A stretch of DNA of 64,000 bases, from contig NZ_CP142394.1 in assembly GCF_035930445.1 (NCBI RefSeq), forward strand, positions 281,501 through 345,500. Reading direction: 5' to 3'. The notes beneath the pieces are model-generated. The model did not search any database, had not been told where the DNA came from, and was given only the letters and a program-made list of their open reading frames with translations. The translations under genes were made by a program, and so were the position numbers. The first letter of the stretch is position 1. Each line of letters opens with the position of its first letter. Below are positions 1 through 64,000 of the stretch, piece by piece. The stretch is from Sphingopyxis chilensis (GTDB taxonomy: Bacteria; Pseudomonadota; Alphaproteobacteria; Sphingomonadales; Sphingomonadaceae).

Positions 1-533
1 TGCCGCCGCGCGAGGATGAGGTTGTAGGCGTAGAAGATGGCCGACAGGAACACCGCGCCGACGGCCAATAGAGCCTCGTCCGAATAATCGCTGCCGCCGA
101 GCTTGCCCGCGACGATGACGATCACCCCGCACAGGCCGAGCGCCGAGGCGGCTATCGAGCGCGGGCCGATCTTTTCGCCCAGAAAGATCGCGGCCATATA
201 GAGCGCCATCAGCGGCGCGACGAAGGCGAGCGCGATCGCCTCCGCCATCGGCAGCCGCGCGAGCGCCCAGAAGAAGCTGAGCGCCATGCCCGCGACGAAC
301 AGCGAGCGCCAGGCGTGGATTCGCATCGTCGCCTTGCCGGGCCATTTCGGGCGGCTGGCGAAATAGAGCGCGCCCGCAAGGAGCGTGCCGGTGCCGGTGC
401 GCCAGAGGACCGCGTTATACGCGCCGATGTCGATCGACAGCCCCTTCATCAGCACGTCCATCGCCGAAAAGGTCGCGATGCCCGCGCAGGCGATCAGGAA
501 GGGGAGGATGGGCGAGGGCGAATCGGGGCGCAT
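1..533 (-). CDS. DMT (EamA) family transporter, 3' end cut by window
   Basis: Inner-membrane drug/metabolite-type exporter; substrate unknown. Reading the minus strand from the ATG at 533 gives an uninterrupted frame to the window edge (about 177 codons). It has regularly spaced hydrophobic helices, an early TM starting ILPFLIACAG, and the segment LPMAEAIALAFVAPLMALYM typical of the first EamA repeat. The C-terminal half, expected for a family length of about 290 residues, lies outside the window. It is the last-read gene before the 550-731 repeat. EamA family membership is well supported; the transported compound cannot be inferred. Confidence 0.85.
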   Translation of the reverse strand, partial: MRPDSPSPILPFLIACAGIATFSAMDVLMKGLSIDIGAYNAVLWRTGTGTLLAGALYFASRPKWPGKATMRIHAWRSLFVAGMALSFFWALARLPMAEAIALAFVAPLMALYMAAIFLGEKIGPRSIAASALGLCGVIVIVAGKLGGSDYSDEALLAVGAVFLSAIFYAYNLILARR

Positions 534-549
534 GGTGGGGGCTTTATTC

Positions 550-731
550 TACCTTCTCCCTTGAGGGGAGAAGGATACGCAGCCTTGCCGCGAAGCGGTT
601 AGGCGGAGTTGGATGAGGGTGAGCGGAGCAAAGCTCCGCGCGAGCCTATGGCTCGCATACCCCTCACCCAGCTTCGACTAGCCAGCAAGCTGGCAAGTCT
701 TCGCATCCCTCTCCCCCAAGGGGAGAGGGTT
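550..731. repeat. intergenic palindromic repeat, CCTCTCCC family
   Basis: This block fills the space between the EamA gene and the SDR gene. Its outer arms are small hairpins (CCTTCTCCC..GGGAGAAGG at the left, CCCTCTCCCCC..GGGGAGAGGG at the right). Inner inverted pairs such as GCGGAGC/GCTCCGC and GCGAGCC/GGCTCGC lie between them. Related CCTCCCC/GGGGAGG modules recur at about 40833-40969, 44930-45002 and 46060-46081. It has no coding appearance. Confidence 0.7.
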
Positions 732-736
732 TGGCA

Positions 737-1516
737 CTATCGAAATGTCGCCTGCCCGGCACCGTCGATGTTGAGCTTTTGCCCCGAGCAATAGCTGTTC
801 GCATCGCTGACGAACCACACGACCGCCGCGGCGACGTCGGCGGGGACGGCGACGCGGCCGAAGGGCATTTTGGTGTCGAGGTGATGGATGTCCGCATTGC
901 CGGTGATCGCGCGCGAAAGCTTTTCGCCCATGTCGCTGACGGTGAGCGCGGGGGCGACGATGTTGACGCGGACGCCGTTCGCGAGTTCCTCCTTGGCGAG
1001 CGTGAGCGCGAGGGCTTCGCCCGCCGCTTTCGCCATCGTGTAGGGGGCGCCGTTCGGCGAGTTCACATAGGTCGCGATGCTCGAGATGATAATGATGTCG
1101 CTGCGTGCGTGGGTGCGGAGCTGCGGCAGCGCGAGGCGGCTGAGGCGGTGCGGGCCGGCGGCGTGGACGGCGAAGAGCTTGTCGACCTCCTCGGGGGTCG
1201 TTTCGGCGACGGAAAGCCCGCGGCTGGCGATGCCGGCGTTGTTGATCAGGATCGACATGGCGCCGAAGTCGGCCTCGATCGCAGCGACCATCGCGGCGCA
1301 CGCGGCTTCGTCGGTGACCGACGCCTGATAGGCCTTGGCCTTGCGGCCGAGTGCCTCGATCGCGGCGACGGTTTCGGCGGCGGCCTCTTCGCCGCGCGTA
1401 TAGTTGACCGCGACGTCTGCGCCGGCTTCGGCGAGGCCGATCGCGATGCCGCGGCCGATGCCGCGCGAGGCGCCGGTGACGAGCGCGACGCGCCCCGTAA
1501 GGTTCATCTCGGCCAT
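737..1516 (-). CDS. SDR family NAD(P)-dependent oxidoreductase (FabG-like)
   Basis: Short-chain dehydrogenase of 259 aa, the usual length for classical SDRs. It shows the N-terminal cofactor motif TGASRGIG (about residues 15-22), NNAG (about 91-94), the catalytic Ser in IIISSIA, and the YxxxK pair in YTMAKAAGE. This sets the fold and NAD(P)(H)-dependent alcohol/ketone chemistry, but not the substrate. It starts 10 bp after the stop of the thioredoxin-like gene, so the two probably share a transcript. FabG itself is possible, but nothing nearby belongs to fatty-acid synthesis, so I leave it unnamed. Confidence 0.9.
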   Translation of the reverse strand: MAEMNLTGRVALVTGASRGIGRGIAIGLAEAGADVAVNYTRGEEAAAETVAAIEALGRKAKAYQASVTDEAACAAMVAAIEADFGAMSILINNAGIASRGLSVAETTPEEVDKLFAVHAAGPHRLSRLALPQLRTHARSDIIIISSIATYVNSPNGAPYTMAKAAGEALALTLAKEELANGVRVNIVAPALTVSDMGEKLSRAITGNADIHHLDTKMPFGRVAVPADVAAAVVWFVSDANSYCSGQKLNIDGAGQATFR

Positions 1517-1526
1517 GTCTCTCTCC

Positions 1527-2015
1527 CTAATTCATCAGTTCATCATAGATGTCGTCGTCGCTTCGGCTCGCGGCGTTGCGCCATTTGGGGGCGGCCTTGC
1601 GGTTGAGGACATGGCCTTCGGCGTCGAGCACCGCGACGGTGGGCGTGCCCTTGATCCGGAAGCCGAAGCGCTTCGCCACTTCGGGATTGCGGCCCCAGCC
1701 CTTCACATGCGGCATGCCGATGTCGGCATAGACGATCTCGTAGCGGTCGCGGACGGGCGCGAAGCGGTCGGTGGCGATCAGGTTGGCGAGCCAGGCGCTG
1801 TCGTGGCAGCCGCCGGTGCCCATGACGAGGAGGACGGGCTTACCCGATTGCCGGGCGTTGACGAGCGCGGCGTCGATCGCGGGCATCGGGTCGGCGACGA
1901 AAGCGTCGCTCTTATAGGCATCCTCGACGCCGGGGATCGTGCGCTTCTCGCGGGCTGTGGCGGGCGCAAGCGCGAGCAGCGCGGTAGCGAAGGCGAGGGT
2001 GATCGGGTGCTTCAT
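1527..2015 (-). CDS. secreted thioredoxin-fold protein with a CXXS motif
   Basis: 162-aa protein starting at the ATG at 2015, followed by a signal peptide (MKHPITLAFATALLALAPATA). The upstream in-frame ATG at 2051 would bury that signal sequence. The body looks like a periplasmic thioredoxin-like protein: a strand LLVMGTGG, then Cys70-His-Asp-Ser73 where thioredoxins have CXXC, and a cis-Pro segment IKGTPTVAVLDAEG. With only one active-site Cys it should not act as a standard dithiol oxidoreductase. It may be a monothiol or isomerase-like protein, or purely structural. It is first in a likely two-gene unit with the SDR. Confidence 0.8.
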   Translation of the reverse strand: MKHPITLAFATALLALAPATAREKRTIPGVEDAYKSDAFVADPMPAIDAALVNARQSGKPVLLVMGTGGCHDSAWLANLIATDRFAPVRDRYEIVYADIGMPHVKGWGRNPEVAKRFGFRIKGTPTVAVLDAEGHVLNRKAAPKWRNAASRSDDDIYDELMN

Positions 2016-2071
2016 TTGCCGACGATAGGTTTTGCATGACGTTTCCGTCAACGTAAGATAGCCTTTGCCCT

Positions 2072-3589
2072 ATGAGCTGGGAAAAAGAGATTGACGAACT
2101 CGGGCATCGCCGCGCGATGGCCGAGAAGATGGGCGGCGAGGAAAAGGTCGCGCGGCAGCATGGGCGCGGCAAGATGGATGCGCGGGCGCGGATCGCGGGG
2201 ATCGTCGACCAAGGCAGCTTTCGCGAGATCGGAAAGATCGCGGGGCGCGGGACATATGGCGCCGATGGCGAGCTGGAAGACCTCGCGCCAAGCAATTTCA
2301 TCTTCGGGCGCGCGAATGTGGGCGGGCGGCCGGTGGTTGCCTCGGCCGACGATTTCACCGTACGCGGCGGCGCGGCCGATGCGGCGCTGCACCGCAAGTT
2401 CGTCCAGTGCGAGGCGATGGCGCATGAATATCGCCTGCCGCTGATCCGCATGATCGACGGCACCGGCGGCGGCGGATCGGTCAAGACGCTCGAGGATATG
2501 GGCTATACCTATATCCCGCATGTGCCGGGATGGCATGAGATCATCGCGAACCTCGATACGGTGCCGGTGGTCGCGCTCGCGCTCGGGCCGACCGCGGGGC
2601 TCGGCGCGGCGCGCGTCGTCGCGAGCCATTACAGCGTGATGGTGCGCGGGCTGTCGCAGCTGTTCGCTGCGGGGCCGGCCGTGGCGGCAGCGATCGGCGA
2701 TACGCTTGATCGCGAGGAGCTGGGCGGGACCGACGTGCATACGCGCAACGGGGTCGTCGATGACGAGGTGGCGAGCGAGGCCGAGGCGTTCGCGGCGGCG
2801 CGGCGCTTCCTGTCGTACCTGCCGTCGTCGATCCACGACCGGGCGCTCAGGACCGAATGCAGCGATCCGGTCGACCGGCGCGAGGGTTCGCTCCTGTCGA
2901 TCGTGCCGCGCGAGGCGAAGCAGGTTTATTCGATGCGGCGGATTACCGGCGCGGTGTTCGATCAGGGCAGTTTCTTCGAGATGGGCGCGCGCTGGGGGCG
3001 CGCGGTGATCACCGCGTTTGCGCGATTGGACGGCTATCCGGTTGCCGTACTCGCGAGCGATCCTTCCTATCTCGGCGGGTCTTGGGACGCGAAGACGAGC
3101 GAGAAGGCCGAGCGTTTCGTAAAAATGGCGGACCAGTTCCGGCTGCCGATCGTCCACCTGGTCGACAATCCGGGTTTCATGATCGGCGGCGAGGCCGAGC
3201 GGACCGGGACGATCCGCTACGGGGTGCAGGCGATGAACGCGATCTATCGCGCGAGCGTGCCGCTGGCGTCGGTCGTCGTGCGCCGCGCCTACGGCATCGC
3301 GGGGAGCGCGATGTCGAATGCCGAGCGTTTCCAGTATCGCTTCGCCTGGCCGTCGGGCGACTGGGGCAGCCTGCCGATCGAGGGCGGGGTCGAGGTCGCG
3401 TACAAGAGCGAGCTCGAGGCCGCCGAGGATCCGGCGGCGCATCTGGAGGCGATCCGCGCGCGATTGAACCGGGTGCGCTCGCCGTTCCGGACGGCGGAGA
3501 AATTCGGGGTCGAGGATATCATCGACCCGCGCGACACGCGGCCGCTGCTGTGCGAGTTCGCGGAATTGGCGTGGCGGGTGGTGCGATAA
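2072..3589 (+). CDS. acyl-CoA carboxylase beta (carboxyltransferase) subunit
   Basis: 505 aa with both crotonase-like halves of the biotin-dependent carboxyltransferase family (PccB/AccD5 type). Evidence includes RMIDGTGGGGSVKTLEDMG in the N half, and VHLVDNPGFMIGGEAERTG with RRAYGIAGSAMS in the C half (oxyanion-hole glycines). The expected reaction is transfer of CO2 from carboxybiotin to an acyl-CoA. No biotin carboxylase or biotin carrier gene lies next to it, so it must work with a distant alpha subunit or has a specialised role. Divergent from the thioredoxin-like gene, with 56 bp between the starts. Confidence 0.88.
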   Translation: MSWEKEIDELGHRRAMAEKMGGEEKVARQHGRGKMDARARIAGIVDQGSFREIGKIAGRGTYGADGELEDLAPSNFIFGRANVGGRPVVASADDFTVRGGAADAALHRKFVQCEAMAHEYRLPLIRMIDGTGGGGSVKTLEDMGYTYIPHVPGWHEIIANLDTVPVVALALGPTAGLGAARVVASHYSVMVRGLSQLFAAGPAVAAAIGDTLDREELGGTDVHTRNGVVDDEVASEAEAFAAARRFLSYLPSSIHDRALRTECSDPVDRREGSLLSIVPREAKQVYSMRRITGAVFDQGSFFEMGARWGRAVITAFARLDGYPVAVLASDPSYLGGSWDAKTSEKAERFVKMADQFRLPIVHLVDNPGFMIGGEAERTGTIRYGVQAMNAIYRASVPLASVVVRRAYGIAGSAMSNAERFQYRFAWPSGDWGSLPIEGGVEVAYKSELEAAEDPAAHLEAIRARLNRVRSPFRTAEKFGVEDIIDPRDTRPLLCEFAELAWRVVR

Positions 3590-3592
3590 TCT

Positions 3593-3622
3593 CGTCATTG
3601 CGAGCGCGGCGAAGCAATGACG
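3593..3622. repeat. shortened copy of the CGTCATTGCGAGCG repeat
   Basis: A 30-bp hairpin with arms CGTCATTGC and GCAATGACG. It looks like an internal-deletion derivative of the 80-100 bp repeat seen at six other places. It lies between convergent genes and could act as a weak terminator for both. Confidence 0.7.
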
Positions 3623-3626
3623 GGCG

Positions 3627-4478
3627 TTACCCCTCGACATTCTCCCGGAACCGGCGGCTGCCGCGCAGCGTCTCGCCGCTTTCGAGTTCGACGTCGAAAT
3701 CGCCGCTCTTGTGCGTGACGACGCGGCGCACCGCATCCTTGCGGACGAGGCGGCTGCGGTGGATGCGCGCGAAGCCCGCCTCTGCCAGTTCGGCCTCGAT
3801 GGCCGAGAGCGTGGCGCGGTGCAGCAGGCGCTGGCCGCGCCACGCGATCTCGACATAATTGCCCGCCGCAGCGACATGCTCGATCTCCGCGATCGGCAGG
3901 TGGTGCGTCACCGATCCGTCGCCGATCGCGAGCGTGGCGCGGGGTGTGGTTTCCGCCGGCGGGGCGGCGTAGCGCGCGATCAGCCACTGCATCAGGAAGA
4001 TGAGCAGGATGAGCTCGGCATAGGTCGCGAGATCCTTGCGCAATTCATACAGGATCGGCGTGCCGTCGGGCGATTCGAAATGATAGGTGCCGCCCGACAG
4101 CCGCCATGCGAGCATGCGAAAGCCCACCATCAGCGCGATATGGCCGAGCGACACCGGGATCGCGAGCGCGGCGTGGATCGCCGCCGTCGTGCCCCAGCCG
4201 AAGCGCGGGGGGCGAAAGAAGCGCACGCTGAACCAGCAGGCGATCATCATCAGCGACCAGGCGAGGAGGCTGGTGCTTTCGTAGGTCCACGCGGTCGACG
4301 CAGGCACTTCGCGGCCGAAGGCGTGGCGGTCGGCAAGATAGGAATAGACGTTCGAGGTGATGCGGATGAGCCCGTAGGCGAGCAGCACGCCGAACGCGAG
4401 CAGGGTCAGCACGCGCGGGGTGAACCCGTCCGTCCCGGCTCCGCCGCCGCTTGTCCCACGCCCATCCTTTTCCGTCAC
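3627..4478 (-). CDS. membrane-anchored LytTR family transcriptional regulator
   Basis: 283 aa. Four hydrophobic stretches (roughly residues 25-45, 68-88, 100-125, 163-180) are followed by a C-terminal LytTR DNA-binding domain (about 185-283). The latter contains IEHVAAAGNYVEI, LSAIEAEL and FARIHRSRLVRKDAVRRV, typical of LytTR beta strands and the recognition loop. It has no receiver domain, so any signal probably comes through the membrane part. Divergent from the acyltransferase gene at 4571; local control of that gene is plausible but not shown. Confidence 0.85.
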   Translation of the reverse strand: MTEKDGRGTSGGGAGTDGFTPRVLTLLAFGVLLAYGLIRITSNVYSYLADRHAFGREVPASTAWTYESTSLLAWSLMMIACWFSVRFFRPPRFGWGTTAAIHAALAIPVSLGHIALMVGFRMLAWRLSGGTYHFESPDGTPILYELRKDLATYAELILLIFLMQWLIARYAAPPAETTPRATLAIGDGSVTHHLPIAEIEHVAAAGNYVEIAWRGQRLLHRATLSAIEAELAEAGFARIHRSRLVRKDAVRRVVTHKSGDFDVELESGETLRGSRRFRENVEG

Positions 4479-4570
4479 ACCGGCTCCGCATCTCGTCCCG
4501 CCGGGATCGCCCGTCGGCCGCCTTTCCGATTAGCGGCTGTGGCAGGCCCCGGCAAAGGAGATTCGCGGCG

Positions 4571-5704
4571 ATGAACGGGACACGGCATTACGGCATGGAC
4601 TGGCTGCGCATCGGCGCGTTCGCCCTGCTGATCTTCTATCATATCGGCATGTATTTCGTGCCGTGGGGCTGGCATGTGAAGATCGCGCAGCCGAGGGACT
4701 GGGTGCAGATCCCGATGATGGCGACGAACAGCTGGCGGCTGCCGCTGCTGTTTCTCGTCTCGGGCTATGCGAGCGCGGCGTTGTTCGCCAAGATGGGCGG
4801 CGCGGGGTCGTTCATGCGGTCGCGGAGCGCGCGGCTGCTGGTCCCGCTCGCCTTTGGCATGGTCATTATCATCCCGGTGCAGCCGTGGATCGAGCTTGTC
4901 ACCCAGCATGGATATTCGGGAAGCTTCGGGCATTTCTGGCTCCACGATTATTTCCGCTTCGGGTCGCTGGAAGGCATCGTGCTGCCGACGTGGCAGCATC
5001 TGTGGTTCGTCGTCTATCTGTTTGCCTATACTGCGCTGGCCGCGCTGCTGCTCGCCGTCCTTCCGGCGCCGGTGCGCGCGCGCATCGCCGATGCCGTCGC
5101 GCGCTGGTTGGACGGATGGGGGATGCTCGCCACGCCCTTCGCCGCGTGGCTCTTCATCCTGTTCCTCTTTCCGGGGCATCGCGACACGCACGCGCTCATC
5201 GACGACGGGCCGGCGCACCTTCATTTCCTCGTCCCCTTCTTCATCGGCTGGCTGCTGCGTGTGCGCCCGGGGCTGTTCGAGGCCGTGGCGCGCTGCTGGC
5301 CCGCGGCGGCGGTGCTGGCGGTCGCCGCCTATGCCACTATCGCCTGGGCGATGTGGGCGGCGCCGGGCGACGGGCCGCCGCCAGCGGCGGTGATCACGCC
5401 GTTCATGGTCGTACGGCTGGTGCAGGGCTGGGCGACGATCGTCGCGCTGGTCGGGATCGCCGACCGATACGGGAATCGCGACCATCCGAAGCGCGCGATG
5501 CTCGCCGAGGCGGTCTTTCCCTTTTACATCATCCATCAGACGATCATCGTCGCGGTCGGCTGGTATTTGCTTCGCGCCGGGGTGAGCGCGATGCCGTCAT
5601 TCCTGATATTGGTTGCCGCGACGGTCATCGGCTGCTGGCTTTTCTATGCGATCGGGCGCAGCATCGGCTGGCTGCGGCCGCTGATCGGTCTCCAGCGCAA
5701 ATAG
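4571..5704 (+). CDS. acyltransferase family 3 membrane protein
   Basis: 377 aa starting at the ATG at 4571, preceded by AAGGAG with good spacing. The frame stays open to 4451, but that part lacks a ribosome site. It begins with the family hallmark YGMDWLRIGAFALLIFYHIG (catalytic His in the first TM helix) and has about ten TM segments, as in OatA/MdoC-type O-acyltransferases that modify envelope glycans. The acceptor is unknown. It is followed 13 bp later by a small membrane protein. Confidence 0.88.
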   Translation: MNGTRHYGMDWLRIGAFALLIFYHIGMYFVPWGWHVKIAQPRDWVQIPMMATNSWRLPLLFLVSGYASAALFAKMGGAGSFMRSRSARLLVPLAFGMVIIIPVQPWIELVTQHGYSGSFGHFWLHDYFRFGSLEGIVLPTWQHLWFVVYLFAYTALAALLLAVLPAPVRARIADAVARWLDGWGMLATPFAAWLFILFLFPGHRDTHALIDDGPAHLHFLVPFFIGWLLRVRPGLFEAVARCWPAAAVLAVAAYATIAWAMWAAPGDGPPPAAVITPFMVVRLVQGWATIVALVGIADRYGNRDHPKRAMLAEAVFPFYIIHQTIIVAVGWYLLRAGVSAMPSFLILVAATVIGCWLFYAIGRSIGWLRPLIGLQRK

Positions 5705-5717
5705 GGGGAGAGCGGGC

Positions 5718-5915
5718 ATGGGCGCGTTGAAAGGCATATTGGCGATCGTCGGCGTGGCGATGATCCTCGTCGGCGGGTTGTGGGCGTTGCAGGGGCTCGA
5801 CATCGTGCGTTGGCCAGCGAGCAGCTTCATGCTCGGCGATACGGTCTGGACGCGCAACGGCGTCGTGATGGCGGTGGTGGGCGTGGTGCTGGTCTGGTTC
5901 GCGCGCCGGAAATAA
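5718..5915 (+). CDS. small two-helix membrane protein
   Basis: 65 aa preceded by a GGGGGAG ribosome site. Two hydrophobic helices (about residues 5-25 and 47-62) flank a short loop containing SSFMLGDTVWTRNG, and the protein ends in RRK, which suggests a cytoplasmic C-terminus. Position and strand suggest cotranscription with the acyltransferase. I do not recognise a functional family. Confidence 0.65.
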   Translation: MGALKGILAIVGVAMILVGGLWALQGLDIVRWPASSFMLGDTVWTRNGVVMAVVGVVLVWFARRK

Positions 5916-5994
5916 TTACCGACTACAAATGTAGTTGATCTGTATTGCTAACATGATACACTCCGATCCGGCCGGGGCTGGATGGGAGACTGGA

Positions 5995-7104
5995 ATGATT
6001 CGTTCGTCGCATATTTTGCCTGCGTTGTTGCTCGCTGCCGCTATGGCTGCGGTCCCCTTGCTTGCGCTGTCTCCCGCGTTTGCAGCCGACGAGGCCGGCG
6101 CCGATCAGGTCGCCGAGACCTATGCGGCGCTGCTCGAGCGCGATTATGTCTATCCCGAAACGGGCCAGCGCTATGCCGATGCAATACGCGCCGCGATCGC
6201 GGCGGGTCGCTACCGGGGACTCTCCGGCGAGGCGCTGGGTTCGGCGATCGACAGCGACGTCAACGCGGTGTCACCCGACGGCCATTTGCGGCTGCGCGTG
6301 CCCGAAGCGGCGGCGGGCGCAGCGGCGCCCGCACCGGGCGGTGCGGCGCCGGTGCGGCGCCCGCCCAAGCTGCCCGTCGAGCAGGCGGGCTGGATCGCGC
6401 CCGGGATTGCTTTCGTGCGGTTCAACGTCTTTCCGATGGACGATGCGGTGACCGCTCAGGCGGCGAAGTTCATGGCCGACCATGCCGATGCCAAGGCGAT
6501 CATATTCGACATCCGCACGCACAATGGCGGCGGGCTCGACCAGATGGACGTGATTTTCCCCTGGTTGTTCGGCAAGGAAACGCGGCTGGTGACGATGGCG
6601 ACGCGCGCCTCGGTCGATGCCGAGGGCGGGTCGCCGATCGCGGGTATCGCCTCGATGCGGATGGCGAAGGGCGACGCGGGCATGATCGCGCGCGAGCATT
6701 GGGCGACGCCGAATGCCGACGCGCGCCTGCGTGATGCGAAGGTCTATGTGCTGACATCGGGCGCGAGCGCGTCGGCGGCCGAGCATTTCGCGCTGGCGAT
6801 GAAGCATACGGGGCGCGGCACGCTGGTCGGCGCGCCGACCGCGGGCGCCAATCATTTCGGGCGCGGCGAGGATCTGGGCGGCGGCTATGGCGCCTTCATC
6901 CCGGTCGGGCGCACCTATGACCCGGTCACGGGGAAGGATTGGGAGGGCGAGGGGGTGCTGCCCGACATCGCGGTGCCGCCCGCCGAAGCGCTGACGCGCG
7001 CGCTCACCGACCTGGGCATCGCGCCCACCGAGGCGAAGGCGCTCTCCGACGCGCATATGCCGAGCTGGCCGATGGAACGGCGGCGGCCGCGCGGCGCGCG
7101 CTGA
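5995..7104 (+). CDS. S41 family peptidase, exported
   Basis: 369 aa from the ATG at 5995, with GGGAGA upstream and a signal peptide ending near ALSPAFA. The first ~90 residues form the helical part seen in S41 proteins (VAETYAALLERDYVYPETG). The peptidase core contains IIFDIRTHNGGG, then TSGASASAAEHFALAMKH with the likely nucleophile Ser260, and GTLVGAPTAGANHFG. The Lys that pairs with Ser in CtpA/Prc-type enzymes is absent at the aligned place, as in the IRBP/tricorn-like S41B branch. Likely periplasmic; substrate unknown. A related S41 gene is at 19830. Confidence 0.85.
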   Translation: MIRSSHILPALLLAAAMAAVPLLALSPAFAADEAGADQVAETYAALLERDYVYPETGQRYADAIRAAIAAGRYRGLSGEALGSAIDSDVNAVSPDGHLRLRVPEAAAGAAAPAPGGAAPVRRPPKLPVEQAGWIAPGIAFVRFNVFPMDDAVTAQAAKFMADHADAKAIIFDIRTHNGGGLDQMDVIFPWLFGKETRLVTMATRASVDAEGGSPIAGIASMRMAKGDAGMIAREHWATPNADARLRDAKVYVLTSGASASAAEHFALAMKHTGRGTLVGAPTAGANHFGRGEDLGGGYGAFIPVGRTYDPVTGKDWEGEGVLPDIAVPPAEALTRALTDLGIAPTEAKALSDAHMPSWPMERRRPRGAR

Positions 7105-7117
7105 CCGCCGCGCGCGC

Positions 7118-7585
7118 CTATTTGCCGAGCGCGAAGCTGGTCGAGGCGAGGAATTTCCAGCCGCCGTCGCCGCGCACCAGCGTTTCGACGATCGCTTCCT
7201 TGCCCCAGTCGGGCTTTTCGGTGCCGCGCTGGCTGACCACGGTCAGCGCATAGGTGACGACGGCGGTGTTGCCGCTGAGCGAGATCGATTGCGGGGCCAG
7301 CTCATATTGGATGACCTTGCCCTGTGTCGTCTGGAACTTGGTCCAGCGGACGGTCGCATCCTTGCCGCGCGGTGCGGCGAATTCGGACGACCAGGTGATC
7401 ATCTGCGGATCGGCATAGTTGGCGGGCCATTTGCCGTTCTGCGCGACATCGTCGACCCAGCTTTGCTCGACGATTTTCCATGCCTCGGCCTGCTCGGCCG
7501 ACCATGTCGGCATCTGGGCGCCGGCGACCGGCGCCGTCGCCATGACAAAAAGGGCCGCCGAAGCGGCGAACATCATCCTGTTCAT
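7118..7585 (-). CDS. secreted SnoaL/NTF2-like protein
   Basis: 155 aa from the ATG at 7585, preceded on the minus strand by AGGGGA, with a signal peptide ending GAQ at about residue 24. The pattern is one helix-rich part (AEQAEAWKIVEQSWVDD), then strands SGNTAVVTYALTVVSQRG and VETLVRGDGGWKFLASTSF. This fits the cone-shaped SnoaL-like / DUF4440 fold. Such proteins are small ligand-binding or enzyme domains of uncertain role. Convergent with the S41 peptidase gene, 13 bp apart. Confidence 0.7.
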   Translation of the reverse strand: MNRMMFAASAALFVMATAPVAGAQMPTWSAEQAEAWKIVEQSWVDDVAQNGKWPANYADPQMITWSSEFAAPRGKDATVRWTKFQTTQGKVIQYELAPQSISLSGNTAVVTYALTVVSQRGTEKPDWGKEAIVETLVRGDGGWKFLASTSFALGK

Positions 7586-7746
7586 GCTATTTCCCCTGTT
7601 GTCGCCGGCTCCCGTTGAGGGAGCCCGACTCGCTCGGAAAGGCGCGGCCCGGCGACAGGAAAGCATGATTCGAGGGGGCTCGCAAACGGCGGCACCGGCG
7701 TGCTGTAATCGTTCGCTATTATCCGGAGGGACTTTCCCGACGGCTG

Positions 7747-8163
7747 CTAATCCGGGCGCAGATAGGGCAAATTGTCGCGAAAAGCGGCCTCGATATTGTT
7801 GCCGTCGGGATCGAGCAGGAAGGCGCCATAATAGCCCGCGGCGCCCTCGCGCGGGCCGGGCGCGCCATGGTCGGTGCCGCCCGCGGCGATGCCCGCTGCA
7901 TGGAACGCCTGCACCGCGTCCTTCGACGGCGCGATGAAGGCGATGTGCATCTGGTTGATGCCGGTGCGCGAGCCTTCGGCCCAATAACTCGGGCGGAGCG
8001 TGCCGACCCAGAGATAGGGGATCGGTTCTTCCCTGCTCTTTCCGAAGACGAAGGCCTGTTCGCCGTTGTCGGCGGTGACGAGGCCGAGCGGCTTGCCGAT
8101 CGCCTCGTAGAAGGCACGGGCGCGGGCAAGGTCGCCAACGACGATTCCGGTGTGGTCGAACAT
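7747..8163 (-). CDS. VOC (glyoxalase/bleomycin resistance) family protein
   Basis: 138 aa from the ATG at 8163. It has the paired beta-alpha-beta-beta-beta modules of the vicinal-oxygen-chelate fold: FDHTGIVVGDLARARAFYE at the N-terminus, HIAFIAPSKDAVQAFHAAG in the middle and YYGAFLLDPDGNNIEAAF near the end. These give the usual His/Glu metal-ligand positions. The substrate is not predictable. A perfect EcfG-type promoter (8172-8196) lies just upstream, so it is probably a general-stress gene with a very short or absent leader. Confidence 0.85.
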   Translation of the reverse strand: MFDHTGIVVGDLARARAFYEAIGKPLGLVTADNGEQAFVFGKSREEPIPYLWVGTLRPSYWAEGSRTGINQMHIAFIAPSKDAVQAFHAAGIAAGGTDHGAPGPREGAAGYYGAFLLDPDGNNIEAAFRDNLPYLRPD

Positions 8164-8171
8164 GGCGGGGG

Positions 8172-8196
8172 AACGCGTGGGACGACCCTCTGTTCC
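8172..8196 (-). promoter_or_regulatory. EcfG-type promoter before the VOC gene
   Basis: On the minus strand: GGAAC, 16 bp, CGTT. This matches the alphaproteobacterial general-stress (EcfG) consensus exactly in both boxes. The CGTT box ends 8 bp before the ATG at 8163, which would give an almost leaderless mRNA. The -35 box touches the neighbouring palindromic repeat. Confidence 0.7.
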
Positions 8197-8275
8197 GTTT
8201 GTGTCGAGCGAAGTCGGGACACCGGGAGGTTGCACATAACCAATGGGCGTCTCGACTTCGCTCGATGCGAACGGG
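8195..8275. repeat. palindromic repeat, TCGAGCGAAGTCG family
   Basis: Two imperfect inverted arms of about 26 bp (left contains GTCGAGCGAAGTCGGGAC, right contains GTCTCGACTTCGCTCGA) are separated by about 28 bp. The block fills the gap between the VOC and GNAT genes. I saw only this copy in the window. Confidence 0.7.
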
Positions 8276-8284
8276 ATTTGGAAG

Positions 8285-8761
8285 TCAGGAGCCCGCGAGC
8301 TTGGTGAGCGCATCGCCGTCGACGCGCATCACGGTCCATTCGTCCATCAGCTTGGCGCCGAGCTTCTGGTAGAAACCGATCGACGGGGTGTTCCAGTCGA
8401 GCACCCACCATTCGAGGCGCGCGCAGTCGCGTTCGACGCATAGCTTGGCGAGATGCGCGAGCAGCGCCTTGCCGAGCCCCGATCCGCGCGCTTCGGGGCG
8501 GACGAACAGGTCTTCGAGATAGATGCCGGGGCGCCCCTCGAAGGTCGAGAAATTGTGGAAGAAGAGTGCGAAGCCCTGCGGTGCGCCGTCCAACTCGCCG
8601 ATCACGACTTCGGCATAGGGGCGTGGGCCGAACAGGTTGGCGGCCAGCTTGGCTTCGTCGAAGCGGACATCGTGCGCGAGCTTTTCATAGTCGGCGAGGT
8701 CGCGGATGAACTGCGCGATCAGCGGCAGGTCGGCGGGCACGGCGGGGCGGATCGAGAGCAT
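8285..8761 (-). CDS. GNAT family N-acetyltransferase
   Basis: 158 aa. It shows the GNAT acetyl-CoA loop in FVRPEARGSGLGKALLAHLA (about residues 87-106) and the following WWVLDWNTPSIGFYQKLGA segment, characteristic of the diamine/thialysine acetyltransferase-like branch. Its ATG overlaps the ispG stop by one base (TGATG), so it is probably translated with ispG. The acceptor amine is unknown. Confidence 0.88.
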   Translation of the reverse strand: MLSIRPAVPADLPLIAQFIRDLADYEKLAHDVRFDEAKLAANLFGPRPYAEVVIGELDGAPQGFALFFHNFSTFEGRPGIYLEDLFVRPEARGSGLGKALLAHLAKLCVERDCARLEWWVLDWNTPSIGFYQKLGAKLMDEWTVMRVDGDALTKLAGS

Positions 8762-9912
8762 CACGCCGCCTTGCCGTGCGCCACGTCCATGCTTACCGAG
8801 CTGCCCGTCTCGATCTCGGCCGCCTTTGCTTCGACCAGCTTGACGATATGGCCGATCATGTCGGCGTCGGCGACATGGTGGTCGGTGACCCCCGACAGAT
8901 AGACCATATGCTTGCCGTTGCCGCCGCCGGTGATGCCGATGTCGGTCTCGCGCGCCTCGCCGGGGCCGTTGACGACGCAGCCCAAAACCGAGAGCGACAT
9001 CGGGGTCTTGATGTGGCCGAGCGCATCCTCGAGCGCCTGGACGGTGCGGATGACGTCGAAGCCCTGCCGCGCGCAGCTGGGGCAGGAGACGACGCGGACG
9101 CCGCGGGTGCGCAGGCCCAGCGATTTGAGGATTTCGTAGCCGACGCGCACTTCCTCTTCGGGTTCGGCCGAGAGGCTGACGCGGATCGTGTCGCCGATAC
9201 CGGCCCACAGCAGGTTGCCGATGCCGAGCGCGCTTTTCACCGTGCCGCCGATCAGCCCGCCGGCCTCGGTGATGCCGAGGTGGAGCGGGCAGTCGACCGC
9301 GTCGGCGAGCTGCGCATAGGCGGCGACCGCGAGGAAGACGTCGCTCGCCTTTACCGCGACCTTATATTCGTGGAAATCATGGTCCTGGAGCAGTTTGATA
9401 TGGTCGAGCGCGCTTTCGACGAGCGCCTCGGGGCAGGGCTCGCCATATTTTTCGAGCAGATCCTTTTCGAGCGACCCGGCGTTGACACCGATGCGGATCG
9501 CGCAGCCGTTCGCCTTGGCGGCGCGGACGACTTCGCCAACGCGTTCGCTGCTGCCGATATTGCCGGGGTTGATGCGCAGGCAGGCGGCGCCGGCGTCGGC
9601 GGCTTCGAGCGCGCGCTTGTAGTGGAAATGGATGTCGGCGATGATCGGAATCCGCGCCGCGCGGACGATCTGGCCGAGCGCGGCGGTCGATTCGGTGTCG
9701 GGGCAGGAGACGCGGATCAGGTCGGCGCCGGCCTCCTCGCAGCGGCGAATCTGGTCGATCGTCGCCACCGGGTCGCTCGTCAACGTGTTGGTCATCGTCT
9801 GGACGCTGATCGGCGCGCCGCCGCCGACGGGGACGCCGCCGACCATGATCTGGCGGCACTCGCGTCTGGAAATGTCACGCCAGGGGCGCAGGCCGGGATT
9901 GTGATCGCTCAT
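8761..9912 (-). CDS. ispG: 4-hydroxy-3-methylbut-2-en-1-yl diphosphate synthase (IspG/GcpE)
   Basis: 383 aa. Catalyses the reductive conversion of MEcPP to HMBPP in the MEP isoprenoid pathway, in the cytoplasm, using a [4Fe-4S] cluster. The N-terminal TIM barrel starts with [13 protein letters not shown], and [19 protein letters not shown] is typical. The cluster ligands are in [13 protein letters not shown] and [11 protein letters not shown]. The start ATG at 9912 gives the expected length. Overlaps the GNAT gene by one base. Confidence 0.97.
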
Positions 9913-10177
9913 GATTGTCGCTCGACGGAAGGGGATGTGCGCGCTCTTTAGCCGTCCTGCGGCCGATTGGCAAAGCCGAGTGCCGTCGCTCGCGTCCCTT
10001 TCGGCTTGTTGCGGGAAAGCAACAGTCCGTCGCCGAATGGCCGCGAAGGACAATTTCGGTTGTGCGTTGCAGCGTAATCGGCAATTTTTGCGCGGTTCGT
10101 CGTCACACGGCCCCATCGAGAAGCCGGGACGCGCACCGCAGGCGGAACGATCCATGAGACCAGAGAGGGGATCTGCC

Positions 10178-10930
10178 ATGAAATTTTTCAACAAGGGCTG
10201 CCTTGGCCTGCTGCTTGCCGCGTCGGCGATGTCGACGCCCGCCTTCGCGCAGGACGAGGCGATCGGCGAAGCGGGTCCGGTCACGCTTTCGGGTGGTATC
10301 GCCGTCACCACCGACTATCGTTTCCGCGGCATTTCGCTGTCGAACGAAAAGGTCGCGGTGCAGCCGACGCTGACGGTCAGCCACGAAAGCGGCCTTTATG
10401 CGGGCGTGTGGGGATCTTCGCTTCCCGACAGCCCGGCCTATGGCAAGTTCGAGCTCGACCTTTACGGCGGCTATGCGACCGAAATCGCGCCCGGCACAAC
10501 GGTCGACGTCGGCGTCACCTGGTATACCTATCCGGGGAGCGACGACGGCGGCGCGCCGACCGATTATTTCGAGGCCATCGGCAAGCTGTCGCACGACATC
10601 GGCCCGATTTCGGCGACGGGCATGGTCGCCTATGCGTGGGACCAGAAGTCGCTCGGCGACGACAGCTGGTACCTCAACCTGGGCCTGGGCTATGGCATCC
10701 CGAACACGCCTGTCACGCTCAACGCCGGGGTCGGCTATGCCGACGGCTCGTTGGCACTGACCGCGCCCGACGGCAATTATGTCGACTGGTCGGTCGGCGC
10801 GTCCTACATCATCGGGCCCGCGACGCTGTCGGCGCAATATATCGATACCGACATCAAGAAGACGGGGGTGAAAGCCTTCGACACGCTTTACGATCCAACC
10901 GTGGTCTTCACGCTCGGCGTTTCTTTCTGA
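10178..10930 (+). CDS. TorF family putative outer-membrane porin (copy 1)
   Basis: 250 aa from the ATG at 10178, with AGAGGGGA upstream. It has a signal peptide ending FAQ, then amphipathic strands with [19 protein letters not shown], a family signature, and a C-terminal FTLGVSF ending in Phe, as expected of a beta-barrel. It shares signal peptide, sequence motifs and 5' flank (CGATCCAT, GGGATCTG) with the next gene, so the pair is a tandem duplication. Predicted channel; solute unknown. Confidence 0.82.
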
Positions 10931-10958
10931 ACGCCTGACGCGTCGGCGACCACGCGTG

Positions 10959-10993
10959 AAGGGGGCGGCTTCGGGGGAGGCCGTCCCCTTTTT
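10959..10993 (+). terminator. rho-independent terminator after porin copy 1
   Basis: Stem GGGGGCGGC / GCCGTCCCC with a short loop, followed by TTTTT, 30-60 bp after the porin stop. Confidence 0.8.
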
Positions 10994-11019
10994 CGCGCCG
11001 GTTTCCCGCGACTGAACGA

Positions 11020-11049
11020 TTGTTACGAATGAAACCGGTATCATATAAT
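11020..11049 (+). promoter_or_regulatory. sigma-70-like promoter for porin copy 2
   Basis: TTGTTA (11020-11025), an 18-bp spacer and a perfect TATAAT (11044-11049). It would give a leader of about 170 nt before the ATG at 11230. The block 10931-11229 otherwise holds the terminator and no gene. Confidence 0.55.
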
Positions 11050-11229
11050 CATATGTTGCAAAAAAGTCGCATCGGGTAGTGAAGATGCGCTCGCGATGAC
11101 TTTTTTGTTTGTGCGGCGCAGCAATTTCGGGAAGAGAGGTGGCACGCAAGACCGGATCGGCCCGAAAAGAGGCTGGCCGTCGTGCGGCAGGCAGGGACGA
11201 TCCATCAATCTTGATACAGGGATCTGTCC

Positions 11230-11961
11230 ATGAAGAATCTTTCCCGTGCGTGCTTCGGCATGCTCCTCGCGGCTTCGGCCATGTCCACGCCCGCCTTCGC
11301 CCAAGACGAAGAATCGGACGACGGCATCACCATCACCGGCAGCGCTACCGTCGTCAGCGACTATCGTTTTCGCGGCTTCAGCCAGTCGAACGAAGAAGCG
11401 GCGATCCAGGGCGGCTTCGGTATCAGCCACGACAGCGGGCTGTATGTCGGCACCTGGGGATCGAGCATCGGCTTTGCCAACGGCACCGAGATCGACGTTT
11501 TCGGCGGCTATTCGACCGAGGTCGTCCCGGGCCTGACTGCCGACATCGGCGCGACCCTCTATCTTTATCCCGGCACCGCCAACAGCTCGATCATCGAGCC
11601 CTATTTCTCGGTCAAGGGCAACCTCGGCCCCGCTTCGGTCAAGACCGGCATCGCCTGGGCGCCGGGCGGGCAGGATTCGCTTGGCGACGACAGCGGCGTC
11701 TATATCTATACCGACGCGGGCGTCGCGATCCCGAGCACGCCGTTCAGCCTGAACGGCCACATCGGCTTCTCGAAAAGCGACAGCTTCCTGGGCGGCGCCG
11801 ACGGCGAAGTCATCGACTATTCGATCGGCGTGTCGGCGAGCTACAAGATGCTCACCGGCAGCGTCGCCTATGTGAATACCGATGCGCCCAAGGCGCTTGG
11901 GTACAAGGAATCGGTCGGTGCCGACGGCGCCGTGATCTTCACGCTCGGCGTCTCTTTCTGA
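11230..11961 (+). CDS. TorF family putative outer-membrane porin (copy 2)
   Basis: 243 aa with a signal peptide ending FAQ, then SATVVSDYRFRGFSQSN and a run of beta strands closing with VIFTLGVSF, the same C-terminus as its neighbour. Its own promoter (11020-11049) and a terminator on the upstream gene suggest separate transcription of the two copies. Function is inferred only from the family; no solute can be named. Confidence 0.82.
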   Translation: MKNLSRACFGMLLAASAMSTPAFAQDEESDDGITITGSATVVSDYRFRGFSQSNEEAAIQGGFGISHDSGLYVGTWGSSIGFANGTEIDVFGGYSTEVVPGLTADIGATLYLYPGTANSSIIEPYFSVKGNLGPASVKTGIAWAPGGQDSLGDDSGVYIYTDAGVAIPSTPFSLNGHIGFSKSDSFLGGADGEVIDYSIGVSASYKMLTGSVAYVNTDAPKALGYKESVGADGAVIFTLGVSF

Positions 11962-11971
11962 CGCCGGCACC

Positions 11972-11998
11972 GGGGCGGTCTCAGGGGGAGGCCGCCCC
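11972..11998 (+). terminator. hairpin after porin copy 2
   Basis: Stem GGGGCGG/CCGCCCC resembling the terminator of copy 1 but lacking the T run. It may be a weakened relic or a bidirectional stop with the convergent gene. Confidence 0.45.
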
Positions 11999-12010
11999 GC
12001 TTGCCCGGTT

Positions 12011-13159
12011 TCAGCGCCAGCGCAGGTTGCCGGCGCCGAGATCGGCGAGGCTTTTCGCTCCCATCAGCTTCATGCCCCTCTCCATCTCGGCCCGGAGCAG
12101 TGCGATGGCGCGCGCGACGCCGTCCTCGCCCGCTGCCGCAAGCGCATAAAGATAGAGGCGGCCGCCCGAGCAGGCCTTCGCGCCGACCGATAGCGCTTTG
12201 AGCACATGCGTGCCGCGCGTGATGCCGCCGTCGCAGATCACCTCGACCTTGTCGCCGACCGCATCGACGATGTCGGTGAGCGCGTCGAAGGGCGAAATGC
12301 TGCCGTCGAGCTGGCGCCCGCCGTGGTTCGACACCATGATCGCGGTCGCGCCGATCTCGACCGCGCGCTTCGCATCCTCGACCGCGACGATGCCCTTGAG
12401 GCAGAAGGGACCGTCCCATTGCTTGCGGATCGCCTCGGCGCGTTTCCAGTCGAGGCTCTGGTCGAGCATCGAGGTGAAATATTCGGCGACCGACTTGGGG
12501 ACGCTCGATCCTTCAGACACATGCGTCGCGAGGTTCGGCAGGCTGAATTTTTCGCGGAGGATATAGTTGAGGCCCCAGCCGGGCTTGGCGGCGTAGCTCA
12601 GCATGTTCGATGCGGTGAAGCGCGGCGGCGAGGTGAAGCCCGAGCGCAGGCAGCGTTCGCGGTTGCCGCCGACTATGGTATCAACGGTGAGCGCGACGGC
12701 GTCGAACTTCGCGTCGCGCGCGGCGTCGAGCATCGCCTTGTTGAGGCCCTCGTCGTGGTGGACGTAGAGCTGGAAAAGCTTGGGGCCATCGGTCAGCGCG
12801 CCGGCCTCGGCAAGGCTGATCGTCGCGAGGCTCGATATGCCCGCGACCGTGCCGGCGTTCGCGGCGGCGCGGAGGACGGCGCGTTCGCCCTGCCAGTGGA
12901 ACAGGCGCTGGAGCGCGGTGGGCGAGAGGAAGAGCGGCATCGCCATCTCGCGCCCGAACAAGGTCGTTCGCATGTCGACGCTTTCGACCCCGGCGAGGAC
13001 GCGCGGGATGAGGTCGCAATCGTCGAACGCGGCGCGATTGCGGCGGCGAGTGACCTCGTCATCGGCGGCGCCGTCGATATAATCGAACACCGGCCACGGC
13101 AGGCGCCGCTTCGCGAGCGCGCGGAAATCGTCGATATTGTGGCAGTCGGTGAGTTTCAT
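12011..13159 (-). CDS. FMN-dependent alpha-hydroxy-acid oxidase/dehydrogenase
   Basis: 382 aa, the usual size of LldD/glycolate-oxidase-family enzymes. It oxidises a 2-hydroxy acid to the 2-keto acid. Visible: PVFDYIDGAADDE at the N-terminus, the FMN-barrel segment ISSLATISLAEAG, the active-site His and Arg in SNHGGRQLDG, and ICDGGITRGTHVLKALSVGA, which binds the FMN phosphate. Substrate (lactate, glycolate, mandelate or other) is undetermined. Likely membrane-associated or cytoplasmic. Confidence 0.88.
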   Translation of the reverse strand: MKLTDCHNIDDFRALAKRRLPWPVFDYIDGAADDEVTRRRNRAAFDDCDLIPRVLAGVESVDMRTTLFGREMAMPLFLSPTALQRLFHWQGERAVLRAAANAGTVAGISSLATISLAEAGALTDGPKLFQLYVHHDEGLNKAMLDAARDAKFDAVALTVDTIVGGNRERCLRSGFTSPPRFTASNMLSYAAKPGWGLNYILREKFSLPNLATHVSEGSSVPKSVAEYFTSMLDQSLDWKRAEAIRKQWDGPFCLKGIVAVEDAKRAVEIGATAIMVSNHGGRQLDGSISPFDALTDIVDAVGDKVEVICDGGITRGTHVLKALSVGAKACSGGRLYLYALAAAGEDGVARAIALLRAEMERGMKLMGAKSLADLGAGNLRWR

Positions 13160-13178
13160 TTCGGCCCCGCATTTATCC

Positions 13179-13274
13179 CGTCATTGCGAGCGTAGCGAAG
13201 CAATCTCCAGCCCTCAATCTTGCGCAAGGGTGATGGCTGGAGATTGCTTCGTCGCTTCGCTCCTCGCAATGACG
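13179..13274. repeat. CGTCATTGCGAGCG palindromic repeat
   Basis: Full-length copy with terminal arms CGTCATTGCG/CGCAATGACG, internal arms AGCAATCTCCAGCC/GGCTGGAGATTGCT and a central loop. It lies between two minus-strand genes. Same family at 3593, 18401, 35442, 36235, 42168 and 58039. Confidence 0.9.
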
Positions 13275-13278
13275 AGGC

Positions 13279-14550
13279 TCAAAACACCGTCCGCGCCGCC
13301 ACCGTCCCCTTGGTCGCGAAGCTGAAGCGCGGTTCGACTGCGAGGTTCGCGTCGAGAATATGCGCCGCGACGCGTTTGCCCACCGCGGGGCCGTTCTTGA
13401 AGCCGTGGCCCGATCCGCCGCCGACGAGCCAGACGCGTTCCTGCCCCGGAAAGCGGTCGATCAGATAATCGCCGTTCGAACTATTCTCATATTGGCAGAC
13501 GCGGCCGCCGATCAGCGGCGCGTTGGCGAGGCCGGGAAAGCGCCGGGCGACATAGGCGCGCGCTTCGGCGATACCCGCGGGGGTGAGCTGGCGTTCGAGC
13601 GTATCGGGATCGATCACCGGACCGTGCGTGTCGAACGCGATCTTGAAGCCGGCCCCTTCGAGATCGGGGATGCCATAGACGATACGGCCGTTGTTGAAGT
13701 CGGCCCAGACAGGAAGCGCGGGCGGGGCGAAGCGGCTGTCGCCCTGCGGCGCGCCGAAATGATAAACTTCCTGCCGCGTCGCGACGATCTTGTGCATCAA
13801 TTGTTGCGGGAAGAGTTCGGCGAGCCACGGGCCGGCCGCGTAGACGAGGTGATCGGCGGTGCCGCCGTCGGGGAGCGTGTGCTTCCTGATCCGTTTTGAA
13901 AAGAGCGGCGCGGGCATGACGACGCGCTCGACCGCGATCTGGGCGTCGGCGATCACTTCCTGCACGCCGCGCGCGGCGATCAGCGCGCCCGCCTCGGTCT
14001 CGAGGATGCCGGTTTCGCCCTGATAGAATTGGATCTGGCGATATTTGTTCTGCAGCCAGCTGACGTCGCCATGCTCGTGGCCGACGCGGTTCGCCTGCAG
14101 CCAGGCGAGCGACTGGGCGGTGTAGCTGTCGCCCTGCGGCGCGAACCATAGCACGCCGGTGTTGTGAAAGATCGGCGCGCTCGCGGTGTCGGAGAGCTCT
14201 TTCCAATATTTGAGCGAGTCGCGCGCCATCTCCGAATAAAGGGCGTCGGCGCCGTAGCCCATGCGGATGACCCGGCTGGCCCCGCCCGACGAGCTGCGCG
14301 CATGGCCCGCGCCATAGGCATCGAACAGGCGTACCGACTTGCCCGCGCGCAAGAGGTGCCACGCGGTCCACGCGCCGAACACCCCCGCACCGACGATCGC
14401 GACATCGACATGCTGGATCTTGGGCCTGGCCGGCTTGCGCTTTTTCGAGCGGCGTTCCTTGCGCTCGGCCGCGGCGGCGGCGCTCGCCGCGACGGGGAGG
14501 GCGGCGAGGCCGGTCAGCAGCGCGCGGCGGGTCGGCACGTCAACGGCCAA
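13279..14550 (-). CDS. FAD-dependent oxidoreductase (DAO family), Tat-type signal
   Basis: 423 aa. The N-terminus MAVDVPTRRALLTGLAALP fits a twin-arginine signal. A basic linker follows, then the Rossmann FAD motif VAIVGAGVFGAWTAWHL (GxGxxG), the SSGGASRVIRMGYG segment seen in sarcosine oxidase-like enzymes, and the C-terminal FAD motif VWLVGGGSGHGFKNGP. Probably a periplasmic amine or amino-acid oxidase of the MSOX type, with FAD possibly covalently bound. It overlaps the amidohydrolase by 11 bp and is last in a three-gene unit starting at 17079. Confidence 0.85.
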   Translation of the reverse strand: MAVDVPTRRALLTGLAALPVAASAAAAAERKERRSKKRKPARPKIQHVDVAIVGAGVFGAWTAWHLLRAGKSVRLFDAYGAGHARSSSGGASRVIRMGYGADALYSEMARDSLKYWKELSDTASAPIFHNTGVLWFAPQGDSYTAQSLAWLQANRVGHEHGDVSWLQNKYRQIQFYQGETGILETEAGALIAARGVQEVIADAQIAVERVVMPAPLFSKRIRKHTLPDGGTADHLVYAAGPWLAELFPQQLMHKIVATRQEVYHFGAPQGDSRFAPPALPVWADFNNGRIVYGIPDLEGAGFKIAFDTHGPVIDPDTLERQLTPAGIAEARAYVARRFPGLANAPLIGGRVCQYENSSNGDYLIDRFPGQERVWLVGGGSGHGFKNGPAVGKRVAAHILDANLAVEPRFSFATKGTVAARTVF

Positions 14551-16204
14551 CGGTCGCGCCCTCGCTTTTCTTGTAATAGCGATAGCCGCCGATCCAGGTT
14601 TCGAGCGGGGTCATGCGGCGGATCTCGTCGGGGCTCGCGAGCATCGGGTCGGCGTCGATGATCAGGAAGTCGGCGCGCATCCCGGGCATCAGCGTGCCGA
14701 TCCGGTCCTCGGCGAACCCGGCGAAGGCTGCGGTGCGCGTGAAGCCGTCGAGCGCGGTCTCGCGGCTGACCGCCTCCTCGGGGCGCCAGCCGCCGAAGGG
14801 CTCGCCCTTCGCGTCGGTGCGCGAAATGGCGGCGGCGATGCCGGGGAAGGGGTTGGCGCTTTCGACGGGGACGTCCGAACCGAAGGCGAGGCGCGCGCCG
14901 GCATTCTGGAGGCTGCGCCACGCATAGGCGCCCTTGAGGCGGTCGGGGCCTAGGCGCGCTTCGGCCATCACGCGGTCGCTCGTCTGGTGGACGGGCTGCA
15001 TCGAGGCGATAACCTTGAGGGTGGCGAAGCGCGGGATGTCGACGGGGTCGATGATCTGCGCATGTTCGATGCGCCAGCGGCGCTCGCCGGGCAGGTCGGC
15101 GGTGAGATCGGCGATCGCGGCTAGGGCCTCGGCATTGGCGGCATCGCCGATCGCGTGGATCGCGACCTGGAACTTATCCATCGACGCGCGCACCATCTTG
15201 TTGCGCAGTTGCGCGGGGGTGAGGAGGGGCAGGCCCTTCTGCCCCGGCGCGTCGCTGTATGGCGCCTTCAGCCAGGCGCCGCGCGATCCGAGTGCGCCGT
15301 CGAGATAGAGCTTCACTCCGACCATGCGGAGGCGGTCGTCATAGAGCCAGGGCGTCGGTTCGCTGCCCGCGATGATCGCCATATTGTCGATGTCGCCGCC
15401 ATAGCTGAGGATCCGCACCGCGAGCTGTTTCTTGTCGCCCGCGCGGCGGTAGGATTGCCATTCTTCGATCGTCGTTCCCATGTCGGCGATCGTCGTGATA
15501 CCCTGTTCGAGCAATTTCTGCTGCGCGAGATAGAGCGCACGGTCGAGGTCGCGCGCGAGCGGTTTGGGCTTGGCGCTGTTGATCAGCGCCATCGCCGCGT
15601 CGATGAAAACGCCGCTCGGCTTGCCGCCCTCCATTTCGATGCGGCCGCCCTCGGGTGACTTGCTCGCGGGGGTGATCCTGGCGGCCGCCATCGCGGCGCT
15701 GTTCGCCCAGCCGGCGTGGCCGTCGATACGCTCGAGCCAGACGGGGCGGTTCGGTACCGCGGCGTCGAGGTCAGCAGCGGTCGGGAAACGGCCGAGGCCC
15801 CATTTTTCCTGATTCCAACCGAAGCCGATGATCCACGGCATTTCGGGATTGTCGGCGGCATATTTGCGGATCGCCGCTTGCGCTTCGGCGAGGCTGTTGG
15901 TGCCGCTGAGGTCGAGCAGCATCAGCTGAAAGCCGAGCCCCATGACATGGCCGTGCGCGTCGATAAGCCCGGGGATCAGGGTCTTGCCCTGGCCGTCCTG
16001 TTTGAAATCGGGGCGTTCGGGGCGCTTGTCCTTGCGATCGAGCAGCTGCTTGACCTTGCCCTGCGTGTCGATGACGAGCCCGGTGAAGCGGACGAGCTTG
16101 CCGTCCTTGTCGAGCGTGATGCCGTTGACATTGTCGACCAGCGTGTCGGCGTGCGCGGGGGCGGCGAGGGTGAGCGCCAGCGCGGTCAGGATCAGGCGCT
16201 TCAT
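14540..16204 (-). CDS. exported amidohydrolase (YtcJ-like, amidohydrolase_3)
   Basis: 554 aa with a signal peptide (MKRLILTALALTLAAPAHA). Metal-dependent hydrolase: GLIDAHGHVMGLG gives the HxH pair, IHAIGDAAN and the RRWRIEHAQ segment supply later ligands, and LAFGSDVPVESANP supplies the Asp. The order and length match YtcJ-type enzymes that cleave amide or N-formyl bonds. Substrate unknown. Its ATG overlaps the preceding dehydrogenase stop by 4 bp (ATGA), so translation is coupled. Confidence 0.88.
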   Translation of the reverse strand: MKRLILTALALTLAAPAHADTLVDNVNGITLDKDGKLVRFTGLVIDTQGKVKQLLDRKDKRPERPDFKQDGQGKTLIPGLIDAHGHVMGLGFQLMLLDLSGTNSLAEAQAAIRKYAADNPEMPWIIGFGWNQEKWGLGRFPTAADLDAAVPNRPVWLERIDGHAGWANSAAMAAARITPASKSPEGGRIEMEGGKPSGVFIDAAMALINSAKPKPLARDLDRALYLAQQKLLEQGITTIADMGTTIEEWQSYRRAGDKKQLAVRILSYGGDIDNMAIIAGSEPTPWLYDDRLRMVGVKLYLDGALGSRGAWLKAPYSDAPGQKGLPLLTPAQLRNKMVRASMDKFQVAIHAIGDAANAEALAAIADLTADLPGERRWRIEHAQIIDPVDIPRFATLKVIASMQPVHQTSDRVMAEARLGPDRLKGAYAWRSLQNAGARLAFGSDVPVESANPFPGIAAAISRTDAKGEPFGGWRPEEAVSRETALDGFTRTAAFAGFAEDRIGTLMPGMRADFLIIDADPMLASPDEIRRMTPLETWIGGYRYYKKSEGATVGR

Positions 16205-17079
16205 TTCGGCAGCCTCATCACGAGCGAACTCGTGTCCTTGCGCCCGCCGCCGGCCTTTTGCACATCGGCGTAGAATTGGTCGACGAGGCTTGCGACCGGG
16301 AGGGTCGCGCCGTTGACGCGCGCTTCGTCGATCGCGAGGCCGAGGTCCTTGCGCATCCAGTCGACCGCGAAGCCAAAGTCGAACTCGTCCTTCGCCATCG
16401 TGCCCCAGCGGTTGAGCATCTGCCAGCTCGCCGCGGCGCCGCCCGAGACGGCTTCGAACACTTTATCGGTGTCGAGCCGCGACGCCTGCGCGAAGCGCAA
16501 GGCTTCGGACAGGCCCTGTATCACCCCGGCGATCGCGATCTGGTTGACCATCTTCGTCGTCTGCCCCGCGCCGGGGCCGCCGATATGCACCATGCGCGCG
16601 GCATAGGCCTGCATCACCGGCTCGGCGGCCTCGAACGCCGCTTTCGTCCCGCCGCACATGATCGAGAGCGTGCCGTTCTGCGCGCCCGCTTCGCCGCCCG
16701 AAACGGGCGCGTCGAGGCAGAGCAGGCCCAGCCCCTCGGCCTCGACCGACAGCTGGCGCGCGATGCGCGCGGAGACGGTGGTGTGATCGACGAATAGCGA
16801 ACCCTTGCGCATCGCCTTGAACGCGCCGTCGCGGCCCAGCGTGACTTGCGCGAGATCGTCGTCGTTACCGACGCAGCTGAGGACGACGTCGGCGTCGCGC
16901 GCGGCGTCGGCCGGAGTGACGGCGACCGCGCCGCCATGCTGCGCCGCCCACGCATCGGCCTTGGCGCGCGTGCGATTATAGACGGTGAGGTGATGGCCCG
17001 CCCGGACGAGGTGACCCGCCATCGGCCCGCCCATGACGCCGGTGCCGATGAAGCTGATACGCAATTTTTGTTCGCTCAT
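16201..17079 (-). CDS. NAD(P)-dependent 3-hydroxyisobutyrate dehydrogenase-family enzyme
   Basis: 292 aa beta-hydroxyacid dehydrogenase. N-terminal ISFIGTGVMGGPMAGHL is the dinucleotide-binding motif, DAPVSGGEAGAQNGTL the substrate-binding block and GPGAGQTTKMVNQ carries the catalytic Lys. Possible substrates include 3-hydroxyisobutyrate, tartronate semialdehyde or gamma-hydroxybutyrate. First gene of the minus-strand unit with the amidohydrolase and FAD oxidase, divergent from ilvA with 57 bp between starts. Confidence 0.9.
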   Translation of the reverse strand: MSEQKLRISFIGTGVMGGPMAGHLVRAGHHLTVYNRTRAKADAWAAQHGGAVAVTPADAARDADVVLSCVGNDDDLAQVTLGRDGAFKAMRKGSLFVDHTTVSARIARQLSVEAEGLGLLCLDAPVSGGEAGAQNGTLSIMCGGTKAAFEAAEPVMQAYAARMVHIGGPGAGQTTKMVNQIAIAGVIQGLSEALRFAQASRLDTDKVFEAVSGGAAASWQMLNRWGTMAKDEFDFGFAVDWMRKDLGLAIDEARVNGATLPVASLVDQFYADVQKAGGGRKDTSSLVMRLPK

Positions 17080-17136
17080 GCGCGGTCCATAGCATTGTTT
17101 GCTTCGCGCGCCAGATGGGCTAGGGCGCCAAACGTT

Positions 17137-18387
17137 ATGACTGATCAACTCACCCTGACCTCCGCCGCCGATTTTCCGGCGATCACATTGGACGATGTGC
17201 GCGCGGCGGCGGGGCGAATTAACGGCGCGGTGGTTCGCACGCCCACGCTCCATTCGCAGACGCTGTCCGAAATGGTCGGCGCCGAGGTGTGGCTGAAGTT
17301 CGAGAATCTGCAATTCACCGCGGCGTACAAGGAACGCGGCGCATTGAACGCGCTGCTGCTGATGGACCCCGAAGCGCGCGCGCGCGGCGTGATCGCGGCA
17401 TCGGCGGGCAATCATGCGCAGGGCCTGGCCTATCATGGCAAAAGGTTGGGCGTTCCCGTCACCATTGTGATGCCGAGCACGACGCCGCAGGTGAAGGTGT
17501 CGCAGACCGCGAGCCACGGCGCGACGATCGTCCTGTTCGGCGAAAAGTTCGATGACGCCTATGCCCATGCGCGCGAGCTCGAAAAGGAACGCGGCCTCAC
17601 CTTCGTCCATCCCTTCGACCATCCGCATGTCGCGGCCGGACAGGGGACGGTGGCGCTCGAAATGCTCGAGGATGTGCCCGAGCTGGACACGCTGATCGTG
17701 CCGATCGGCGGCGGCGGGCTGCTCGCGGGCATGGGCACCGCGGCGCGCGGGATCAAGAATGACATGCGCCTCGTCGGCGTGCAGGCCGAGCTGTATCCGT
17801 CGATGTATGCCGAACTCAACGGCGTCGACATGGCGTGCGAGGGCGATACGCTGGCCGAGGGTATCGCGGTCAAGGAGCCCGGCGCCTATACCCGCAAGCT
17901 TGTCGCCGAACTCAACGACGACATCGTGCTCGTCGCCGAGCGCCATCTCGAGCGCGCGGTCAGCCTGCTGCTCCAGATCGAGAAGACGGTGGTCGAGGGC
18001 GCGGGGGCGGCGGGGCTCGCGGCGATGCTCGCGCATCCCGAGGAGTTTGCGGGGCGCAAGGTGGGGCTGGTGCTCACCGGCGGCAATATCGACACGCGGC
18101 TGCTCGCGAACGTGCTGCTGCGCGACCTCGCGCGCTCGGGCCGCATTGCCCGGCTGCGTATCCGCTTGCAGGATCGTCCCGGCGCGCTGTTCAAGGTGAT
18201 GAAGCTGTTCGACGAGAAACAGGTCAACATCATCGAAATCTATCACCAGCGCATCTTCACGACGCTGCCCGCCAAGGGCCTGATCACCGACATCGAATGC
18301 GAAGCGCGCGACCGCGAGCATCTCGACAGCCTCGTCGCGGCGCTCCGCGATGCGGGTTATATGGTGACGACGGTGGAACTGGCGTGA
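17137..18387 (+). CDS. ilvA: threonine ammonia-lyase with C-terminal ACT-like domain
   Basis: 416 aa PLP enzyme converting L-threonine to 2-oxobutyrate and ammonia, normally the first step toward isoleucine. PLP Lys65 lies in AAYKERGALN, the phosphate-binding glycines in IGGGGLLAGMG, and SAGNHAQGLAYHG is present. The last ~80 residues (IRLQDRPGALFKVMKLFDE) form one ACT-like domain, so ligand control is likely. This ~400-aa form covers both biosynthetic and degradative enzymes; the name reflects the reaction. Confidence 0.92.
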   Translation: MTDQLTLTSAADFPAITLDDVRAAAGRINGAVVRTPTLHSQTLSEMVGAEVWLKFENLQFTAAYKERGALNALLLMDPEARARGVIAASAGNHAQGLAYHGKRLGVPVTIVMPSTTPQVKVSQTASHGATIVLFGEKFDDAYAHARELEKERGLTFVHPFDHPHVAAGQGTVALEMLEDVPELDTLIVPIGGGGLLAGMGTAARGIKNDMRLVGVQAELYPSMYAELNGVDMACEGDTLAEGIAVKEPGAYTRKLVAELNDDIVLVAERHLERAVSLLLQIEKTVVEGAGAAGLAAMLAHPEEFAGRKVGLVLTGGNIDTRLLANVLLRDLARSGRIARLRIRLQDRPGALFKVMKLFDEKQVNIIEIYHQRIFTTLPAKGLITDIECEARDREHLDSLVAALRDAGYMVTTVELA

Positions 18388-18400
18388 GCCATTTTTACCT

Positions 18401-18483
18401 CGTCATTGCGAGGAGCGAAGCGACGCGGCAATCCAGAGTGTGCGTAACCCGCCCTGGATTGCGTCGCTTCGCTCGCAATGACG
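18401..18483. repeat. CGTCATTGCGAGCG-family palindromic repeat
   Basis: Arms CGTCATTGCG / CGCAATGACG and GCAATCCAG / CTGGATTGC, between ilvA and the thioesterase gene. Confidence 0.9.
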
Positions 18484-18506
18484 AAGCTTTTTGCGGCTGA
18501 CTCCGC

Positions 18507-18899
18507 ATGAAAGAATTTACCCTCTCCCTCACGGCGACGCCCGAGAGCATCGACGAGCTGGGGCATGTCAACAATGCCGTCTGGGTCCAGTGGATCCAGC
18601 AGGTTGCGACGGGGCATTGGGACGCGGCGGCGCCGCAGAGCCACAAGGACGCCTATATCTGGGTCGTGGTGCGCCACGAGATCGATTATCTCCGCGCCCT
18701 CGGCCCCGGCGAGACGGTGGCCGCGCGGACATGGGTCGCCGACAAGCCGCAGGGCGCGAAGTTCGACCGCTTCATGGAATTCACCGGCGCGGACGGCAAA
18801 GTGCATGTGCGGGCGCGGACGGTGTGGGCGTTGCTGGACAAGGCCAGCGGGCGGCCATTGCGCGTAACCGACGAAATTGTTTCGCCCTTTTCGGGATGA
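18507..18899 (+). CDS. acyl-CoA thioesterase (4HBT hotdog family)
   Basis: 130 aa hotdog protein. SIDELGHVNNAVWVQWIQQ is the typical 4-hydroxybenzoyl-CoA thioesterase-like signature with the active-site Asp and the helix that follows; VVRHEIDYLRALGPGE forms the central strands. Predicted to hydrolyse an acyl-CoA or acyl-ACP; chain specificity unknown. Overlaps the following GNAT gene by 4 bp (ATGA), indicating coupled expression. Confidence 0.88.
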   Translation: MKEFTLSLTATPESIDELGHVNNAVWVQWIQQVATGHWDAAAPQSHKDAYIWVVVRHEIDYLRALGPGETVAARTWVADKPQGAKFDRFMEFTGADGKVHVRARTVWALLDKASGRPLRVTDEIVSPFSG

Positions 18900-19378
18900 T
18901 CATCCGGCCCGCCACCGAGGCCGATGCCGCCGCAATCTGGACAGCCGCCGGACCGGTCATCCGCGCCGGGGAGACTTATACACTCGACCGCGAAATGAGC
19001 CGTGAGGATACGCTGGCCTATTGGTTCGGGGCGGACAAGGAGGTGTTTGTCGCCGAAGACGATGGCGCGATCCTCGGCACCTATTATCTGCGCGCCAACC
19101 AGACGGGCGGCGGGGCGCATGTGTGCAATGCAGGTTATGTCACCGGCGCAGCGGCGACCGGCCGCGGGGTGGCGCGGGCGATGGCGCTGCATTCGATCGA
19201 CCATGCAAAGGCGCGCGGTTTTCGCGCGATGCAGTTCAATTTCGTCGTCAGCAACAATGTCCGCGCGGTTGGGCTGTGGCAGTCGCTCGGGTTCGAAATC
19301 GTCGGCCGCCTGCCGGGCGCGTTCGACCATCCGGCGGAGGGTTTCGTCGATGCGCTGGTGATGTTCCGCGCGCTCTGA
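18896..19378 (+). CDS. GNAT family N-acetyltransferase
   Basis: 160 aa starting at the ATG overlapping the thioesterase stop. MIIRPATEADAAAIW opens the first GNAT strand; ATGRGVARAMALHSIDHAKARG holds the acetyl-CoA pyrophosphate loop, and NNVRAVGLWQSLGFEIVGRLPGAF is the usual C-terminal segment of the YncA/Pat-like branch. The stop lies directly against the stop of the convergent MarR gene. Acceptor unknown. Confidence 0.87.
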   Translation: MIIRPATEADAAAIWTAAGPVIRAGETYTLDREMSREDTLAYWFGADKEVFVAEDDGAILGTYYLRANQTGGGAHVCNAGYVTGAAATGRGVARAMALHSIDHAKARGFRAMQFNFVVSNNVRAVGLWQSLGFEIVGRLPGAFDHPAEGFVDALVMFRAL

Positions 19379-19864
19379 CTATTCGTTGAAGCGTTCGGCC
19401 AGCGGCCTGGCGTCGAGCGCATTCAGCGCCTTCAGTATCGCGCCATGCACGTCGCCGACCTCTTCGAAGAGGTCGCGATAGACCTCGCTGATCCGCACGC
19501 TATAGGCGTCGATGCGGGCGAGTTGGTCGCGGCCGACATCGGTCAGGCGGAAAATCTTGCGCCGCGCGTCGGTGGGATCGGCGTGCTGGGTGATCAGGCC
19601 GAGGCGGAGCAACGCAGGACATTTCTGGACGACCAGCTGGTGCGACTGGCCGAGCGCGCGCGCGAGATCGGCGGCCGAGGCTTCGCCCGCCGCGCCGAGT
19701 GCAGTGAGCAACGAGCAGGAGCGGACGGGGACGGTGATGCCGGCCTCGTCGAACAAGGGACGCGTCTGCTCCTCGATCCGGTCGCTCAGCGCTTCGCTGA
19801 GCCGGCCGAGGAAAGTGATGTCGTCGAGATCAGTCGAGGCGGGCATAGGAGTCGGTCGTTCCAT
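19379..19864 (-). CDS. MarR family transcriptional regulator
   Basis: 161 aa winged-helix repressor. ASAADLARALGQSHQLVVQKCPALLRLGLI is the HTH and recognition helix, and DPTDARRKIFRLTDVGRDQ the wing. Its start overlaps the 3' end of the S41 peptidase gene by 35 bp (17 bp if the internal Met at 19846 is used). The two form an operon. A perfect palindrome at 21179-21200 in the operon promoter is the obvious candidate for its own operator. The inducing ligand is unknown. Confidence 0.88.
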   Translation of the reverse strand: MERPTPMPASTDLDDITFLGRLSEALSDRIEEQTRPLFDEAGITVPVRSCSLLTALGAAGEASAADLARALGQSHQLVVQKCPALLRLGLITQHADPTDARRKIFRLTDVGRDQLARIDAYSVRISEVYRDLFEEVGDVHGAILKALNALDARPLAERFNE

Positions 19865-21149
19865 CGCGGTTGATGCGTTCGAGCGCGACGATCTTGCCGC
19901 CTTTGCGCAATATGCGGAAGCGGAAGTCGCGCACGCCCTCGATCGCGAGCAGGTCGCCGCCGAGCGGTTCGAGCGTCAGGCGGAAGCGGTCGCGCCAGGT
20001 GTAGCGCAATTTGCCCTCGACGAGGTCGATGCGGCGCCCTTCGTAGCGGCCCGTGATGGCCTTGAGCGCGGCGGGGGTCGGCTGCGGGCGTTCGGCAAGC
20101 GCGGGCGCGAACCAGTCGGCGTCGGCCCGTTTCGCCGGATGGGCCTTCGCCAGATCGGTGAGTGCAAGGCGGTGCGCGACGGCGAGCGCGTCGGCGGACG
20201 CGACCGGATGATCGGGCGTGACGCCCTGTCCCTCGAAATCGCCGCGGTCGACCGGGTCGCGGATCTGGCCGATCGGCACCTGCACGAAAAAGTCGGTGCC
20301 GACGGGCTTGCGGTCGACCGGGTGCGCGCCGCCCGCGGTGCGTTCGCCCACCAGCGTCGCGCGGCCGAGTTTCTTGAGCGTGTAGGCGAACCATTCGGCG
20401 GCGGAGAAACTGGTCGATCCGGTGAGTACATAGACGGGTTTGCCGGTCAGCCGCTTTGCGGGCAGCGCGGGAAGCACCCATTGGCCGCGTTCGACGCGGC
20501 GGCCGTCGAGATTGTAATAATAATCGAACAGCTCCTGATCCTTGTCGCCCGGAAAGAGCTGGCTCGCGAGCAATTGGGCCATCTCCAGATAGCCGCCATT
20601 GTTGTAGCGCAGGTCGTAGATCACCGCGTCGCCATTCTCGATAAAGCGCATCGCGGCCGCGGCGGCGTCATATCCGGGTTCGGGGTCGGCGAAATGCGTC
20701 AGGTCGACATAGGCGATATTGCCGTCGAGATAGCGCAAACCCGCAAAGCCGAAATTCTTCCGTGTCTCTTCGCGCCGTTCCGCTTCGCGCAGCGCGGCGG
20801 CGCGCGCGGGGTCCTGCTTCGCCGCATAGTCGGCGACCCATATGGGATCGACCCCGACCGCGAAATGCAGGTCGTTGCTTGCGGCAATCAGATCGTCGGT
20901 CAGCTCGCGCGCGAGCGTGGGGCGGTCGTGCGCTGTGTCATAGTCGCCGGCGTCGAGATTGCGGCGCAACGTCGCGGCGATCGTCCTGGCCTTGTCGGGA
21001 AAGACATAGTTCGCCTCGAGCGTCTGGCCGAGCTGCTCGACCACCGCGCGCCGGTCGGCGGCCGAGAGCGGGGCTTCGCCCGTCGCGGCAACGGTCGCCA
21101 GCCATGCGGTCGTGGCGGCGAGAAGGAAGGGCCAGCGCTTTTTGTTCAT
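19830..21149 (-). CDS. S41 family peptidase, exported
   Basis: 439 aa with a hydrophobic signal segment (WPFLLAATTAWLATVAAT). An N-terminal helical domain (VEQLGQTLEANYVFPDKA) precedes the S41 core. AVIYDLRYNNGGYLEMAQ is followed by GSTSFSAAEWFAYTLKKLG with the nucleophile Ser, and TLVGERTAGGAHP. As in the first S41 gene, no Prc-type catalytic Lys is visible. About 90 extra C-terminal residues look like a small beta domain. Co-transcribed with the MarR regulator behind the 21179 palindrome. Confidence 0.87.
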   Translation of the reverse strand: MNKKRWPFLLAATTAWLATVAATGEAPLSAADRRAVVEQLGQTLEANYVFPDKARTIAATLRRNLDAGDYDTAHDRPTLARELTDDLIAASNDLHFAVGVDPIWVADYAAKQDPARAAALREAERREETRKNFGFAGLRYLDGNIAYVDLTHFADPEPGYDAAAAAMRFIENGDAVIYDLRYNNGGYLEMAQLLASQLFPGDKDQELFDYYYNLDGRRVERGQWVLPALPAKRLTGKPVYVLTGSTSFSAAEWFAYTLKKLGRATLVGERTAGGAHPVDRKPVGTDFFVQVPIGQIRDPVDRGDFEGQGVTPDHPVASADALAVAHRLALTDLAKAHPAKRADADWFAPALAERPQPTPAALKAITGRYEGRRIDLVEGKLRYTWRDRFRLTLEPLGGDLLAIEGVRDFRFRILRKGGKIVALERINRDGTTDSYARLD

Positions 21150-21178
21150 ACGGGTTCCTGCCTGTTATGCGAATCATG

Positions 21179-21200
21179 CAATATATTGCGCAATATATTG
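21179..21200. promoter_or_regulatory. perfect 22-bp palindrome, probable MarR operator
   Basis: Two copies of CAATATATTG separated by CG. The whole 22-mer is its own reverse complement. It lies 30 bp upstream of the S41 peptidase ATG (21149) and would overlap the promoter region. This AT-rich site stands out from the GC-rich surroundings, and MarR dimers usually bind sites of this size and symmetry. Confidence 0.7.
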
Positions 21201-21325
21201 TATTTATGCGCGGCGCAAGTGGGCGTCGACGATCGAGGCGGGGCGAAGTGCAGGATCATCGGCGGAGATCGGGTTTGGGAACCGGCCGTTTGGGGGTGGA
21301 GAGCGGACGCGAGCGTAATCTTGTA

Positions 21326-21404
21326 CCCCGGCGAAGGCCGGGGCTCAGAGCGTTAAAGAGCTGGCGTTTGTTCAGTGCGCTCTGGACCCCGGCCTTCGCC
21401 GGGG
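21326..21404. repeat. CCCCGGCGAAGGCCGGGG palindromic repeat
   Basis: Left arm CCCCGGCGAAGGCCGGGG and right arm CCCCGGCCTTCGCCGGGG enclose a ~40-bp spacer that itself contains CAGAGC/GCTCTG. Same family at 51606-51682; a variant is at 60710-60788. Confidence 0.85.
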
Positions 21405-21432
21405 AACAGAAATTATCGGCCCAAACCCGCCC

Positions 21433-22128
21433 TCACGCATATCCCACCCAGCCGCGCCATGTGAACGCGGCGTAGAATTGTTCGACGCCGGTGAAGCCCG
21501 CGGCGCGCAGGACCTCGACGTCGGCTTTGGGGCTCAGCATCGCGACGTGTGTCGCGACGGCTTCGCGGCCCTTGGCGACCTGATCGGGTTCGCCGCCCGA
21601 CGCGATGGCAAAGGCGGCGTAGCGGTCTAGCCAGCGGTCGCGTTCGTCCGCGCCTTGCGGGAAGCTGCCGTGCGCGGCGACGAAGGGCGCGCCGGGTTTG
21701 AGGCGCGCGCGGATTGCGGCGGCGGTACGGACGCGTTCGTCGCGTTCGAGGAAATGGAGCGTGAGGAGGCAGGTCGCGCCGTCGAAGGGGCCGGCGGGGG
21801 CGTCGTCGATATAACCCTCGACGAGGTCGGCGCGGTGCGTGTTTGCGCCCATGACCTTGGCGGCAAGGTCGAGCATCGGCCCCGCGGGATCGACGCCGGT
21901 GAAGCGCCAGCCGGGATACGCCTCGGCCATCGCCTTCATCTCGCTGCCGCCGCCGGCGCCGAGGACGAGGATATGCGCGTCGGCGGGAACGCGCTCGGCG
22001 AGCAGCAGCCCGGTCATGCGGTGGAGGCCGTCGAGGCCGGGGACGAAACGCTTCGGTCCTTCGGTGTAGCGCGCGACCGCTTCGGGGTCCTTGAAGCTGT
22101 CGAGAAAATGCTGGGCGCCTTCAGCCAT
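21433..22128 (-). CDS. class I SAM-dependent methyltransferase
   Basis: 231 aa. The SAM-binding motif I is ILVLGAGGGSEMKAMAEAYP, followed by FTGVDPAGPMLDLA (motif II acid) and LLTLHFLERDER. The rest is the usual Rossmann methyltransferase core. The substrate is not identifiable. Starts inside the end of the rrf2-type gene (8 bp overlap), so it is probably the main target gene of that regulator. Confidence 0.87.
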   Translation of the reverse strand: MAEGAQHFLDSFKDPEAVARYTEGPKRFVPGLDGLHRMTGLLLAERVPADAHILVLGAGGGSEMKAMAEAYPGWRFTGVDPAGPMLDLAAKVMGANTHRADLVEGYIDDAPAGPFDGATCLLTLHFLERDERVRTAAAIRARLKPGAPFVAAHGSFPQGADERDRWLDRYAAFAIASGGEPDQVAKGREAVATHVAMLSPKADVEVLRAAGFTGVEQFYAAFTWRGWVGYA

Positions 22129-22585
22129 GGATATGCTCCTGCGTCGTGGGGGAGAGCGGGCGCGCGGCCATGCGCGCGTGGAAATCGGCGGCGAGTGCCG
22201 CGAGCGTCACGTCGCCGAAGCGCACGAGCAGCAGCGCTTCGGCCTCTTGAAGGCTGCTGTCGAGCGCGGCGTTGACCGCTTGTTCGACGAGGCAGCCGGG
22301 CGCCTCGGTGCGGTTGCCCATCGCCATCAGGCTGGGCCGGCCGATCGCGTCATAGACGTCGCGCATTGTGATCTCGGCGAGGTCGCGCGCGATCGTCCAG
22401 CCGCCGCCATGGCCCTTTTCGCTATGCACGAAACCCGCGTCGCGCAGCCCGCCGAGGATGCGGCGGATGACGACGGGGTGCGTCTGCATCGCCTTCGCAA
22501 GCTGGTCGGAGGTCATCGCCTCGCCTTGCTCGGCCATATGGAGGAGGACGTGGAGCACGCCCGAAAGTCGGCTGTCGCGTTTCAT
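22121..22585 (-). CDS. Rrf2 family transcriptional regulator lacking the Fe-S cysteines
   Basis: 154 aa. The Rrf2 winged helix is clear: SGVLHVLLHMAEQ, SDQLAKAMQTHPVVIRRILGGLRDAGFV, and the wing HGGGWTIARDLAEITMRDVYDAI. The three-Cys cluster of IscR/NsrR is absent (only Cys98 in APGCLVEQ is present), so it should not bind an iron-sulfur cluster in the standard way. It belongs with the redox- or ligand-sensing YwnA/CymR-like members. First gene of an operon with the methyltransferase. Confidence 0.88.
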   Translation of the reverse strand: MKRDSRLSGVLHVLLHMAEQGEAMTSDQLAKAMQTHPVVIRRILGGLRDAGFVHSEKGHGGGWTIARDLAEITMRDVYDAIGRPSLMAMGNRTEAPGCLVEQAVNAALDSSLQEAEALLLVRFGDVTLAALAADFHARMAARPLSPTTQEHIHG

Positions 22586-22592
22586 GTAACTT

Positions 22593-22620
22593 TAAATAGT
22601 GCGAGAAATGCCAACGTCAA
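22593..22620 (-). promoter_or_regulatory. promoter of the rrf2-methyltransferase operon
   Basis: Minus strand: TTGACG (22620-22615), a 16-bp spacer and TATTTA (22598-22593), only 8 bp before the ATG at 22585. The mRNA would have almost no leader. The remaining intergenic region to 22832 contains a small GCTCCT/AGGAGC hairpin and no gene. Confidence 0.5.
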
Positions 22621-22832
22621 GGTGCGGGATTGACCGGCGGCGGCGGAGCGTTTAGCCACGGCGGCGATGACCAACGACCGATCCACCCGATTCAAGGCGT
22701 ATTGGCGCTCCTTTACATAGGAGCGGCATGGCATCACCTGTGACCATCGCCGCCGTGTTCGGACAGGCGAATGGTCATCGTCACACCACCAAACCTCCGG
22801 TCACGGCGTGCGCTTTTTGAAGAAGACGCGAC

Positions 22833-23351
22833 ATGACCGATACCTTGCTTGCCCTGTCGACCGACCATTGCCGCATCACGCCGCTGTTCGCCGACGATGC
22901 GCGCGCGCTCGCCGCGATCACCGACGAGACGGTGACCGCGCGCGTCCATTTCCTGCCCGCGCCCTTCACCGAAGCCGACGCACGCGCGCTGATCGCCAAA
23001 TCGGGCGGCGGCGACGTGTTCCACGCGGTGCGCGACGCAAGCGGCCTCGACCTCAACGGCGTGATCGGGGTCCACCGGCGCGTGGGCCAGGAATATGAGA
23101 TCGGCTACTGGTTCGCGGCGCGCGTGCGCGGCAAGGGCATCGCGACCGAGGCCGTGCGCGCGGTCGTCGAGGCGCTCGCCGCGTCGCGGCCGGGCTGCTC
23201 GATCGTGGCCGAATGCCACCCCGATAACGAACGCTCGCGCGCGCTGCTGCGGCGCATCGGCTTTGCATCGACCGGGCGTCCGGGCAAGCGGCCGGGGCGG
23301 ATGCTGATGGCGTGGCGCACAGCGCCAGCCTATCGCATCGACGTGTGCTGA
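22833..23351 (+). CDS. GNAT family N-acetyltransferase (RimJ/RimL type)
   Basis: 172 aa. The layout matches the RimJ/RimL acetyltransferase-3 branch: CRITPLFADDARALAAIT at the start, EIGYWFAARVRGKGIATEAVRA with the CoA-binding loop, and NERSRALLRRIGFASTGRP near the end. Possibly acts on a ribosomal protein N-terminus or a small amine; not determinable here. Its 3' end overlaps the convergent hydrolase gene by 22 bp. Confidence 0.86.
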   Translation: MTDTLLALSTDHCRITPLFADDARALAAITDETVTARVHFLPAPFTEADARALIAKSGGGDVFHAVRDASGLDLNGVIGVHRRVGQEYEIGYWFAARVRGKGIATEAVRAVVEALAASRPGCSIVAECHPDNERSRALLRRIGFASTGRPGKRPGRMLMAWRTAPAYRIDVC

Positions 23352-24103
23352 TCGGGTGCGTCGGCGCCGACCTCTTCGGTCAGCGCCTTGACGATCGCGG
23401 CGACCGAGGTCGGGGCATAGGCGAAGCCCATGTGGCCGCAATCGACCTCGACCTGCCGATCGCTCTCATGGGGAAGTCCGCGCGCGCTGGCGATCGCGAC
23501 GACGCCGTCATGTTTCGACCAGAGCGCGAAGGTTGGCATTTCGGGGCGCGGCGCGGGGTGGAAGTCGATCGGCGGATTGTCGACCGGGTGGCGCGCGATG
23601 AAGTGATAGAGCCGCCACGCGCGATTGGCGCGACGGCTGCCCGAAAAGGGCGAGCCCAGGGTCACGACGCGCGCGACCTTGTCCGGGTGATGCTTGGCAT
23701 ATTCGCGGGCATAGATGCCGCCAAGGCTCCACCCCACGAGCGCGGGCGCATAGCCGGTGCGGTCGATGATCCACTGCACACGGGTATCGATGCGCTCGAT
23801 GATGTCGGCGGTCGCGCCGCGATTGAAGCCGAGGCCCCAGGCATAGCAGCGGAAACCCGCGCGGCGGAGGTCGGCGCGCAGGCCCTTCGTCGCCCAGTCA
23901 CCCGACAGGAAACCCGGCAATACCATCACCGGCGGGTGCTCGCTGTCGGGGTTGGGTTCGGGCGGCAACGGGCGGATGCGGCCGCCCACCGCGCGCGCCA
24001 GCGATCCGATCTCGCGCCACAAAAGCGTGAGCGGCGGCAAGGCGTCGGGATCGGGAATGCGCGCGGGCCATTCGGCGCGCCGGGTGAGGAAGCCGCGGAT
24101 CAT
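23330..24103 (-). CDS. alpha/beta hydrolase (esterase/lipase-like)
   Basis: 257 aa. The fold is shown by VMVLPGFLSGDW (oxyanion loop), the nucleophile elbow GWSLGG with Ser126, an Asp in WSKHDGVVA and a His in VDCGHMGF. The lipase-like signature and the phrase AREYAKHHPDKVARVVTLGSPFSG resemble triacylglycerol lipase-type proteins. Substrate unknown; no signal peptide is seen, so it is probably cytoplasmic. Convergent overlap with the GNAT gene. Confidence 0.85.
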   Translation of the reverse strand: MIRGFLTRRAEWPARIPDPDALPPLTLLWREIGSLARAVGGRIRPLPPEPNPDSEHPPVMVLPGFLSGDWATKGLRADLRRAGFRCYAWGLGFNRGATADIIERIDTRVQWIIDRTGYAPALVGWSLGGIYAREYAKHHPDKVARVVTLGSPFSGSRRANRAWRLYHFIARHPVDNPPIDFHPAPRPEMPTFALWSKHDGVVAIASARGLPHESDRQVEVDCGHMGFAYAPTSVAAIVKALTEEVGADAPDQHTSMR

Positions 24104-24150
24104 GGGGCCGATATAGGGATAGTTGCGCCGCGGCGAAAGTCGGCGCGCCG

Positions 24151-25326
24151 CTACTTCCTGGGGACGAGCTTCACCAGCTTGCCGTCCTCGCCATCGGTGA
24201 GCAGCCAGACCGAGCCGTCATCGCGCACCTCGACCTCGCGGATGCGTTTGCCGAAGTCCCAGCGGTCGGACTTGTGGAGCGTCTCGCCGTCGATGCTCAT
24301 CCGAACGAGCCCTTCGCCCGAGAGCGCACCCATCAACAGGCTGTTTTTCCAGCCGGGATAGAGGTCGCCATCGTAGAAGGCGAGGCCGGCGGGCGAGACG
24401 GCGGGGTTCCACCATAGTTTCGGCGCCGCGAATTCGGGGCGCGTCGGGTGGTCGGGGATATCCTTGCCGTCATAATGATCGCCGTTCGAGACGATCGGGT
24501 AGCCGTAATTGGCCTTCGCCTCGACCAGATTGACCTCATCGCCGCCCTTCGGGCCCATTTCCTGGTTCCAGAGCTTGCCGGTGGCGTCGAAGGCGAGGCC
24601 GAGGATATTGCGATGGCCGAGCGACCAGATTTGCGCGGTGACGCCGCCCTGATCGGCGAAGGGATTGTCGGAGGGCACGCTGCCGTCGGGATTGAGGCGC
24701 AGGATCTTGCCGAGATTGGCCTTCATGTCCTGCGCGGGGTCGAATTTCTGACGTTCGCCCGAGCCGATGAAGAGATATTTGCCGTCGGGCGAGAAGGCGA
24801 GGCGGTGCGAGAAATGGCCGCGCCCTTCGACTTTCGGATCCTGTTTCCAGATGATCTGGAGACCCTCAAGCCGCGGCGCGGCGCCCTGGACCAGCTTCGC
24901 CTTGCCGACGACCGCGCCGAAATTCTTGCCCGTGCCGGCTTCGATCCAGCTCAGATAGACCGTGCCGCTTGTCGTGAAATCGGGGGCGACGATGACGTCG
25001 CCGAAACCGCCCTGGCCGCCATAGGCGACGGCTGGAACCCCCGCGACATCCTGCGTCGGGCCATTTTCCTGCCAGAGTTTCAGCTTGCCCGATTTCTCGG
25101 TGATCAGCGCGGCGCGGGTGCCGGGGACGAAGGTCATCGCCCAAGGCTCGTTGAAGCTCGCGATTTCCTGAACGGTGAAGGGCGCCTCGGCGAGCGGGGT
25201 CGCGGGGTGCGCGCCCGAGGCGTCGAGCTTTGCGGTGTCGGCGGGGGCGGCTTCGCTCGCGCCGGGCGCCGTGCAGGAAGCGACGGCGAGCGCGGCGATC
25301 AGGGCGAGGGGGGGCAGGTTCTTCAT
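24151..25326 (-). CDS. PQQ-dependent aldose sugar dehydrogenase-like lipoprotein
   Basis: 391 aa from the Met at 25326, which gives a lipoprotein signal with the lipobox VASC (Cys18). The Met at 25356 would bury it. The body is the six-bladed soluble glucose dehydrogenase (YliI) type: EPWAMTFVPGTRAALITEKSG, GRGHFSHRLAFSPDGKYLF, SLGHRNILGLAFDATGKLW and the C-terminal GLVRMSIDG blades. Expected to oxidise aldoses with PQQ in the periplasm, anchored to a membrane. No PQQ synthesis genes are in the window. Confidence 0.85.
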   Translation of the reverse strand: MKNLPPLALIAALAVASCTAPGASEAAPADTAKLDASGAHPATPLAEAPFTVQEIASFNEPWAMTFVPGTRAALITEKSGKLKLWQENGPTQDVAGVPAVAYGGQGGFGDVIVAPDFTTSGTVYLSWIEAGTGKNFGAVVGKAKLVQGAAPRLEGLQIIWKQDPKVEGRGHFSHRLAFSPDGKYLFIGSGERQKFDPAQDMKANLGKILRLNPDGSVPSDNPFADQGGVTAQIWSLGHRNILGLAFDATGKLWNQEMGPKGGDEVNLVEAKANYGYPIVSNGDHYDGKDIPDHPTRPEFAAPKLWWNPAVSPAGLAFYDGDLYPGWKNSLLMGALSGEGLVRMSIDGETLHKSDRWDFGKRIREVEVRDDGSVWLLTDGEDGKLVKLVPRK

Positions 25327-25395
25327 CGGGACGGCTCGCTTTGCTGGGGAAGACATCTCGTTCTGACCGCGGCCTGTCGCAAAGTCGAGAGCGCT

Positions 25396-26031
25396 TTAGC
25401 GGTTCGCCGACTCGCGCCGCGCGGTGATCGCCTCGACGCTGTCCATGATCGCATCGACCGCCTCGCTCGACGGCGGCGCGTCGGCGCGCTTTTGCGAGAA
25501 CTGGCCGCTGTTCATGATTTCCTCGAGCGCGGCGCGCGCGCGCGAGACGCGGCTCTTCATCGTGCCGAGCGCGCAATCGCAGATGCTCGCGGCCTCTTCG
25601 TATGACATACCGCCCGCACCGACGAGGATCAGCGCTTCGCGCTGGTCCTGTGGCAATTCCATCAGGCCGCGCTGGAGGTCGGCCATCTCGCCGCTGTCTT
25701 CCTGGCTTGCCGGGGTCGACATGGTGCGTTCGACCGCGGTCTCGTCATATTCGCCGACGAACTTGTTGCGGCGCATCTGCGACAGGAAGGTGTTGCGCAG
25801 GATGACGAAGGTCCACGCCTTGATCGACGTGCCGCGTTCGAAGCGCTCGCGCGAAGCCCATGCCTTGACCATCGTGTCTTGCGTCAGGTCGTCGGCGAGG
25901 TCCGGATTGCCAGAGAGGCTGCGTCCGTAGGCGCGCAGGTGCGGAATGACGCCGGCAAGCAACGCCTTGAACTCGCTGTCCGAAAGGGTGTCGGCCTGCG
26001 GCTGCGAGGCAGCGGCGTTGGGTCCGGTCAT
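25396..26031 (-). CDS. ecfG: EcfG-type general-stress RNA polymerase sigma factor
   Basis: 211 aa ECF sigma factor of the EcfG group. Region 2 is FKALLAGVIPHLRAYGRSL with DLADDLTQDTMVKAWA; region 4 is LPQDQREALILVGAGGMSYEEAA followed by the HTH CALGTMKSRVSRARAALEEI. The gene directly follows nepR (TAATG overlap), the standard alphaproteobacterial arrangement. NepR holds it inactive until phosphorylated PhyR displaces it. The operon carries its own GGAAC-N16-CGTT promoter, so it is autoregulated. Confidence 0.93.
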   Translation of the reverse strand: MTGPNAAASQPQADTLSDSEFKALLAGVIPHLRAYGRSLSGNPDLADDLTQDTMVKAWASRERFERGTSIKAWTFVILRNTFLSQMRRNKFVGEYDETAVERTMSTPASQEDSGEMADLQRGLMELPQDQREALILVGAGGMSYEEAASICDCALGTMKSRVSRARAALEEIMNSGQFSQKRADAPPSSEAVDAIMDSVEAITARRESANR

Positions 26032-26261
26032 TATTGTTTCGGGCTTTTCTGATCGAGCTGCGAAAGAAGTTCGAGCATGTTGTCGGGCAATTGTTCGGCG
26101 ACGACATTGCCGTAGATCATGCGGAGCTTTGCGCTGACCGGTTCCGGCGCCTGCCGGCCGGTAAGCGTGCGATGCCATTCGTCGCCGTGCGTTCCCGGGA
26201 AACTTCCGTTCGCGCGGCGCGGGGCGTCGACATCCGGGGGCGGGGGGCCCTTCCCGTTCAT
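26031..26261 (-). CDS. nepR: NepR family anti-sigma factor
   Basis: 76 aa from the ATG at 26261. The conserved NepR core is KLRMIYGNVVAEQLPDNMLELLSQL (two helices that clamp EcfG or the PhyR sigma-like domain), preceded by a variable Pro-rich stretch. An in-frame ATG at 26285 also exists. The EcfG promoter box ends at 26294, so transcription should start at about 26286-26289; only the ATG at 26261 then has a leader and a ribosome site (AAGG, about 11 bp upstream). Stop overlaps the ecfG ATG. Confidence 0.87.
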   Translation of the reverse strand: MNGKGPPPPDVDAPRRANGSFPGTHGDEWHRTLTGRQAPEPVSAKLRMIYGNVVAEQLPDNMLELLSQLDQKSPKQ

Positions 26262-26293
26262 CCTGTTGTTGCCTTGCGTAGCCATGCGAGAGC

Positions 26294-26318
26294 AACGAGG
26301 AAAAGGGCCGCGGGTTCC
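26294..26318 (-). promoter_or_regulatory. EcfG-type promoter of nepR-ecfG
   Basis: Minus strand: GGAAC (26318-26314), exactly 16 bp, CGTT (26297-26294). Perfect match to the EcfG consensus, implying positive autoregulation of the sigma/anti-sigma operon. Confidence 0.82.
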
Positions 26319-26435
26319 CATCCACTCTGTTTTTTGCGACGAATGCGTTGCCAAGAAGTCACACCGGCCCTATGCGAGGGGATGTGAGGGGTCACGCTTT
26401 GCCAGCCCTGTGGCCGGCGCCCAGGAGGTGACCTG

Positions 26436-26840
26436 TTGCTTTCCGTTACCTATGTAAGTGTCGCCGATCCCTTGATCCGCGACGAAGATATTGCGGCGAT
26501 CCTCGTTTCGGCACGCCGCAACAATATGCGCGACGAACTAACCGGGGCGCTCGTCTATAATGGTCGGAATTTCCTGCAGCTTCTCGAGGGGCCGGACGAA
26601 AAGGTCGACGCCTGCCTGACCGTCATCCGCGGCGACCCGCGCCACAGCGGCATGATCGAAGTGCGCCGCCGTCCGGTCGAGACGCGCAATTTCGCCGAAT
26701 GGGCGATGCTCTATGACCCGCGTTTCGAATGGCGCGACGATGGCTTGGCGCGGCTCGCCGTCAACGGCCGGATCGACGCCGAGGACGAACGGATTTTCGC
26801 GAATTTCATCGCGCTCGGGCGCCGGCCGCGGTTCGCGTGA
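26436..26840 (+). CDS. BLUF-domain blue-light photoreceptor
   Basis: 134 aa single-domain FAD-binding BLUF protein. A TTG start at 26436 is fixed by a near-perfect ribosome site, AGGAGGTGA, 7 bp upstream. Key photocycle residues are present: Tyr in VTYVSVA, Asn-Asn in ARRNNMRDELTGALVY, Gln in FLQLLEG and the Trp in FAEWAMLYD. It has no output domain, so it must signal through a protein partner. It lies between the divergent nepR-ecfG operon and a second EcfG-like sigma gene, which suggests light input to the general stress response. The partner is unknown. Confidence 0.9.
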   Translation: MLSVTYVSVADPLIRDEDIAAILVSARRNNMRDELTGALVYNGRNFLQLLEGPDEKVDACLTVIRGDPRHSGMIEVRRRPVETRNFAEWAMLYDPRFEWRDDGLARLAVNGRIDAEDERIFANFIALGRRPRFA

Positions 26841-26981
26841 CCGGCGGTGCGCTTGCAATGCGATGTCAAGCCGCTAAGCCGGTCGTGACATGACCGATCA
26901 TCGCCAGACGAAGGCCTTTTTATCAACGACGTAACGCCTCGACCGCTCGACGATGCCAGCTTCAAGCGCGAACTCGCCGCG

Positions 26982-27536
26982 ATGCTGCCGCATCTGCGCG
27001 CGTTCGGGCGCAGCTTGTGCGGCAACGCCGACCTTGCCGACGACCTGGTGCAGGAAACGATGCTGAAGGCGTGGAAAGCGCGCGAGCAATATATTCCAGG
27101 GCCGGCGAGTATGAAGAGCTGGGCCTTCGTCATCCTGCGCAACTGCTTCCTGTCCCAGATGCGGCGCAAGAAATTCACCGCCGAATATGACGAGATGGCG
27201 GCCGAGCGGCTGCTCGTCGCACCCGACGACCAGGACGACAGCCTGCACCTCGCCGACGTGCAGCGCGCGCTGCTGCTGCTGCCCGTCGACCAGCGCGAGG
27301 CGCTGGTACTGATCGGGGCGGGGCAATTATCCTATGAGGAAGGCGCGGCGATCTGCGGCTGCGCGGTCGGCACGATGAAGAGCCGCGTGTCGCGTGGCCG
27401 CGCCGCGCTGCAGGCGATTCTCGAAAGCGGCGAGATGCCGCGGCGGAGCACCGACGCGATGGCGTCGAGCGAGGTGTTCCGGACGATCATGGACAATGTC
27501 GACCAGTTGACCGCGAACGGCCCTTCGCTGGACTGA
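26982..27536 (+). CDS. second EcfG-like sigma factor; 5' end uncertain (frame break)
   Basis: 184 aa from the first in-frame ATG. Regions 2 (ADLADDLVQETMLKAWK) and 4 (LPVDQREALVLIGAGQLSYEEGA and CAVGTMKSRVSRGRAALQAI) closely parallel EcfG at 25396. Homology clearly begins earlier: codons before 26982 read SFKRELAA, matching EFKALLAG of EcfG, but this frame contains no ATG, GTG or TTG back to a stop at 26886. An ATG at 26890 lies in another frame that stops at 26932. A one-base slip in the T5 run at 26917-26921 would join them. Probably an accessory general-stress sigma factor. Confidence 0.8.
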   Translation: MLPHLRAFGRSLCGNADLADDLVQETMLKAWKAREQYIPGPASMKSWAFVILRNCFLSQMRRKKFTAEYDEMAAERLLVAPDDQDDSLHLADVQRALLLLPVDQREALVLIGAGQLSYEEGAAICGCAVGTMKSRVSRGRAALQAILESGEMPRRSTDAMASSEVFRTIMDNVDQLTANGPSLD

Positions 27537-27569
27537 GATTCATTTCCGGCCGGTGCCGCTCTCGCCAGA

Positions 27570-28364
27570 TCAGGCCGCCAGTTGCGGCGTGAAGAGCAGG
27601 CTCTGGCTGATGGCGGCGCGCACCGTATTCTCGCGGAACGGTTTCGAGATCAGGAAGGTCGGCTCCACGCGGCCGCCGGTGAGCAGCCTTTCGGGAAAGG
27701 CGGTGATGAAGATCGCCGGCACCGGCGCGATGGCAAGAATGTCCTGCACCGCATCGATCCCCGACGATCCGTCGGCAAGCTGGATATCGGCGAGGACGAG
27801 GCCGGCGTCGGTTTCCTGGAACGCCGCGATCGCATCCTCATGGGTCGTCGCGATCCCCGCAACGCGGTGGCCGAGGTCGCGGACGATCTGCTCGAGCTCC
27901 ATCGCGATGAGCGGCTCGTCCTCGATGATGAGGACCGAGGTCCGCGATTCGCGGTCGAGTTCGCCCACCGCATCGGCGAGCAGCGCTTCGACGGTCTCGC
28001 CGTCGGTGCCGGTGATCAGGCCCGCTTCCTCGACCGAAAAGCCTTCGAGCGCGGTGAGCAGCAGGATCTGGCGGCCGAGCGGGGTGATCTGGACCAGGCG
28101 TCGGTGCGCGGCGCGGACCAGCGGATGCTCGTCATCGTCGCCGCCTTCGCCATCGTCGATGAAAGCGCTTTCCCAGATGCGGTGGAAGTTGCGGTAGAGG
28201 TCGATGCGCGTGCCGTCGCCGCTATGGAATTCGTCCGGCGCGGCGACGATGACTTCGAGGGTCGTGTGGACGAAATTGTCGCCATGTTGCTGGCTGCCCG
28301 TCAGCGCGCGCGCGTAGCGGCGCAGATAGGGAAGATGGCCACGAATTTCCTCACCCAATGTCAT
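27570..28364 (-). CDS. phyR: PhyR general-stress response regulator
   Basis: 264 aa with the defining PhyR layout: an N-terminal sigma-factor-like domain (residues ~1-125, LPYLRRYARALTGSQQHGD and LEGFSVEEAGLITG) and a C-terminal receiver domain (~143-264). The phosphoacceptor is Asp193 in LVLADIQLADG, with Asp148/149 pairs in LIIEDE and Lys241 in LISKP. When phosphorylated it binds NepR and frees EcfG. Start ATG 28364 has GGGAGG upstream. An EcfG-type promoter lies at 28393-28418. Confidence 0.95.
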   Translation of the reverse strand: MTLGEEIRGHLPYLRRYARALTGSQQHGDNFVHTTLEVIVAAPDEFHSGDGTRIDLYRNFHRIWESAFIDDGEGGDDDEHPLVRAAHRRLVQITPLGRQILLLTALEGFSVEEAGLITGTDGETVEALLADAVGELDRESRTSVLIIEDEPLIAMELEQIVRDLGHRVAGIATTHEDAIAAFQETDAGLVLADIQLADGSSGIDAVQDILAIAPVPAIFITAFPERLLTGGRVEPTFLISKPFRENTVRAAISQSLLFTPQLAA

Positions 28365-28392
28365 CAAAAAACCTCCCTCTTGAGAGCAGTCA

Positions 28393-28418
28393 TACGCTCC
28401 TTGATACGGGTCGGTTCC
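28393..28418 (-). promoter_or_regulatory. EcfG-type promoter of phyR
   Basis: Minus strand: GGAAC, 17 bp, CGTA. The -35 box is perfect and the -10 box has 3 of 4 matches. Predicted start at about 28385 leaves a ~20-nt leader containing the GGGAGG ribosome site. Confidence 0.65.
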
Positions 28419-28573
28419 CGTGCCGGGCGGCGAAAAAGCGATACGGTCGGCTGCAACTTGTCGCACGCTTAAGCGTAGATTTAGCCGGGACGCGATGAAG
28501 CTGTGATTTAAGTGAGTGGAATGTCGCCATTTTATTGTTGCGCGGCGAGGATGCTTTTGTAGGGACCATATTC

Positions 28574-30115
28574 ATGGCAGAGCGGCGGCCCGGGGATTTC
28601 AGCGATGGGGCGCCCTTGCAGGGCGGCGGGGGACAGCAATTGTCGGATGGAGCCAGCGAGGAGGCGAAACGGTCCGAGCGGTTGCGCCTCGATACGCTTC
28701 GCGAATATCGCATCATGGACACTCCGCCCGAGCAGGCGTTCGACCGCGTGACCAAGATGGTCGCCGACCTCTATCGCGTGCCGATCACGCTGGTGTCGCT
28801 GCTCGACGACGACCGCCAGTGGTTCAAGTCGGCGCACGGGCTCGACGTGAGCGAAACGCCGCGCGACATCAGTTTTTGCCAATATGTCGTCGCCGAGGGC
28901 CGCCCCCTCATGGTCACCGACGTGACCGACGATCCGCGTTTCCGTGACAATCCGCTCGTAACCGGCGACCTTCATATCCGCTTCTATGCGGGCGTTCCGC
29001 TTCGCGCCTATAACGGCGCGATCCTCGGCACATTGTGCCTGATCGACCGCGAGGAGAGGGCGCCGCTGACCGCCACCGAACTCGAACGGCTGGAGGATTT
29101 CGCCGGGATCATCATGGCCGAGGCCGACCTGCGGCGTATCGTCAGCGAGCGCGACGAGGCGCGGCGCACGCTGGAACGCGCGCTCGATTTTTCGGGGATC
29201 GCAACCTGGCGCTACGATGCGCGTGCCGGCACGATCCACTGGAGCGGCGCGGCCGCCGAACTCTGGGGCGCCGACTATGCGACCGCACTCGCGCAGGTCG
29301 ACGGCTTTTTCGACCGCCTCCACCCCGACGACCGCGACGCGGTCCGCAGCGTGCTCGGAGAGTCGGTCGCGAACGGCGCGCACTATGCGACCGAATATCG
29401 CATCCAGCACCCCGAACGCGGCGTGCGCTGGATCGCGGTGCACGCCGACTGGGACGTCAAGACCGACGACGCGATCCTGACCGGGGTCAGCATCGACATC
29501 ACCGAACAGAAAAGCCGGCAGGAAAACGCCAATCTGTTGATGCGCGAACTGCACCACCGGATGCGCAACCTGTTCGCGACGGTCGGCGCGATCATCTCGC
29601 TCACGCGCCACGCGGCGCGCGACGTCGACGATTATGTCGAGCGGATCAGCAGCCGCCTCGACGCGCTCAATCGCGCGCAGAATGTGTTGCTCGGCGCGAA
29701 TTTCATGACCGGATCGATGCACGCGCTGATGCGCGAGGTCGAGGCGGCCTTTCCGCGCATCCGCTGGTCGGGGCCCGACCTGCTGCTTCCCGAAAACGCG
29801 CTGGTCGCGATGGCGCTCTTCTTCAACGAACTCGCGACCAATGCCGCGAAGTATGGCGCGCTGACCGGCGCGAACGGTCAGGTCGATGTCAGCTGGACGC
29901 AGGATGCCGAGGGTGGCGACGATCGCATGTTCCGCCTGACCTGGGCCGAAAGCGGCGGCGACCGCGAAGTCGTCGCCCCCGACCGCACCAGCTTCGGTAC
30001 GCTGCTGATGGAGCGGAGCGTGAAGAATAATCTCGGCGGTACGATCGAGCGGCACTGGGAGCCGGGCGGGCTGATCGTCGACATCACGCTGCCCGCGCGG
30101 TGGCGCGAGGCGTAG
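28574..30115 (+). CDS. GAF-PAS sensor histidine kinase (HisKA_2/HWE type), likely PhyR-activating
   Basis: 513 aa from the ATG at 28574 (AGGGA 8 bp upstream). Order: GAF domain (about 40-185; ERLRLDTLREYRIMDTPPEQ, RDISFCQYVV, RFYAGVPLRAYNGAILGTLC), PAS domain with a PAC end (about 200-315; WSGAAAELWGAD, GVSIDITEQKS), phosphoacceptor LMRELHHRMRNLFATVGAI, then an ATPase with FNELATNAAKYGAL and a short G box. This histidine box is that of HisKA_2/HWE kinases such as the sphingomonad Paks that feed PhyR. Divergent from phyR. No TM segments, so it is cytoplasmic. Confidence 0.9.
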   Translation: MAERRPGDFSDGAPLQGGGGQQLSDGASEEAKRSERLRLDTLREYRIMDTPPEQAFDRVTKMVADLYRVPITLVSLLDDDRQWFKSAHGLDVSETPRDISFCQYVVAEGRPLMVTDVTDDPRFRDNPLVTGDLHIRFYAGVPLRAYNGAILGTLCLIDREERAPLTATELERLEDFAGIIMAEADLRRIVSERDEARRTLERALDFSGIATWRYDARAGTIHWSGAAAELWGADYATALAQVDGFFDRLHPDDRDAVRSVLGESVANGAHYATEYRIQHPERGVRWIAVHADWDVKTDDAILTGVSIDITEQKSRQENANLLMRELHHRMRNLFATVGAIISLTRHAARDVDDYVERISSRLDALNRAQNVLLGANFMTGSMHALMREVEAAFPRIRWSGPDLLLPENALVAMALFFNELATNAAKYGALTGANGQVDVSWTQDAEGGDDRMFRLTWAESGGDREVVAPDRTSFGTLLMERSVKNNLGGTIERHWEPGGLIVDITLPARWREA

Positions 30116-30169
30116 GCGGCTTAACCCAGATTGTTTGTTCATCATATGTTCCCGTGCTAGCCATGGGGC

Positions 30170-31420
30170 ATGTCCGCGAAAGCGATTCTCGAAAAGCTGG
30201 CCGTGCTCGCCGATGCGGCGAAATATGACGCGTCCTGCGCGTCGTCGGGAACGGTGAAGCGCGATTCGACCGGGACCAAGGGGATCAGCTCGACCGAGGG
30301 CATGGGCATCTGTCACAGCTATGCGCCCGATGGGCGGTGCATCTCGCTGCTGAAAATCCTGCTGACCAATTTCTGCATCTACGACTGCCGTTTCTGCATC
30401 AACCGCGCGTCGAGCAATGTCGAGCGCGCGCGGTTCACTCCGCACGAGGTCGTCACGCTGACGCTCGATTTCTACAAGCGCAACTATATCGAGGGTCTGT
30501 TCCTGTCGTCGGGGATCATCCGGTCCGAAGATTACACGATGGAGCAGCTCGTCGAGGTCGCGCGCATCCTGCGCGAGGAGCATCGCTTCCAAGGCTATAT
30601 CCATTTAAAGACGATCGCGGGCGCCGATCCGGGGCTGATCGCGCTGGCGGGTCTTTACGCTGATCGACTGTCGACCAATGTCGAGCTGCCGACCGAGGCA
30701 GGATTGCAAAGCTTCGCGCCCGAGAAAAAGCCCGACACGATCCGCAAGACGATGGCGTCGGTGCGCGTCGGCGCCGACGATGCGATCGAGGCGGCGAAAA
30801 GCCGGCTGATCGGCAAGGCGAAGCCGCCGCGCTTCGCGCCCGCGGGGCAATCGACGCAGATGATCGTCGGCGCCGATGCGGCGCGCGACGACGATATATT
30901 GAAGTCCGCGACGAACCTCTATTCGGGCTATCAGCTTCGCCGCGTCTATTATTCGGCGTACAGCCCGATCCCCGACGCGAGCAGCGATTTGCCGCCGGTG
31001 CGGCCGCCCTTGATGCGCGAGCATCGGCTGTACCAGGCCGACTGGCTGCTGCGCTTCTATGGCTTCGAGCGCGCCGAGATCATGGAGAGCGCGCGCGGCG
31101 GGATGCTCGACCTGACCATCGACCCGAAGCTCGCGTGGGCGCTGACGCGGCGCGAGGCGTTCCCGGTCGATATCAACCGCGCGCCGCGCGAACTGCTGCT
31201 CCGCGTGCCGGGGCTGGGCACGCGCGCGGTCGACCGGATTGTCGCGGCGCGGCGGCTGGGAAAACTGCGGCTCGGCGATCTCGCGAAGCTGACGGCATCG
31301 GTGAAGAAGTTGCTGCCGTTTATCGTCACCCCCGACTGGCGGCCGGGCAAGCTCACCGACAGCGCCGACTTGCGCGCGCGCTTCGCGCCACCCGCAGAGC
31401 AATTGGCGCTCGCGCTGTGA
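30170..31420 (+). CDS. radical SAM protein of the UDG-linked DNA modification/repair family
   Basis: 416 aa. The 4Fe-4S/SAM motif is CIYDCRFCINR (CxxxCxxC); LLTNFCIYDC, IEGLFLSSGIIRSEDYTMEQ and LSTNVELPTE follow the family order. The C-terminal ~80 residues carry a helix-hairpin-helix DNA-binding motif (ELLLRVPGLGTRAVDRIVAAR). The family is known to sit next to UdgX-type genes, as here, where the GTG of udgX overlaps the stop by 4 bp. Its reaction has not, to my knowledge, been established; acting on DNA lesions is an inference. Confidence 0.9.
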   Translation: MSAKAILEKLAVLADAAKYDASCASSGTVKRDSTGTKGISSTEGMGICHSYAPDGRCISLLKILLTNFCIYDCRFCINRASSNVERARFTPHEVVTLTLDFYKRNYIEGLFLSSGIIRSEDYTMEQLVEVARILREEHRFQGYIHLKTIAGADPGLIALAGLYADRLSTNVELPTEAGLQSFAPEKKPDTIRKTMASVRVGADDAIEAAKSRLIGKAKPPRFAPAGQSTQMIVGADAARDDDILKSATNLYSGYQLRRVYYSAYSPIPDASSDLPPVRPPLMREHRLYQADWLLRFYGFERAEIMESARGGMLDLTIDPKLAWALTRREAFPVDINRAPRELLLRVPGLGTRAVDRIVAARRLGKLRLGDLAKLTASVKKLLPFIVTPDWRPGKLTDSADLRARFAPPAEQLALAL

Positions 31421-32844
31421 GGGAGGTCGTGCTGGCCGAGCCCCGCGATTTCGCCGCTTGGCGGAGCGCGGCGCGCGGGCTTCTCGCGGACGGGGTGGCG
31501 CCCGAGGATGTGAGCTGGCGCGGGAGCGAGGAAGGCGCTTCGCTGTTCGGTGATGCCGCGGTGGCGGTGCCTGCGCCCGCGGTGTCGCTGCCGCGCGAGT
31601 TGCTCGAGATCGCCGAGCGGGTGATCTGTCACCGCGATGCGGAGGTTCCGGCGCGGCTCTACCGCATCATCTGGCGCGCGGCGCGCGACCGGCACTTGCT
31701 CGCGCGGACCACCGACGCCGATGTCGACTGGCTGCGGGGGGCCGACAAGGCGATCCGCCGTGACGTGCACAAGATGCACGCCTTTGTGCGCTTTCGGCGG
31801 CTCGGCGAAGAGGCGGGGCGCGAGAGTTTCGCCGCGTGGTTCGAGCCGACGCATCGCATCGTGCGGCTGACCGCGCCCTTTTTCCAGCGGCGCTTCTATG
31901 GGATGGACTGGGCGATCGTAACGCCCGATGCGCGCGCGATCTGGCGGAATGAGCAGCTCGTCTACGGTTCGGGCGGGACGAAGGACGAGGTGCCTGACAG
32001 CGACGTCGTCGAGGATCAATGGCGCACCTATTATGGCGCGATCTTCAATCCCGCGCGGGTCAAGATCGACGCGATGCGCGCCGAGATGCCCAAGAAATAT
32101 TGGAAGAACCTGCCCGAGGCACAGGATATTGCGCCCTTGCTCGCGGGCGCGGGGGCGCGGGTGGAACGGATGCGCGAAATGGCCGTTTCGGCTGCGAACC
32201 CGCGAACGGAGAAATGGCGAACCCGCGTGCCCGAAGAGCTGGCCCTGACCGAGGATGTGACATCGCTCGCCGAATTGGCGAAGGCGGTCGGTCGCTGCAC
32301 GCGCTGCCCGCTCTATTGCAACGCGACACAGGGCGTGGCGGGCGAGGGGCCGGAGCGCGCGCGGATCATGCTCGTCGGTGAGCAGCCGGGCGACCAGGAG
32401 GATCTGCAGGGGCGGCCCTTCGTCGGCCCGGCGGGACAGTTGCTCGACGAGGCGCTCGAAGAAGCGGGGCTCGACCGCACGCGGCTATTCCTCACCAATG
32501 CGGTCAAGCATTTCAAGTTCGAGCCGCGCGGCAAAAGGCGGCTGCACCAGAATCCGACGAGCGCCGAAATCGATATTTGCCGCTGGTGGCTCGACAAGGA
32601 ACGGGCGTTCGTCCAGCCCGAGTTGATCGTGACGCTGGGCGGAAGCGCGCTGCGCGGGGTGACGGGCAAGAGCGCGAGCATCAAGTCGATGCGCGGATCG
32701 GTGCACGAACTCGAAGGGGGGGCGAGGTTGATCGCGACGATCCATCCGTCCTTCCTGCTGCGCCTGCCCGACCGGACACGCGCCGCCGAGGAGCGCAAAG
32801 CCTTCGTCGCCGACCTGATCCGCGCGCGGAAACTCGCCGCCTGA
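31417..32844 (+). CDS. udgX: UdgX uracil-DNA glycosylase fused to an N-terminal DUF4130 domain
   Basis: 475 aa from a GTG start overlapping the radical SAM stop. The N-terminal ~265 residues are the DUF4130-type domain (RVICHRDAEVPARLYRIIW, KMHAFVRFR). The C-terminal ~200 are a family-4-like UDG: cluster cysteines in CTRCPLYCNATQ, active-site GEQPGDQEDLQGRPFVGPAG, and the UdgX-specific KRRLH motif with His377. In characterised UdgX this His forms a covalent bond with the uracil site. Position 4 of the motif is Leu rather than Ile. One-base overlap with the next gene. Confidence 0.93.
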   Translation: MREVVLAEPRDFAAWRSAARGLLADGVAPEDVSWRGSEEGASLFGDAAVAVPAPAVSLPRELLEIAERVICHRDAEVPARLYRIIWRAARDRHLLARTTDADVDWLRGADKAIRRDVHKMHAFVRFRRLGEEAGRESFAAWFEPTHRIVRLTAPFFQRRFYGMDWAIVTPDARAIWRNEQLVYGSGGTKDEVPDSDVVEDQWRTYYGAIFNPARVKIDAMRAEMPKKYWKNLPEAQDIAPLLAGAGARVERMREMAVSAANPRTEKWRTRVPEELALTEDVTSLAELAKAVGRCTRCPLYCNATQGVAGEGPERARIMLVGEQPGDQEDLQGRPFVGPAGQLLDEALEEAGLDRTRLFLTNAVKHFKFEPRGKRRLHQNPTSAEIDICRWWLDKERAFVQPELIVTLGGSALRGVTGKSASIKSMRGSVHELEGGARLIATIHPSFLLRLPDRTRAAEERKAFVADLIRARKLAA

Positions 32845-33857
32845 TGGCGAAGGCGAAGCACTGGATCGAGCCGCATCCCGGCGGCATTTATGTGAAGCCC
32901 GCCGACCTGTGGATCGACCCCTCGCGCCCCGTCGAGCGCGCCGCGGTGACGCACGGCCATGCCGACCATGCGCGCAGCGGCCATGGCGCGGTGTATGCGA
33001 CCTCCGAGACGCTGGCGATCATGGCGCTGCGTTACGGCGTCGACGCCGAGGCGAGCCATAATCAGGCGTATGATTATGGCGACGGGTTCGAGCGTGGCGG
33101 GGTACGCTTCAGCTTCCACCCTGCGGGGCATGTGCTCGGCAGCGCGCAGATATTGATGGAATATGCCGGCGAGCGGATCGTCGTCACCGGCGATTACAAG
33201 CGGCGGCCCGACCCGACTTGCAAGCCCTTCGAAGTCGTGCCGTGCGACATCTTCGTCACCGAGGCGACTTTCGGGCTGCCGGTGTTTCGCCATCCGCCGA
33301 CATCGGATGAGATCGCCAAGCTGATCGGCGCGGTGCGGGCAGAGCCCGATCGTTCGGTGCTCGTCGGCGCCTATGCGCTGGGCAAGGCGCAGCGGGTGAT
33401 CGCTGAACTGCGCGGTGCGGGGTGGGATACGCCGATCTATATCCACGGTGCGCTCGAAAAGATGTGCCAGCTTTATGCGGTTCATGGCGTCGATCTCGGT
33501 GAACTCCGTCTCGTCAGCGAGACCGACAAGGCCGAGATGGCGGGGCAGATCATCCTCGCGCCGCCCTCGGCGCTCAATGACCGCTGGTCGCGGCGGCTGC
33601 CCGATCCCGTCACCGCGATGGCGTCGGGATGGATGCGCGTGCGCCAGCGCGCGCGGCAACGGATGGTCGAACTGCCGCTCGTCATTTCGGACCATGCCGA
33701 CTGGGATGAACTCACCACCACGATCAGCGAGGTGAACCCGAAGGAAAGCTGGATCACCCACGGCAGCGAGGACGGACTGCTGCGCTGGTGCGAACTCACC
33801 CAGCGCAAGGCGCGCGCGCTGCATCTCGTCGGGCGCGATCTGGAGGAGGAGGCGTGA
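32844..33857 (+). CDS. ligase-associated DNA exonuclease (metallo-beta-lactamase/beta-CASP)
   Basis: 337 aa. VTHGHADHARSGHG is the metal-binding motif of the MBL fold; FHPAGHVLGSAQILMEY, IVVTGDYKRRPDP and the C-terminal LVISDHADWDEL supply the remaining ligands. The protein belongs to the mRNA 3'-end-processing-factor-like exonucleases found next to bacterial ATP-dependent ligases. Starts at an ATG sharing one base with the udgX stop and overlaps the ligase start by 4 bp. Expected to trim DNA ends before ligation. Confidence 0.92.
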   Translation: MAKAKHWIEPHPGGIYVKPADLWIDPSRPVERAAVTHGHADHARSGHGAVYATSETLAIMALRYGVDAEASHNQAYDYGDGFERGGVRFSFHPAGHVLGSAQILMEYAGERIVVTGDYKRRPDPTCKPFEVVPCDIFVTEATFGLPVFRHPPTSDEIAKLIGAVRAEPDRSVLVGAYALGKAQRVIAELRGAGWDTPIYIHGALEKMCQLYAVHGVDLGELRLVSETDKAEMAGQIILAPPSALNDRWSRRLPDPVTAMASGWMRVRQRARQRMVELPLVISDHADWDELTTTISEVNPKESWITHGSEDGLLRWCELTQRKARALHLVGRDLEEEA

Positions 33858-35434
33858 AGCGCTTCGCGGCCCTGATCGACCGGCTGATCTATACGCGTTC
33901 GCGCAATACGAAGCTCGCGCTGATCGTCGATTATCTCCGCCACACGCCCGATCCCGATCGCGGCTGGGCGATCGCGGCGCTGACCGAAAGCCTCGACTTT
34001 CCGGCGGTGAAGGCGGGGACGGTGCGGACGTTGCTGGCGACGCGGATTGATGAGGAATTGTTCCGCCTGTCGCGGCATTTCGTCGGCGATACGGCGGAAA
34101 CCGCAGCATTGCTGTGGCCCGATGCGCCGGGGAAGAAGGACGACCTCACGGTTTCGGCCGCCGTGGATGCACTGTCGACCGCAAGCCGCAGCGACGCCCC
34201 CGCCGTCGTCGCCTCGCTGCTCGACCGGCTCGACGCCGACGGGCGCTATGCGCTGCTCAAGCTTGCGCTCGGCGGAATGCGCGTCGGGGTGTCGGCGCGG
34301 CTGGCGAAACAAGCCTTTGCGCAGGCGTTCGATGTGCCCGTCGACGATGTCGAGGAGCTGTGGCACGCGATCCCGCCGCCCTATGCGCCGCTGTTCGCGT
34401 GGGGCGAGGGACGCGCCGAGCGCCCCGACCTCAAGGACGTCGCCTTTTTTCGCCCCTTCATGCTCGCGCACCCGCTCGAGGAGGAAAGCGTCGACCTTGC
34501 CGATTATGCCGCCGAGTGGAAATGGGACGGCATTCGCGTCCAGATCGTGCGCGGGGGGATTGGGGGCGGCGGCGAGACACGCATCTACAGCCGCGGTGGC
34601 GAGGAGATCAGCGGGGCGTTCCCCGAACTGGTTGCGGCGTTCGACCAGGATGCGGTGATCGACGGCGAACTGCTCGTGCGCGGCGAGGCGCAGGGGGGCG
34701 AAGCAGCGAGCTTCAACGCGCTCCAGCAGCGGCTCGGGCGCAAGACGGTGTCGAAGAAGATGCTCGCCGACTATCCGGCGTTCGTCCGCGTCTATGACCT
34801 GCTTGGTATCGACGGCAATGATCTGCGCGCCCTGCCGTGGACCGAGCGGCGGCGGCAACTCGAAGCCTTCGTGCCGCGCCTCGCCGACACCCATTTCGAC
34901 CTGTCGCGGGTGATCGACGCGACCGATTTCGACGACCTTGCCGAACGCCGCGCCGGCGCGCGCGATGCCGCGATCGAGGGGGTGATGCTCAAGCGCCGCG
35001 ACGCGCCCTATGTCGCAGGGCGGCGCGCGGGGCTGTGGTACAAGTGGAAGCGCGACCCGCTCACCGCCGACTGCGTGATGATGTATGCGCAGCGCGGCAA
35101 CGGCCGCCGCGCGAGCTTCTATTCGGACTATACCTTCGGATGCTGGTCCGACGCGGGCGAATTGCTCCCCGTGGGCAAGGCCTATTCGGGCTTCACCGAC
35201 GAGGAATTGAAGTGGCTCGACAAATTCGTGCGCGACAACACGCTGAACCGCTTTGGCCCGGTGCGCGAGGTCGAAAAGTCGCTCGTGCTCGAAGTCGCCT
35301 TCGATTCGATCCACGCATCGAAACGCCACAAGTCGGGGCTCGCGATGCGCTTCCCGCGCATATCTCGCATCCGCCGCGACAAGCCCGCCGAGGAGGCGGA
35401 CCGGATCGCGACGTTGCTGGCAATGGTGACTTAG
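33854..35434 (+). CDS. ATP-dependent DNA ligase (bacterial, repair-associated)
   Basis: 526 aa from a GTG start (GTGA overlap with the exonuclease). An N-terminal DNA-binding domain (~1-195) precedes the adenylation domain with nucleotidyl-Lys223 in WKWDGIR, motif III YSRGGEEIS, motif IV IEGVMLKR and motif V LWYKWKRDP. An OB-fold C-terminus follows with DYTFGCW. This is the DNA_lig_bact group that pairs with the MBL exonuclease in a damage-response module. It seals nicks using ATP, unlike replicative LigA. No ligase-associated helicase or endonuclease gene follows here. Confidence 0.93.
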   Translation: MKRFAALIDRLIYTRSRNTKLALIVDYLRHTPDPDRGWAIAALTESLDFPAVKAGTVRTLLATRIDEELFRLSRHFVGDTAETAALLWPDAPGKKDDLTVSAAVDALSTASRSDAPAVVASLLDRLDADGRYALLKLALGGMRVGVSARLAKQAFAQAFDVPVDDVEELWHAIPPPYAPLFAWGEGRAERPDLKDVAFFRPFMLAHPLEEESVDLADYAAEWKWDGIRVQIVRGGIGGGGETRIYSRGGEEISGAFPELVAAFDQDAVIDGELLVRGEAQGGEAASFNALQQRLGRKTVSKKMLADYPAFVRVYDLLGIDGNDLRALPWTERRRQLEAFVPRLADTHFDLSRVIDATDFDDLAERRAGARDAAIEGVMLKRRDAPYVAGRRAGLWYKWKRDPLTADCVMMYAQRGNGRRASFYSDYTFGCWSDAGELLPVGKAYSGFTDEELKWLDKFVRDNTLNRFGPVREVEKSLVLEVAFDSIHASKRHKSGLAMRFPRISRIRRDKPAEEADRIATLLAMVT

Positions 35435-35441
35435 TTTTCTT

Positions 35442-35525
35442 CGTCTTGCGAGGAGCCGAAGGCGACGCGGCAATCCCGAGCGTGCGGTAACCGCTCGGGA
35501 TTGCTTCGCTTCGCTCGCAATGGCG
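35442..35525. repeat. CGTCATTGCGAGCG-family palindromic repeat (diverged)
   Basis: Starts CGTCTTGCGAGGAG and ends CGCAATGGCG, with inner arms GGCAATCCCGAGCG / CGGGATTGC. The two terminal arms carry mismatches, so this copy is more decayed than others. Confidence 0.85.
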
Positions 35526-35615
35526 GGATGAAAATTTCCCCGTCACGGGGTTGCAACCCTCGCCCGCGATACCGAGTTAAAGGCCGCAAAGACCCACAAA
35601 ACATAGGAGACTGCC

Positions 35616-36230
35616 ATGACGATCGCCCATCCTCCCCTGCCTTATGCCCAGGACGCGCTGGAACCGCATATCTCGGCCGACACGCTGGCGACGCACCATG
35701 GCAAGCACCACAAGGCCTATGTCGACAAGACCAACGCCGCGATCGAGGGCACCGACCTCGCCGGCAAGAGCCTCGAGGAAATCATCCACCACGCCGAAGG
35801 TTCGGGCAACAAGGGCCTGTTCAACAACAGCGCCCAGTCGTGGAACCACGCCTTCTATTGGAACAGCCTGTCGCCGGCGAAGACCGCGCCCGCAGGCGAC
35901 CTTGCCGCCGCGATCGACCGCGATTTCGGTTCGCTCGATGACCTGAAAAAGAAGCTCAAGGAAACCGCGGTCAACCATTTCGCGTCGGGCTGGGCTTGGC
36001 TCGTCGCGCGCGACGGCACGCTGTCGGTCACCGACACGCACGATGCGGGCACCGAGCTGGTCGCGGGCATCAAGCCGCTGCTCGTGATCGATGTGTGGGA
36101 ACATGCGTACTACATCGATCGCAAGAATCTGCGCCCGGCCTATGTCGATGCGGTGGTCGACGAACTGCTCAACTGGGATTTCGCGGCGGAGAATTTCGCG
36201 CGCGAGGGCACCTGGACCTATCCGGCGTAA
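35616..36230 (+). CDS. sodB: superoxide dismutase (Fe type)
   Basis: 204 aa. Converts superoxide to O2 and H2O2. Metal ligands: His27 (HHGKHH), His in AQSWNHAFYW, Asp and His in DVWEHAYYID. The Gln in NNSAQSWNH just before the second His is characteristic of the iron form, although cambialistic use cannot be excluded. No signal peptide, so cytoplasmic. AGGAG ribosome site 7 bp upstream of the ATG. Flanked on both sides by palindromic repeats, so probably monocistronic. Confidence 0.95.
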   Translation: MTIAHPPLPYAQDALEPHISADTLATHHGKHHKAYVDKTNAAIEGTDLAGKSLEEIIHHAEGSGNKGLFNNSAQSWNHAFYWNSLSPAKTAPAGDLAAAIDRDFGSLDDLKKKLKETAVNHFASGWAWLVARDGTLSVTDTHDAGTELVAGIKPLLVIDVWEHAYYIDRKNLRPAYVDAVVDELLNWDFAAENFAREGTWTYPA

Positions 36231-36234
36231 CTAG

Positions 36235-36330
36235 CGTCATTGCGAGCGAAGCGAAGCAATCTCCAGCCCGATGCCTTCCGCAAGGCCGAAAGCTGGCGAT
36301 TGCGGCGTCGCGTCGCTCCTCGCAATGACG
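36235..36330. repeat. CGTCATTGCGAGCG palindromic repeat
   Basis: Full-length copy, with terminal arms CGTCATTGCG and CGCAATGACG, right after the sodB stop; probably part of its 3' end. Confidence 0.9.
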
Positions 36331-36403
36331 AAGAATGGCGCGGTCGGGTTCATATATTAGGTAGGCCTATGCCGACGATAGCGCTTCGCCTATAGGCGCC
36401 GCC

Positions 36404-37783
36404 ATGACGATCAGCCTGTTCGAACTCTTCAAAATCGGTGTCGGTCCCTCCAGCTCGCATACCGTCGGGCCAATGGTCGCGGCGCGGCGTTTCACCGTCT
36501 GGCTCGACGAGCAGGCGCTGCTCGCGACGACCGCGCATGTCGAGGCCGACCTCTACGGTTCACTCGCGCTGACCGGCAAGGGCCACGCCGCCGACACCGC
36601 GATCGTCGCGGGGCTCGCGGGCGAAATCCCCGCCTCGACCAGCCTCGCCGCGATCAAGGCGCATTGGGACCGGGCGGAAAGCGAAGGCTTCCTCTATCTG
36701 CTCGGACGTGTCCGGGCGCGCTTTCAGCCCGCGCGCGACCTCCATTTCCAGATGCGCCAGCGGCAACCTTTCCACAGCAATGCGGTGAGCTTTACCGCGC
36801 GCGACGGCGACGGCGAAATCCTCGCCAAGCGGATGTATTTCTCGATCGGCGGCGGCTTCGTCGTCGACGAGGATGAGGCGGGGCGCAACAGCCGCGGGGC
36901 GGAGGATGAGGTCGAACTGCCCTATCCCTTCACCTCGGGCGCCGACTTGATCGCGATGGGCAAGGCGTCGAGCCTCAGCTTTGCCGAAATGATGTTCGCC
37001 AACGAAGTGCGTCACCGCCCGCCGAACGAGGTGACGGCGGGTATCGATGCGATCGCCGAGGCGATGGATGCCTCGATCGACGCCGGTTGCTGCAGCACCG
37101 GCGTCCTGCCCGGCGGATTGAAGGTCAAGCGCCGCGCGCCGCAGATCGCCGACGACATCCGCAACCGCCACGAAACCAATCTGATCGACCCGCTCGCGAT
37201 GATGGACTGGATCAACCTGTGGGCGATGGCGGTGAACGAGGAAAATGCCGCGGGCGGCAAGGTCGTCACCGCGCCCACCAACGGCGCGGCGGGGATCATC
37301 CCCGCGGTGATTCGCTTCTACCGGCGCGGCTATCGCGGCGATGCAGCGGGCGTGCGCACCTTCCTGCTCGCCGCGGGCGCGGTCGGTGCCTTGTATAAGC
37401 GCAACGCCAGCATCTCGGGCGCCGAGGTCGGCTGCCAAGGCGAGGTCGGCGTCGCCTGCTCGATGGCGGCGGCGGGGCTGACGGCCGCCTTGGGTGGCAC
37501 TAACGCGCAGGTCGAAAATGCCGCCGAAATCGGCATGGAGCATAACCTCGGCCTCACTTGTGATCCCATTGGCGGGCTGGTCCAGATCCCGTGTATCGAG
37601 CGCAATGCGATGGGCGCGATCAAGGCGATCGACGCGAGCCGCATCGCGATGATCGGCGACGGCACGCATGTGGTGAGCCTCGACACGGTGATCGCGACGA
37701 TGCTGCAAACGGGGCGCGACATGCGCGATAAGTATAAGGAAACGTCGAAGGGCGGGCTGGCGGTTAGTGTGGTGGAGTGTTGA
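36404..37783 (+). CDS. sdaA: L-serine ammonia-lyase, single-chain Fe-S type
   Basis: 459 aa. Deaminates L-serine to pyruvate. The beta domain opens with [20 protein letters not shown]; the alpha domain has [20 protein letters not shown] and the cluster cysteines in [16 protein letters not shown] and [20 protein letters not shown]. Both domains are in one chain, as in most Gram-negative enzymes. Immediately upstream are two short palindromes, TAGGCCTA (about 36363) and CGCCTATAGGCG (about 36389-36400), which may be operator or leader elements. Confidence 0.94.
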
Positions 37784-37825
37784 GGGGTAGCTTCGCCGTG
37801 TAAGGCAATAAATTGGGAGATGAGG

Positions 37826-38302
37826 ATGGGACCGACTGATTTTGCTGATGCGTGTCGCGAAGAGCGTGATCTCATGCTTGCGAACTATTCCGACGCTTCT
37901 GGCGGGTCGGCGGTTGCCCAGCTTCTTACTGCGGCGAAGCTGTCACCGGAGCAGAGAAGTCAGGTAGTATCGGCTCTGGACGCCGCTCTAACTGACGCAT
38001 TCTACACCATGCTGCTTGCAATCGATGGCTCGGCTTCACTTGGCCGAGAGCAACAGTCGTTCATTCTCACCGACGGCGAGGGAAATGTAGTCGCGAACGG
38101 AGACGGTGGATTGGAAGCAGCAGCATGGGCAATTATATACTTGACAAAGCAGCCTATGAAACGGCATAGAATAGGGCATGACGAACATCACCGCCCCGCA
38201 CTTTCACGACGAAACCAAAGCTCGCGAGCATTTGGAAGCGATCCGTTGGCCCGAAGGCCCGACCTGTCCCCATTGCGGTTCGTTCAACGCCACGCGGCTT
38301 GA
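37826..38302 (+). pseudogene. small host gene interrupted near its 3' end by the IS1595-type transposon
   Basis: Starts at the ATG at 37826 (GGGAG 6 bp upstream). The native part runs to 38127 and reads MGPTDFADACREERDLML through GNVVANGDGGLEAAAW. Beyond 38127 the frame runs into the transposon and ends by chance at 38302. Removing the element and one target copy joins codon TG(38126-38127) to G(40465) and gives ...AAWEALQSSR and a stop at 40487-40489, so the insertion hit about 8 codons before the natural stop. The product, about 109 aa intact, may keep most of its fold. I do not recognise the family. Confidence 0.75.
38128..38152 (+). repeat. left terminal inverted repeat of the transposon
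   Basis: 25 bp, beginning GGCAATTATATAC and containing TTGACA (38141-38146), a possible -35 box reading inward to the transposase. Preceded by target duplication GCAGCATG at 38120-38127. Confidence 0.93.
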
Positions 38303-39092
38303 AGGCAAGAAGCACCGCGCCGGTCTGGTCCAGTGCAACGATTGCCGCGAACAGTTCACCGTCACTGTTGGCACCGTGTTCGAGCGTTCGAAGGTCCCGC
38401 TTCACAAATGGCTGCTCTGCAATCACCTGCTTTGCGCGTCCAAAAAGGGGATGAGCGCAAAGCAGATCGAACGTATGCTGGGCGTCACCTACAAGACCGC
38501 TTGGTTCATGTGCCACCGCATCCGCGAGGCCATGAAGGTTGATGATACCGATGGCCCCCTTGGCGGTCCTGACGCCGTCGTGGAAGCCGATGAAACCTAT
38601 GTCGGCGGCAAGGCCAAGAACCGCGCCACCCGTCGCCCCGCTCCCAAGAAGGCCGTTGTCGCCCTTGTCGAGCGTGACGGCCATGTTCGTTCGTTCCACG
38701 TCGCCAACGTCAACGCCAAGCATCTGCGCGGCCTTATCGTCACCAACGTGGACCGCCGCTCGCACCTTATGACCGACGAAAGCGTCGTCTATACCAGCGT
38801 GGGCCGCGAGTTTAACGGCCACAGCGTCGTGAACCACAGCGCCAAGGAATATGTGACCACCGGCGGCTTCAAGCACAGCAACACCGCTGAAAACTTCTTC
38901 TCCATTTTCAAGCGCGGGGTCATCGGCACCTATCACCATATGAGCGAGGCACACCTTGCCCGCTACACTGGCGAATTTGATTTCCGCTATAACACCCGCA
39001 CTATGACCGATGCCGAACGTAGCGCGGTCGCCTTGTCGCGCATCGGCGGTAAGCGCCTTACCTATCGGCGGACTGACGCAATCGCCGCCTGA
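38178..39092 (+). CDS. IS1595 family transposase (ISXO2-like)
   Basis: 304 aa. An N-terminal zinc ribbon (CPHCGS and CNDCREQF) is followed by an HTH (SAKQIERMLGVTYKTAWFMCHRI). The ISXO2-like catalytic domain shows first acid in VVEADETYVGGKAK, second acid in HLMTDESVVY, and the Asn plus basic residue of the DDNK-type motif in HSNTAENFFSIFKRGVIG. The frame is intact, so the enzyme is probably active. The ATG lies 50 bp from the left end of the element. Confidence 0.95.
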   Translation: MTNITAPHFHDETKAREHLEAIRWPEGPTCPHCGSFNATRLEGKKHRAGLVQCNDCREQFTVTVGTVFERSKVPLHKWLLCNHLLCASKKGMSAKQIERMLGVTYKTAWFMCHRIREAMKVDDTDGPLGGPDAVVEADETYVGGKAKNRATRRPAPKKAVVALVERDGHVRSFHVANVNAKHLRGLIVTNVDRRSHLMTDESVVYTSVGREFNGHSVVNHSAKEYVTTGGFKHSNTAENFFSIFKRGVIGTYHHMSEAHLARYTGEFDFRYNTRTMTDAERSAVALSRIGGKRLTYRRTDAIAA

Positions 39093-39262
39093 TTGGTATC
39101 AGGCCCCGCGCGTCATTGGTGAGCGCCGCAAGCGATGGACGGGCCGATAACTGCGGCAAAGCGTTCCAGAATTTCTACGAGCCGAGTCGCTAAATAGTGA
39201 TTCACCATATGGACTCGCGCGCTTGCGCCATTCATGTAGGTTCTCGACATGTTCTGAAATGA

Positions 39263-39294
39263 AGAAAGCCCAGCGTTGGCGCGCCGGGCTTTCT
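39263..39294. terminator. hairpin with 9-bp perfect stem inside the transposon
   Basis: Arms AGAAAGCCC and GGGCTTTCT around a 14-nt GC-rich loop, 170 bp after the transposase stop. Because the arms are A-rich on one side and T-rich on the other, it can terminate transcription from either direction. The surrounding 39093-39419 interval has no convincing gene. Confidence 0.65.
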
Positions 39295-39419
39295 GATCAG
39301 GATAGTTCCGCAAATCTTGGTCTGGGGCGCGGGACTGGAGAAACCTGAGAACCGCCGTGTGACATGGCGGGGACTCCTCGTCAAGTCTCAGATCGCGCCA
39401 TCTCAAAGGAGATATAGAC

Positions 39420-39626
39420 ATGGCGCTAGACGACGAAAACGGGGGCAAGCGCAAGCGCGCCCGCCTGAACGAAGAGACCATCCGCGCTATCTGGGAACGC
39501 CTCAAAGCGGGGCATTACCAGCACGATATCGCGGCCGACCTTGGCATCAACCAGGGTCGCGTTTCTGAAATCAAAACGGGCAAACGAGGCACCGGATTTA
39601 CCGGTCGCCAGCCTTCCCTGTTTTAA
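39420..39626 (+). CDS. passenger gene: small helix-turn-helix protein
   Basis: 68 aa, with a strong AAAGGAG ribosome site 9 bp upstream of the ATG. A basic, acidic-rich start is followed by LNEETIRAIWERLKAGHYQHDIAADLGINQGRVSEIKTGKR. This is a clear HTH of the kind used in resolvases and small phage regulators. Probably a DNA-binding regulator of the transposon or of the next passenger gene, possibly acting as its antitoxin. A hairpin GCCGTGTGACATGGC lies in its leader. Ends just before a strong terminator. Confidence 0.75.
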   Translation: MALDDENGGKRKRARLNEETIRAIWERLKAGHYQHDIAADLGINQGRVSEIKTGKRGTGFTGRQPSLF

Positions 39627-39738
39627 CCTTTGCGGGGGCGGGTTTCGGCTCGCCCCCCTTTTTTGCCTTGTGTGGCGTCGGTGGGGTCGCCAGCATCCGG
39701 CGAAGCGTCTCTAGCTCTTTTTGATCGGTGTCTGACAT
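39598..39738 (-). CDS. possible 46-aa basic protein, antisense to the HTH 3' end
   Basis: Minus-strand ORF from the ATG at 39738 to a TAA at 39598, too short for routine ORF calling. It reads MSDTDQKELETLRRMLATPP, then TPHKAKKGGEPKPAPA and a basic tail. The MLxTPPxPHK pattern resembles small proteins I know from phages and alphaproteobacterial genomes. AGGA lies 10 bp upstream. It overlaps the terminator at 39633 and the HTH gene stop, so it could also be a fortuitous frame. Confidence 0.35.
   Translation of the reverse strand: MSDTDQKELETLRRMLATPPTPHKAKKGGEPKPAPAKVKTGKAGDR
39633..39664 (+). terminator. rho-independent terminator after the HTH gene
   Basis: Stem GGGGGCG / CGCCCCC around GGTTTCGGCT, followed by CTTTTTT. 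Located 7 bp after the HTH stop. Confidence 0.82.
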
Positions 39739-40273
39739 GGATGACATTCCTCACATCAACAAAACGTATTCAACGCCGGTAGGCTACGACCAGCGAGCTT
39801 GGGTTAACCGCCATGTTGGCGCACTAATCGCTCAATGGGCGACTGCTGAATCTCACATCATCAACATGATCGCCATGATTTTGAGAGTCAGTCAGGCCAA
39901 CGGTGACGTGATATTTTTCAGCCAATCCAGTCATTATGGCAGAATGAAACTATTAAACGCCCTCATCAATACGAATTTGCAGGGTGACCTAAAAGACCGC
40001 AGCCTTGCCATTATAAAGAGGTTCAAGGCACCAACCCGACTCCGGAACGAGCTGGCCCACGCGGAATGGGTAATTGATCAAGGGACAGGCCACTACATAG
40101 CGACCGTCTCGGCCAATCTCGATACGGTCGATCAAAAACCGCTGCTCGAAACCAAAGCTTTCGACAAGGGACGGATCAACGAAATCGATCAGGCGTGCCG
40201 AGTCCTATCTAAAATCGTAAACGACATCATCGATCTCAACGAAGACCTACGGAAGCGACCGCTTTCCGAATAA
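39737..40273 (+). CDS. passenger gene: HEPN-like protein with an R-x4-H motif
   Basis: 178 aa from the ATG at 39737 (a GTG at 39728 in frame would add three residues; neither has a strong ribosome site). Largely helical. The segment APTRLRNELAHAEWVI contains R-N-x3-H (Arg103, His108), the catalytic signature of HEPN ribonucleases found in toxins and anti-phage effectors. I know no exact family, so nuclease activity is an inference from the motif and helical context. It follows the HTH gene inside the transposon and overlaps the convergent 64-aa ORF by 38 bp. Confidence 0.7.
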   Translation: MDDIPHINKTYSTPVGYDQRAWVNRHVGALIAQWATAESHIINMIAMILRVSQANGDVIFFSQSSHYGRMKLLNALINTNLQGDLKDRSLAIIKRFKAPTRLRNELAHAEWVIDQGTGHYIATVSANLDTVDQKPLLETKAFDKGRINEIDQACRVLSKIVNDIIDLNEDLRKRPLSE

Positions 40274-40430
40274 TGTCGGGCATCATTTCCCGAATATCGG
40301 ACACGGAGTAGTCCGTGGACGCCATGCCCGAACCCTGCGCCAATACGACTTGCATACCAGCCTCAACCATCTGAGGCGTAATCTCAATCGCTACCGGCCT
40401 GTCACGCGGCGTCTCTGATAAACTGGCCAT
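40236..40430 (-). CDS. passenger ORF: 64-aa protein starting at the edge of the right repeat
   Basis: 64 aa. The phrase IEITPQMVEAGMQVVLAQ resembles small proteins beginning ITPEMIEAG in alphaproteobacteria and their phages. The ATG at 40430 is one base inside the right inverted repeat, whose inner end supplies AGCAGG as a ribosome site. Only 26 bp separate it from the element end, so it would need a promoter in flanking DNA. Convergent overlap with the HEPN-like gene. Function unknown. Confidence 0.5.
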   Translation of the reverse strand: MASLSETPRDRPVAIEITPQMVEAGMQVVLAQGSGMASTDYSVSDIREMMPDIIRKAVASVGLR

Positions 40431-40431
40431 C

Positions 40432-40456
40432 CTGCTTTCTCAAGTATATAATTGCC
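40432..40456 (-). repeat. right terminal inverted repeat of the transposon
   Basis: 25 bp, complementary to 38128-38152 with a single mismatch at position 18. Followed by the target duplicate GCAGCATG at 40457-40464. Confidence 0.93.
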
Positions 40457-40464
40457 GCAGCATG

Positions 40465-41026
40465 GGAGGCTCTTCAGTCGAGTCGATAGCGGTCTGGAGC
40501 GCGACCCCTCCTTCATCGTCATCCCGGACTTGATCCGGGATCCATTGCAGCGCCGCCGTCATGGACCCCGGATCAAGTCCGGGGTGACGAAACAGGGGGC
40601 CTCGAAAGGGGCTTTCCTACATTATTTCGCTGTGCCAGCCTGCGGTCCGGCTCTTTGATTTCGTCGATATTCGCGCCTTTGCTTAAAGCGACAAAGGAGA
40701 CAGTTTTGCGCTGCGCGTGCGAGTCTTTTGTCTCCTTAAGGCCGGACGCGGACGCCGCTAAAGCCACAAAGGACACAAATTGGAGGTCCGCACGCGGGGC
40801 CTTTGTGGCTTTAGGGCGAAGCGCCGACCGTATCCTCCCTGTCGCGTAGCGATGGGGAGGGGGACCGTCGCCGCAGGCGATGGTGGAGGGGCGGCGACGG
40901 CAGCGCCATTGCCCCTCCGTCAGCGCTTCGCGCTGCCACCTCCCCACGGCTTCGCCGCAGGGAGGATCACATGCTTGCATTGCCGACGCGTTTGCCTGAT
41001 TGGGAGCGCCGAGAAGGAGACCGCCC
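40465..41026. repeat. gene-free 560-bp block built from several palindromic repeats
   Basis: No credible gene. From left: the severed tail of the host gene (stop TAG at 40487); a TCATCCCGGACTTGATCCGGGATC / GATCAAGTCCGGGGTGA pair (40517-40589); a group of nested arms at about 40678-40825 (CGACAAAGGAGAC / GTCTCCTT and GCCACAAAGG / CCTTTGTGGC); then a CCTCCCTGTCGC...CAGGGAGGATC element (about 40833-40969). The frmA ribosome site follows. Confidence 0.75.
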
Positions 41027-42139
41027 ATGAAGACCCGCGCCGCCGTTGCGTTCGAAGCGAAGAAGCCGCTCGAAATCGTCGAACTCGATTTGGAAGGCCC
41101 GAAGGCGGGCGAGGTGCTGGTCGAGATCATGGCGACGGGCATCTGCCACACCGATGCCTACACGCTCGACGGCTTCGACAGCGAGGGCATCTTCCCGAGC
41201 GTGCTGGGGCATGAGGGCGCGGGCGTCGTGCGCGAGGTCGGCGCGGGCGTCACCAGCGTCTCCCCCGGCGACCATGTCATCCCGCTCTACACCCCCGAAT
41301 GCCGCCAGTGCAAAAGCTGCCTCAGCGGCAAGACCAACCTGTGCACCGCGATCCGCGCGACGCAGGGCAAGGGGCTGATGCCCGATGGCACGACGCGCTT
41401 TTCGTACAAGGGCCAGCCGATCTTCCATTATATGGGCTGCTCGACCTTTTCGAACTTCACCGTGCTGCCTGAGATCGCGGTCGCGAAAATCCGCGAGGAC
41501 GCGCCGTTCCAGTCGAGCTGCTATATCGGCTGCGGCGTCACCACCGGGGTCGGGGCGGCGATCAACACCGCGAAGGTGCAGGTCGGCGACAATGTCGTCG
41601 TGTTCGGGCTTGGCGGCATCGGATTGAACGTGATCCAGGGTGCACGGCTGGCGGGTGCGAACCAGATCATCGGCGTCGACATCAACCCGGCCCGAGAGGA
41701 ATGGGGCCGCAAGTTCGGGATGACCGACTTCCTGAACACCAAGGGCATGAGCCGCGAGGACACGGTCGCCGCAATCGTGCGGCTGACCGACGGCGGCGCC
41801 GACTATACCTTCGACGCCACCGGCAACACTGAAGTGATGCGCACCGCATTGGAAGCCTGCCACCGCGGCTGGGGCACCTCGATCATCATCGGCGTCGCCG
41901 AGGCGGGCAAGGAAATCGCGACGCGCCCGTTCCAGCTCGTCACCGGGCGCAACTGGCGCGGCACCGCGTTCGGCGGCGCCAAGGGCCGCACCGACGTGCC
42001 CAAGATCGTCGACATGTATATGACCGGCAAGATCGAGATCGACCCGATGATCACCCACGTCATGGGGCTCGAGGACATCAACAAGGGCTTCGATTTGATG
42101 CACGCGGGCGAGAGTATCCGTTCGGTGGTGGTATATTAA
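41027..42139 (+). CDS. frmA: S-(hydroxymethyl)glutathione dehydrogenase / class III alcohol dehydrogenase
   Basis: 370 aa from the ATG at 41027, with AAGGAG upstream. Oxidises the spontaneous formaldehyde-glutathione adduct to S-formylglutathione with NAD+. Catalytic zinc ligands in [21 protein letters not shown] and [12 protein letters not shown]; the structural zinc in [18 protein letters not shown] fold in [17 protein letters not shown]. First gene of a formaldehyde detoxification unit with purU and fghA downstream on the same strand. Confidence 0.95.
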
Positions 42140-42167
42140 AGAAGCGGTTCCGTTCGTCGCCAAGCTT

Positions 42168-42251
42168 CGTCATTGCGAGGAGCCGCAGGCGACGCGGCAA
42201 TCCAGAGCCTGCGTAAAGCCCCTGGATTGCTTCGCTTCGCCCGCAATGACG
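42168..42251. repeat. CGTCATTGCGAGCG-family palindromic repeat
   Basis: Arms CGTCATTGCG / CGCAATGACG and GCAATCCAG / CTGGATTGC, between frmA and purU. Confidence 0.88.
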
Positions 42252-42270
42252 TGAATTGGGGAGCCTTGAT

Positions 42271-43131
42271 GTGACCGGACCCTATGTCCTGACCTTCAGC
42301 TGCGTCGACGCGGTGGGCATCGTCGCCGCGGTGACGGGGCTGCTTGCGACACGCGAGGGATTCATTCTCGACAGCCAGCAATATGCCGACCTGGGTTCGG
42401 GGCGCTTTTTCATGCGTGTCGAGTTTCGCGGTGCGGGGTCGAACTTTCCCGTCGACCTGGCGGGCGTGCAGGCGGCCTTCGCGCCGATCGTCAGCCGCTT
42501 TGCGATGGAAGCGCGGATCAGCGACACCAGCGTCAAGCCACGCTTCGTCATCGCGGTGTCGCAGGGCAGCCACTGTCTCAACGATCTGCTGCATCGCTGG
42601 TCGACCGGCAATCTGGCGATCGACGTCGCCGGCGTGGTGTCGAACCACGAAGCGCAGCGGCGGCTTTCGGAATGGCATGGGGTGCCTTTTCATCACCTGC
42701 CCGTGAGCGATGCCAACCGCGCCGAACAGGAAGCGGCGATCCTGCAGATCATGGCCGAGGCGGGCGCGGAATATCTGGTGCTGGCGCGCTATATGCAGGT
42801 CTTGTCGGAGGATCTGTCGGCGAAACTCGCGGGACGCTGCATCAACATCCACCACAGCTTCCTGCCGGGTTTCAAGGGCGCGAAACCCTATCATCGGGCG
42901 CACGAGCGCGGGGTGAAGCTGATCGGTGCGACCGCGCATTTCGTAACGAGCGACCTCGACGAGGGGCCGATTATCGAGCAGGCGGTCGAGCGCGTCGATC
43001 ATCGCGACGGTGTCGATGAGCTGATCCGCATCGGCCGCGACACCGAGGCGCAGGTGCTGGCGCGCGCGGTGCGCTGGGTCGCCGAGCAGCGCGTTTTGAT
43101 CGACGGCCGCAAGACGGTGGTTTTCCGGTGA
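42271..43131 (+). CDS. purU: formyltetrahydrofolate deformylase
   Basis: 286 aa. Releases formate from 10-formyl-THF. An N-terminal ACT domain (YVLTFSCVDAVGIVAAVTGLLA) precedes the formyltransferase-like hydrolase: FVIAVSQGSHCLNDLL, SNHEAQRR, the catalytic stretch INIHHSFLPGFKGAKPYH and TAHFVTSDLDEGPIIEQ. I chose the GTG at 42271 because GGGGAG lies 7 bp upstream; a TTG at 42256 is in frame. Its place in a formaldehyde operon suggests balancing one-carbon folates with formate output. Confidence 0.93.
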   Translation: MTGPYVLTFSCVDAVGIVAAVTGLLATREGFILDSQQYADLGSGRFFMRVEFRGAGSNFPVDLAGVQAAFAPIVSRFAMEARISDTSVKPRFVIAVSQGSHCLNDLLHRWSTGNLAIDVAGVVSNHEAQRRLSEWHGVPFHHLPVSDANRAEQEAAILQIMAEAGAEYLVLARYMQVLSEDLSAKLAGRCINIHHSFLPGFKGAKPYHRAHERGVKLIGATAHFVTSDLDEGPIIEQAVERVDHRDGVDELIRIGRDTEAQVLARAVRWVAEQRVLIDGRKTVVFR

Positions 43132-43182
43132 CGCCGGGTATAGGTAGTGAATCGCAACGATAATCAGGAGGAGCGGAGAGCC

Positions 43183-43563
43183 ATGTACAGTCACAATATG
43201 GTCGGTGCGAACGACATCGAAGCGGCGCGAAAATTCTATGACGCGACCTTTCAGGCGATCGGCGGCAAGCCCGCGATCCAGGACGACAAGGGCCGGCTGA
43301 TCTATGTGCACAATGGCGGACTGTTCCTCGTCGGGCCTCCGATCGACGGCGAGCCGGCGACCGCAGGCAATGGCTGCACGATCGGCTTTGCGATGGAAGG
43401 GCCCGAGCAGGCCAAGGCGTGGCACGACGCGGGCGTCGCCAACGGCGGCACCGCGATCGAAGACCCACCGGGCGTGCGCGAAGGCGGGTTCGGCGCCATG
43501 TATCTCGCCTATCTTCGCGATCCCTCGGGTAACAAGCTCTGCGCGCTGCACCGCATCGTGTGA
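43183..43563 (+). CDS. VOC family protein in the formaldehyde operon
   Basis: 126 aa from the ATG at 43183, preceded by a long purine-rich site AGGAGGAGCGGAG. Glyoxalase-like fold: MVGANDIEAARKFYDATFQAIG, FLVGPPIDGEPATAGNG, AMYLAYLRDPSGNKLCALHRI. Such genes are often found beside frmA/fghA in sphingomonads. A role in handling a glutathione thioester or adduct is plausible but unproven. An earlier in-frame ATG at 43147 lacks a ribosome site. Confidence 0.85.
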   Translation: MYSHNMVGANDIEAARKFYDATFQAIGGKPAIQDDKGRLIYVHNGGLFLVGPPIDGEPATAGNGCTIGFAMEGPEQAKAWHDAGVANGGTAIEDPPGVREGGFGAMYLAYLRDPSGNKLCALHRIV

Positions 43564-43572
43564 GGTTCGATC

Positions 43573-44076
43573 ATGCGCGGCGAAGCGGGATTGCGAACGG
43601 ACCTGAAGGCACTTGCTATCCCCTTCGCCGAGCATGAGCATGATGCGGTGTTCACCGTTGCCGAAAGCGACGCGGTGCACGCCGCGATGCCGGGGGCGCA
43701 TACGAAAAATCTGTTCCTGAAGGATGCGGGCGGGGCATTTTGGCTCGTAACCGTGCCGTCGGATGCGCGCGTCGATCTGAAGGCGCTGCCCGCCGCGATC
43801 GGCAGCAAGCGCGTGAGCTTCGGCAAGGCTGGCGATATGGAGCGATTGCTGGGCATTTCGCCGGGGTCGGTGACGCCGCTCGCGGCGATCAATGCGCAGC
43901 CTGGGAGCGTTACCGTGGTGCTGGATGCGGCGCTGGCGACCGCGCCCGCCGTCAACGTCCACCCGCTCCGCAACACCGCGACGCTGGGGCTGTCGGGCGG
44001 ATCGATCCTCGACCTGCTGCGTCATTGGGGGCATGATCCGGTGACCGCACCCATCCCCGTTCAGGAAGCAGCATGA
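43573..44076 (+). CDS. ProXp/YbaK-type trans-editing domain protein
   Basis: 167 aa. Free-standing prolyl-tRNA synthetase-associated domain, predicted to deacylate mischarged tRNA (Ala or Cys on tRNAPro). Signatures: KALAIPFAEHEHDAVFTVAES, the conserved GAHTKNLFLKDAGG with the key Lys, SFGKAGDMERLLGISPGSVTPLAA and the late VNVHPLRNTATLGLSG. Overlaps fghA by 4 bp (ATGA), so it is co-translated with formaldehyde genes; a metabolic reason for this is not obvious. Confidence 0.9.
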   Translation: MRGEAGLRTDLKALAIPFAEHEHDAVFTVAESDAVHAAMPGAHTKNLFLKDAGGAFWLVTVPSDARVDLKALPAAIGSKRVSFGKAGDMERLLGISPGSVTPLAAINAQPGSVTVVLDAALATAPAVNVHPLRNTATLGLSGGSILDLLRHWGHDPVTAPIPVQEAA

Positions 44077-44921
44077 CCCTCGAAACCATCTCCACCACCC
44101 GCAGCCATGGCGGCACGCAGGGCGTTTACAAGCACGCGAGCACGACCACCGGCACCGACATGACCTTTGCGGTCTTCGTTCCGGATCATGCCCACGGCGC
44201 CAAGTTGCCGGTACTCTGGTATCTGTCGGGGCTGACCTGCACCCACGCCAATGTGATGGAGAAGGGCGAATATCGCGCCGCCTGCGCCGAGCATGGCGTG
44301 ATCTTCATCGCGCCCGACACCAGCCCGCGCGGCGAGGATGTGCCCGACGATCCCGACGGGGCCCATGACTTCGGGATGGGCGCGGGCTTCTATGTCGATG
44401 CGACCGAGGAGCCGTGGGCGAAACATTACCGGATGCGCTCCTATGTCGAGGACGAGCTGCCCTCGCTGGTGCTGCGCAATTTCGCGAGCGCCGACCTGAC
44501 GCGGCAGGCGATCACGGGGCATTCGATGGGCGGGCACGGCGCGCTGACGATTGGCCTGCGCAATCAGGACCGCTTCCGCTCGGTCTCGGCCTTTTCGCCG
44601 ATCGTCGCGCCGTCGCAGTGCCCGTGGGGCCAGAAGGCGCTCGGCGGTTATCTTGGCGATGACCGCGAGGACTGGCACGCTTATGATGCGTGCGCGCTGC
44701 TCGATCAGGGGTTGCGCGTGCCCGACCTGCTCGTCGACCAAGGCGATGCCGACAATTTCCTGACCGAACAGCTCAAGACCGAATTGCTGGTCGAAGCGTG
44801 CGGGCGGGCAGGACAGAAGGCCGACATCCGCATGCAGCCGGGCTATGATCACAGCTATTATTTCATCTCGACCTTCATGGCCGAGCATGTCGCTTGGCAC
44901 GCGGAGCGGTTGAAGGCGTAA
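44073..44921 (+). CDS. fghA: S-formylglutathione hydrolase
   Basis: 282 aa esterase-D family serine hydrolase. Cleaves S-formylglutathione to formate and glutathione, the step after FrmA. Nucleophile Ser151 in ITGHSMGGHGALT; Asp in LVDQGDADNFL; His in QPGYDHSYYFISTFM; oxyanion segment LPVLWYLSGLTCTHAN. Length is that of the family. Last gene of the operon; a CCTCCCC-type repeat follows. Confidence 0.95.
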   Translation: MTLETISTTRSHGGTQGVYKHASTTTGTDMTFAVFVPDHAHGAKLPVLWYLSGLTCTHANVMEKGEYRAACAEHGVIFIAPDTSPRGEDVPDDPDGAHDFGMGAGFYVDATEEPWAKHYRMRSYVEDELPSLVLRNFASADLTRQAITGHSMGGHGALTIGLRNQDRFRSVSAFSPIVAPSQCPWGQKALGGYLGDDREDWHAYDACALLDQGLRVPDLLVDQGDADNFLTEQLKTELLVEACGRAGQKADIRMQPGYDHSYYFISTFMAEHVAWHAERLKA

Positions 44922-44929
44922 TTTCTCCC

Positions 44930-45002
44930 TCTCTTCGGGGCGGGGATGGGGGAAAAGCCTTTAGCGCCGCGAACCCTCCCCACTCCCGCAAGCGGGAGGG
45001 GT
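44930..45002. repeat. CCTCCCC-type intergenic repeat
   Basis: Contains TCTCCCTCTCTTCGGGGCGGGGA and CTCCCGCAAGCGGGAG hairpins between the convergent fghA and quinone oxidoreductase genes. Probably doubles as a terminator region. Confidence 0.6.
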
Positions 45003-45989
45003 TCAGGGGTGTTCGGGAATCAGCAGGCTCGATCCGGTCGTCCGCCCGGCCTCCAGATCGGCGTGCGCCCTTGCCGCATCTTCCAGCGAATAGCGCTGAC
45101 CGACAGTGATCCGCACCGCGCCGCCCTCGATCATTTCGAACACCCGGTCGGCGCCTGCCGCGCGTTCACCGGGCAGGTGATAATAATCGAACAGGGTCGG
45201 ACGCGTCACGAACTGCGAGCCATGCTGCGCGAGGATGCCGAGGTTGACGCCGGTGACGGGGCCGCCGGCGTTGCCATAGCTGACGATGAGCCCGCGGCGC
45301 GCGGTGGATTTGAGCGAGGTCGCCCAGGTCGCCATGCCGATGCCGTCGAAGGTGACGGGCACGCCCTGGCCGTCGGTGATTTCGCGGACATGCGCGGCAA
45401 CATCTTCGGCCTTGTAGCGGATGACATGATCGGCGCCCGCCTCGCGCGCGGCATGCTCCTTCGCTTCGGTGCTGACGGTGCCGATGACCGTGGCTCCGAT
45501 GGCCTTCAGCCATTGGACGAGGATCAGCCCGACGCCGCCGGCGGCGGCATGGACGAGCACCGTCGAACCCGCTTCGACCTTGGCACAGCGCTCGACGAGC
45601 ATCTCGACGGTGCAAGCCTTGAGCAGCGCGGCGGCGGCGGTTTCATCGTCGATGCCGGGCGGCAGCTTGAAAAGCGAGGATGCGGGGACGAGCCGCGCCG
45701 ACGCATAGGCGTTGCGCTGCGGGCCGAAGGTTGCGACCCGGTCGCCGGGCCGGATGCCGTGAACGTCGGCGCCGATTGCGATCGCCTCGCCCGCAGCCTC
45801 GACCCCGAGCCCGCCGGGAAGCTCGATCGGATAGGTGCCGTCGCGGTGATAGGTGTCGAGATAGTTGAGCCCGACCGCGGTTTGTCGCACGAGGACCTGA
45901 CCGGGGCCGGGTTCGCCGAGCGTGACCTCGCGCCAGTCGATGACCTCGGGCCCGCCCTGGCTTTCGATAAAGGCTTCGATCGCTTTCAT
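45003..45989 (-). CDS. NADPH:quinone oxidoreductase (zeta-crystallin-like MDR)
   Basis: 328 aa from the ATG at 45989 (AGGAG upstream). Zinc-free medium-chain reductase: VGLNYLDTYHRDGTYP, GLGVEAAGEAIAIG, the NADPH fold VLVHAAAGGVGLILVQWLKA and GATVIGTVSTEAKEHAAREAGADHVIRY. Expected to reduce quinones by one electron with NADPH in the cytosol. Followed at some distance by fghA on the opposite strand; no operon partner. Confidence 0.9.
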   Translation of the reverse strand: MKAIEAFIESQGGPEVIDWREVTLGEPGPGQVLVRQTAVGLNYLDTYHRDGTYPIELPGGLGVEAAGEAIAIGADVHGIRPGDRVATFGPQRNAYASARLVPASSLFKLPPGIDDETAAAALLKACTVEMLVERCAKVEAGSTVLVHAAAGGVGLILVQWLKAIGATVIGTVSTEAKEHAAREAGADHVIRYKAEDVAAHVREITDGQGVPVTFDGIGMATWATSLKSTARRGLIVSYGNAGGPVTGVNLGILAQHGSQFVTRPTLFDYYHLPGERAAGADRVFEMIEGGAVRITVGQRYSLEDAARAHADLEAGRTTGSSLLIPEHP

Positions 45990-46059
45990 CCGCCGCTCTC
46001 CTGCTGTCCGGTCCATCTGGTGGGCGAGGGAGGCGAGTGCAATAGCGGTGCGACAAAAG

Positions 46060-46081
46060 CCCCTCCCCATCAGGGGAGGGG
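46060..46081 (-). terminator. hairpin/terminator downstream of the DEAD-box gene
   Basis: Perfect 9-bp stem CCCCTCCCC / GGGGAGGGG with an ATCA loop. On the minus strand it is followed by CTTTTG, 8 bp after the helicase stop, so it may terminate that gene. It also belongs to the CCTCCCC repeat class. Confidence 0.6.
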
Positions 46082-46088
46082 TTCGGTT

Positions 46089-47930
46089 TTACTTCGACGG
46101 GCGGCGCGGGCTGCGCTGACCGTAGGGCTTGGGCTTGTAGCGTTCGGTGTTGCTGCCCGGCGCGCGCGGACCGCGCGGTCCCGAGCGATCGCCGAACCCG
46201 CGATCGCCACCGGGCGCACGAGCGAAATTGCCGCGCGGCGCCCCATCACGCGGGGACTTGTCGCGGCGCGGCGGATAGGTCGGGCCGTCGGGGGCCGGCG
46301 TGATCGACACGCCGCTGTCGTCTTCACCATCCTGATTTGCGGTGCGCGTCACGGCCTCGGCGAAGCGGTCGGCGATCGCGCGCGGGATGTTGAACATCGT
46401 TTCCTTGGGGCCGATGCGGATCGCGCCGATTTCGTTCTTGCTCACATGGCCGCGGCGGCAGAGCAGGGGCAGGATCCAGCGCGGATCGGCATTCTGGTGG
46501 CGGCCGATGTTGAGGCGGAACCAGACGGCGTCCTCGAACCCCTCGCGGCGATCGCCGCCACGTTCGGGGCGCTCGAAACGCTCGCCGCGCTCGGGACGGC
46601 CGGCGGCGTCGCGGCCGCGCGGGCCGTTGTCGAGCAGATCCTCGGGCGGCGGCATCAGCGCGCGGTGCGAGCGGACGAGCGAGGCGGCGATATCCTCGGG
46701 CGTGCGCTCGGCCATCAGGCGCTGCGCGAGCTCGAGATCCTCGGGTTCATGCTCTTGCGGCGTGAGCAGCTTCTCCATCAACCGTTCCTGGTCGCGCGCG
46801 CGCACATCGGCGGCGGTCGGTGCGTCCATCCACTCGGCCTCGATTCGCGCGCCGCGCAGCATGCCGTCGACGCGGCGGCGGCGCGGATAGGGGACGATGA
46901 TGACCGCGGTGCCCTTTTTGCCGGCGCGGCCGGTGCGGCCCGAACGGTGCTGGAGCGCTTCGGCGTCGCGCGGGATTTCGACGTGGATGACGAGGCTGAG
47001 CGTCGGCAGGTCGATGCCGCGCGCGGCGACGTCGGTCGCGACGCAGACCTTGGCGCGACGGTCGCGAAGCGCTTGCAGCGCCTGATTGCGCTCGTTCTGG
47101 CTATGCTCGCCCGACAGCGCGACGGCGGCAAAGCCGCGCTCGACAAGGCTGGCATGAAGGCGGCGGACGTTGTCGCGCGTCGCGCAGAACAGCATCGCGG
47201 TCTCGGCATCGTGCAGGCGGAGCAGGTTGACGACCGCGCCTTCGATGTCGGCGGGGGCGACGGTCACCGCCTGATAGGCGATGTCGCCATGGCCGCGGTC
47301 TTCGCCGACGGTCGAGATACGCAGTGCGTCTTGCTGGTAACGCTTGGCAAGCTGGACGATCGGCTTGGGGAGCGTCGCCGAGAACAGCAAAGTGCGGCGC
47401 GTCGCGGGGGTGCCGTCGAGGATTTCCTCCAGATCGTCGCGAAAGCCCATGTCGAGCATTTCATCGGCTTCGTCGAGCACGGCGACGCGCAGCGCGCTGA
47501 GGTCGAGCGCCCCGCGTTCGAGATGGTCGCGCAGGCGGCCGGGGGTGCCGACGACGATCTGCACACCCTGACCCAGGGCGCGGCGTTCCTTGCTCGCGTC
47601 CATGCCGCCGACGCAGGTTGCGATGCGCGCGCCGGCCTTGCCGTAAAGCCAGGCGAGTTCGCGGCTGACCTGCAGAGCGAGTTCGCGCGTCGGCGCGACG
47701 ATGAGCGCCAGCGGCGAGGTTGCGAAGGGCAGGCGGCCGTCTTCGAGCAGTTCGTCGGCCATCGCGAGACCGAAGGCGACGGTCTTGCCCGAGCCGGTCT
47801 GGGCGGAGACGAGGAGGTCGCGGCCCTTGGCTTCGTCTTGCGTGACCTGCGTCTGGACGGGGGTGAGCGCTTCATAGCCGCGCGCGGTGAGGGCGTCCGC
47901 AAGGACGGGCGAAAGTTGTTCGAAAGGCAT
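46089..47930 (-). CDS. DEAD-box ATP-dependent RNA helicase (CsdA/DbpA-like)
   Basis: 613 aa. Helicase core residues ~1-370 with Q motif PVQTQ, Walker A SAQTGSGKT, PTRELA, DEAD in VLDEADEMLDMG, SAT, and motif VI HRSGRTGRAG. Then a DbpA-type RNA-binding domain (about 465-535: VWFRLNIGRHQNADPRWILPLL, GAIRIGPKETMFNI). The end is a basic Arg/Gly/Pro-rich tail (PGGDRGFGDRSGPRGPRAPG). Likely assists ribosome assembly or mRNA unwinding, possibly at low temperature. Which of csdA, dbpA or rhlB it corresponds to is unclear. Confidence 0.92.
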   Translation of the reverse strand: MPFEQLSPVLADALTARGYEALTPVQTQVTQDEAKGRDLLVSAQTGSGKTVAFGLAMADELLEDGRLPFATSPLALIVAPTRELALQVSRELAWLYGKAGARIATCVGGMDASKERRALGQGVQIVVGTPGRLRDHLERGALDLSALRVAVLDEADEMLDMGFRDDLEEILDGTPATRRTLLFSATLPKPIVQLAKRYQQDALRISTVGEDRGHGDIAYQAVTVAPADIEGAVVNLLRLHDAETAMLFCATRDNVRRLHASLVERGFAAVALSGEHSQNERNQALQALRDRRAKVCVATDVAARGIDLPTLSLVIHVEIPRDAEALQHRSGRTGRAGKKGTAVIIVPYPRRRRVDGMLRGARIEAEWMDAPTAADVRARDQERLMEKLLTPQEHEPEDLELAQRLMAERTPEDIAASLVRSHRALMPPPEDLLDNGPRGRDAAGRPERGERFERPERGGDRREGFEDAVWFRLNIGRHQNADPRWILPLLCRRGHVSKNEIGAIRIGPKETMFNIPRAIADRFAEAVTRTANQDGEDDSGVSITPAPDGPTYPPRRDKSPRDGAPRGNFARAPGGDRGFGDRSGPRGPRAPGSNTERYKPKPYGQRSPRRPSK

Positions 47931-47978
47931 GTTGTTCTTCTTATCCTGAGCAGCAAAGGCGCCGCGGTTGTGTCTTCG

Positions 47979-48058
47979 CTGCCCCGGCCTTGCCCCGGGG
48001 TCTGTCGCCCGGGATCGAAAATTGGGTCATGGATGCCGAAACGCGTCCGGCATGACGA
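47979..48058. repeat. CCCCGG-type intergenic repeat (degenerate)
   Basis: Imperfect arms around CCCCGGCCTTGCCCCGGGG and CATGGATGCCGAAACGCGTCCGGCATGACG. A decayed relative of the B-type repeats at 21326 and 40517; no gene here. Confidence 0.5.
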
Positions 48059-48077
48059 AGAATTATGTGGGTTTTTC

Positions 48078-49250
48078 CTAAAGGGCCTGGCCCGCCGCGT
48101 GCCCGCTGGCCCAAGCCCATTGAAAATTATAGCCGCCCAGCCACCCGGTGACATCCACGGCTTCGCCGACCGCATACAGCCCCGGCACGCTTTTGGCCAT
48201 CATTGTTTGCGAGGACAGGTTCGCGGTCGAAATTCCGCCGACGGTAACCTCTGCCTTGGCGAAGCCTTCGGTGCCGTTGGGGTGGAAAGGCCAGCGCTTG
48301 AGGCGCGCTTCGGCGTCGGCAAGCTTGCGGTCGGTCAACGCGCCGAGTTCGCCGGGAAGCGCGAGGCGTTCGGCGAGCGTCTGCGCGAGGCGGTCGGGCA
48401 GGGCGAGCGCCGAAACGAGCGTCGCGCGCGGGCGCACGCGCTTGGTTTCGATGAGCCAGCCCGGCCCGGCGTCGGGGAGGAAGTCGATCGTCACCGGCTC
48501 GCCGTGCCGCCAGTAGCTGCTGACTTGGAGGATCGCGGGTCCCGACAGACCCTTGTGCGTGAAAAGCGCGGCTTCGCGGAACGCCGCCTTGCCTGCGCGC
48601 GCTTCAACGGGGGTCGCGACGCCCGAGAGGTCACGGAACAGCACATCGTTGCCGCCAAGCGTCAGCGGGACGAGCGCGGGGCGCGGCTCGACGACCTTGA
48701 GGCCGAACTGGCGGGCGAGGTCGTAAGCGAAACCGGACGCGCCCATCTTCGGGATGGACGGCCCGCCGGTCGCGATGACGAGGTTGGCGGCGGTGAAGGG
48801 CTGGTCGCCGAAAATCACCCGGAACTTGCCATCCGCATGTGTCACTTCGCGAACCGGCTGGTCGCAGCGGACCTCGACCCCGCCCTTCGCGCATTCGTCG
48901 AGCAGCATCGCGACGACCTGTTTGGCCGAGCCGTCGCAGAAGAGCTGCCCGAGCGTCTTTTCATGGTGCGCGATGCCATGGCGATCGACGAGCGCGATGA
49001 AGTCGGCGGGGGTGTAGCGCGCGAGCGCCGACTTCGCGAAATGCGGGTTCGCCGAGATATAGCGGTCGGGGACGGTGTGGATATTGGTGAAGTTGCAGCG
49101 CCCGCCGCCCGAGATCAGGATTTTCTTCCCCACCTGATCAGCGTGGTCGAGCAGCAGGACGCGCCGCCCCCTTTGCCCCGCGACCGCGGCGCACATCAGC
49201 CCGGCCGCGCCGGCACCCAGCACGATGGCGTCATAATCGGGGGCGGTCAT
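48078..49250 (-). CDS. NAD(P)/FAD-dependent oxidoreductase, HI0933/YhiN family
   Basis: 390 aa from the ATG at 49250. The FAD motif is AIVLGAGAAGLMCAAVAGQRG; the family signature KKILISGGGRCNFTN follows, then LVIATGGPSIPKMGASGFAYDLA and the C-terminal GLYAVGEAVDVTGWLGGYNFQWAWASG that closes the FAD site. The physiological substrate of this widespread flavoprotein family is not established. Ends a probable operon gre-like, SANT-like gene, flavoprotein (7-bp gap to the small gene). Confidence 0.9.
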   Translation of the reverse strand: MTAPDYDAIVLGAGAAGLMCAAVAGQRGRRVLLLDHADQVGKKILISGGGRCNFTNIHTVPDRYISANPHFAKSALARYTPADFIALVDRHGIAHHEKTLGQLFCDGSAKQVVAMLLDECAKGGVEVRCDQPVREVTHADGKFRVIFGDQPFTAANLVIATGGPSIPKMGASGFAYDLARQFGLKVVEPRPALVPLTLGGNDVLFRDLSGVATPVEARAGKAAFREAALFTHKGLSGPAILQVSSYWRHGEPVTIDFLPDAGPGWLIETKRVRPRATLVSALALPDRLAQTLAERLALPGELGALTDRKLADAEARLKRWPFHPNGTEGFAKAEVTVGGISTANLSSQTMMAKSVPGLYAVGEAVDVTGWLGGYNFQWAWASGHAAGQAL

Positions 49251-49257
49251 GGATGCG

Positions 49258-49437
49258 TCAGTGCAGCTTTGCGATCGACAGGCCATCGGCCTTGGCGCGT
49301 GTCTTCACCGATTCCTCGCTGCGCGTCAGCGCCTTGGCGATGGCTTTCAATGCCATGCCCTTTTTCGCAAGCGTGTGGAGCTTGTCGATCTCGGCCGCGG
49401 TCCACGGCTGTTTGTGGCGTTCGAACCTGTCTTTCAT
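49258..49437 (-). CDS. 59-aa SANT/Myb-like HTH protein
   Basis: Short ORF from the ATG at 49437 (overlapping the Gre-family stop by 4 bp, ATGA) to a TGA at 49258. It reads MKDRFERHKQPWTAAEIDKL, then HTLAKKGMALKAIAKALTRS, EESVKTRAKADGLSIAKLH. The WTxxEIxxL start and the spaced helices fit a SANT/Myb-like or GcrA-type DNA-binding fold. Coupled translation with the elongation-factor gene supports it being real. Target unknown. Confidence 0.75.
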   Translation of the reverse strand: MKDRFERHKQPWTAAEIDKLHTLAKKGMALKAIAKALTRSEESVKTRAKADGLSIAKLH

Positions 49438-49910
49438 GCCAAGACCTCCGGATCGGCGGTGGCGGCAAGGATTTCGATGGCGTCCTCACGTCCCTGAAAT
49501 GCGACCATGTCGCCCGCCTCGGCGCCCATCAAGGCGCGGCCGAGCGGCGAGGTGAAGGCGATGCGGCCCGCTGCGGGGTCGGCCTCGTCATGGCCGACGA
49601 TCGTGACGACCCGCTCGGAGCCGCCCAACGCATAGCGCACGCGGCTGCCGATGCCGACGACATCGTCGCCGGGGAGCGCCTGCACGTCGGCGGTCGCCTG
49701 ACGCGTATGGAGGTAGCGAAGTCGGCGCTGGAGCTTTTTGCGCGCGTCGCCGTCGGTTTCGGCGGCGATTGCGGTGTTGAGACGCGCAACCTCTTCGCCG
49801 ATCAGACGGAGGCCGCGTGGCGTTACGAGATTGGGGCCGACAGGAATCGGCCACTCGAACTCGGGTTCTTTATGTTCGTCGTCGCTCTCGCGGCGAAAGG
49901 CTACGCTCAT
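49434..49910 (-). CDS. GreA/GreB family elongation factor, atypical coiled-coil tip
   Basis: 158 aa from the ATG at 49910 (AGGAA upstream). The N-terminal coiled coil spans about residues 30-78 (RGLRLIGEEVARLNTAIAAE, RKKLQRRLRYLHTRQATADV). The C-terminal FKBP-like domain has GSRVRYALGGSERVVTIVGHDEADPAAGRIAFTSPLGRALMGAEAGD. The standard tip motif GDLSENAEY that stimulates transcript cleavage is missing; a shorter ETDGDARK stretch is there instead. It may be a Gre competitor or have altered activity. Confidence 0.85.
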   Translation of the reverse strand: MSVAFRRESDDEHKEPEFEWPIPVGPNLVTPRGLRLIGEEVARLNTAIAAETDGDARKKLQRRLRYLHTRQATADVQALPGDDVVGIGSRVRYALGGSERVVTIVGHDEADPAAGRIAFTSPLGRALMGAEAGDMVAFQGREDAIEILAATADPEVLA

Positions 49911-50029
49911 CGTCTCATTCCTGAAGGATGCGCGCCTTTGCGCCACGAAGGTGGCGACAAGATGGCGGCTTGCGCTGGACAGCGGTGGCAAGCGTGTGTT
50001 ACGTAAGCAATACACAAAGGAGATTCTCG

Positions 50030-50779
50030 ATGCGTAACTGGACGATGGCGGTTCTGCCGCTGGCTCTCGCGATGACCGTTACGGCGTGCAGCGCCGAGGT
50101 GACGAGCGACGGCAAGGGCGGCACGCGCACGGTCGATGCGGGACCGGCGACGACGCAGGCCTATGACCTCACGGGCTTCACCGGCGTCAAGGTCGCGGGT
50201 CCCGACGATGTGACGATCCGCCGCGGCGACGCTTTCTCGATCACCGCCAAGGGGCCGAAGGCGGTGATCGACGAGCTGGAAATCGAACTCGACGGCGACA
50301 TGCTGTCGATCGGACGCAAGAATTCGGGTTTCAGCTTCAGCGGCGACGACGATGATGTCGAGATCGCGATCACCATGCCGGCGCTCCGCGCCGTGCGCCT
50401 GACCGGATCGGGCGAGATCGACGCCGATGCGGTTGATGGCGACGCGGCCGAGGCGGTCGTGACCGGATCGGGCGACCTCAAGGTCGGCGCGCTGAACGGC
50501 AAGAGCGCCAAGATCACGATATCGGGATCGGGCGATATCGAGGTCGGTGGCGGAACGATCGGGTCGGGTAATTTCGACGTGACCGGATCGGGCAGCATCG
50601 CGGCGGGCGGGCTCGCCGCGACGACGCTCGACGTGTCGATCACCGGATCGGGCGACGTCGATGCGAAAGCGAGCAGCAGCGCCGACATTTCGATCCTGGG
50701 GTCGGGCGACGCGACGATCGGCGGCGGCGGCAAATGTTCGACGCGCACGATGGGGTCGGGCACCGCGACCTGCAACTGA
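50030..50779 (+). CDS. GIN-domain (DUF2807) lipoprotein with TGSG repeats
   Basis: 249 aa from the ATG at 50030 (AAAGGAG 8 bp upstream). Lipobox VTAC near residue 20, then a right-handed beta-helix-like GIN domain (AYDLTGFTGVKVAGPDDVTI). From about residue 120 a short motif of the type TGSGD(L/I/V)xxx recurs six to eight times (LTGSGEIDADA, VTGSGDLKVGA, ISGSGDIEVGG, ITGSGDVDAKA, ILGSGDATIGG), each probably one coil of the helix. Predicted outer-membrane or periplasmic protein; role unknown. Followed by a second GIN gene. Confidence 0.85.
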   Translation: MRNWTMAVLPLALAMTVTACSAEVTSDGKGGTRTVDAGPATTQAYDLTGFTGVKVAGPDDVTIRRGDAFSITAKGPKAVIDELEIELDGDMLSIGRKNSGFSFSGDDDDVEIAITMPALRAVRLTGSGEIDADAVDGDAAEAVVTGSGDLKVGALNGKSAKITISGSGDIEVGGGTIGSGNFDVTGSGSIAAGGLAATTLDVSITGSGDVDAKASSSADISILGSGDATIGGGGKCSTRTMGSGTATCN

Positions 50780-50822
50780 GGCGCCTATGGTGCTGCCGGC
50801 CCGAAAAGGTTAGGGGAGCACC

Positions 50823-51554
50823 ATGACCAGCGCCCTGCCATATTTCGCAAGGGGCGTCGCTGTCGCGGCGGCCGCCCTGTCGCTCCTGTCGCTCGCCGGC
50901 CCCGTGTCGGCGGCCGAGAAACGCTTCGGCCTGACCAGTTTCGAGGCGATCGAGGTCAGCGCCGACGTCGCGGTCGAGGTGGTGACGCGCGCGCCGGTGA
51001 GCGCGGTGGCGACGGGACCGCAGGACGCCCTCGACCGGCTGAGCCTGGAAAGCCGCGACGGACGGCTGGTGATCAGCCAGCGCCAGTTCGCGGGGGATGA
51101 AAAGCGCGGGGCGCCGCGGGGACCGGTGACGGTGCGGGTGAACGCCGCCAATTTGAACAGCGCGACGCTTGCCGGGGCGGGGTCGCTCCGGATCGACACG
51201 CTGAAGGGGCAGCGTGCCATGGTCGGGCTGCGCGGCCCGGGGCGGCTGGACGTTGGCGCGATCGCGGCCGACCGATTGCAAGTGGCGATGATCGGCAACG
51301 GCACGATGACGCTCGGCGGTGCGGCCAAGACCGCGCAGATGACATTGTCGGGCGCGGGCGTCGTCGATGCCGGCTCGCTGTCGGTCGGCGCGCTGATCAG
51401 CGACAGCGAGGGCGCGGGCGATCATATATTGCGCGCGGTCAAGAGCGCGGCAGTCACGTCGCGCGGGATCGGCAAGGTTGTGGTGCTCGGGCGGCCTGTG
51501 TGCACCGTGCGCAATGTCGGCAGCGGGTCGGTGACCTGCGGGACGGGGAAATAG
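50823..51554 (+). CDS. GIN-domain (DUF2807) secreted protein, paralogue
   Basis: 243 aa with a signal peptide (AAAALSLLSLAGPVSAAE) but no lipobox Cys. The same overall plan as the preceding gene: FGLTSFEAIEVSADVAVEVV, then coils ATLAGAGSLRIDTL, GLRGPGRLDVGAI, AMIGNGTMTLGG and TLSGAGVVDAGS. The TGSG repeats are more diverged here. Both proteins end in a Cys-containing GSGxxTC motif. 43 bp after its neighbour, so probably co-transcribed. Function unknown. Confidence 0.82.
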   Translation: MTSALPYFARGVAVAAAALSLLSLAGPVSAAEKRFGLTSFEAIEVSADVAVEVVTRAPVSAVATGPQDALDRLSLESRDGRLVISQRQFAGDEKRGAPRGPVTVRVNAANLNSATLAGAGSLRIDTLKGQRAMVGLRGPGRLDVGAIAADRLQVAMIGNGTMTLGGAAKTAQMTLSGAGVVDAGSLSVGALISDSEGAGDHILRAVKSAAVTSRGIGKVVVLGRPVCTVRNVGSGSVTCGTGK

Positions 51555-51605
51555 TTGTTAGGCGAACGGCGGCTGGCGACCGATTGCTGCCGATAGAGAT
51601 GTGTG

Positions 51606-51682
51606 CCCCGGCGAAAGCCGGGGTCCAGAATTCCCGCGCTAGCATTGCGCTTTTCCGCTCTGGGCCCCGGCTTTCGCCGGGG
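51606..51682. repeat. CCCCGGCGAAAGCCGGGG palindromic repeat
   Basis: Left arm CCCCGGCGAAAGCCGGGG and right arm CCCCGGCTTTCGCCGGGG, with an inner CCAGA/TCTGG pair. It lies between the GIN gene and the convergent SDR gene. Same family as 21326-21404. Confidence 0.88.
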
Positions 51683-51723
51683 TGCACAAGGGTCCGCTTT
51701 CCACCCCAAAGCCGACTTTGGGC

Positions 51724-52527
51724 TCAATGCGCCGCCGCGCCCAGGCCGTCGATCTTTTTCGACTGGCGCGCGATCAGCCCGGGGAACCAGCGCGCGAGGC
51801 GCGACAGTCGCCGCGCCATCTTGCCGACGGGCATATGCACGCGGTCGCCATGCACCGCATCCCACGCCGCCTTTGCGACGTCCTCGACCGGCGAAATCTC
51901 GAATCCGCTGGCGGACAGGCGGCTGCGCGCGGGTTCGTTGCTGTCAGCGCTGACCTGATCGAGCAAGGGTGTGTCGATGAAGCCGGGCATCAGCGAGCGC
52001 ACCTTGATACCGTGTTTGGCGAATTCGATCTCGAGCGCCTCGGTCAATCCGCGCACCGCGAATTTGGTCGCCGAATAGACCGCGAGCCCCGCGACGCCGT
52101 AAAAGCCCGACGCCGAGCCGGTGTTGAGGATCGCCGATCCCGGCGTCGCCTTGAGCAGCGGCAGCGCCATATAGATGCCGTTGACGACTCCGCCGAAGTT
52201 GATTGCGATCAGCCGGTCGGCCTCCTCGGGCGCCATGTCCATATATTGCCCGCCCGACCCGATGCCGGCGTTGTTGAAGAGGACGTCGAGGCGGCCGCCG
52301 CTCACGCTGGCGAAATCGTCCAGCGCGACCCTCCACTGGTCGCGGTCGCGCACGTCCATGACGTGGCGCGACGACGCGCCCTCGGGAAGCAGCGCGGCGG
52401 TTTCATCGATCCCGGCGCGGTTGACGTCGGCGATGCCGACGAACCAGCCCTGCCCCGCGAAATGGCGCGCGACCGCCCGGCCGATGCCCGATCCGCCCCC
52501 GGTGATGAAAATCGCCTTCCGTGCCAT
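51724..52527 (-). CDS. SDR family oxidoreductase
   Basis: 267 aa from the ATG at 52527 (AAGGAGG upstream). FITGGGSGIGRAVARHFA is the cofactor loop, NNAGIGSGG the structural motif, NTGSASGFYG the catalytic Ser and VYSATKFAVRGLTEAL the YxxxK. The C-terminal basic helix (MARRLSRLARWFPGLIARQSKK) is typical of SDRs annotated as general short-chain dehydrogenases. Cofactor and substrate are not predictable. Confidence 0.9.
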   Translation of the reverse strand: MARKAIFITGGGSGIGRAVARHFAGQGWFVGIADVNRAGIDETAALLPEGASSRHVMDVRDRDQWRVALDDFASVSGGRLDVLFNNAGIGSGGQYMDMAPEEADRLIAINFGGVVNGIYMALPLLKATPGSAILNTGSASGFYGVAGLAVYSATKFAVRGLTEALEIEFAKHGIKVRSLMPGFIDTPLLDQVSADSNEPARSRLSASGFEISPVEDVAKAAWDAVHGDRVHMPVGKMARRLSRLARWFPGLIARQSKKIDGLGAAAH

Positions 52528-52637
52528 CCGGCCCCTCCTTACATTGATGTCAATGAGACATGATGCGAAGTCGATGTCAGGGTCAAGCGGCAATCGCGGC
52601 TTGGCAATATCCGGCGCCGATGGCTAAGAGGGCGGGG

Positions 52638-53177
52638 ATGACCCGCGGCCTTCGTTCTATCATCCTGTCGCTGCTGATGCTGTGCGCGGGCCTCGCCGCC
52701 CCCGCGCGCGCCGAAGTGGTCGTGAGCTTTTACAGCCATGATTTCGGCGACCGATTTCCGCACGCCTTCATCGTGATGAAGGGCAGGCTCGACACGACGG
52801 GCGAGGCGGTCGATGCCAATTACGGCTTCACCGCGGTTTCGGTCAGCCCCGCGATCCTGTTCGGGTCGGTGAAGGGCAAGGTCGAATCGTCGAAGCCCGA
52901 CTATATCGAAAAGAGCGACCGCCAGTTCGACGTGACGGTCGACGATGCGACCTATGGGCGGGTCTTGGCGAAGGTCGCCGAATGGCGCGACCGCGAGCAG
53001 CCGAGTTACAGCCTGAACAAGCGCAACTGCGTCCATTTCGTGATGGAGCTGGCCGAGGTCGTCGGCTTGCAGGTCAATCGCAAAAGCAAATTGTTCAAGA
53101 AGCCCAAGAGCTTTCTGATCGAAGTGAAGGGGTTGAATCCCGGTCTGACGGAGCCCGCCAAAGCCCCCGCCCCCTAG
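52638..53177 (+). CDS. secreted protein with a permuted papain-like His/Cys pair
   Basis: 179 aa from the ATG at 52638 (GAGGGCGGGG upstream), signal peptide SLLMLCAGLAAPARA. Two elements stand out: His42 in DRFPHAFIVMKG and Asn130-Cys131 in LNKRNCVHFVMELAEVVGL. A His followed later by an NC(x)HF motif is the order seen in circularly permuted papain-fold (LRAT/PPPDE-like) proteins, so it could be a periplasmic thiol hydrolase. This is inferred from motif order, not from a recognised family. Confidence 0.7.
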   Translation: MTRGLRSIILSLLMLCAGLAAPARAEVVVSFYSHDFGDRFPHAFIVMKGRLDTTGEAVDANYGFTAVSVSPAILFGSVKGKVESSKPDYIEKSDRQFDVTVDDATYGRVLAKVAEWRDREQPSYSLNKRNCVHFVMELAEVVGLQVNRKSKLFKKPKSFLIEVKGLNPGLTEPAKAPAP

Positions 53178-53255
53178 ACGCCGCGCGGCTTTCACCCTAT
53201 GTTCAGGGGACGGGGCGCAATATTCCACGCTCCCGAACGTATAGAGGGGCGATTC

Positions 53256-53522
53256 TTGCGGTTGTTGTTGACCCTTTTGGCATTGCTGACCGGCCTAGCG
53301 ACCGCCGACCGGGCAGTTGCCGCGCCTGCCGTTCCGGCGGCGATGGGGGCGCTGGTCCTGCTGGCCGAAACGACGGGCAAGACCGAAGCGAACGATACCG
53401 AGCGCCGCCCCACCACCAACACCGCGCCGCGGCGCACGTCGACCGGCAGCGGCAAGCCGCGCAAGGCGGCTCCGCCGTATCTGCCCGGTCTGCTGACCGG
53501 TAGCGACCGCGCACTAGAATAG
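53256..53522 (+). CDS. small secreted protein of unknown function
   Basis: 88 aa if started at the TTG at 53256, which follows AGAGGGG and opens directly with a signal peptide (LLLTLLALLTGLATADRAVA). An ATG at 53199 in frame has no ribosome site and would put 19 residues before it. The mature part is short, rich in Thr, Pro and Arg (TERRPTTNTAPRRTSTGSGK), and looks disordered. It precedes secA by 109 bp on the same strand. No family recognised. Confidence 0.5.
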   Translation: MRLLLTLLALLTGLATADRAVAAPAVPAAMGALVLLAETTGKTEANDTERRPTTNTAPRRTSTGSGKPRKAAPPYLPGLLTGSDRALE

Positions 53523-53631
53523 CGCCGGGTCGTTCGCGCCTGTTCAGGGCGCCGCCTCGCGATGAGGCCCGTTTCATCTGTCTTGCGGCTGAAAAACGCC
53601 GCCATTTCATTCTAAATCCAAGGGAAATTCC

Positions 53632-56367
53632 ATGTTTTCTGGCCTCGCCAAGAGCCTGTTCGGCTCGTCCAACGACCGTTACGTCAACTCGATCCGCAAG
53701 ATCGTCGACAAGATCAATGCCTTCGAACCCGCGATGCAGGCGCTCGATGACGCTGGGCTGCAGGCGCAGACGCAGACATTCCGCGACCGGCTGGGCGCCG
53801 GCGAGACGCTCGACGACATCCTGCCCGAAGCTTTCGCCACGGTGCGCGAGGCGGCGGTCCGCACGCTCGGCATGCGCCATTTCGACGTCCAGATGATCGG
53901 CGGCGTTGTGCTCCACCGCGGCGAAATCGCCGAAATGGCGACGGGCGAGGGCAAGACGCTGATGGCGACGCTGCCCTGTTATCTGAACGCGCTCGAGGGC
54001 AAGGGCGTCCATGTCGTGACCGTCAACGACTATCTCGCCCGCCGCGACGCCGAGTGGATGGGCACCGTCTATGGCTTCCTTGGCCTGACCACGGGGATCA
54101 TCGTCCCCAACCTCAACGAGATGCAGCGCCGCGACGCCTATAACAGCGACATCACCTATGCGACGAACAACGAGCTGGGGTTCGATTATCTGCGCGACAA
54201 TATGAAGTTCGACCGCCAGCAGATGGTCCACCGCGAATTCAACTTCGGCATCGTCGACGAGGTCGATTCGATCCTGATCGACGAAGCGCGCACCCCGCTG
54301 ATCATCTCGGGCCCGACCGACGACAAGTCGGAGCTTTATATCCGCGTCAACGAGGTGGTGCTCCAGCTCGGCGAGGAGGATTATGAGAAGGACGAGAAGT
54401 CGAAGTCGATCAACCTGACCGAAGACGGCACCGAACATGTCGAACGGCTGCTCGAAGCCGCGGGCCTGCTTCAGGGCAACAACCTCTATGACATCGAGAA
54501 CACACAGGTCGTCCATCACGTCAACCAGGCGCTGAAGGCGATCCAGATGTTCCGGATCGACACCGACTATATCGTCAAGGACGGCAAGGTCGTGATCATC
54601 GACGAATTCACCGGCCGCATGATGGACGGCCGCCGCTGGTCCGACGGGCTGCACCAGGCGGTCGAGGCGAAGGAGGGCGTGCAGATCGAGCCCGAAAATC
54701 AAACCCTGGCTTCGATCACCTTCCAGAATTATTTCCGCATGTATCCCAAGCTTTCGGGGATGACCGGCACCGCCGCGACCGAGGCCGCCGAATTCTTCGA
54801 CATCTACAAGATGAATGTCGTCAACATCCCGACCAACCGCCCGATCGCGCGCATCGACGACGAGGATGAATTCTACAAGAATATCAACGACAAGTTCGGC
54901 GCGATCGCCAAGACGATCCGCGAAGCGAACGAGCGCGGCCAGCCGGTGCTCGTCGGCACGGTGTCGATCGAGAAGTCCGAGCTGCTCTCCTCCTATCTTG
55001 AAAAGGAAGGGGTGCCGCACAGCGTCCTCAACGCGCGCTTCCACGAGAGCGAAGCGCATATCGTCGCGCAGGCGGGCCGCACGGGTGCCGTGACGATCGC
55101 GACGAACATGGCGGGCCGCGGCACCGACATCAAACTCGGCGGCAACGAAGAATTCCGTATCGACGACGAGCTCAAGGATCTGCCCGAAGGCCCCGAGCGC
55201 GACGCCGGCATCGCGCGGATCAAGGCCGAGGTCGAGGCCGAGCGCGAAGCGGTGAAGGCCGCAGGCGGGCTGTTCGTGCTCGCGACCGAGCGCCACGAGA
55301 GCCGCCGCATCGACAACCAGCTGCGCGGCCGTTCGGGGCGACAGGGCGACCCCGGCCTGTCGAAATTCTACCTCTGTCTCGACGATGATCTCCTGCGTAT
55401 CTTCGGCCCCGACACGCTCTTCTCCAAGATGATGAACAAGAATCTGGAGGACGGCGAAGCGATCGGGTCGAAGTGGCTGTCGAAGGCGATCGAGACCGCG
55501 CAGAAGAAGGTCGAGGCGCGCAACTACGACATCCGCAAACAGGTCGTCGAGTACGACAATGTCATGAACGACCAGCGCAAGGTCATCTATGAACAGCGCG
55601 GCGAGATCATCGACAGCGAGACCGTCGACGAGGTGATGGCCGCGATGCGTGCCGAGACGGTCAACTCGATCGTCGCCGATGCGTGCCCTCCGGGCAGCTA
55701 TCCCGAACAATGGGACGTCGAGACGATGAAGGAGCGGGTCGCGAACATCCTCGACCTGGCGCCGCCGATCGACGAGTGGATGCAGGAAGACGCGGTCGAC
55801 GCCGAAATCTTCGAGGAGCGCATCCAGCAGGCGGCCGACGCGATCGCCGCGGAGAAGGCCGGACTCGTCGACGCCGAAACGTGGAAGGGGATCGAGAAGT
55901 CGATCCTGCTCCAGACGCTCGACCATCATTGGAAGGAGCATCTCTCGACGCTCGACGCGCTGCGTCAGGTCGTCTTCCTCCGCGCCTATGCGCAAAAGCA
56001 GCCGATCAACGAATATAAGCAGGAAGCCTTTGCGCTGTTCGAGCGCATGCTGTCGAATATCCGCGAGGATGTGACGCGCACCGTCGCGCGCATCGACCTG
56101 CGCTTCGAAGAGCCCGAGCCGATGCCGCTCCCCGACCTGCCCGACTTCCTGACCACGCACATCGACCCCTTCACGGGCGAGGATAACAGCGCCGACGTCG
56201 ATGCGGGCTCGCTGGGCGTGATCGCGAACACGCTGCCGCCGATGCAGGTGCCGAAGCCCGATCTGCCCGAGGGCGAAAATCCCTATGCCGCGCTCGAGAT
56301 CAGCCGCAACGCGCCGTGCCCCTGCGGTTCGGGCCGCAAGTACAAGCATTGCCACGGGGCGATCTGA
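53632..56367 (+). CDS. secA: preprotein translocase ATPase SecA
   Basis: 911 aa, full length. ATP motor that drives proteins through SecYEG. DEAD-like NBD1 with [20 protein letters not shown] (Walker A) and [19 protein letters not shown]; the preprotein cross-linking domain follows; NBD2 has [15 protein letters not shown] and [13 protein letters not shown]. The helical scaffold is followed by a C-terminal zinc motif [14 protein letters not shown] that binds SecB and lipid. AAGGGA ribosome site 8 bp upstream of the ATG. Confidence 0.98.
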
Positions 56368-56377
56368 CCCTATCTCC

Positions 56378-56401
56378 GCCGCGCGCTTTCGGGCGCGCGG
56401 C
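56378..56401 (+). terminator. GC-rich hairpin after secA
   Basis: Perfect 9-bp stem GCCGCGCGC / GCGCGCGGC with a 6-nt loop, 10 bp after the secA stop. No T run, so termination is uncertain. The rest of the gap to 56575 shows only a TTGAT...ATCAA inverted pair near 56407. Confidence 0.5.
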
Positions 56402-56575
56402 AAGCCCTTGATGTTACCGTATCAATCCGAGCCACGAGGCCGCTTGCCAAGGTGCGCGGGCGCGATTAGCATCGCCTTCACAAGCTTGGCGGCCGCGTAG
56501 CCAGACAAGCGACGCAGCAGGCAGGAACGACGGCGCCGCGCACGCCCACGAGGGCGCGCGCGGTCGGACGGTGGC

Positions 56576-58015
56576 ATGTTGCTTGGAAAGGGCGGGCGCA
56601 TTTCCTTTTTCGACGAGATGACGGGACAGGGGGGCGACGTCCGGTCGCCCTATCGCGAATATTCCGACTGGTTCAGCCGCGAGGATGCGGCGCGCATCCA
56701 GCGCAAGGCGCAGCAGGCCGAGGCCTTTTTCCGCACCACCGGCATCACCTTCAATGTCTATGGCGAGGATGAGGCCGACGAGCGGCTGATCCCCTTCGAT
56801 GTCGTCCCGCGTATTATCGCGGCGAACGAATGGCGCCGCCTGTCGCGCGGAATCGAACAGCGGGTGCGGGCGTTGAACGCCTTCCTCCACGATATTTATC
56901 ACCGGCAGGAAATCCTGCGCGCGGGCCGCGTCCCGGTCGATCTGATCTCGCGCAACGAGGCGTTCCTGCCGATGATGATGGGCATGGACCCGCCGGGCGG
57001 CGTCTATACGCATATCAGCGGCATCGACATCGTGCGCACCGGCGCCGACGAATATTATGTGCTCGAGGATAATGCGCGCACCCCGTCGGGGGTGTCGTAC
57101 ATGCTCGAAAATCGCGAGACGATGCTTCAGATGTTTCCCGAGCTGTTCGCGAAGATTTCGGTGCGCGAGGTCAGCGATTATCCGCTCAAGCTGTTGAAGT
57201 CGCTCGCCGCCTGCGCGCCGCCCGCGTGCAACGGGACGCCGACGGTCGCGGTGTTGACGCCGGGCATTCATAACAGCGCCTATTTCGAGCACAGCTTCCT
57301 CGCCGACCAGATGGGCGCCGAACTGGTCGAAGGGCATGATTTGCGCGTCGTCGACGGCCGCGTCGCGATGCGCACGACGCAGGGCTATACGCCGATCGAC
57401 GTCCTCTATCGCCGCGTCGACGATGATTTCCTCGACCCGCTCAATTTCCGCCCGGACTCGATGCTCGGCGTGCCGGGGATCTGGGACGTCTATCGCGCCG
57501 GCGGGATCACGATCGCCAACGCGCCCGGGACGGGGATCGCCGACGACAAGGCGCTCTACAGCTATATGCCCGACATCATCGAATTCTATACCGGCGAAAA
57601 GGCGCTGCTGCCCAATGTGCCGACCTGGCGCTGCTCCGAGCCCGAACATCTCAGGGAAGTGCTCGACCGGCTGCCCGAGCTGGTGGTCAAGGAGGTCCAC
57701 GGGTCGGGCGGATACGGCATGCTCGTCGGCCCGGCGGCGAGCAAGAAGGAGATTGCCGCCTTCCGCGCCAAGCTGGAAGCGAACCCGCGCAATTATATCG
57801 CGCAGCCGACCCTGTCGCTGTCGACCGTGCCGATCTTCACCAAGGCGGGGCTTGCGCCGCGCCACGTCGACCTTCGCCCCTTCGTGCTGATGTCGCCGCA
57901 GGGGATCAGGATCACGCCGGGCGGCCTGACGCGGGTTGCGATGAGCAAGGGATCGCTGGTGGTCAATTCGAGCCAGGGCGGCGGGACCAAGGATACATGG
58001 GTGCTGGAGGATTGA
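56576..58015 (+). CDS. circularly permuted type 2 ATP-grasp protein
   Basis: 479 aa. Starts like its family: ISFFDEMTGQGGDVRSPYREYSDWF. The ATP-grasp core is seen in GGVYTHISGIDIVRTGADEYYVLEDNARTPSGVSYMLENRE, YRRVDDDFLDPLNF and VVKEVHGSGGYGMLVGPAASKKE, ending RPFVLMSPQGIRITPGGLTRVA. ATP-grasp enzymes join an acyl phosphate to an amine; members of this family are predicted to make or tag peptides. Placed before the alpha-E, transglutaminase and Anbu genes, its usual company. Confidence 0.9.
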   Translation: MLLGKGGRISFFDEMTGQGGDVRSPYREYSDWFSREDAARIQRKAQQAEAFFRTTGITFNVYGEDEADERLIPFDVVPRIIAANEWRRLSRGIEQRVRALNAFLHDIYHRQEILRAGRVPVDLISRNEAFLPMMMGMDPPGGVYTHISGIDIVRTGADEYYVLEDNARTPSGVSYMLENRETMLQMFPELFAKISVREVSDYPLKLLKSLAACAPPACNGTPTVAVLTPGIHNSAYFEHSFLADQMGAELVEGHDLRVVDGRVAMRTTQGYTPIDVLYRRVDDDFLDPLNFRPDSMLGVPGIWDVYRAGGITIANAPGTGIADDKALYSYMPDIIEFYTGEKALLPNVPTWRCSEPEHLREVLDRLPELVVKEVHGSGGYGMLVGPAASKKEIAAFRAKLEANPRNYIAQPTLSLSTVPIFTKAGLAPRHVDLRPFVLMSPQGIRITPGGLTRVAMSKGSLVVNSSQGGGTKDTWVLED

Positions 58016-58038
58016 TGGTGCGTATCGTCCCCTTTCCC

Positions 58039-58120
58039 CGTCATTGCGAGCGAAGCGAAGCAATCCAGAGCGGTTTACGCAACTCTGGATTGCCGCGTCG
58101 CTTCGCTCCTCGCAATGACG
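58039..58120. repeat. CGTCATTGCGAGCG repeat inside the Anbu cluster
   Basis: Arms CGTCATTGCG / CGCAATGACG and GCAATCCAGAG / CTCTGGATTGC in the 139-bp gap between the ATP-grasp and alpha-E genes. Confidence 0.9.
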
Positions 58121-58154
58121 AAATGGATGGGGCCTCAGCGGAGGGGGCTGCCCC

Positions 58155-59096
58155 ATGCTAGGGAAAACCGCTGGTGCTCTTTACTGGATGGCGCGCTATC
58201 TGGAGCGCAGCGAAAACAACGCGCGGTTGATTGACGCAGGTTTTCGCATCGCACTGACCCGATCGAGCACCGCGGCGGCCGAGTGGCGATCGGTGCTCGT
58301 GACTGCGGGGCAGGATTATGCCTTTCGGCAGACGCAGCAGGATTATCATTCGCAGCGCGTCGTCGATTTCATGCTGCGCGATCCTGCCAATCCGTCGAGC
58401 ATCATGTCGGTTGTCAAGCAGGCGCGCGACAACGCCCGCACCGCTCGTACCTATCTGACCCGCGAGGCATGGGAAGCGATCAATACGAGCTGGATGACGC
58501 TCGGCGCGCTGCTGAAACGGCAGGTGCGCGAGGATGATTTGCCCGACGTGCTTGCGGCGATCCGCCAGCAGAGCGGATTGGTGCGCGGCGCTTTTGCGGG
58601 GACGATGCTGCGCAATGACGGCTATAATTTCTCGCGCCTCGGCACCTTCCTCGAGCGCGCCGACAACACCGCGCGCATCCTCGACGTCAAATATTACCTG
58701 CTCCTGCCTTCGGTCGCGCATATCGGCACGTCGATCGACAATGTGCAGTGGGAGACGATCCTGCGCTCGGTGTCGGCGCACCGCGCCTATCACTGGCTCT
58801 ACGGAACCGAGATCAGCGCGCTGAAGATCGCCGAATTCCTGATCCTCTATAAACAGATGCCGCGCAGCTTGGCTTTCTGCTGCGACAAGATGAACGACAA
58901 TCTCGCGTGGCTTCAGCACGCTTATGGCGAGGAGACCGATGCAGTGCGCATGGGGGCGTCGATCTGCCGCGACCGGCTGACGCGTCCGATCGCGTCGATC
59001 TTCGACGGCGGGCTGCACGAGTTCATCACCGAGTTCCTCCGCGCCAATGCCGCACTCGCGCGGCAGATCGAGCGCGATTACCGGTTCGTGGAGTAA
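58155..59096 (+). CDS. alpha-E domain protein
   Basis: 313 aa, almost entirely helical. Begins MLGKTAGALYWMARYLERSENNARL, the family hallmark, and has FSRLGTFLERADNTARILDVKYYLLLP in the middle. The alpha-E domain is always found next to circularly permuted ATP-grasp genes and is thought to cooperate in the same ligation or peptide pathway; no catalytic role is established. Ends 3 bp before the transglutaminase ATG, so the two are translated together. Confidence 0.92.
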   Translation: MLGKTAGALYWMARYLERSENNARLIDAGFRIALTRSSTAAAEWRSVLVTAGQDYAFRQTQQDYHSQRVVDFMLRDPANPSSIMSVVKQARDNARTARTYLTREAWEAINTSWMTLGALLKRQVREDDLPDVLAAIRQQSGLVRGAFAGTMLRNDGYNFSRLGTFLERADNTARILDVKYYLLLPSVAHIGTSIDNVQWETILRSVSAHRAYHWLYGTEISALKIAEFLILYKQMPRSLAFCCDKMNDNLAWLQHAYGEETDAVRMGASICRDRLTRPIASIFDGGLHEFITEFLRANAALARQIERDYRFVE

Positions 59097-59098
59097 GC

Positions 59099-59902
59099 AT
59101 GCGCCTGCGCGTCGAACATATCACCCATTATCAATATGACAGCCCGGTCCGCTATGCGCTCCAGCAGTTGAAGCTGACGCCGAAGGAACGGCCGGGGCAG
59201 CAACTGATCCACGACTGGACGATCGCGATCGAGGGCGGAGCGCAGCAGCTTCACTATACCGACCATCACGGCAATGGCGTCGATCTGGTGTCGGTCGATG
59301 GGGGAACCAGCGAACTCGTCATCCGCTGCGCCGGCGAGGTCGAACTCATCACATGGGACGGAGTGATCGGGCCGCACCGCGGCGCGATGCCGCTCTGGAC
59401 CTTTTTGCGCCCGACGCCGCTGACGCGCGCGGGGCGCGGGGTGCGTTCGCTGACCGCCGAACTGGGCCGCGACTTCGTCAACGATATCGAGCGCGCGCAT
59501 GCGCTGTCGGCGCTGATCCTGGACAGGCTGGCCTATCGAATCGGCGTCACCGACGCCGAGACGACCGCCGAGCAGGCGCTGGCGGGGGATGGCGGGGTGT
59601 GCCAGGACCATGCGCATATCTTCATCGCGGCGATGCGCCACCTCGGGCACCCGGCGCGTTATGTCTCGGGCTATCTGATGATGAACGACCGGACGCATCA
59701 GGACGCGACGCATGGCTGGGCGGAGGCGCATTTCGACCATATCGGCTGGATCGGCTTCGACGTGAGCAACGGCCATTCGCCCGACCAGCGCTATATTCGC
59801 GTCGCGACCGGGCTCGATTATCGCGACGCCGCCCCGGTTCGCGGCATGCGTTATGGTGCGGCGCAAGAAAATCTGGTTGTCCAATTGCAGGTCCAGCAAT
59901 AA
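59099..59902 (+). CDS. transglutaminase-like cysteine protease family protein
   Basis: 267 aa from the ATG at 59099. The N-terminal beta domain is RVEHITHYQYDSPVRYALQQL. The papain-like transglutaminase core has the nucleophile Cys in AGDGGVCQDHAHIFIAAMRHLGHPARYVSGY, the His in DATHGWAEAHF and the Asp in WIGFDVSNG. Bacterial relatives of this group mostly act as peptidases or amidases. Co-located with the Anbu peptidase and ATP-grasp/alpha-E genes, suggesting one proteolytic pathway. Confidence 0.92.
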   Translation: MRLRVEHITHYQYDSPVRYALQQLKLTPKERPGQQLIHDWTIAIEGGAQQLHYTDHHGNGVDLVSVDGGTSELVIRCAGEVELITWDGVIGPHRGAMPLWTFLRPTPLTRAGRGVRSLTAELGRDFVNDIERAHALSALILDRLAYRIGVTDAETTAEQALAGDGGVCQDHAHIFIAAMRHLGHPARYVSGYLMMNDRTHQDATHGWAEAHFDHIGWIGFDVSNGHSPDQRYIRVATGLDYRDAAPVRGMRYGAAQENLVVQLQVQQ

Positions 59903-59950
59903 GCGGACCGGGGCGGTCCAGGATTATCGGGGCGGGGATTACGGGGTTCG

Positions 59951-60682
59951 ATGACTTATTGCGTTGGCATGCGGTTGAACAAAGGGCTGGTGTTCATGTC
60001 GGACACCCGCACCAATGCGGGTGTCGACGACATCTCGCAGGTCCGCAAGATGCGCAGCTGGACGCTGCCGGGCGAGCGCGTGATCACGCTGATGTCGGCG
60101 GGCAATCTCGCGACCACGCAGGCGGTCGTCAGCCTGCTCGACGAGCGCACGAAGGCGCCCGAGGAGCGGCATCCGTCGATCCTCGCTGCGCCGTCGATGT
60201 TCGCGGTCGCGACGATCGTCGGCGAAACGCTGCGCAGCATCGTGATGCGCCACAATGACGAGGGCCCTGCGGCGGAGTCGCTGTTCCGCGCCTCGCTGAT
60301 CGTCGGCGGGCAGATCAGGGGATCGGAGCCCCGGCTGTTCCTGATCTATCCCGAAGGCAATTTCATCGAGGCGGGCGAGGACAACCCTTTCTTCCAGATC
60401 GGTGAGACGAAATATGGCCGGCCGATCATCGTCCGCTCATACGATCCCGCGATGTCGTTCGAGGACGCGGTGAAATTGCTGTGCGTCTCGTTCGATTCGA
60501 CGATTCGCGCGAACGCGGGAGTCGATTTGCCGATCGACCTCAAGATTCACGAGCGCGACGAATTTGCGACCGTGCGCGAGCGGCGTTTCGAGCGCGACGA
60601 CGCCTATTTCCACAGCGTGTCGCACGGCTGGGCCGAGGCGCTCGGGATTGCGCTGGCCGAGCTACCGGACTTCCATTTTTAG
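59951..60682 (+). CDS. Anbu, proteasome-like peptidase
   Basis: 243 aa of the ancestral-beta-subunit (BPH/Anbu) type. After removal of Met1 the chain starts Thr-Tyr-Cys-Val-Gly, giving an N-terminal Thr nucleophile. Asp17 (FMSDTRTNAG) and Lys32 (QVRKMRSW) occupy the positions of the proteasomal catalytic Asp and Lys. YDPAMSFEDAVKLLCVSFDSTIRANAGVDLPIDL is typical of the family. Anbu forms open-ended, lock-washer-like rings rather than closed proteasomes. Last of the four-gene cluster; natural substrate unknown. Confidence 0.93.
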   Translation: MTYCVGMRLNKGLVFMSDTRTNAGVDDISQVRKMRSWTLPGERVITLMSAGNLATTQAVVSLLDERTKAPEERHPSILAAPSMFAVATIVGETLRSIVMRHNDEGPAAESLFRASLIVGGQIRGSEPRLFLIYPEGNFIEAGEDNPFFQIGETKYGRPIIVRSYDPAMSFEDAVKLLCVSFDSTIRANAGVDLPIDLKIHERDEFATVRERRFERDDAYFHSVSHGWAEALGIALAELPDFHF

Positions 60683-60709
60683 AGCAGGTGAGGCCGGCAA
60701 AAATGCGTG

Positions 60710-60788
60710 CTCCCGCGAAGGCGGGAGCCCATCTCCGGCCGGCGCGATTTTGAAACGACCGGAGATGGGTCCCCGCCTTCGCGGGGAC
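60710..60788. repeat. CTCCCGCGAAGGCGGGAG-type palindromic repeat
   Basis: Left arm CTCCCGCGAAGGCGGGAG with CCCATCTCCGG, right arm CCGGAGATGGG with TCCCCGCCTTCGCGGGGA. A variant of the B family, located between the convergent Anbu and acs genes. Confidence 0.85.
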
Positions 60789-60809
60789 ACACGGCGCCAT
60801 GGCGCACCG

Positions 60810-62774
<1,965 letters not shown>

Positions 62775-62870
62775 GTCTGCTTCTCCCGCTTTCGGTTTGA
62801 CTCGCTTGCTGGCTGCGATAACCCGCGAGCCACAAACTGCAAGGGCGCGCTGGCGCTGATGAAGGGACAG

Positions 62871-64000
62871 ATGATGACGATATTGGGCCAGGAAGTCGCG
62901 CGGCTGCTCGATGGACTTGGGGTGGACCGGGCGCTGTGGACCGAAGGGTCGATGCCCTCGGTGACGCCGCTGACCGGCGAACAGCTGGGCATGGTGCAGG
63001 TCGTCGATGTCGCGGCGACGGACGAGGCGCTGGGCAAGGCGAGCGCGGCGTTCCGCGCCTGGCGCGACGTGCCCGCGCCGCGCCGCGGCGAGCTGGTGCG
63101 GCTGTGGGGTGAAGAATTGCGCGCCGCGAAGGACGACCTTGCCAGGCTGGTGACGATCGAGGCGGGCAAGATCCCGTCCGAGGGCGCGGGCGAGGTGCAG
63201 GAGATGATCGACATTTGCGACTTCGCGGTCGGTCTCTCGCGTCAGCTCTACGGCCTCACCATCGCGACCGAGCGGCCGGGGCACCGGATGATGGAGGTCT
63301 GGCATCCGTTGGGTGTCGTCGGGGTGATTTCGGCGTTCAATTTCCCGGTTGCGGTGTGGGCGTGGAACGCGGCGCTCGCGCTCGTCTGCGGCAACAGTGT
63401 TGTGTGGAAGCCGTCGGAGAAGACGCCGCTCACCGCGCTCGCGACGCAGGCAATTTTCGAGCGGGCGGTGGCGCGTTTCGGCGATGCGCCCGAAGGCTTG
63501 GCGCAATTGCTGATTGGCGGGCGCGAGGCGGGCGAGGCTTTGGTCGACGACGGGCGCGTGGCGCTGGTGTCGGCGACGGGATCGACGCGCATGGGCCGCG
63601 CGGTCGCGCCGCGGCTGGCGCACCGGTTTGCGCGCGCGATCCTCGAGCTTGGCGGCAACAATGGCGTGATCGTCGCGCCGTCGGCCGACCTCGATCTCGC
63701 GCTGCGCGGCGTCGCGTTCGGCGCGATGGGGACCGCGGGGCAACGCTGCACGACGACGCGGCGGCTGTTCCTGCACGACAGCATCTACGATGGTTTCGTG
63801 GCGAAACTGAAGGCCGCCTATGCGAGCGTCGGCGTTGGCAATCCGCTGGAGGGCGAGGTGCTGGTCGGCCCGCTGATCGACCGTGCGGCCTATGAGATGA
63901 TGCAGGCGGCCCTGGCGGCTGCTCGCAATGCAGGCGGCGTCGTCCACGGCGGCGAGCGCGTTGGCGAAGGCGCGAGCTTTTATGTGAAGCCCGCGCTCGT
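62871..64000 (+). CDS. aldehyde dehydrogenase, ALDH7 (antiquitin) type, 3' end cut by window
   Basis: About 376 codons are present of an expected ~500. NAD-dependent aldehyde oxidation. [22 protein letters not shown] and [12 protein letters not shown] bind the cofactor; the catalytic Glu is in [12 protein letters not shown] and the Cys in [13 protein letters not shown]. These motifs are those of alpha-aminoadipic/piperidine-6-carboxylate dehydrogenases, so a role in lysine breakdown is likely. I prefer the ATG at 62871 (AAGGGA just upstream); ATGs at 62859 and 62874 are in frame. Confidence 0.9.

What the first reader, a model, noticed from the sequence alone, without database searches (positions are those of the whole stretch)
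38120..40464. Complete IS1595-family transposon with passenger genes and an intact target duplication
Seen directly: 25-bp inverted ends (24/25), GCAGCATG duplicated on both sides, an intact IS1595/ISXO2 transposase, and about 1.4 kb of extra DNA holding an HTH gene, a HEPN-like gene and two short ORFs. IS1595 is a family in which some members carry passenger genes, so this fits, but this cargo set is one I do not recognise. It behaves as a compact cargo-carrying mobile unit.
Basis: partly seen in the sequence, partly recalled or inferred. Interest (0 to 1): 0.85.

Follow-up and report, generated by a model that had tools for sequence, protein, structure and literature searches.

The report
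Two-slot transposon with swappable RNase-like cargo
A small bacterial jumping gene carries, next to its transposase, a probable RNA-cutting defence or toxin gene, and its close relatives carry quite different genes in exactly the same place, as if the element were a shuttle with exchangeable warheads.

Summary
In detail: window 38128-40456 is an intact IS1595-family transposon (25-bp ends, 24/25; GCAGCATG duplicated; intact transposase; about 1.36 kb of passenger DNA) in a Sphingopyxis chromosome. The larger result came from relatives. Of 89 loci scanned, 61 are complete elements with perfect 8-bp duplications, 1.9-4.2 kb long, all with at least 0.9 kb beyond the transposase. Elements with similar transposases share blocks only: A (left end, transposase), usually B (60-166 bp inside) and C (right end). 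The slots between hold different genes. Block B encodes a conserved basic small protein (orfS, minus strand). In 39 of 54 orfS elements its start codon overlaps that of a plus-strand ORF in one CATG, where conservation drops. Slot 2 often holds highly diverged HEPN-like proteins: RN...H occurs in 37 of 57, against 0.96 expected by shuffling, and in 2 of 200 flanking ORFs; 9 of 14 in a second set. The window's cargo (RNELAH) has it. Other elements carry GmrSD, PIN, PemK, NYN, SLFN, D12-methylase or SocA-like genes. Best reading: a compact carrier of exchangeable conflict genes, the window's probably an HEPN RNase. RNase activity, phage defence and the way cargo is exchanged are inferred, not shown.

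The parts
38120..38127 (.). left target-site duplication GCAGCATG
38128..38152 (+). left terminal inverted repeat (25 bp, 24/25)
   Evidence: first 25 bases identical in relative L040
38128..39147 (+). block A: left end, transposase and about 55 bp after it; 94% identical to Sphingopyxis flava element L060, 90% (to 39138) to G025
38178..39092 (+). IS1595-family transposase, 304 aa, zinc ribbon + DDE domain; 45 synonymous and 1 nonsynonymous change against L060
39148..39656 (+). slot 1 (variable)
   Evidence: not shared with L060 or G025
39420..39626 (+). slot-1 gene: 68-aa HTH protein, weakly KorA/TrfB-like
   Evidence: a 72% identical HTH in G024 without a transposase hit in 10 kb
39634..39657 (+). 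intrinsic-terminator-like hairpin plus T run after the HTH gene (number of such sites in the region is at chance level)
39657..39739 (.). block B: internal conserved island, 92% identical to L060 (75 bp) and 96% to G025 (83 bp); right edge is the slot-2 ATG
39598..39738 (-). orfS: small basic protein MSDTDQKELETLRRMLATPPTPHKAKK...; start codon overlaps that of the slot-2 gene in one CATG (39736-39739)
39737..40273 (+). slot-2 gene from its ATG (178 aa; 181 aa from the GTG at 39728): HEPN-like cargo with RNELAH at residues 106-111 of the 181-aa reading
40236..40430 (-). orfR: 64-aa ORF reading inward from the right end (EITPQMVEAGMQVVL...); similar ORFs at the right end of some relatives; no Pfam match
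40432..40456 (-). block C: right terminal inverted repeat
40457..40464 (.). right target-site duplication GCAGCATG
37820..38127 (+). interrupted host ORF (uncharacterised; weak Pfam noise only); across the joined flanks it would read ...GLEAAAWEALQSSR-stop

Best explanation
The element is a living or very recently living IS1595-family transposon that works as a compact carrier of exchangeable conflict genes. SHOWN by sequence: everything between the two 25-bp ends is one unit with an 8-bp duplication. Inside there is a recurring plan: block A (left end and transposase), slot 1, block B (start of the orfS small protein), slot 2, block C (right end). Slot contents change much faster than the transposase, and slot 2 can change while slot 1 stays. 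Slot 2 is commonly joined to block B at a CATG in which the start codons of orfS (minus strand) and of the cargo gene (plus strand) overlap. In this transposase group slot 2 often holds HEPN-like proteins that keep RX4H and little else. INFERRED: the window's cargo is a metal-independent HEPN endoribonuclease that acts alone, probably as an abortive-infection or growth-arrest effector against phages or other incoming DNA. Its benefit to the host keeps the transposon, and an arms race explains why the cargo turns over so fast. INFERRED, weaker: because the two genes start head to head in one CATG, minus-strand transcription of orfS would begin inside whatever cargo is installed and make RNA complementary to the 5' end of its mRNA, so the backbone could restrain any cargo without a matching antitoxin.
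For: Ends and duplications: 61 of 89 loci; controls 0 of 81, 0 of 78, 0 of 89. Strong selection on the transposase: 45 synonymous and 1 nonsynonymous change against L060. Plan: of 34 element pairs with transposase identity of 85% or more, 26 share an internal island apart from the left block (21 of these also a right-end piece), in 4 the left block runs on past element base 1150, and in 4 no island is seen. L073/L198, L075/L077 and L078/L083 share slot 1 but not slot 2. L129 and L136 have 93% identical slot-2 proteins but 80% identical transposases. HEPN motif: RN...H in 37 of 57 right-end cargos, shuffles mean 0.96, max 5 in 500 rounds; 9 of 14 in a second set, shuffles 0.30; 2 of 200 mechanical flanking ORFs of 150-320 aa against 37 of 56 cargos of that size. 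In a 53-sequence alignment with 10% mean column identity only M1, R106 and H111 reach 90%. Cargo pair L129/L136: 23 synonymous changes on 145 sites, 12 nonsynonymous on 494. AlphaFold model of the window cargo: pLDDT 86.6, pTM 0.79, mostly helical, RN...H at the end of helix 100-110. orfS: codon-position conservation 0.62/0.80/0.54; SD-like tetramer before orfS in 19 of 39 against 12% background. Shared CATG in 39 of 54 against 30 of 857 other minus-strand ATGs. Cargo of other elements, from 20 ORFs I picked by hand: GmrSD_N, D12 methylase, PIN, PemK, SLFN_AlbA, SocA, NYN, DUF3800.
Confidence: 0.55

Rival explanations
1. Addiction module: the HEPN-like protein is a toxin that kills cells which lose the transposon, with orfS, orfR or an antisense RNA as antidote.
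For: HEPN toxins are found in toxin-antitoxin pairs (PMC3710099, passages). Tn3 transposons carry toxin-antitoxin pairs, an HEPN type in the section list, inside the transposition module (PMC7157771, abstract, section list and sections 8 and 14). Other elements of this group carry PemK, PIN and SocA-like genes. The relative of the window cargo in G422 has an ORF nearby that looks HicB-like to me (not tested).
Against: orfS is nearly the same in WIN, L060 and G025, whose slot-2 proteins are unrelated or barely related, so it does not covary like a cognate antitoxin. No conserved second gene was seen to travel with the slot-2 gene apart from orfS and the variable orfR.
Confidence: 0.2
2. Regulator of transposition: the cargo RNase cuts transposase or minus-strand RNA and so limits copy number.
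For: The window element is single-copy, and the cargo sits in a fixed place with a conserved upstream block.
Against: A self-regulator should co-evolve with the transposase; instead the cargo is replaced while the transposase is nearly unchanged. Cargo of other elements includes DNA methylases and GmrSD.
Confidence: 0.12
3. Random passengers: any short gene may land in the slots, and HEPN-like proteins are only common hypothetical genes.
For: Slot 1 holds varied small genes, mostly of unknown function.
Against: RN...H in 37 of 56 cargos of 150-320 aa against 2 of 200 flanking ORFs of the same size; the label clusters on the transposase tree, 16 changes against 36.9 in shuffles, none of 500 as low, though near-copies favour clustering; purifying selection in the one close cargo pair tested.
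Confidence: 0.05
4. Element-versus-element warfare: the diverse RNases exclude competing transposons, plasmids or satellites rather than phages.
For: Fast turnover of similar cargo in one mobile family; elements can lie side by side (L207).
Against: No direct evidence; several IS1595-family transposases coexist in the window's genome.
Confidence: 0.08

Closest known systems
IS1595-family insertion sequences with passenger genes (tIS)
   Same: Transposase domains, inverted ends, 8-bp duplications, passenger genes. The term tIS was seen in PMC7986276 (passages); the family paper (Siguier, Gagnevin and Chandler 2009) only in its reference list, not read. That some family members carry passengers is recalled.
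   Different: All 66 elements delineated carry cargo, commonly in two slots around a conserved island, and slot 2 prefers one kind of protein. I saw no description of this in the listings of searches, most of whose papers I did not open. The ISfinder subgroup was not determined.
Toxin-antitoxin pairs inside Tn3-family transposons (PMC7157771; abstract, section list and sections 8 and 14 seen)
   Same: Conflict genes exchanged between related transposons and placed inside the transposition module; its section list has an HEPN type.
   Different: Tn3 carries two-gene pairs near res. Here a single cargo gene is joined at its start codon to a divergent small gene, no resolvase was seen in the window element, and orfS does not behave as a cognate antitoxin.
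HEPN proteins of integron cassettes and other HEPN RNases (PMC3710099; passages seen)
   Same: RX4-6H motif with a polar residue after R; HEPN genes on exchangeable mobile cassettes.
   Different: The carrier is a DDE transposon. The window cargo matches no named HEPN family. attC sites were not searched for.
Tn7-like transposons with defence cargo (PMC8649781; start of abstract and one passage seen)
   Same: Transposons carrying many defence genes, HEPN (37 in its table) among them.
   Different: Tn7-like elements belong to another transposition system with more transposition genes (recalled). These are mostly 2-3 kb with one transposase and one or two larger cargo genes.

Membership tests
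IS1595 family | zinc-ribbon plus ISXO2-like DDE transposase | tested here: met
   PF12762 2.5e-34 and PF12760 9.3e-13, both above curated cutoffs
IS1595 family | terminal inverted repeats and 8-bp target duplication (8 bp recalled for the family) | tested here: met
   same in 61 of 89 related loci, controls 0
IS1595 family | demonstrated transposition | not testable with these tools
   indirect: intact ends, perfect duplication, transposase under strong selection
IS1595 family | assignment to an ISfinder subgroup | not tested
   ISfinder not available here
transporter IS (tIS) | passenger genes between the ends of an IS | tested here: met
   about 1.36 kb after the transposase; all 66 elements have at least 903 bp after the transposase match
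HEPN superfamily | RX4-6H with a polar residue after R | tested here: met
   RNELAH in the window protein; R106 and H111 invariant in 33 cargos that I had selected for the motif and at least 90% in 53 not so selected
HEPN superfamily | four-helix HEPN fold | tested here: inconclusive
HEPN superfamily | match to a named HEPN profile | tested here: inconclusive
   none for the window protein; siblings hit DUF4145 (4 of 53, best 1.1e-5) and HEPN_RiboL-PSP (1 of 53, 1.3e-5)
HEPN superfamily | RNase activity | not testable with these tools
   needs a bench assay
type II toxin-antitoxin system | cognate antitoxin that varies with the toxin | tested here: not met
   orfS nearly constant while slot-2 proteins are unrelated or barely related in WIN, L060, G025
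integron cassette | attC site and integron integrase | not tested
   no integrase was noted among the window element's ORFs, but neither attC nor integrase was searched for

The most novel reading that the evidence does not exclude
This transposon group is a built-in cargo-exchange platform. A conserved block with a bidirectional CATG start accepts any toxic or defensive gene at its start codon, and the divergent orfS transcript, which must begin inside the new cargo, automatically supplies a matching antisense RNA. One backbone could thus keep an open-ended series of unrelated RNases under control and swap them fast, like a single-gene defence hotspot that moves.
Probability: 0.25. Interest if true: 0.88.

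Novelty: new variant of a known kind. Interest (0 to 1): 0.72.

Why it matters
If right, one of the smallest kinds of transposon is a specialised carrier of diverse probable RNase effectors that current libraries largely miss: at E 0.1 Pfam has one family with 4 of the 53 cargos and otherwise single-member matches, and PADLOC (at E 0.01) four single-member matches. The fixed slot and ends give a simple way to collect new conflict genes: find the transposase, read slot 2. The shared-CATG junction raises a testable question, namely how a transposon changes its cargo at a start codon and stays viable with each new toxin-like gene.

Tried and rejected
Empty site: the joined flanks matched only the own genome among 80 same-genus genomes; conspecific G003 has a different 1.3-kb stretch there. 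So the argument for one mobile unit rests on ends and duplications, not on an empty site.

Homologues of the window cargo: none in viral contigs, plasmids or phages; 3 of 397 family genomes including its own and 4 of 385 class genomes including its own, the others at 36% identity or less. Three of these five could not be recovered by a second tblastn at E 0.01 (L049, L155, L156).

orfS as cognate antitoxin: rejected, since it does not vary with the cargo. RNA family: only two sub-threshold chance hits. Promoter-like and terminator-like counts are at chance level, so no promoter is claimed.

Structure libraries: Foldseek against the PDB negative; the second look lists HEPN toxins and MtlR among unrelated bundles, not used as proof. 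No second fold (L060 class): the job failed. PHROGs: three families without known function match 4, 2 and 1 of the 53 cargos.

Distant transposases (under 320 bits): of those with a plus-strand right-end ORF, 0 of 5 have RN...H, so the HEPN preference is not general to the family. Tree labels (R[NDH]...H or LR.[AS][LMF]D in the slot-2 plus ORF) miss minus-strand cargo: by eye L246 (RNATMH) and L238 (RGGLLH) hold RX4H but are labelled 'other'. The tree (quick method) warns of long branches.

Biases: the CATG set was chosen by the orfS motif and aligned on the shared start, so higher conservation before than after it is partly built in; A3 was chosen for the motif. The 20 ORFs were picked by hand because they looked recognisable. 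Four of the 66 elements (G025, G010, G043, G037) do not show a perfect duplication at my boundaries; G043 is the same contig as L082, which is counted among the 89 as a miss.

Rows dropped: three viral loci whose match reaches the contig end were not scanned (L141, L145, L151). Before the statistics I left out L207 (duplicate of L100) and L051, L052, L056, L057, L058 (near-copies of a far type); L156 was also listed but had given no element. L207 and five of six identical G096 copies were dropped before the tree; L207 and all G096 copies before the pair analysis. My notebook says 32 pairs; the right number is 34.
Full report
OBSERVATION. The window lies in a 3.95-Mb single-contig genome. The genus is Sphingopyxis, judged from G004, a same-genus genome whose contig C40 has the same length (48,857) as the named Sphingopyxis flava contig behind L060. 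It occurs once at full length in its own genome. Across the joined flanks an uncharacterised host ORF would read through to a stop. The empty site was not found elsewhere: 1 of 80 same-genus genomes matched the joined flanks, the own one. A conspecific genome, 98-99% identical on both sides, lacks the element and the interrupted ORF and has another 1.3 kb there.

RELATIVES SET THE ENDS. Among 80 same-genus genomes including its own, 28 have a match, but no other listed match runs the full length of the element. The closest, G004 (94%) and G025 (90%), share the left 1.0 kb, an internal patch of 75-83 bp and the right end. With flanks included, similarity starts within 3 bp of the left end and stops within 9 bp of the right end. 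G004's element has its own duplication, GTTGAATG; G025's has none. A transposase alignment found 80 loci in named genomes and the single transposase 12 in viral contigs. I scanned 89 of these 92 for a pair of ends flanking the transposase. In 61 of 89 the best pair has at least 18 of 24 matching end bases and a perfect 8-bp duplication. When the left end is sought 1,300 or 2,600 bp upstream or inside the transposase, 0 of 81, 0 of 78 and 0 of 89 pass. With the window and four unnamed-genome elements this makes 66 elements of 1,879-4,247 bp, all with at least 903 bp after the transposase match. A cargo-free relative, about 30% identical, is 1,150 bp long, with six identical copies and six different duplications in one genome.

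CONSERVED BLOCKS, TWO SLOTS. I compared all 34 element pairs (of 110 elements) whose transposases are at least 85% identical. In 26 pairs DNA similarity is confined to a left block (end plus transposase plus some tens of bases), a separate internal island of 60-166 bp, and in 21 of the 26 a piece of the right end. In 4 pairs (L073/L198, L075/L077, L078/L083, G010/G043) the left block runs on further; in 4 pairs of a distant group no island is seen. Apart from a few short pieces the DNA between gave no match at E 0.01. Where both members had a called slot-2 protein, 5 pairs gave a blastp match at E below 1e-3, at 23-55% identity over 29-153 residues. So cargo is replaced while the transposase hardly changes: the window and L060 transposases differ by 45 synonymous changes and 1 nonsynonymous change. 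L129 and L136 have 93% identical slot-2 proteins but 80% identical transposases, so cargo has also moved between backbones.

THE JUNCTION. The island (window 39657-39739) encodes on the minus strand the start of a small basic protein, orfS (common form: EDEVLKRMLKTPPKPHK). Found with one motif in 49 of 110 elements and with a looser one in 54, orfS shows a coding pattern in codons 2-12: mean conservation 0.62, 0.80 and 0.54 at codon positions 1, 2 and 3. In 39 of the 54 its ATG overlaps the ATG of a plus-strand ORF of at least 110 codons in one CATG; of 857 other minus-strand ATGs in those 39 elements, 30 do so. Base conservation is 0.62 before the shared start and 0.39 after it, in a set chosen by the orfS motif. 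A Shine-Dalgarno-like tetramer lies before orfS, thus inside the cargo's first codons, in 19 of 39, and before the cargo in 9 of 39, with 12% as background.

OTHER CARGO. Slot 1 of the window holds a weakly KorA-like HTH; G025 has DUF3892 there. Of 20 cargo ORFs from other elements, picked by hand, 13 have a Pfam match at E 0.01, among them GmrSD_N, PIN, PemK, SLFN_AlbA, SocA_Panacea, NYN, a D12 methylase and DUF3800, and 7 have none. A viral-contig element (L140) has a one-gene type I restriction-like protein plus a protein with RHILVH. On the transposase tree the HEPN label needs 16 changes against 36.9 in shuffles, none of 500 as low.

HOW IT MOST LIKELY WORKS. Shown by sequence: a transposon unit with two slots of changing content, one commonly joined at a shared CATG. 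Inferred: the slot-2 gene is an RNase effector that helps the host against phages or other invaders, which keeps the transposon and drives fast turnover. Weaker: minus-strand transcription through orfS begins inside the cargo and could restrain any cargo by antisense pairing. Against a classical toxin-antitoxin pair: orfS does not vary with the cargo. A 32%-identical relative of the window cargo lies on another genome's contig with no transposase hit in 14 kb, so the gene also lives outside these elements; an ORF that looks HicB-like (recalled, untested) lies near it.

NOVELTY. HEPN genes are known in integron cassettes (PMC3710099, passages) and Tn7-like cargo (PMC8649781, one passage), and as a type in Tn3 toxin-antitoxin modules (PMC7157771, section list; sections 8 and 14 read). 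I saw no paper on HEPN cargo or a two-slot plan in IS1595-family elements in the listings of searches of an open-access library. Most of the listed papers were not opened, among them 13 of the 14 that hold IS1595 and 'passenger genes' and both that hold IS1595 and HEPN. Subscription papers, including the founding IS1595 paper, were not readable, so earlier notice is possible. I rate it a new variant of a known kind.

Noticed in passing
window 40502-40604 and 40831-40969: Two repeat families beside the element: a palindromic repeat with GGACTTGATCCGGG arms and another unit; dozens of partial copies in the conspecific genome G003.
   Followed up: no
L043:4799-7041, L044:2292-4273, L050:3290-5378, L055:107: Three related IS1595 elements, and a fourth seen at one end only, sit at the same target, ACTTGATC, which resembles the palindromic repeat near the window element: possible preference for such repeats.
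   Followed up: no
   Followed up: no
L140 (viral contig IMGVR_UViG_3300037312_000760): A 4.2-kb element in a viral contig carries a one-gene type I restriction-like protein (HSDR_N, N6_Mtase, specificity domains) in slot 1 and an RHILVH protein in slot 2, so these elements may ride on phages.
   Followed up: partly
L038 (G000:C1:225500-229000): The window's own genome holds another complete IS1595-family element (2,080 bp, duplication CAATATTT) with a 301-aa minus-strand cargo ORF, and a third transposase at C1:2988237-2989181 without detected ends.
   Followed up: partly
L051, L052, L056, L057, L058 (same-genus genomes): A second, distant IS1595 group with 97-100% identical transposases and different cargo also shows left block, internal island and right end; duplications ACAAGTGT (four) and ACAAGTAT (one) suggest a preferred target.
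   Followed up: partly
L048:7010-7636 (G422): A 32%-identical relative of the window cargo, with RNELAH kept, lies outside any detected IS1595 element, near an ORF that looks HicB-like to me (recalled, not tested).
   Followed up: partly
right ends of several elements, e.g. L069, L073, L076: A small minus-strand ORF begins inside the right inverted repeat itself (ATGACAAAGCA = MTKQ), with recurring ITPEMIEAG-like proteins of unknown function.
   Followed up: partly
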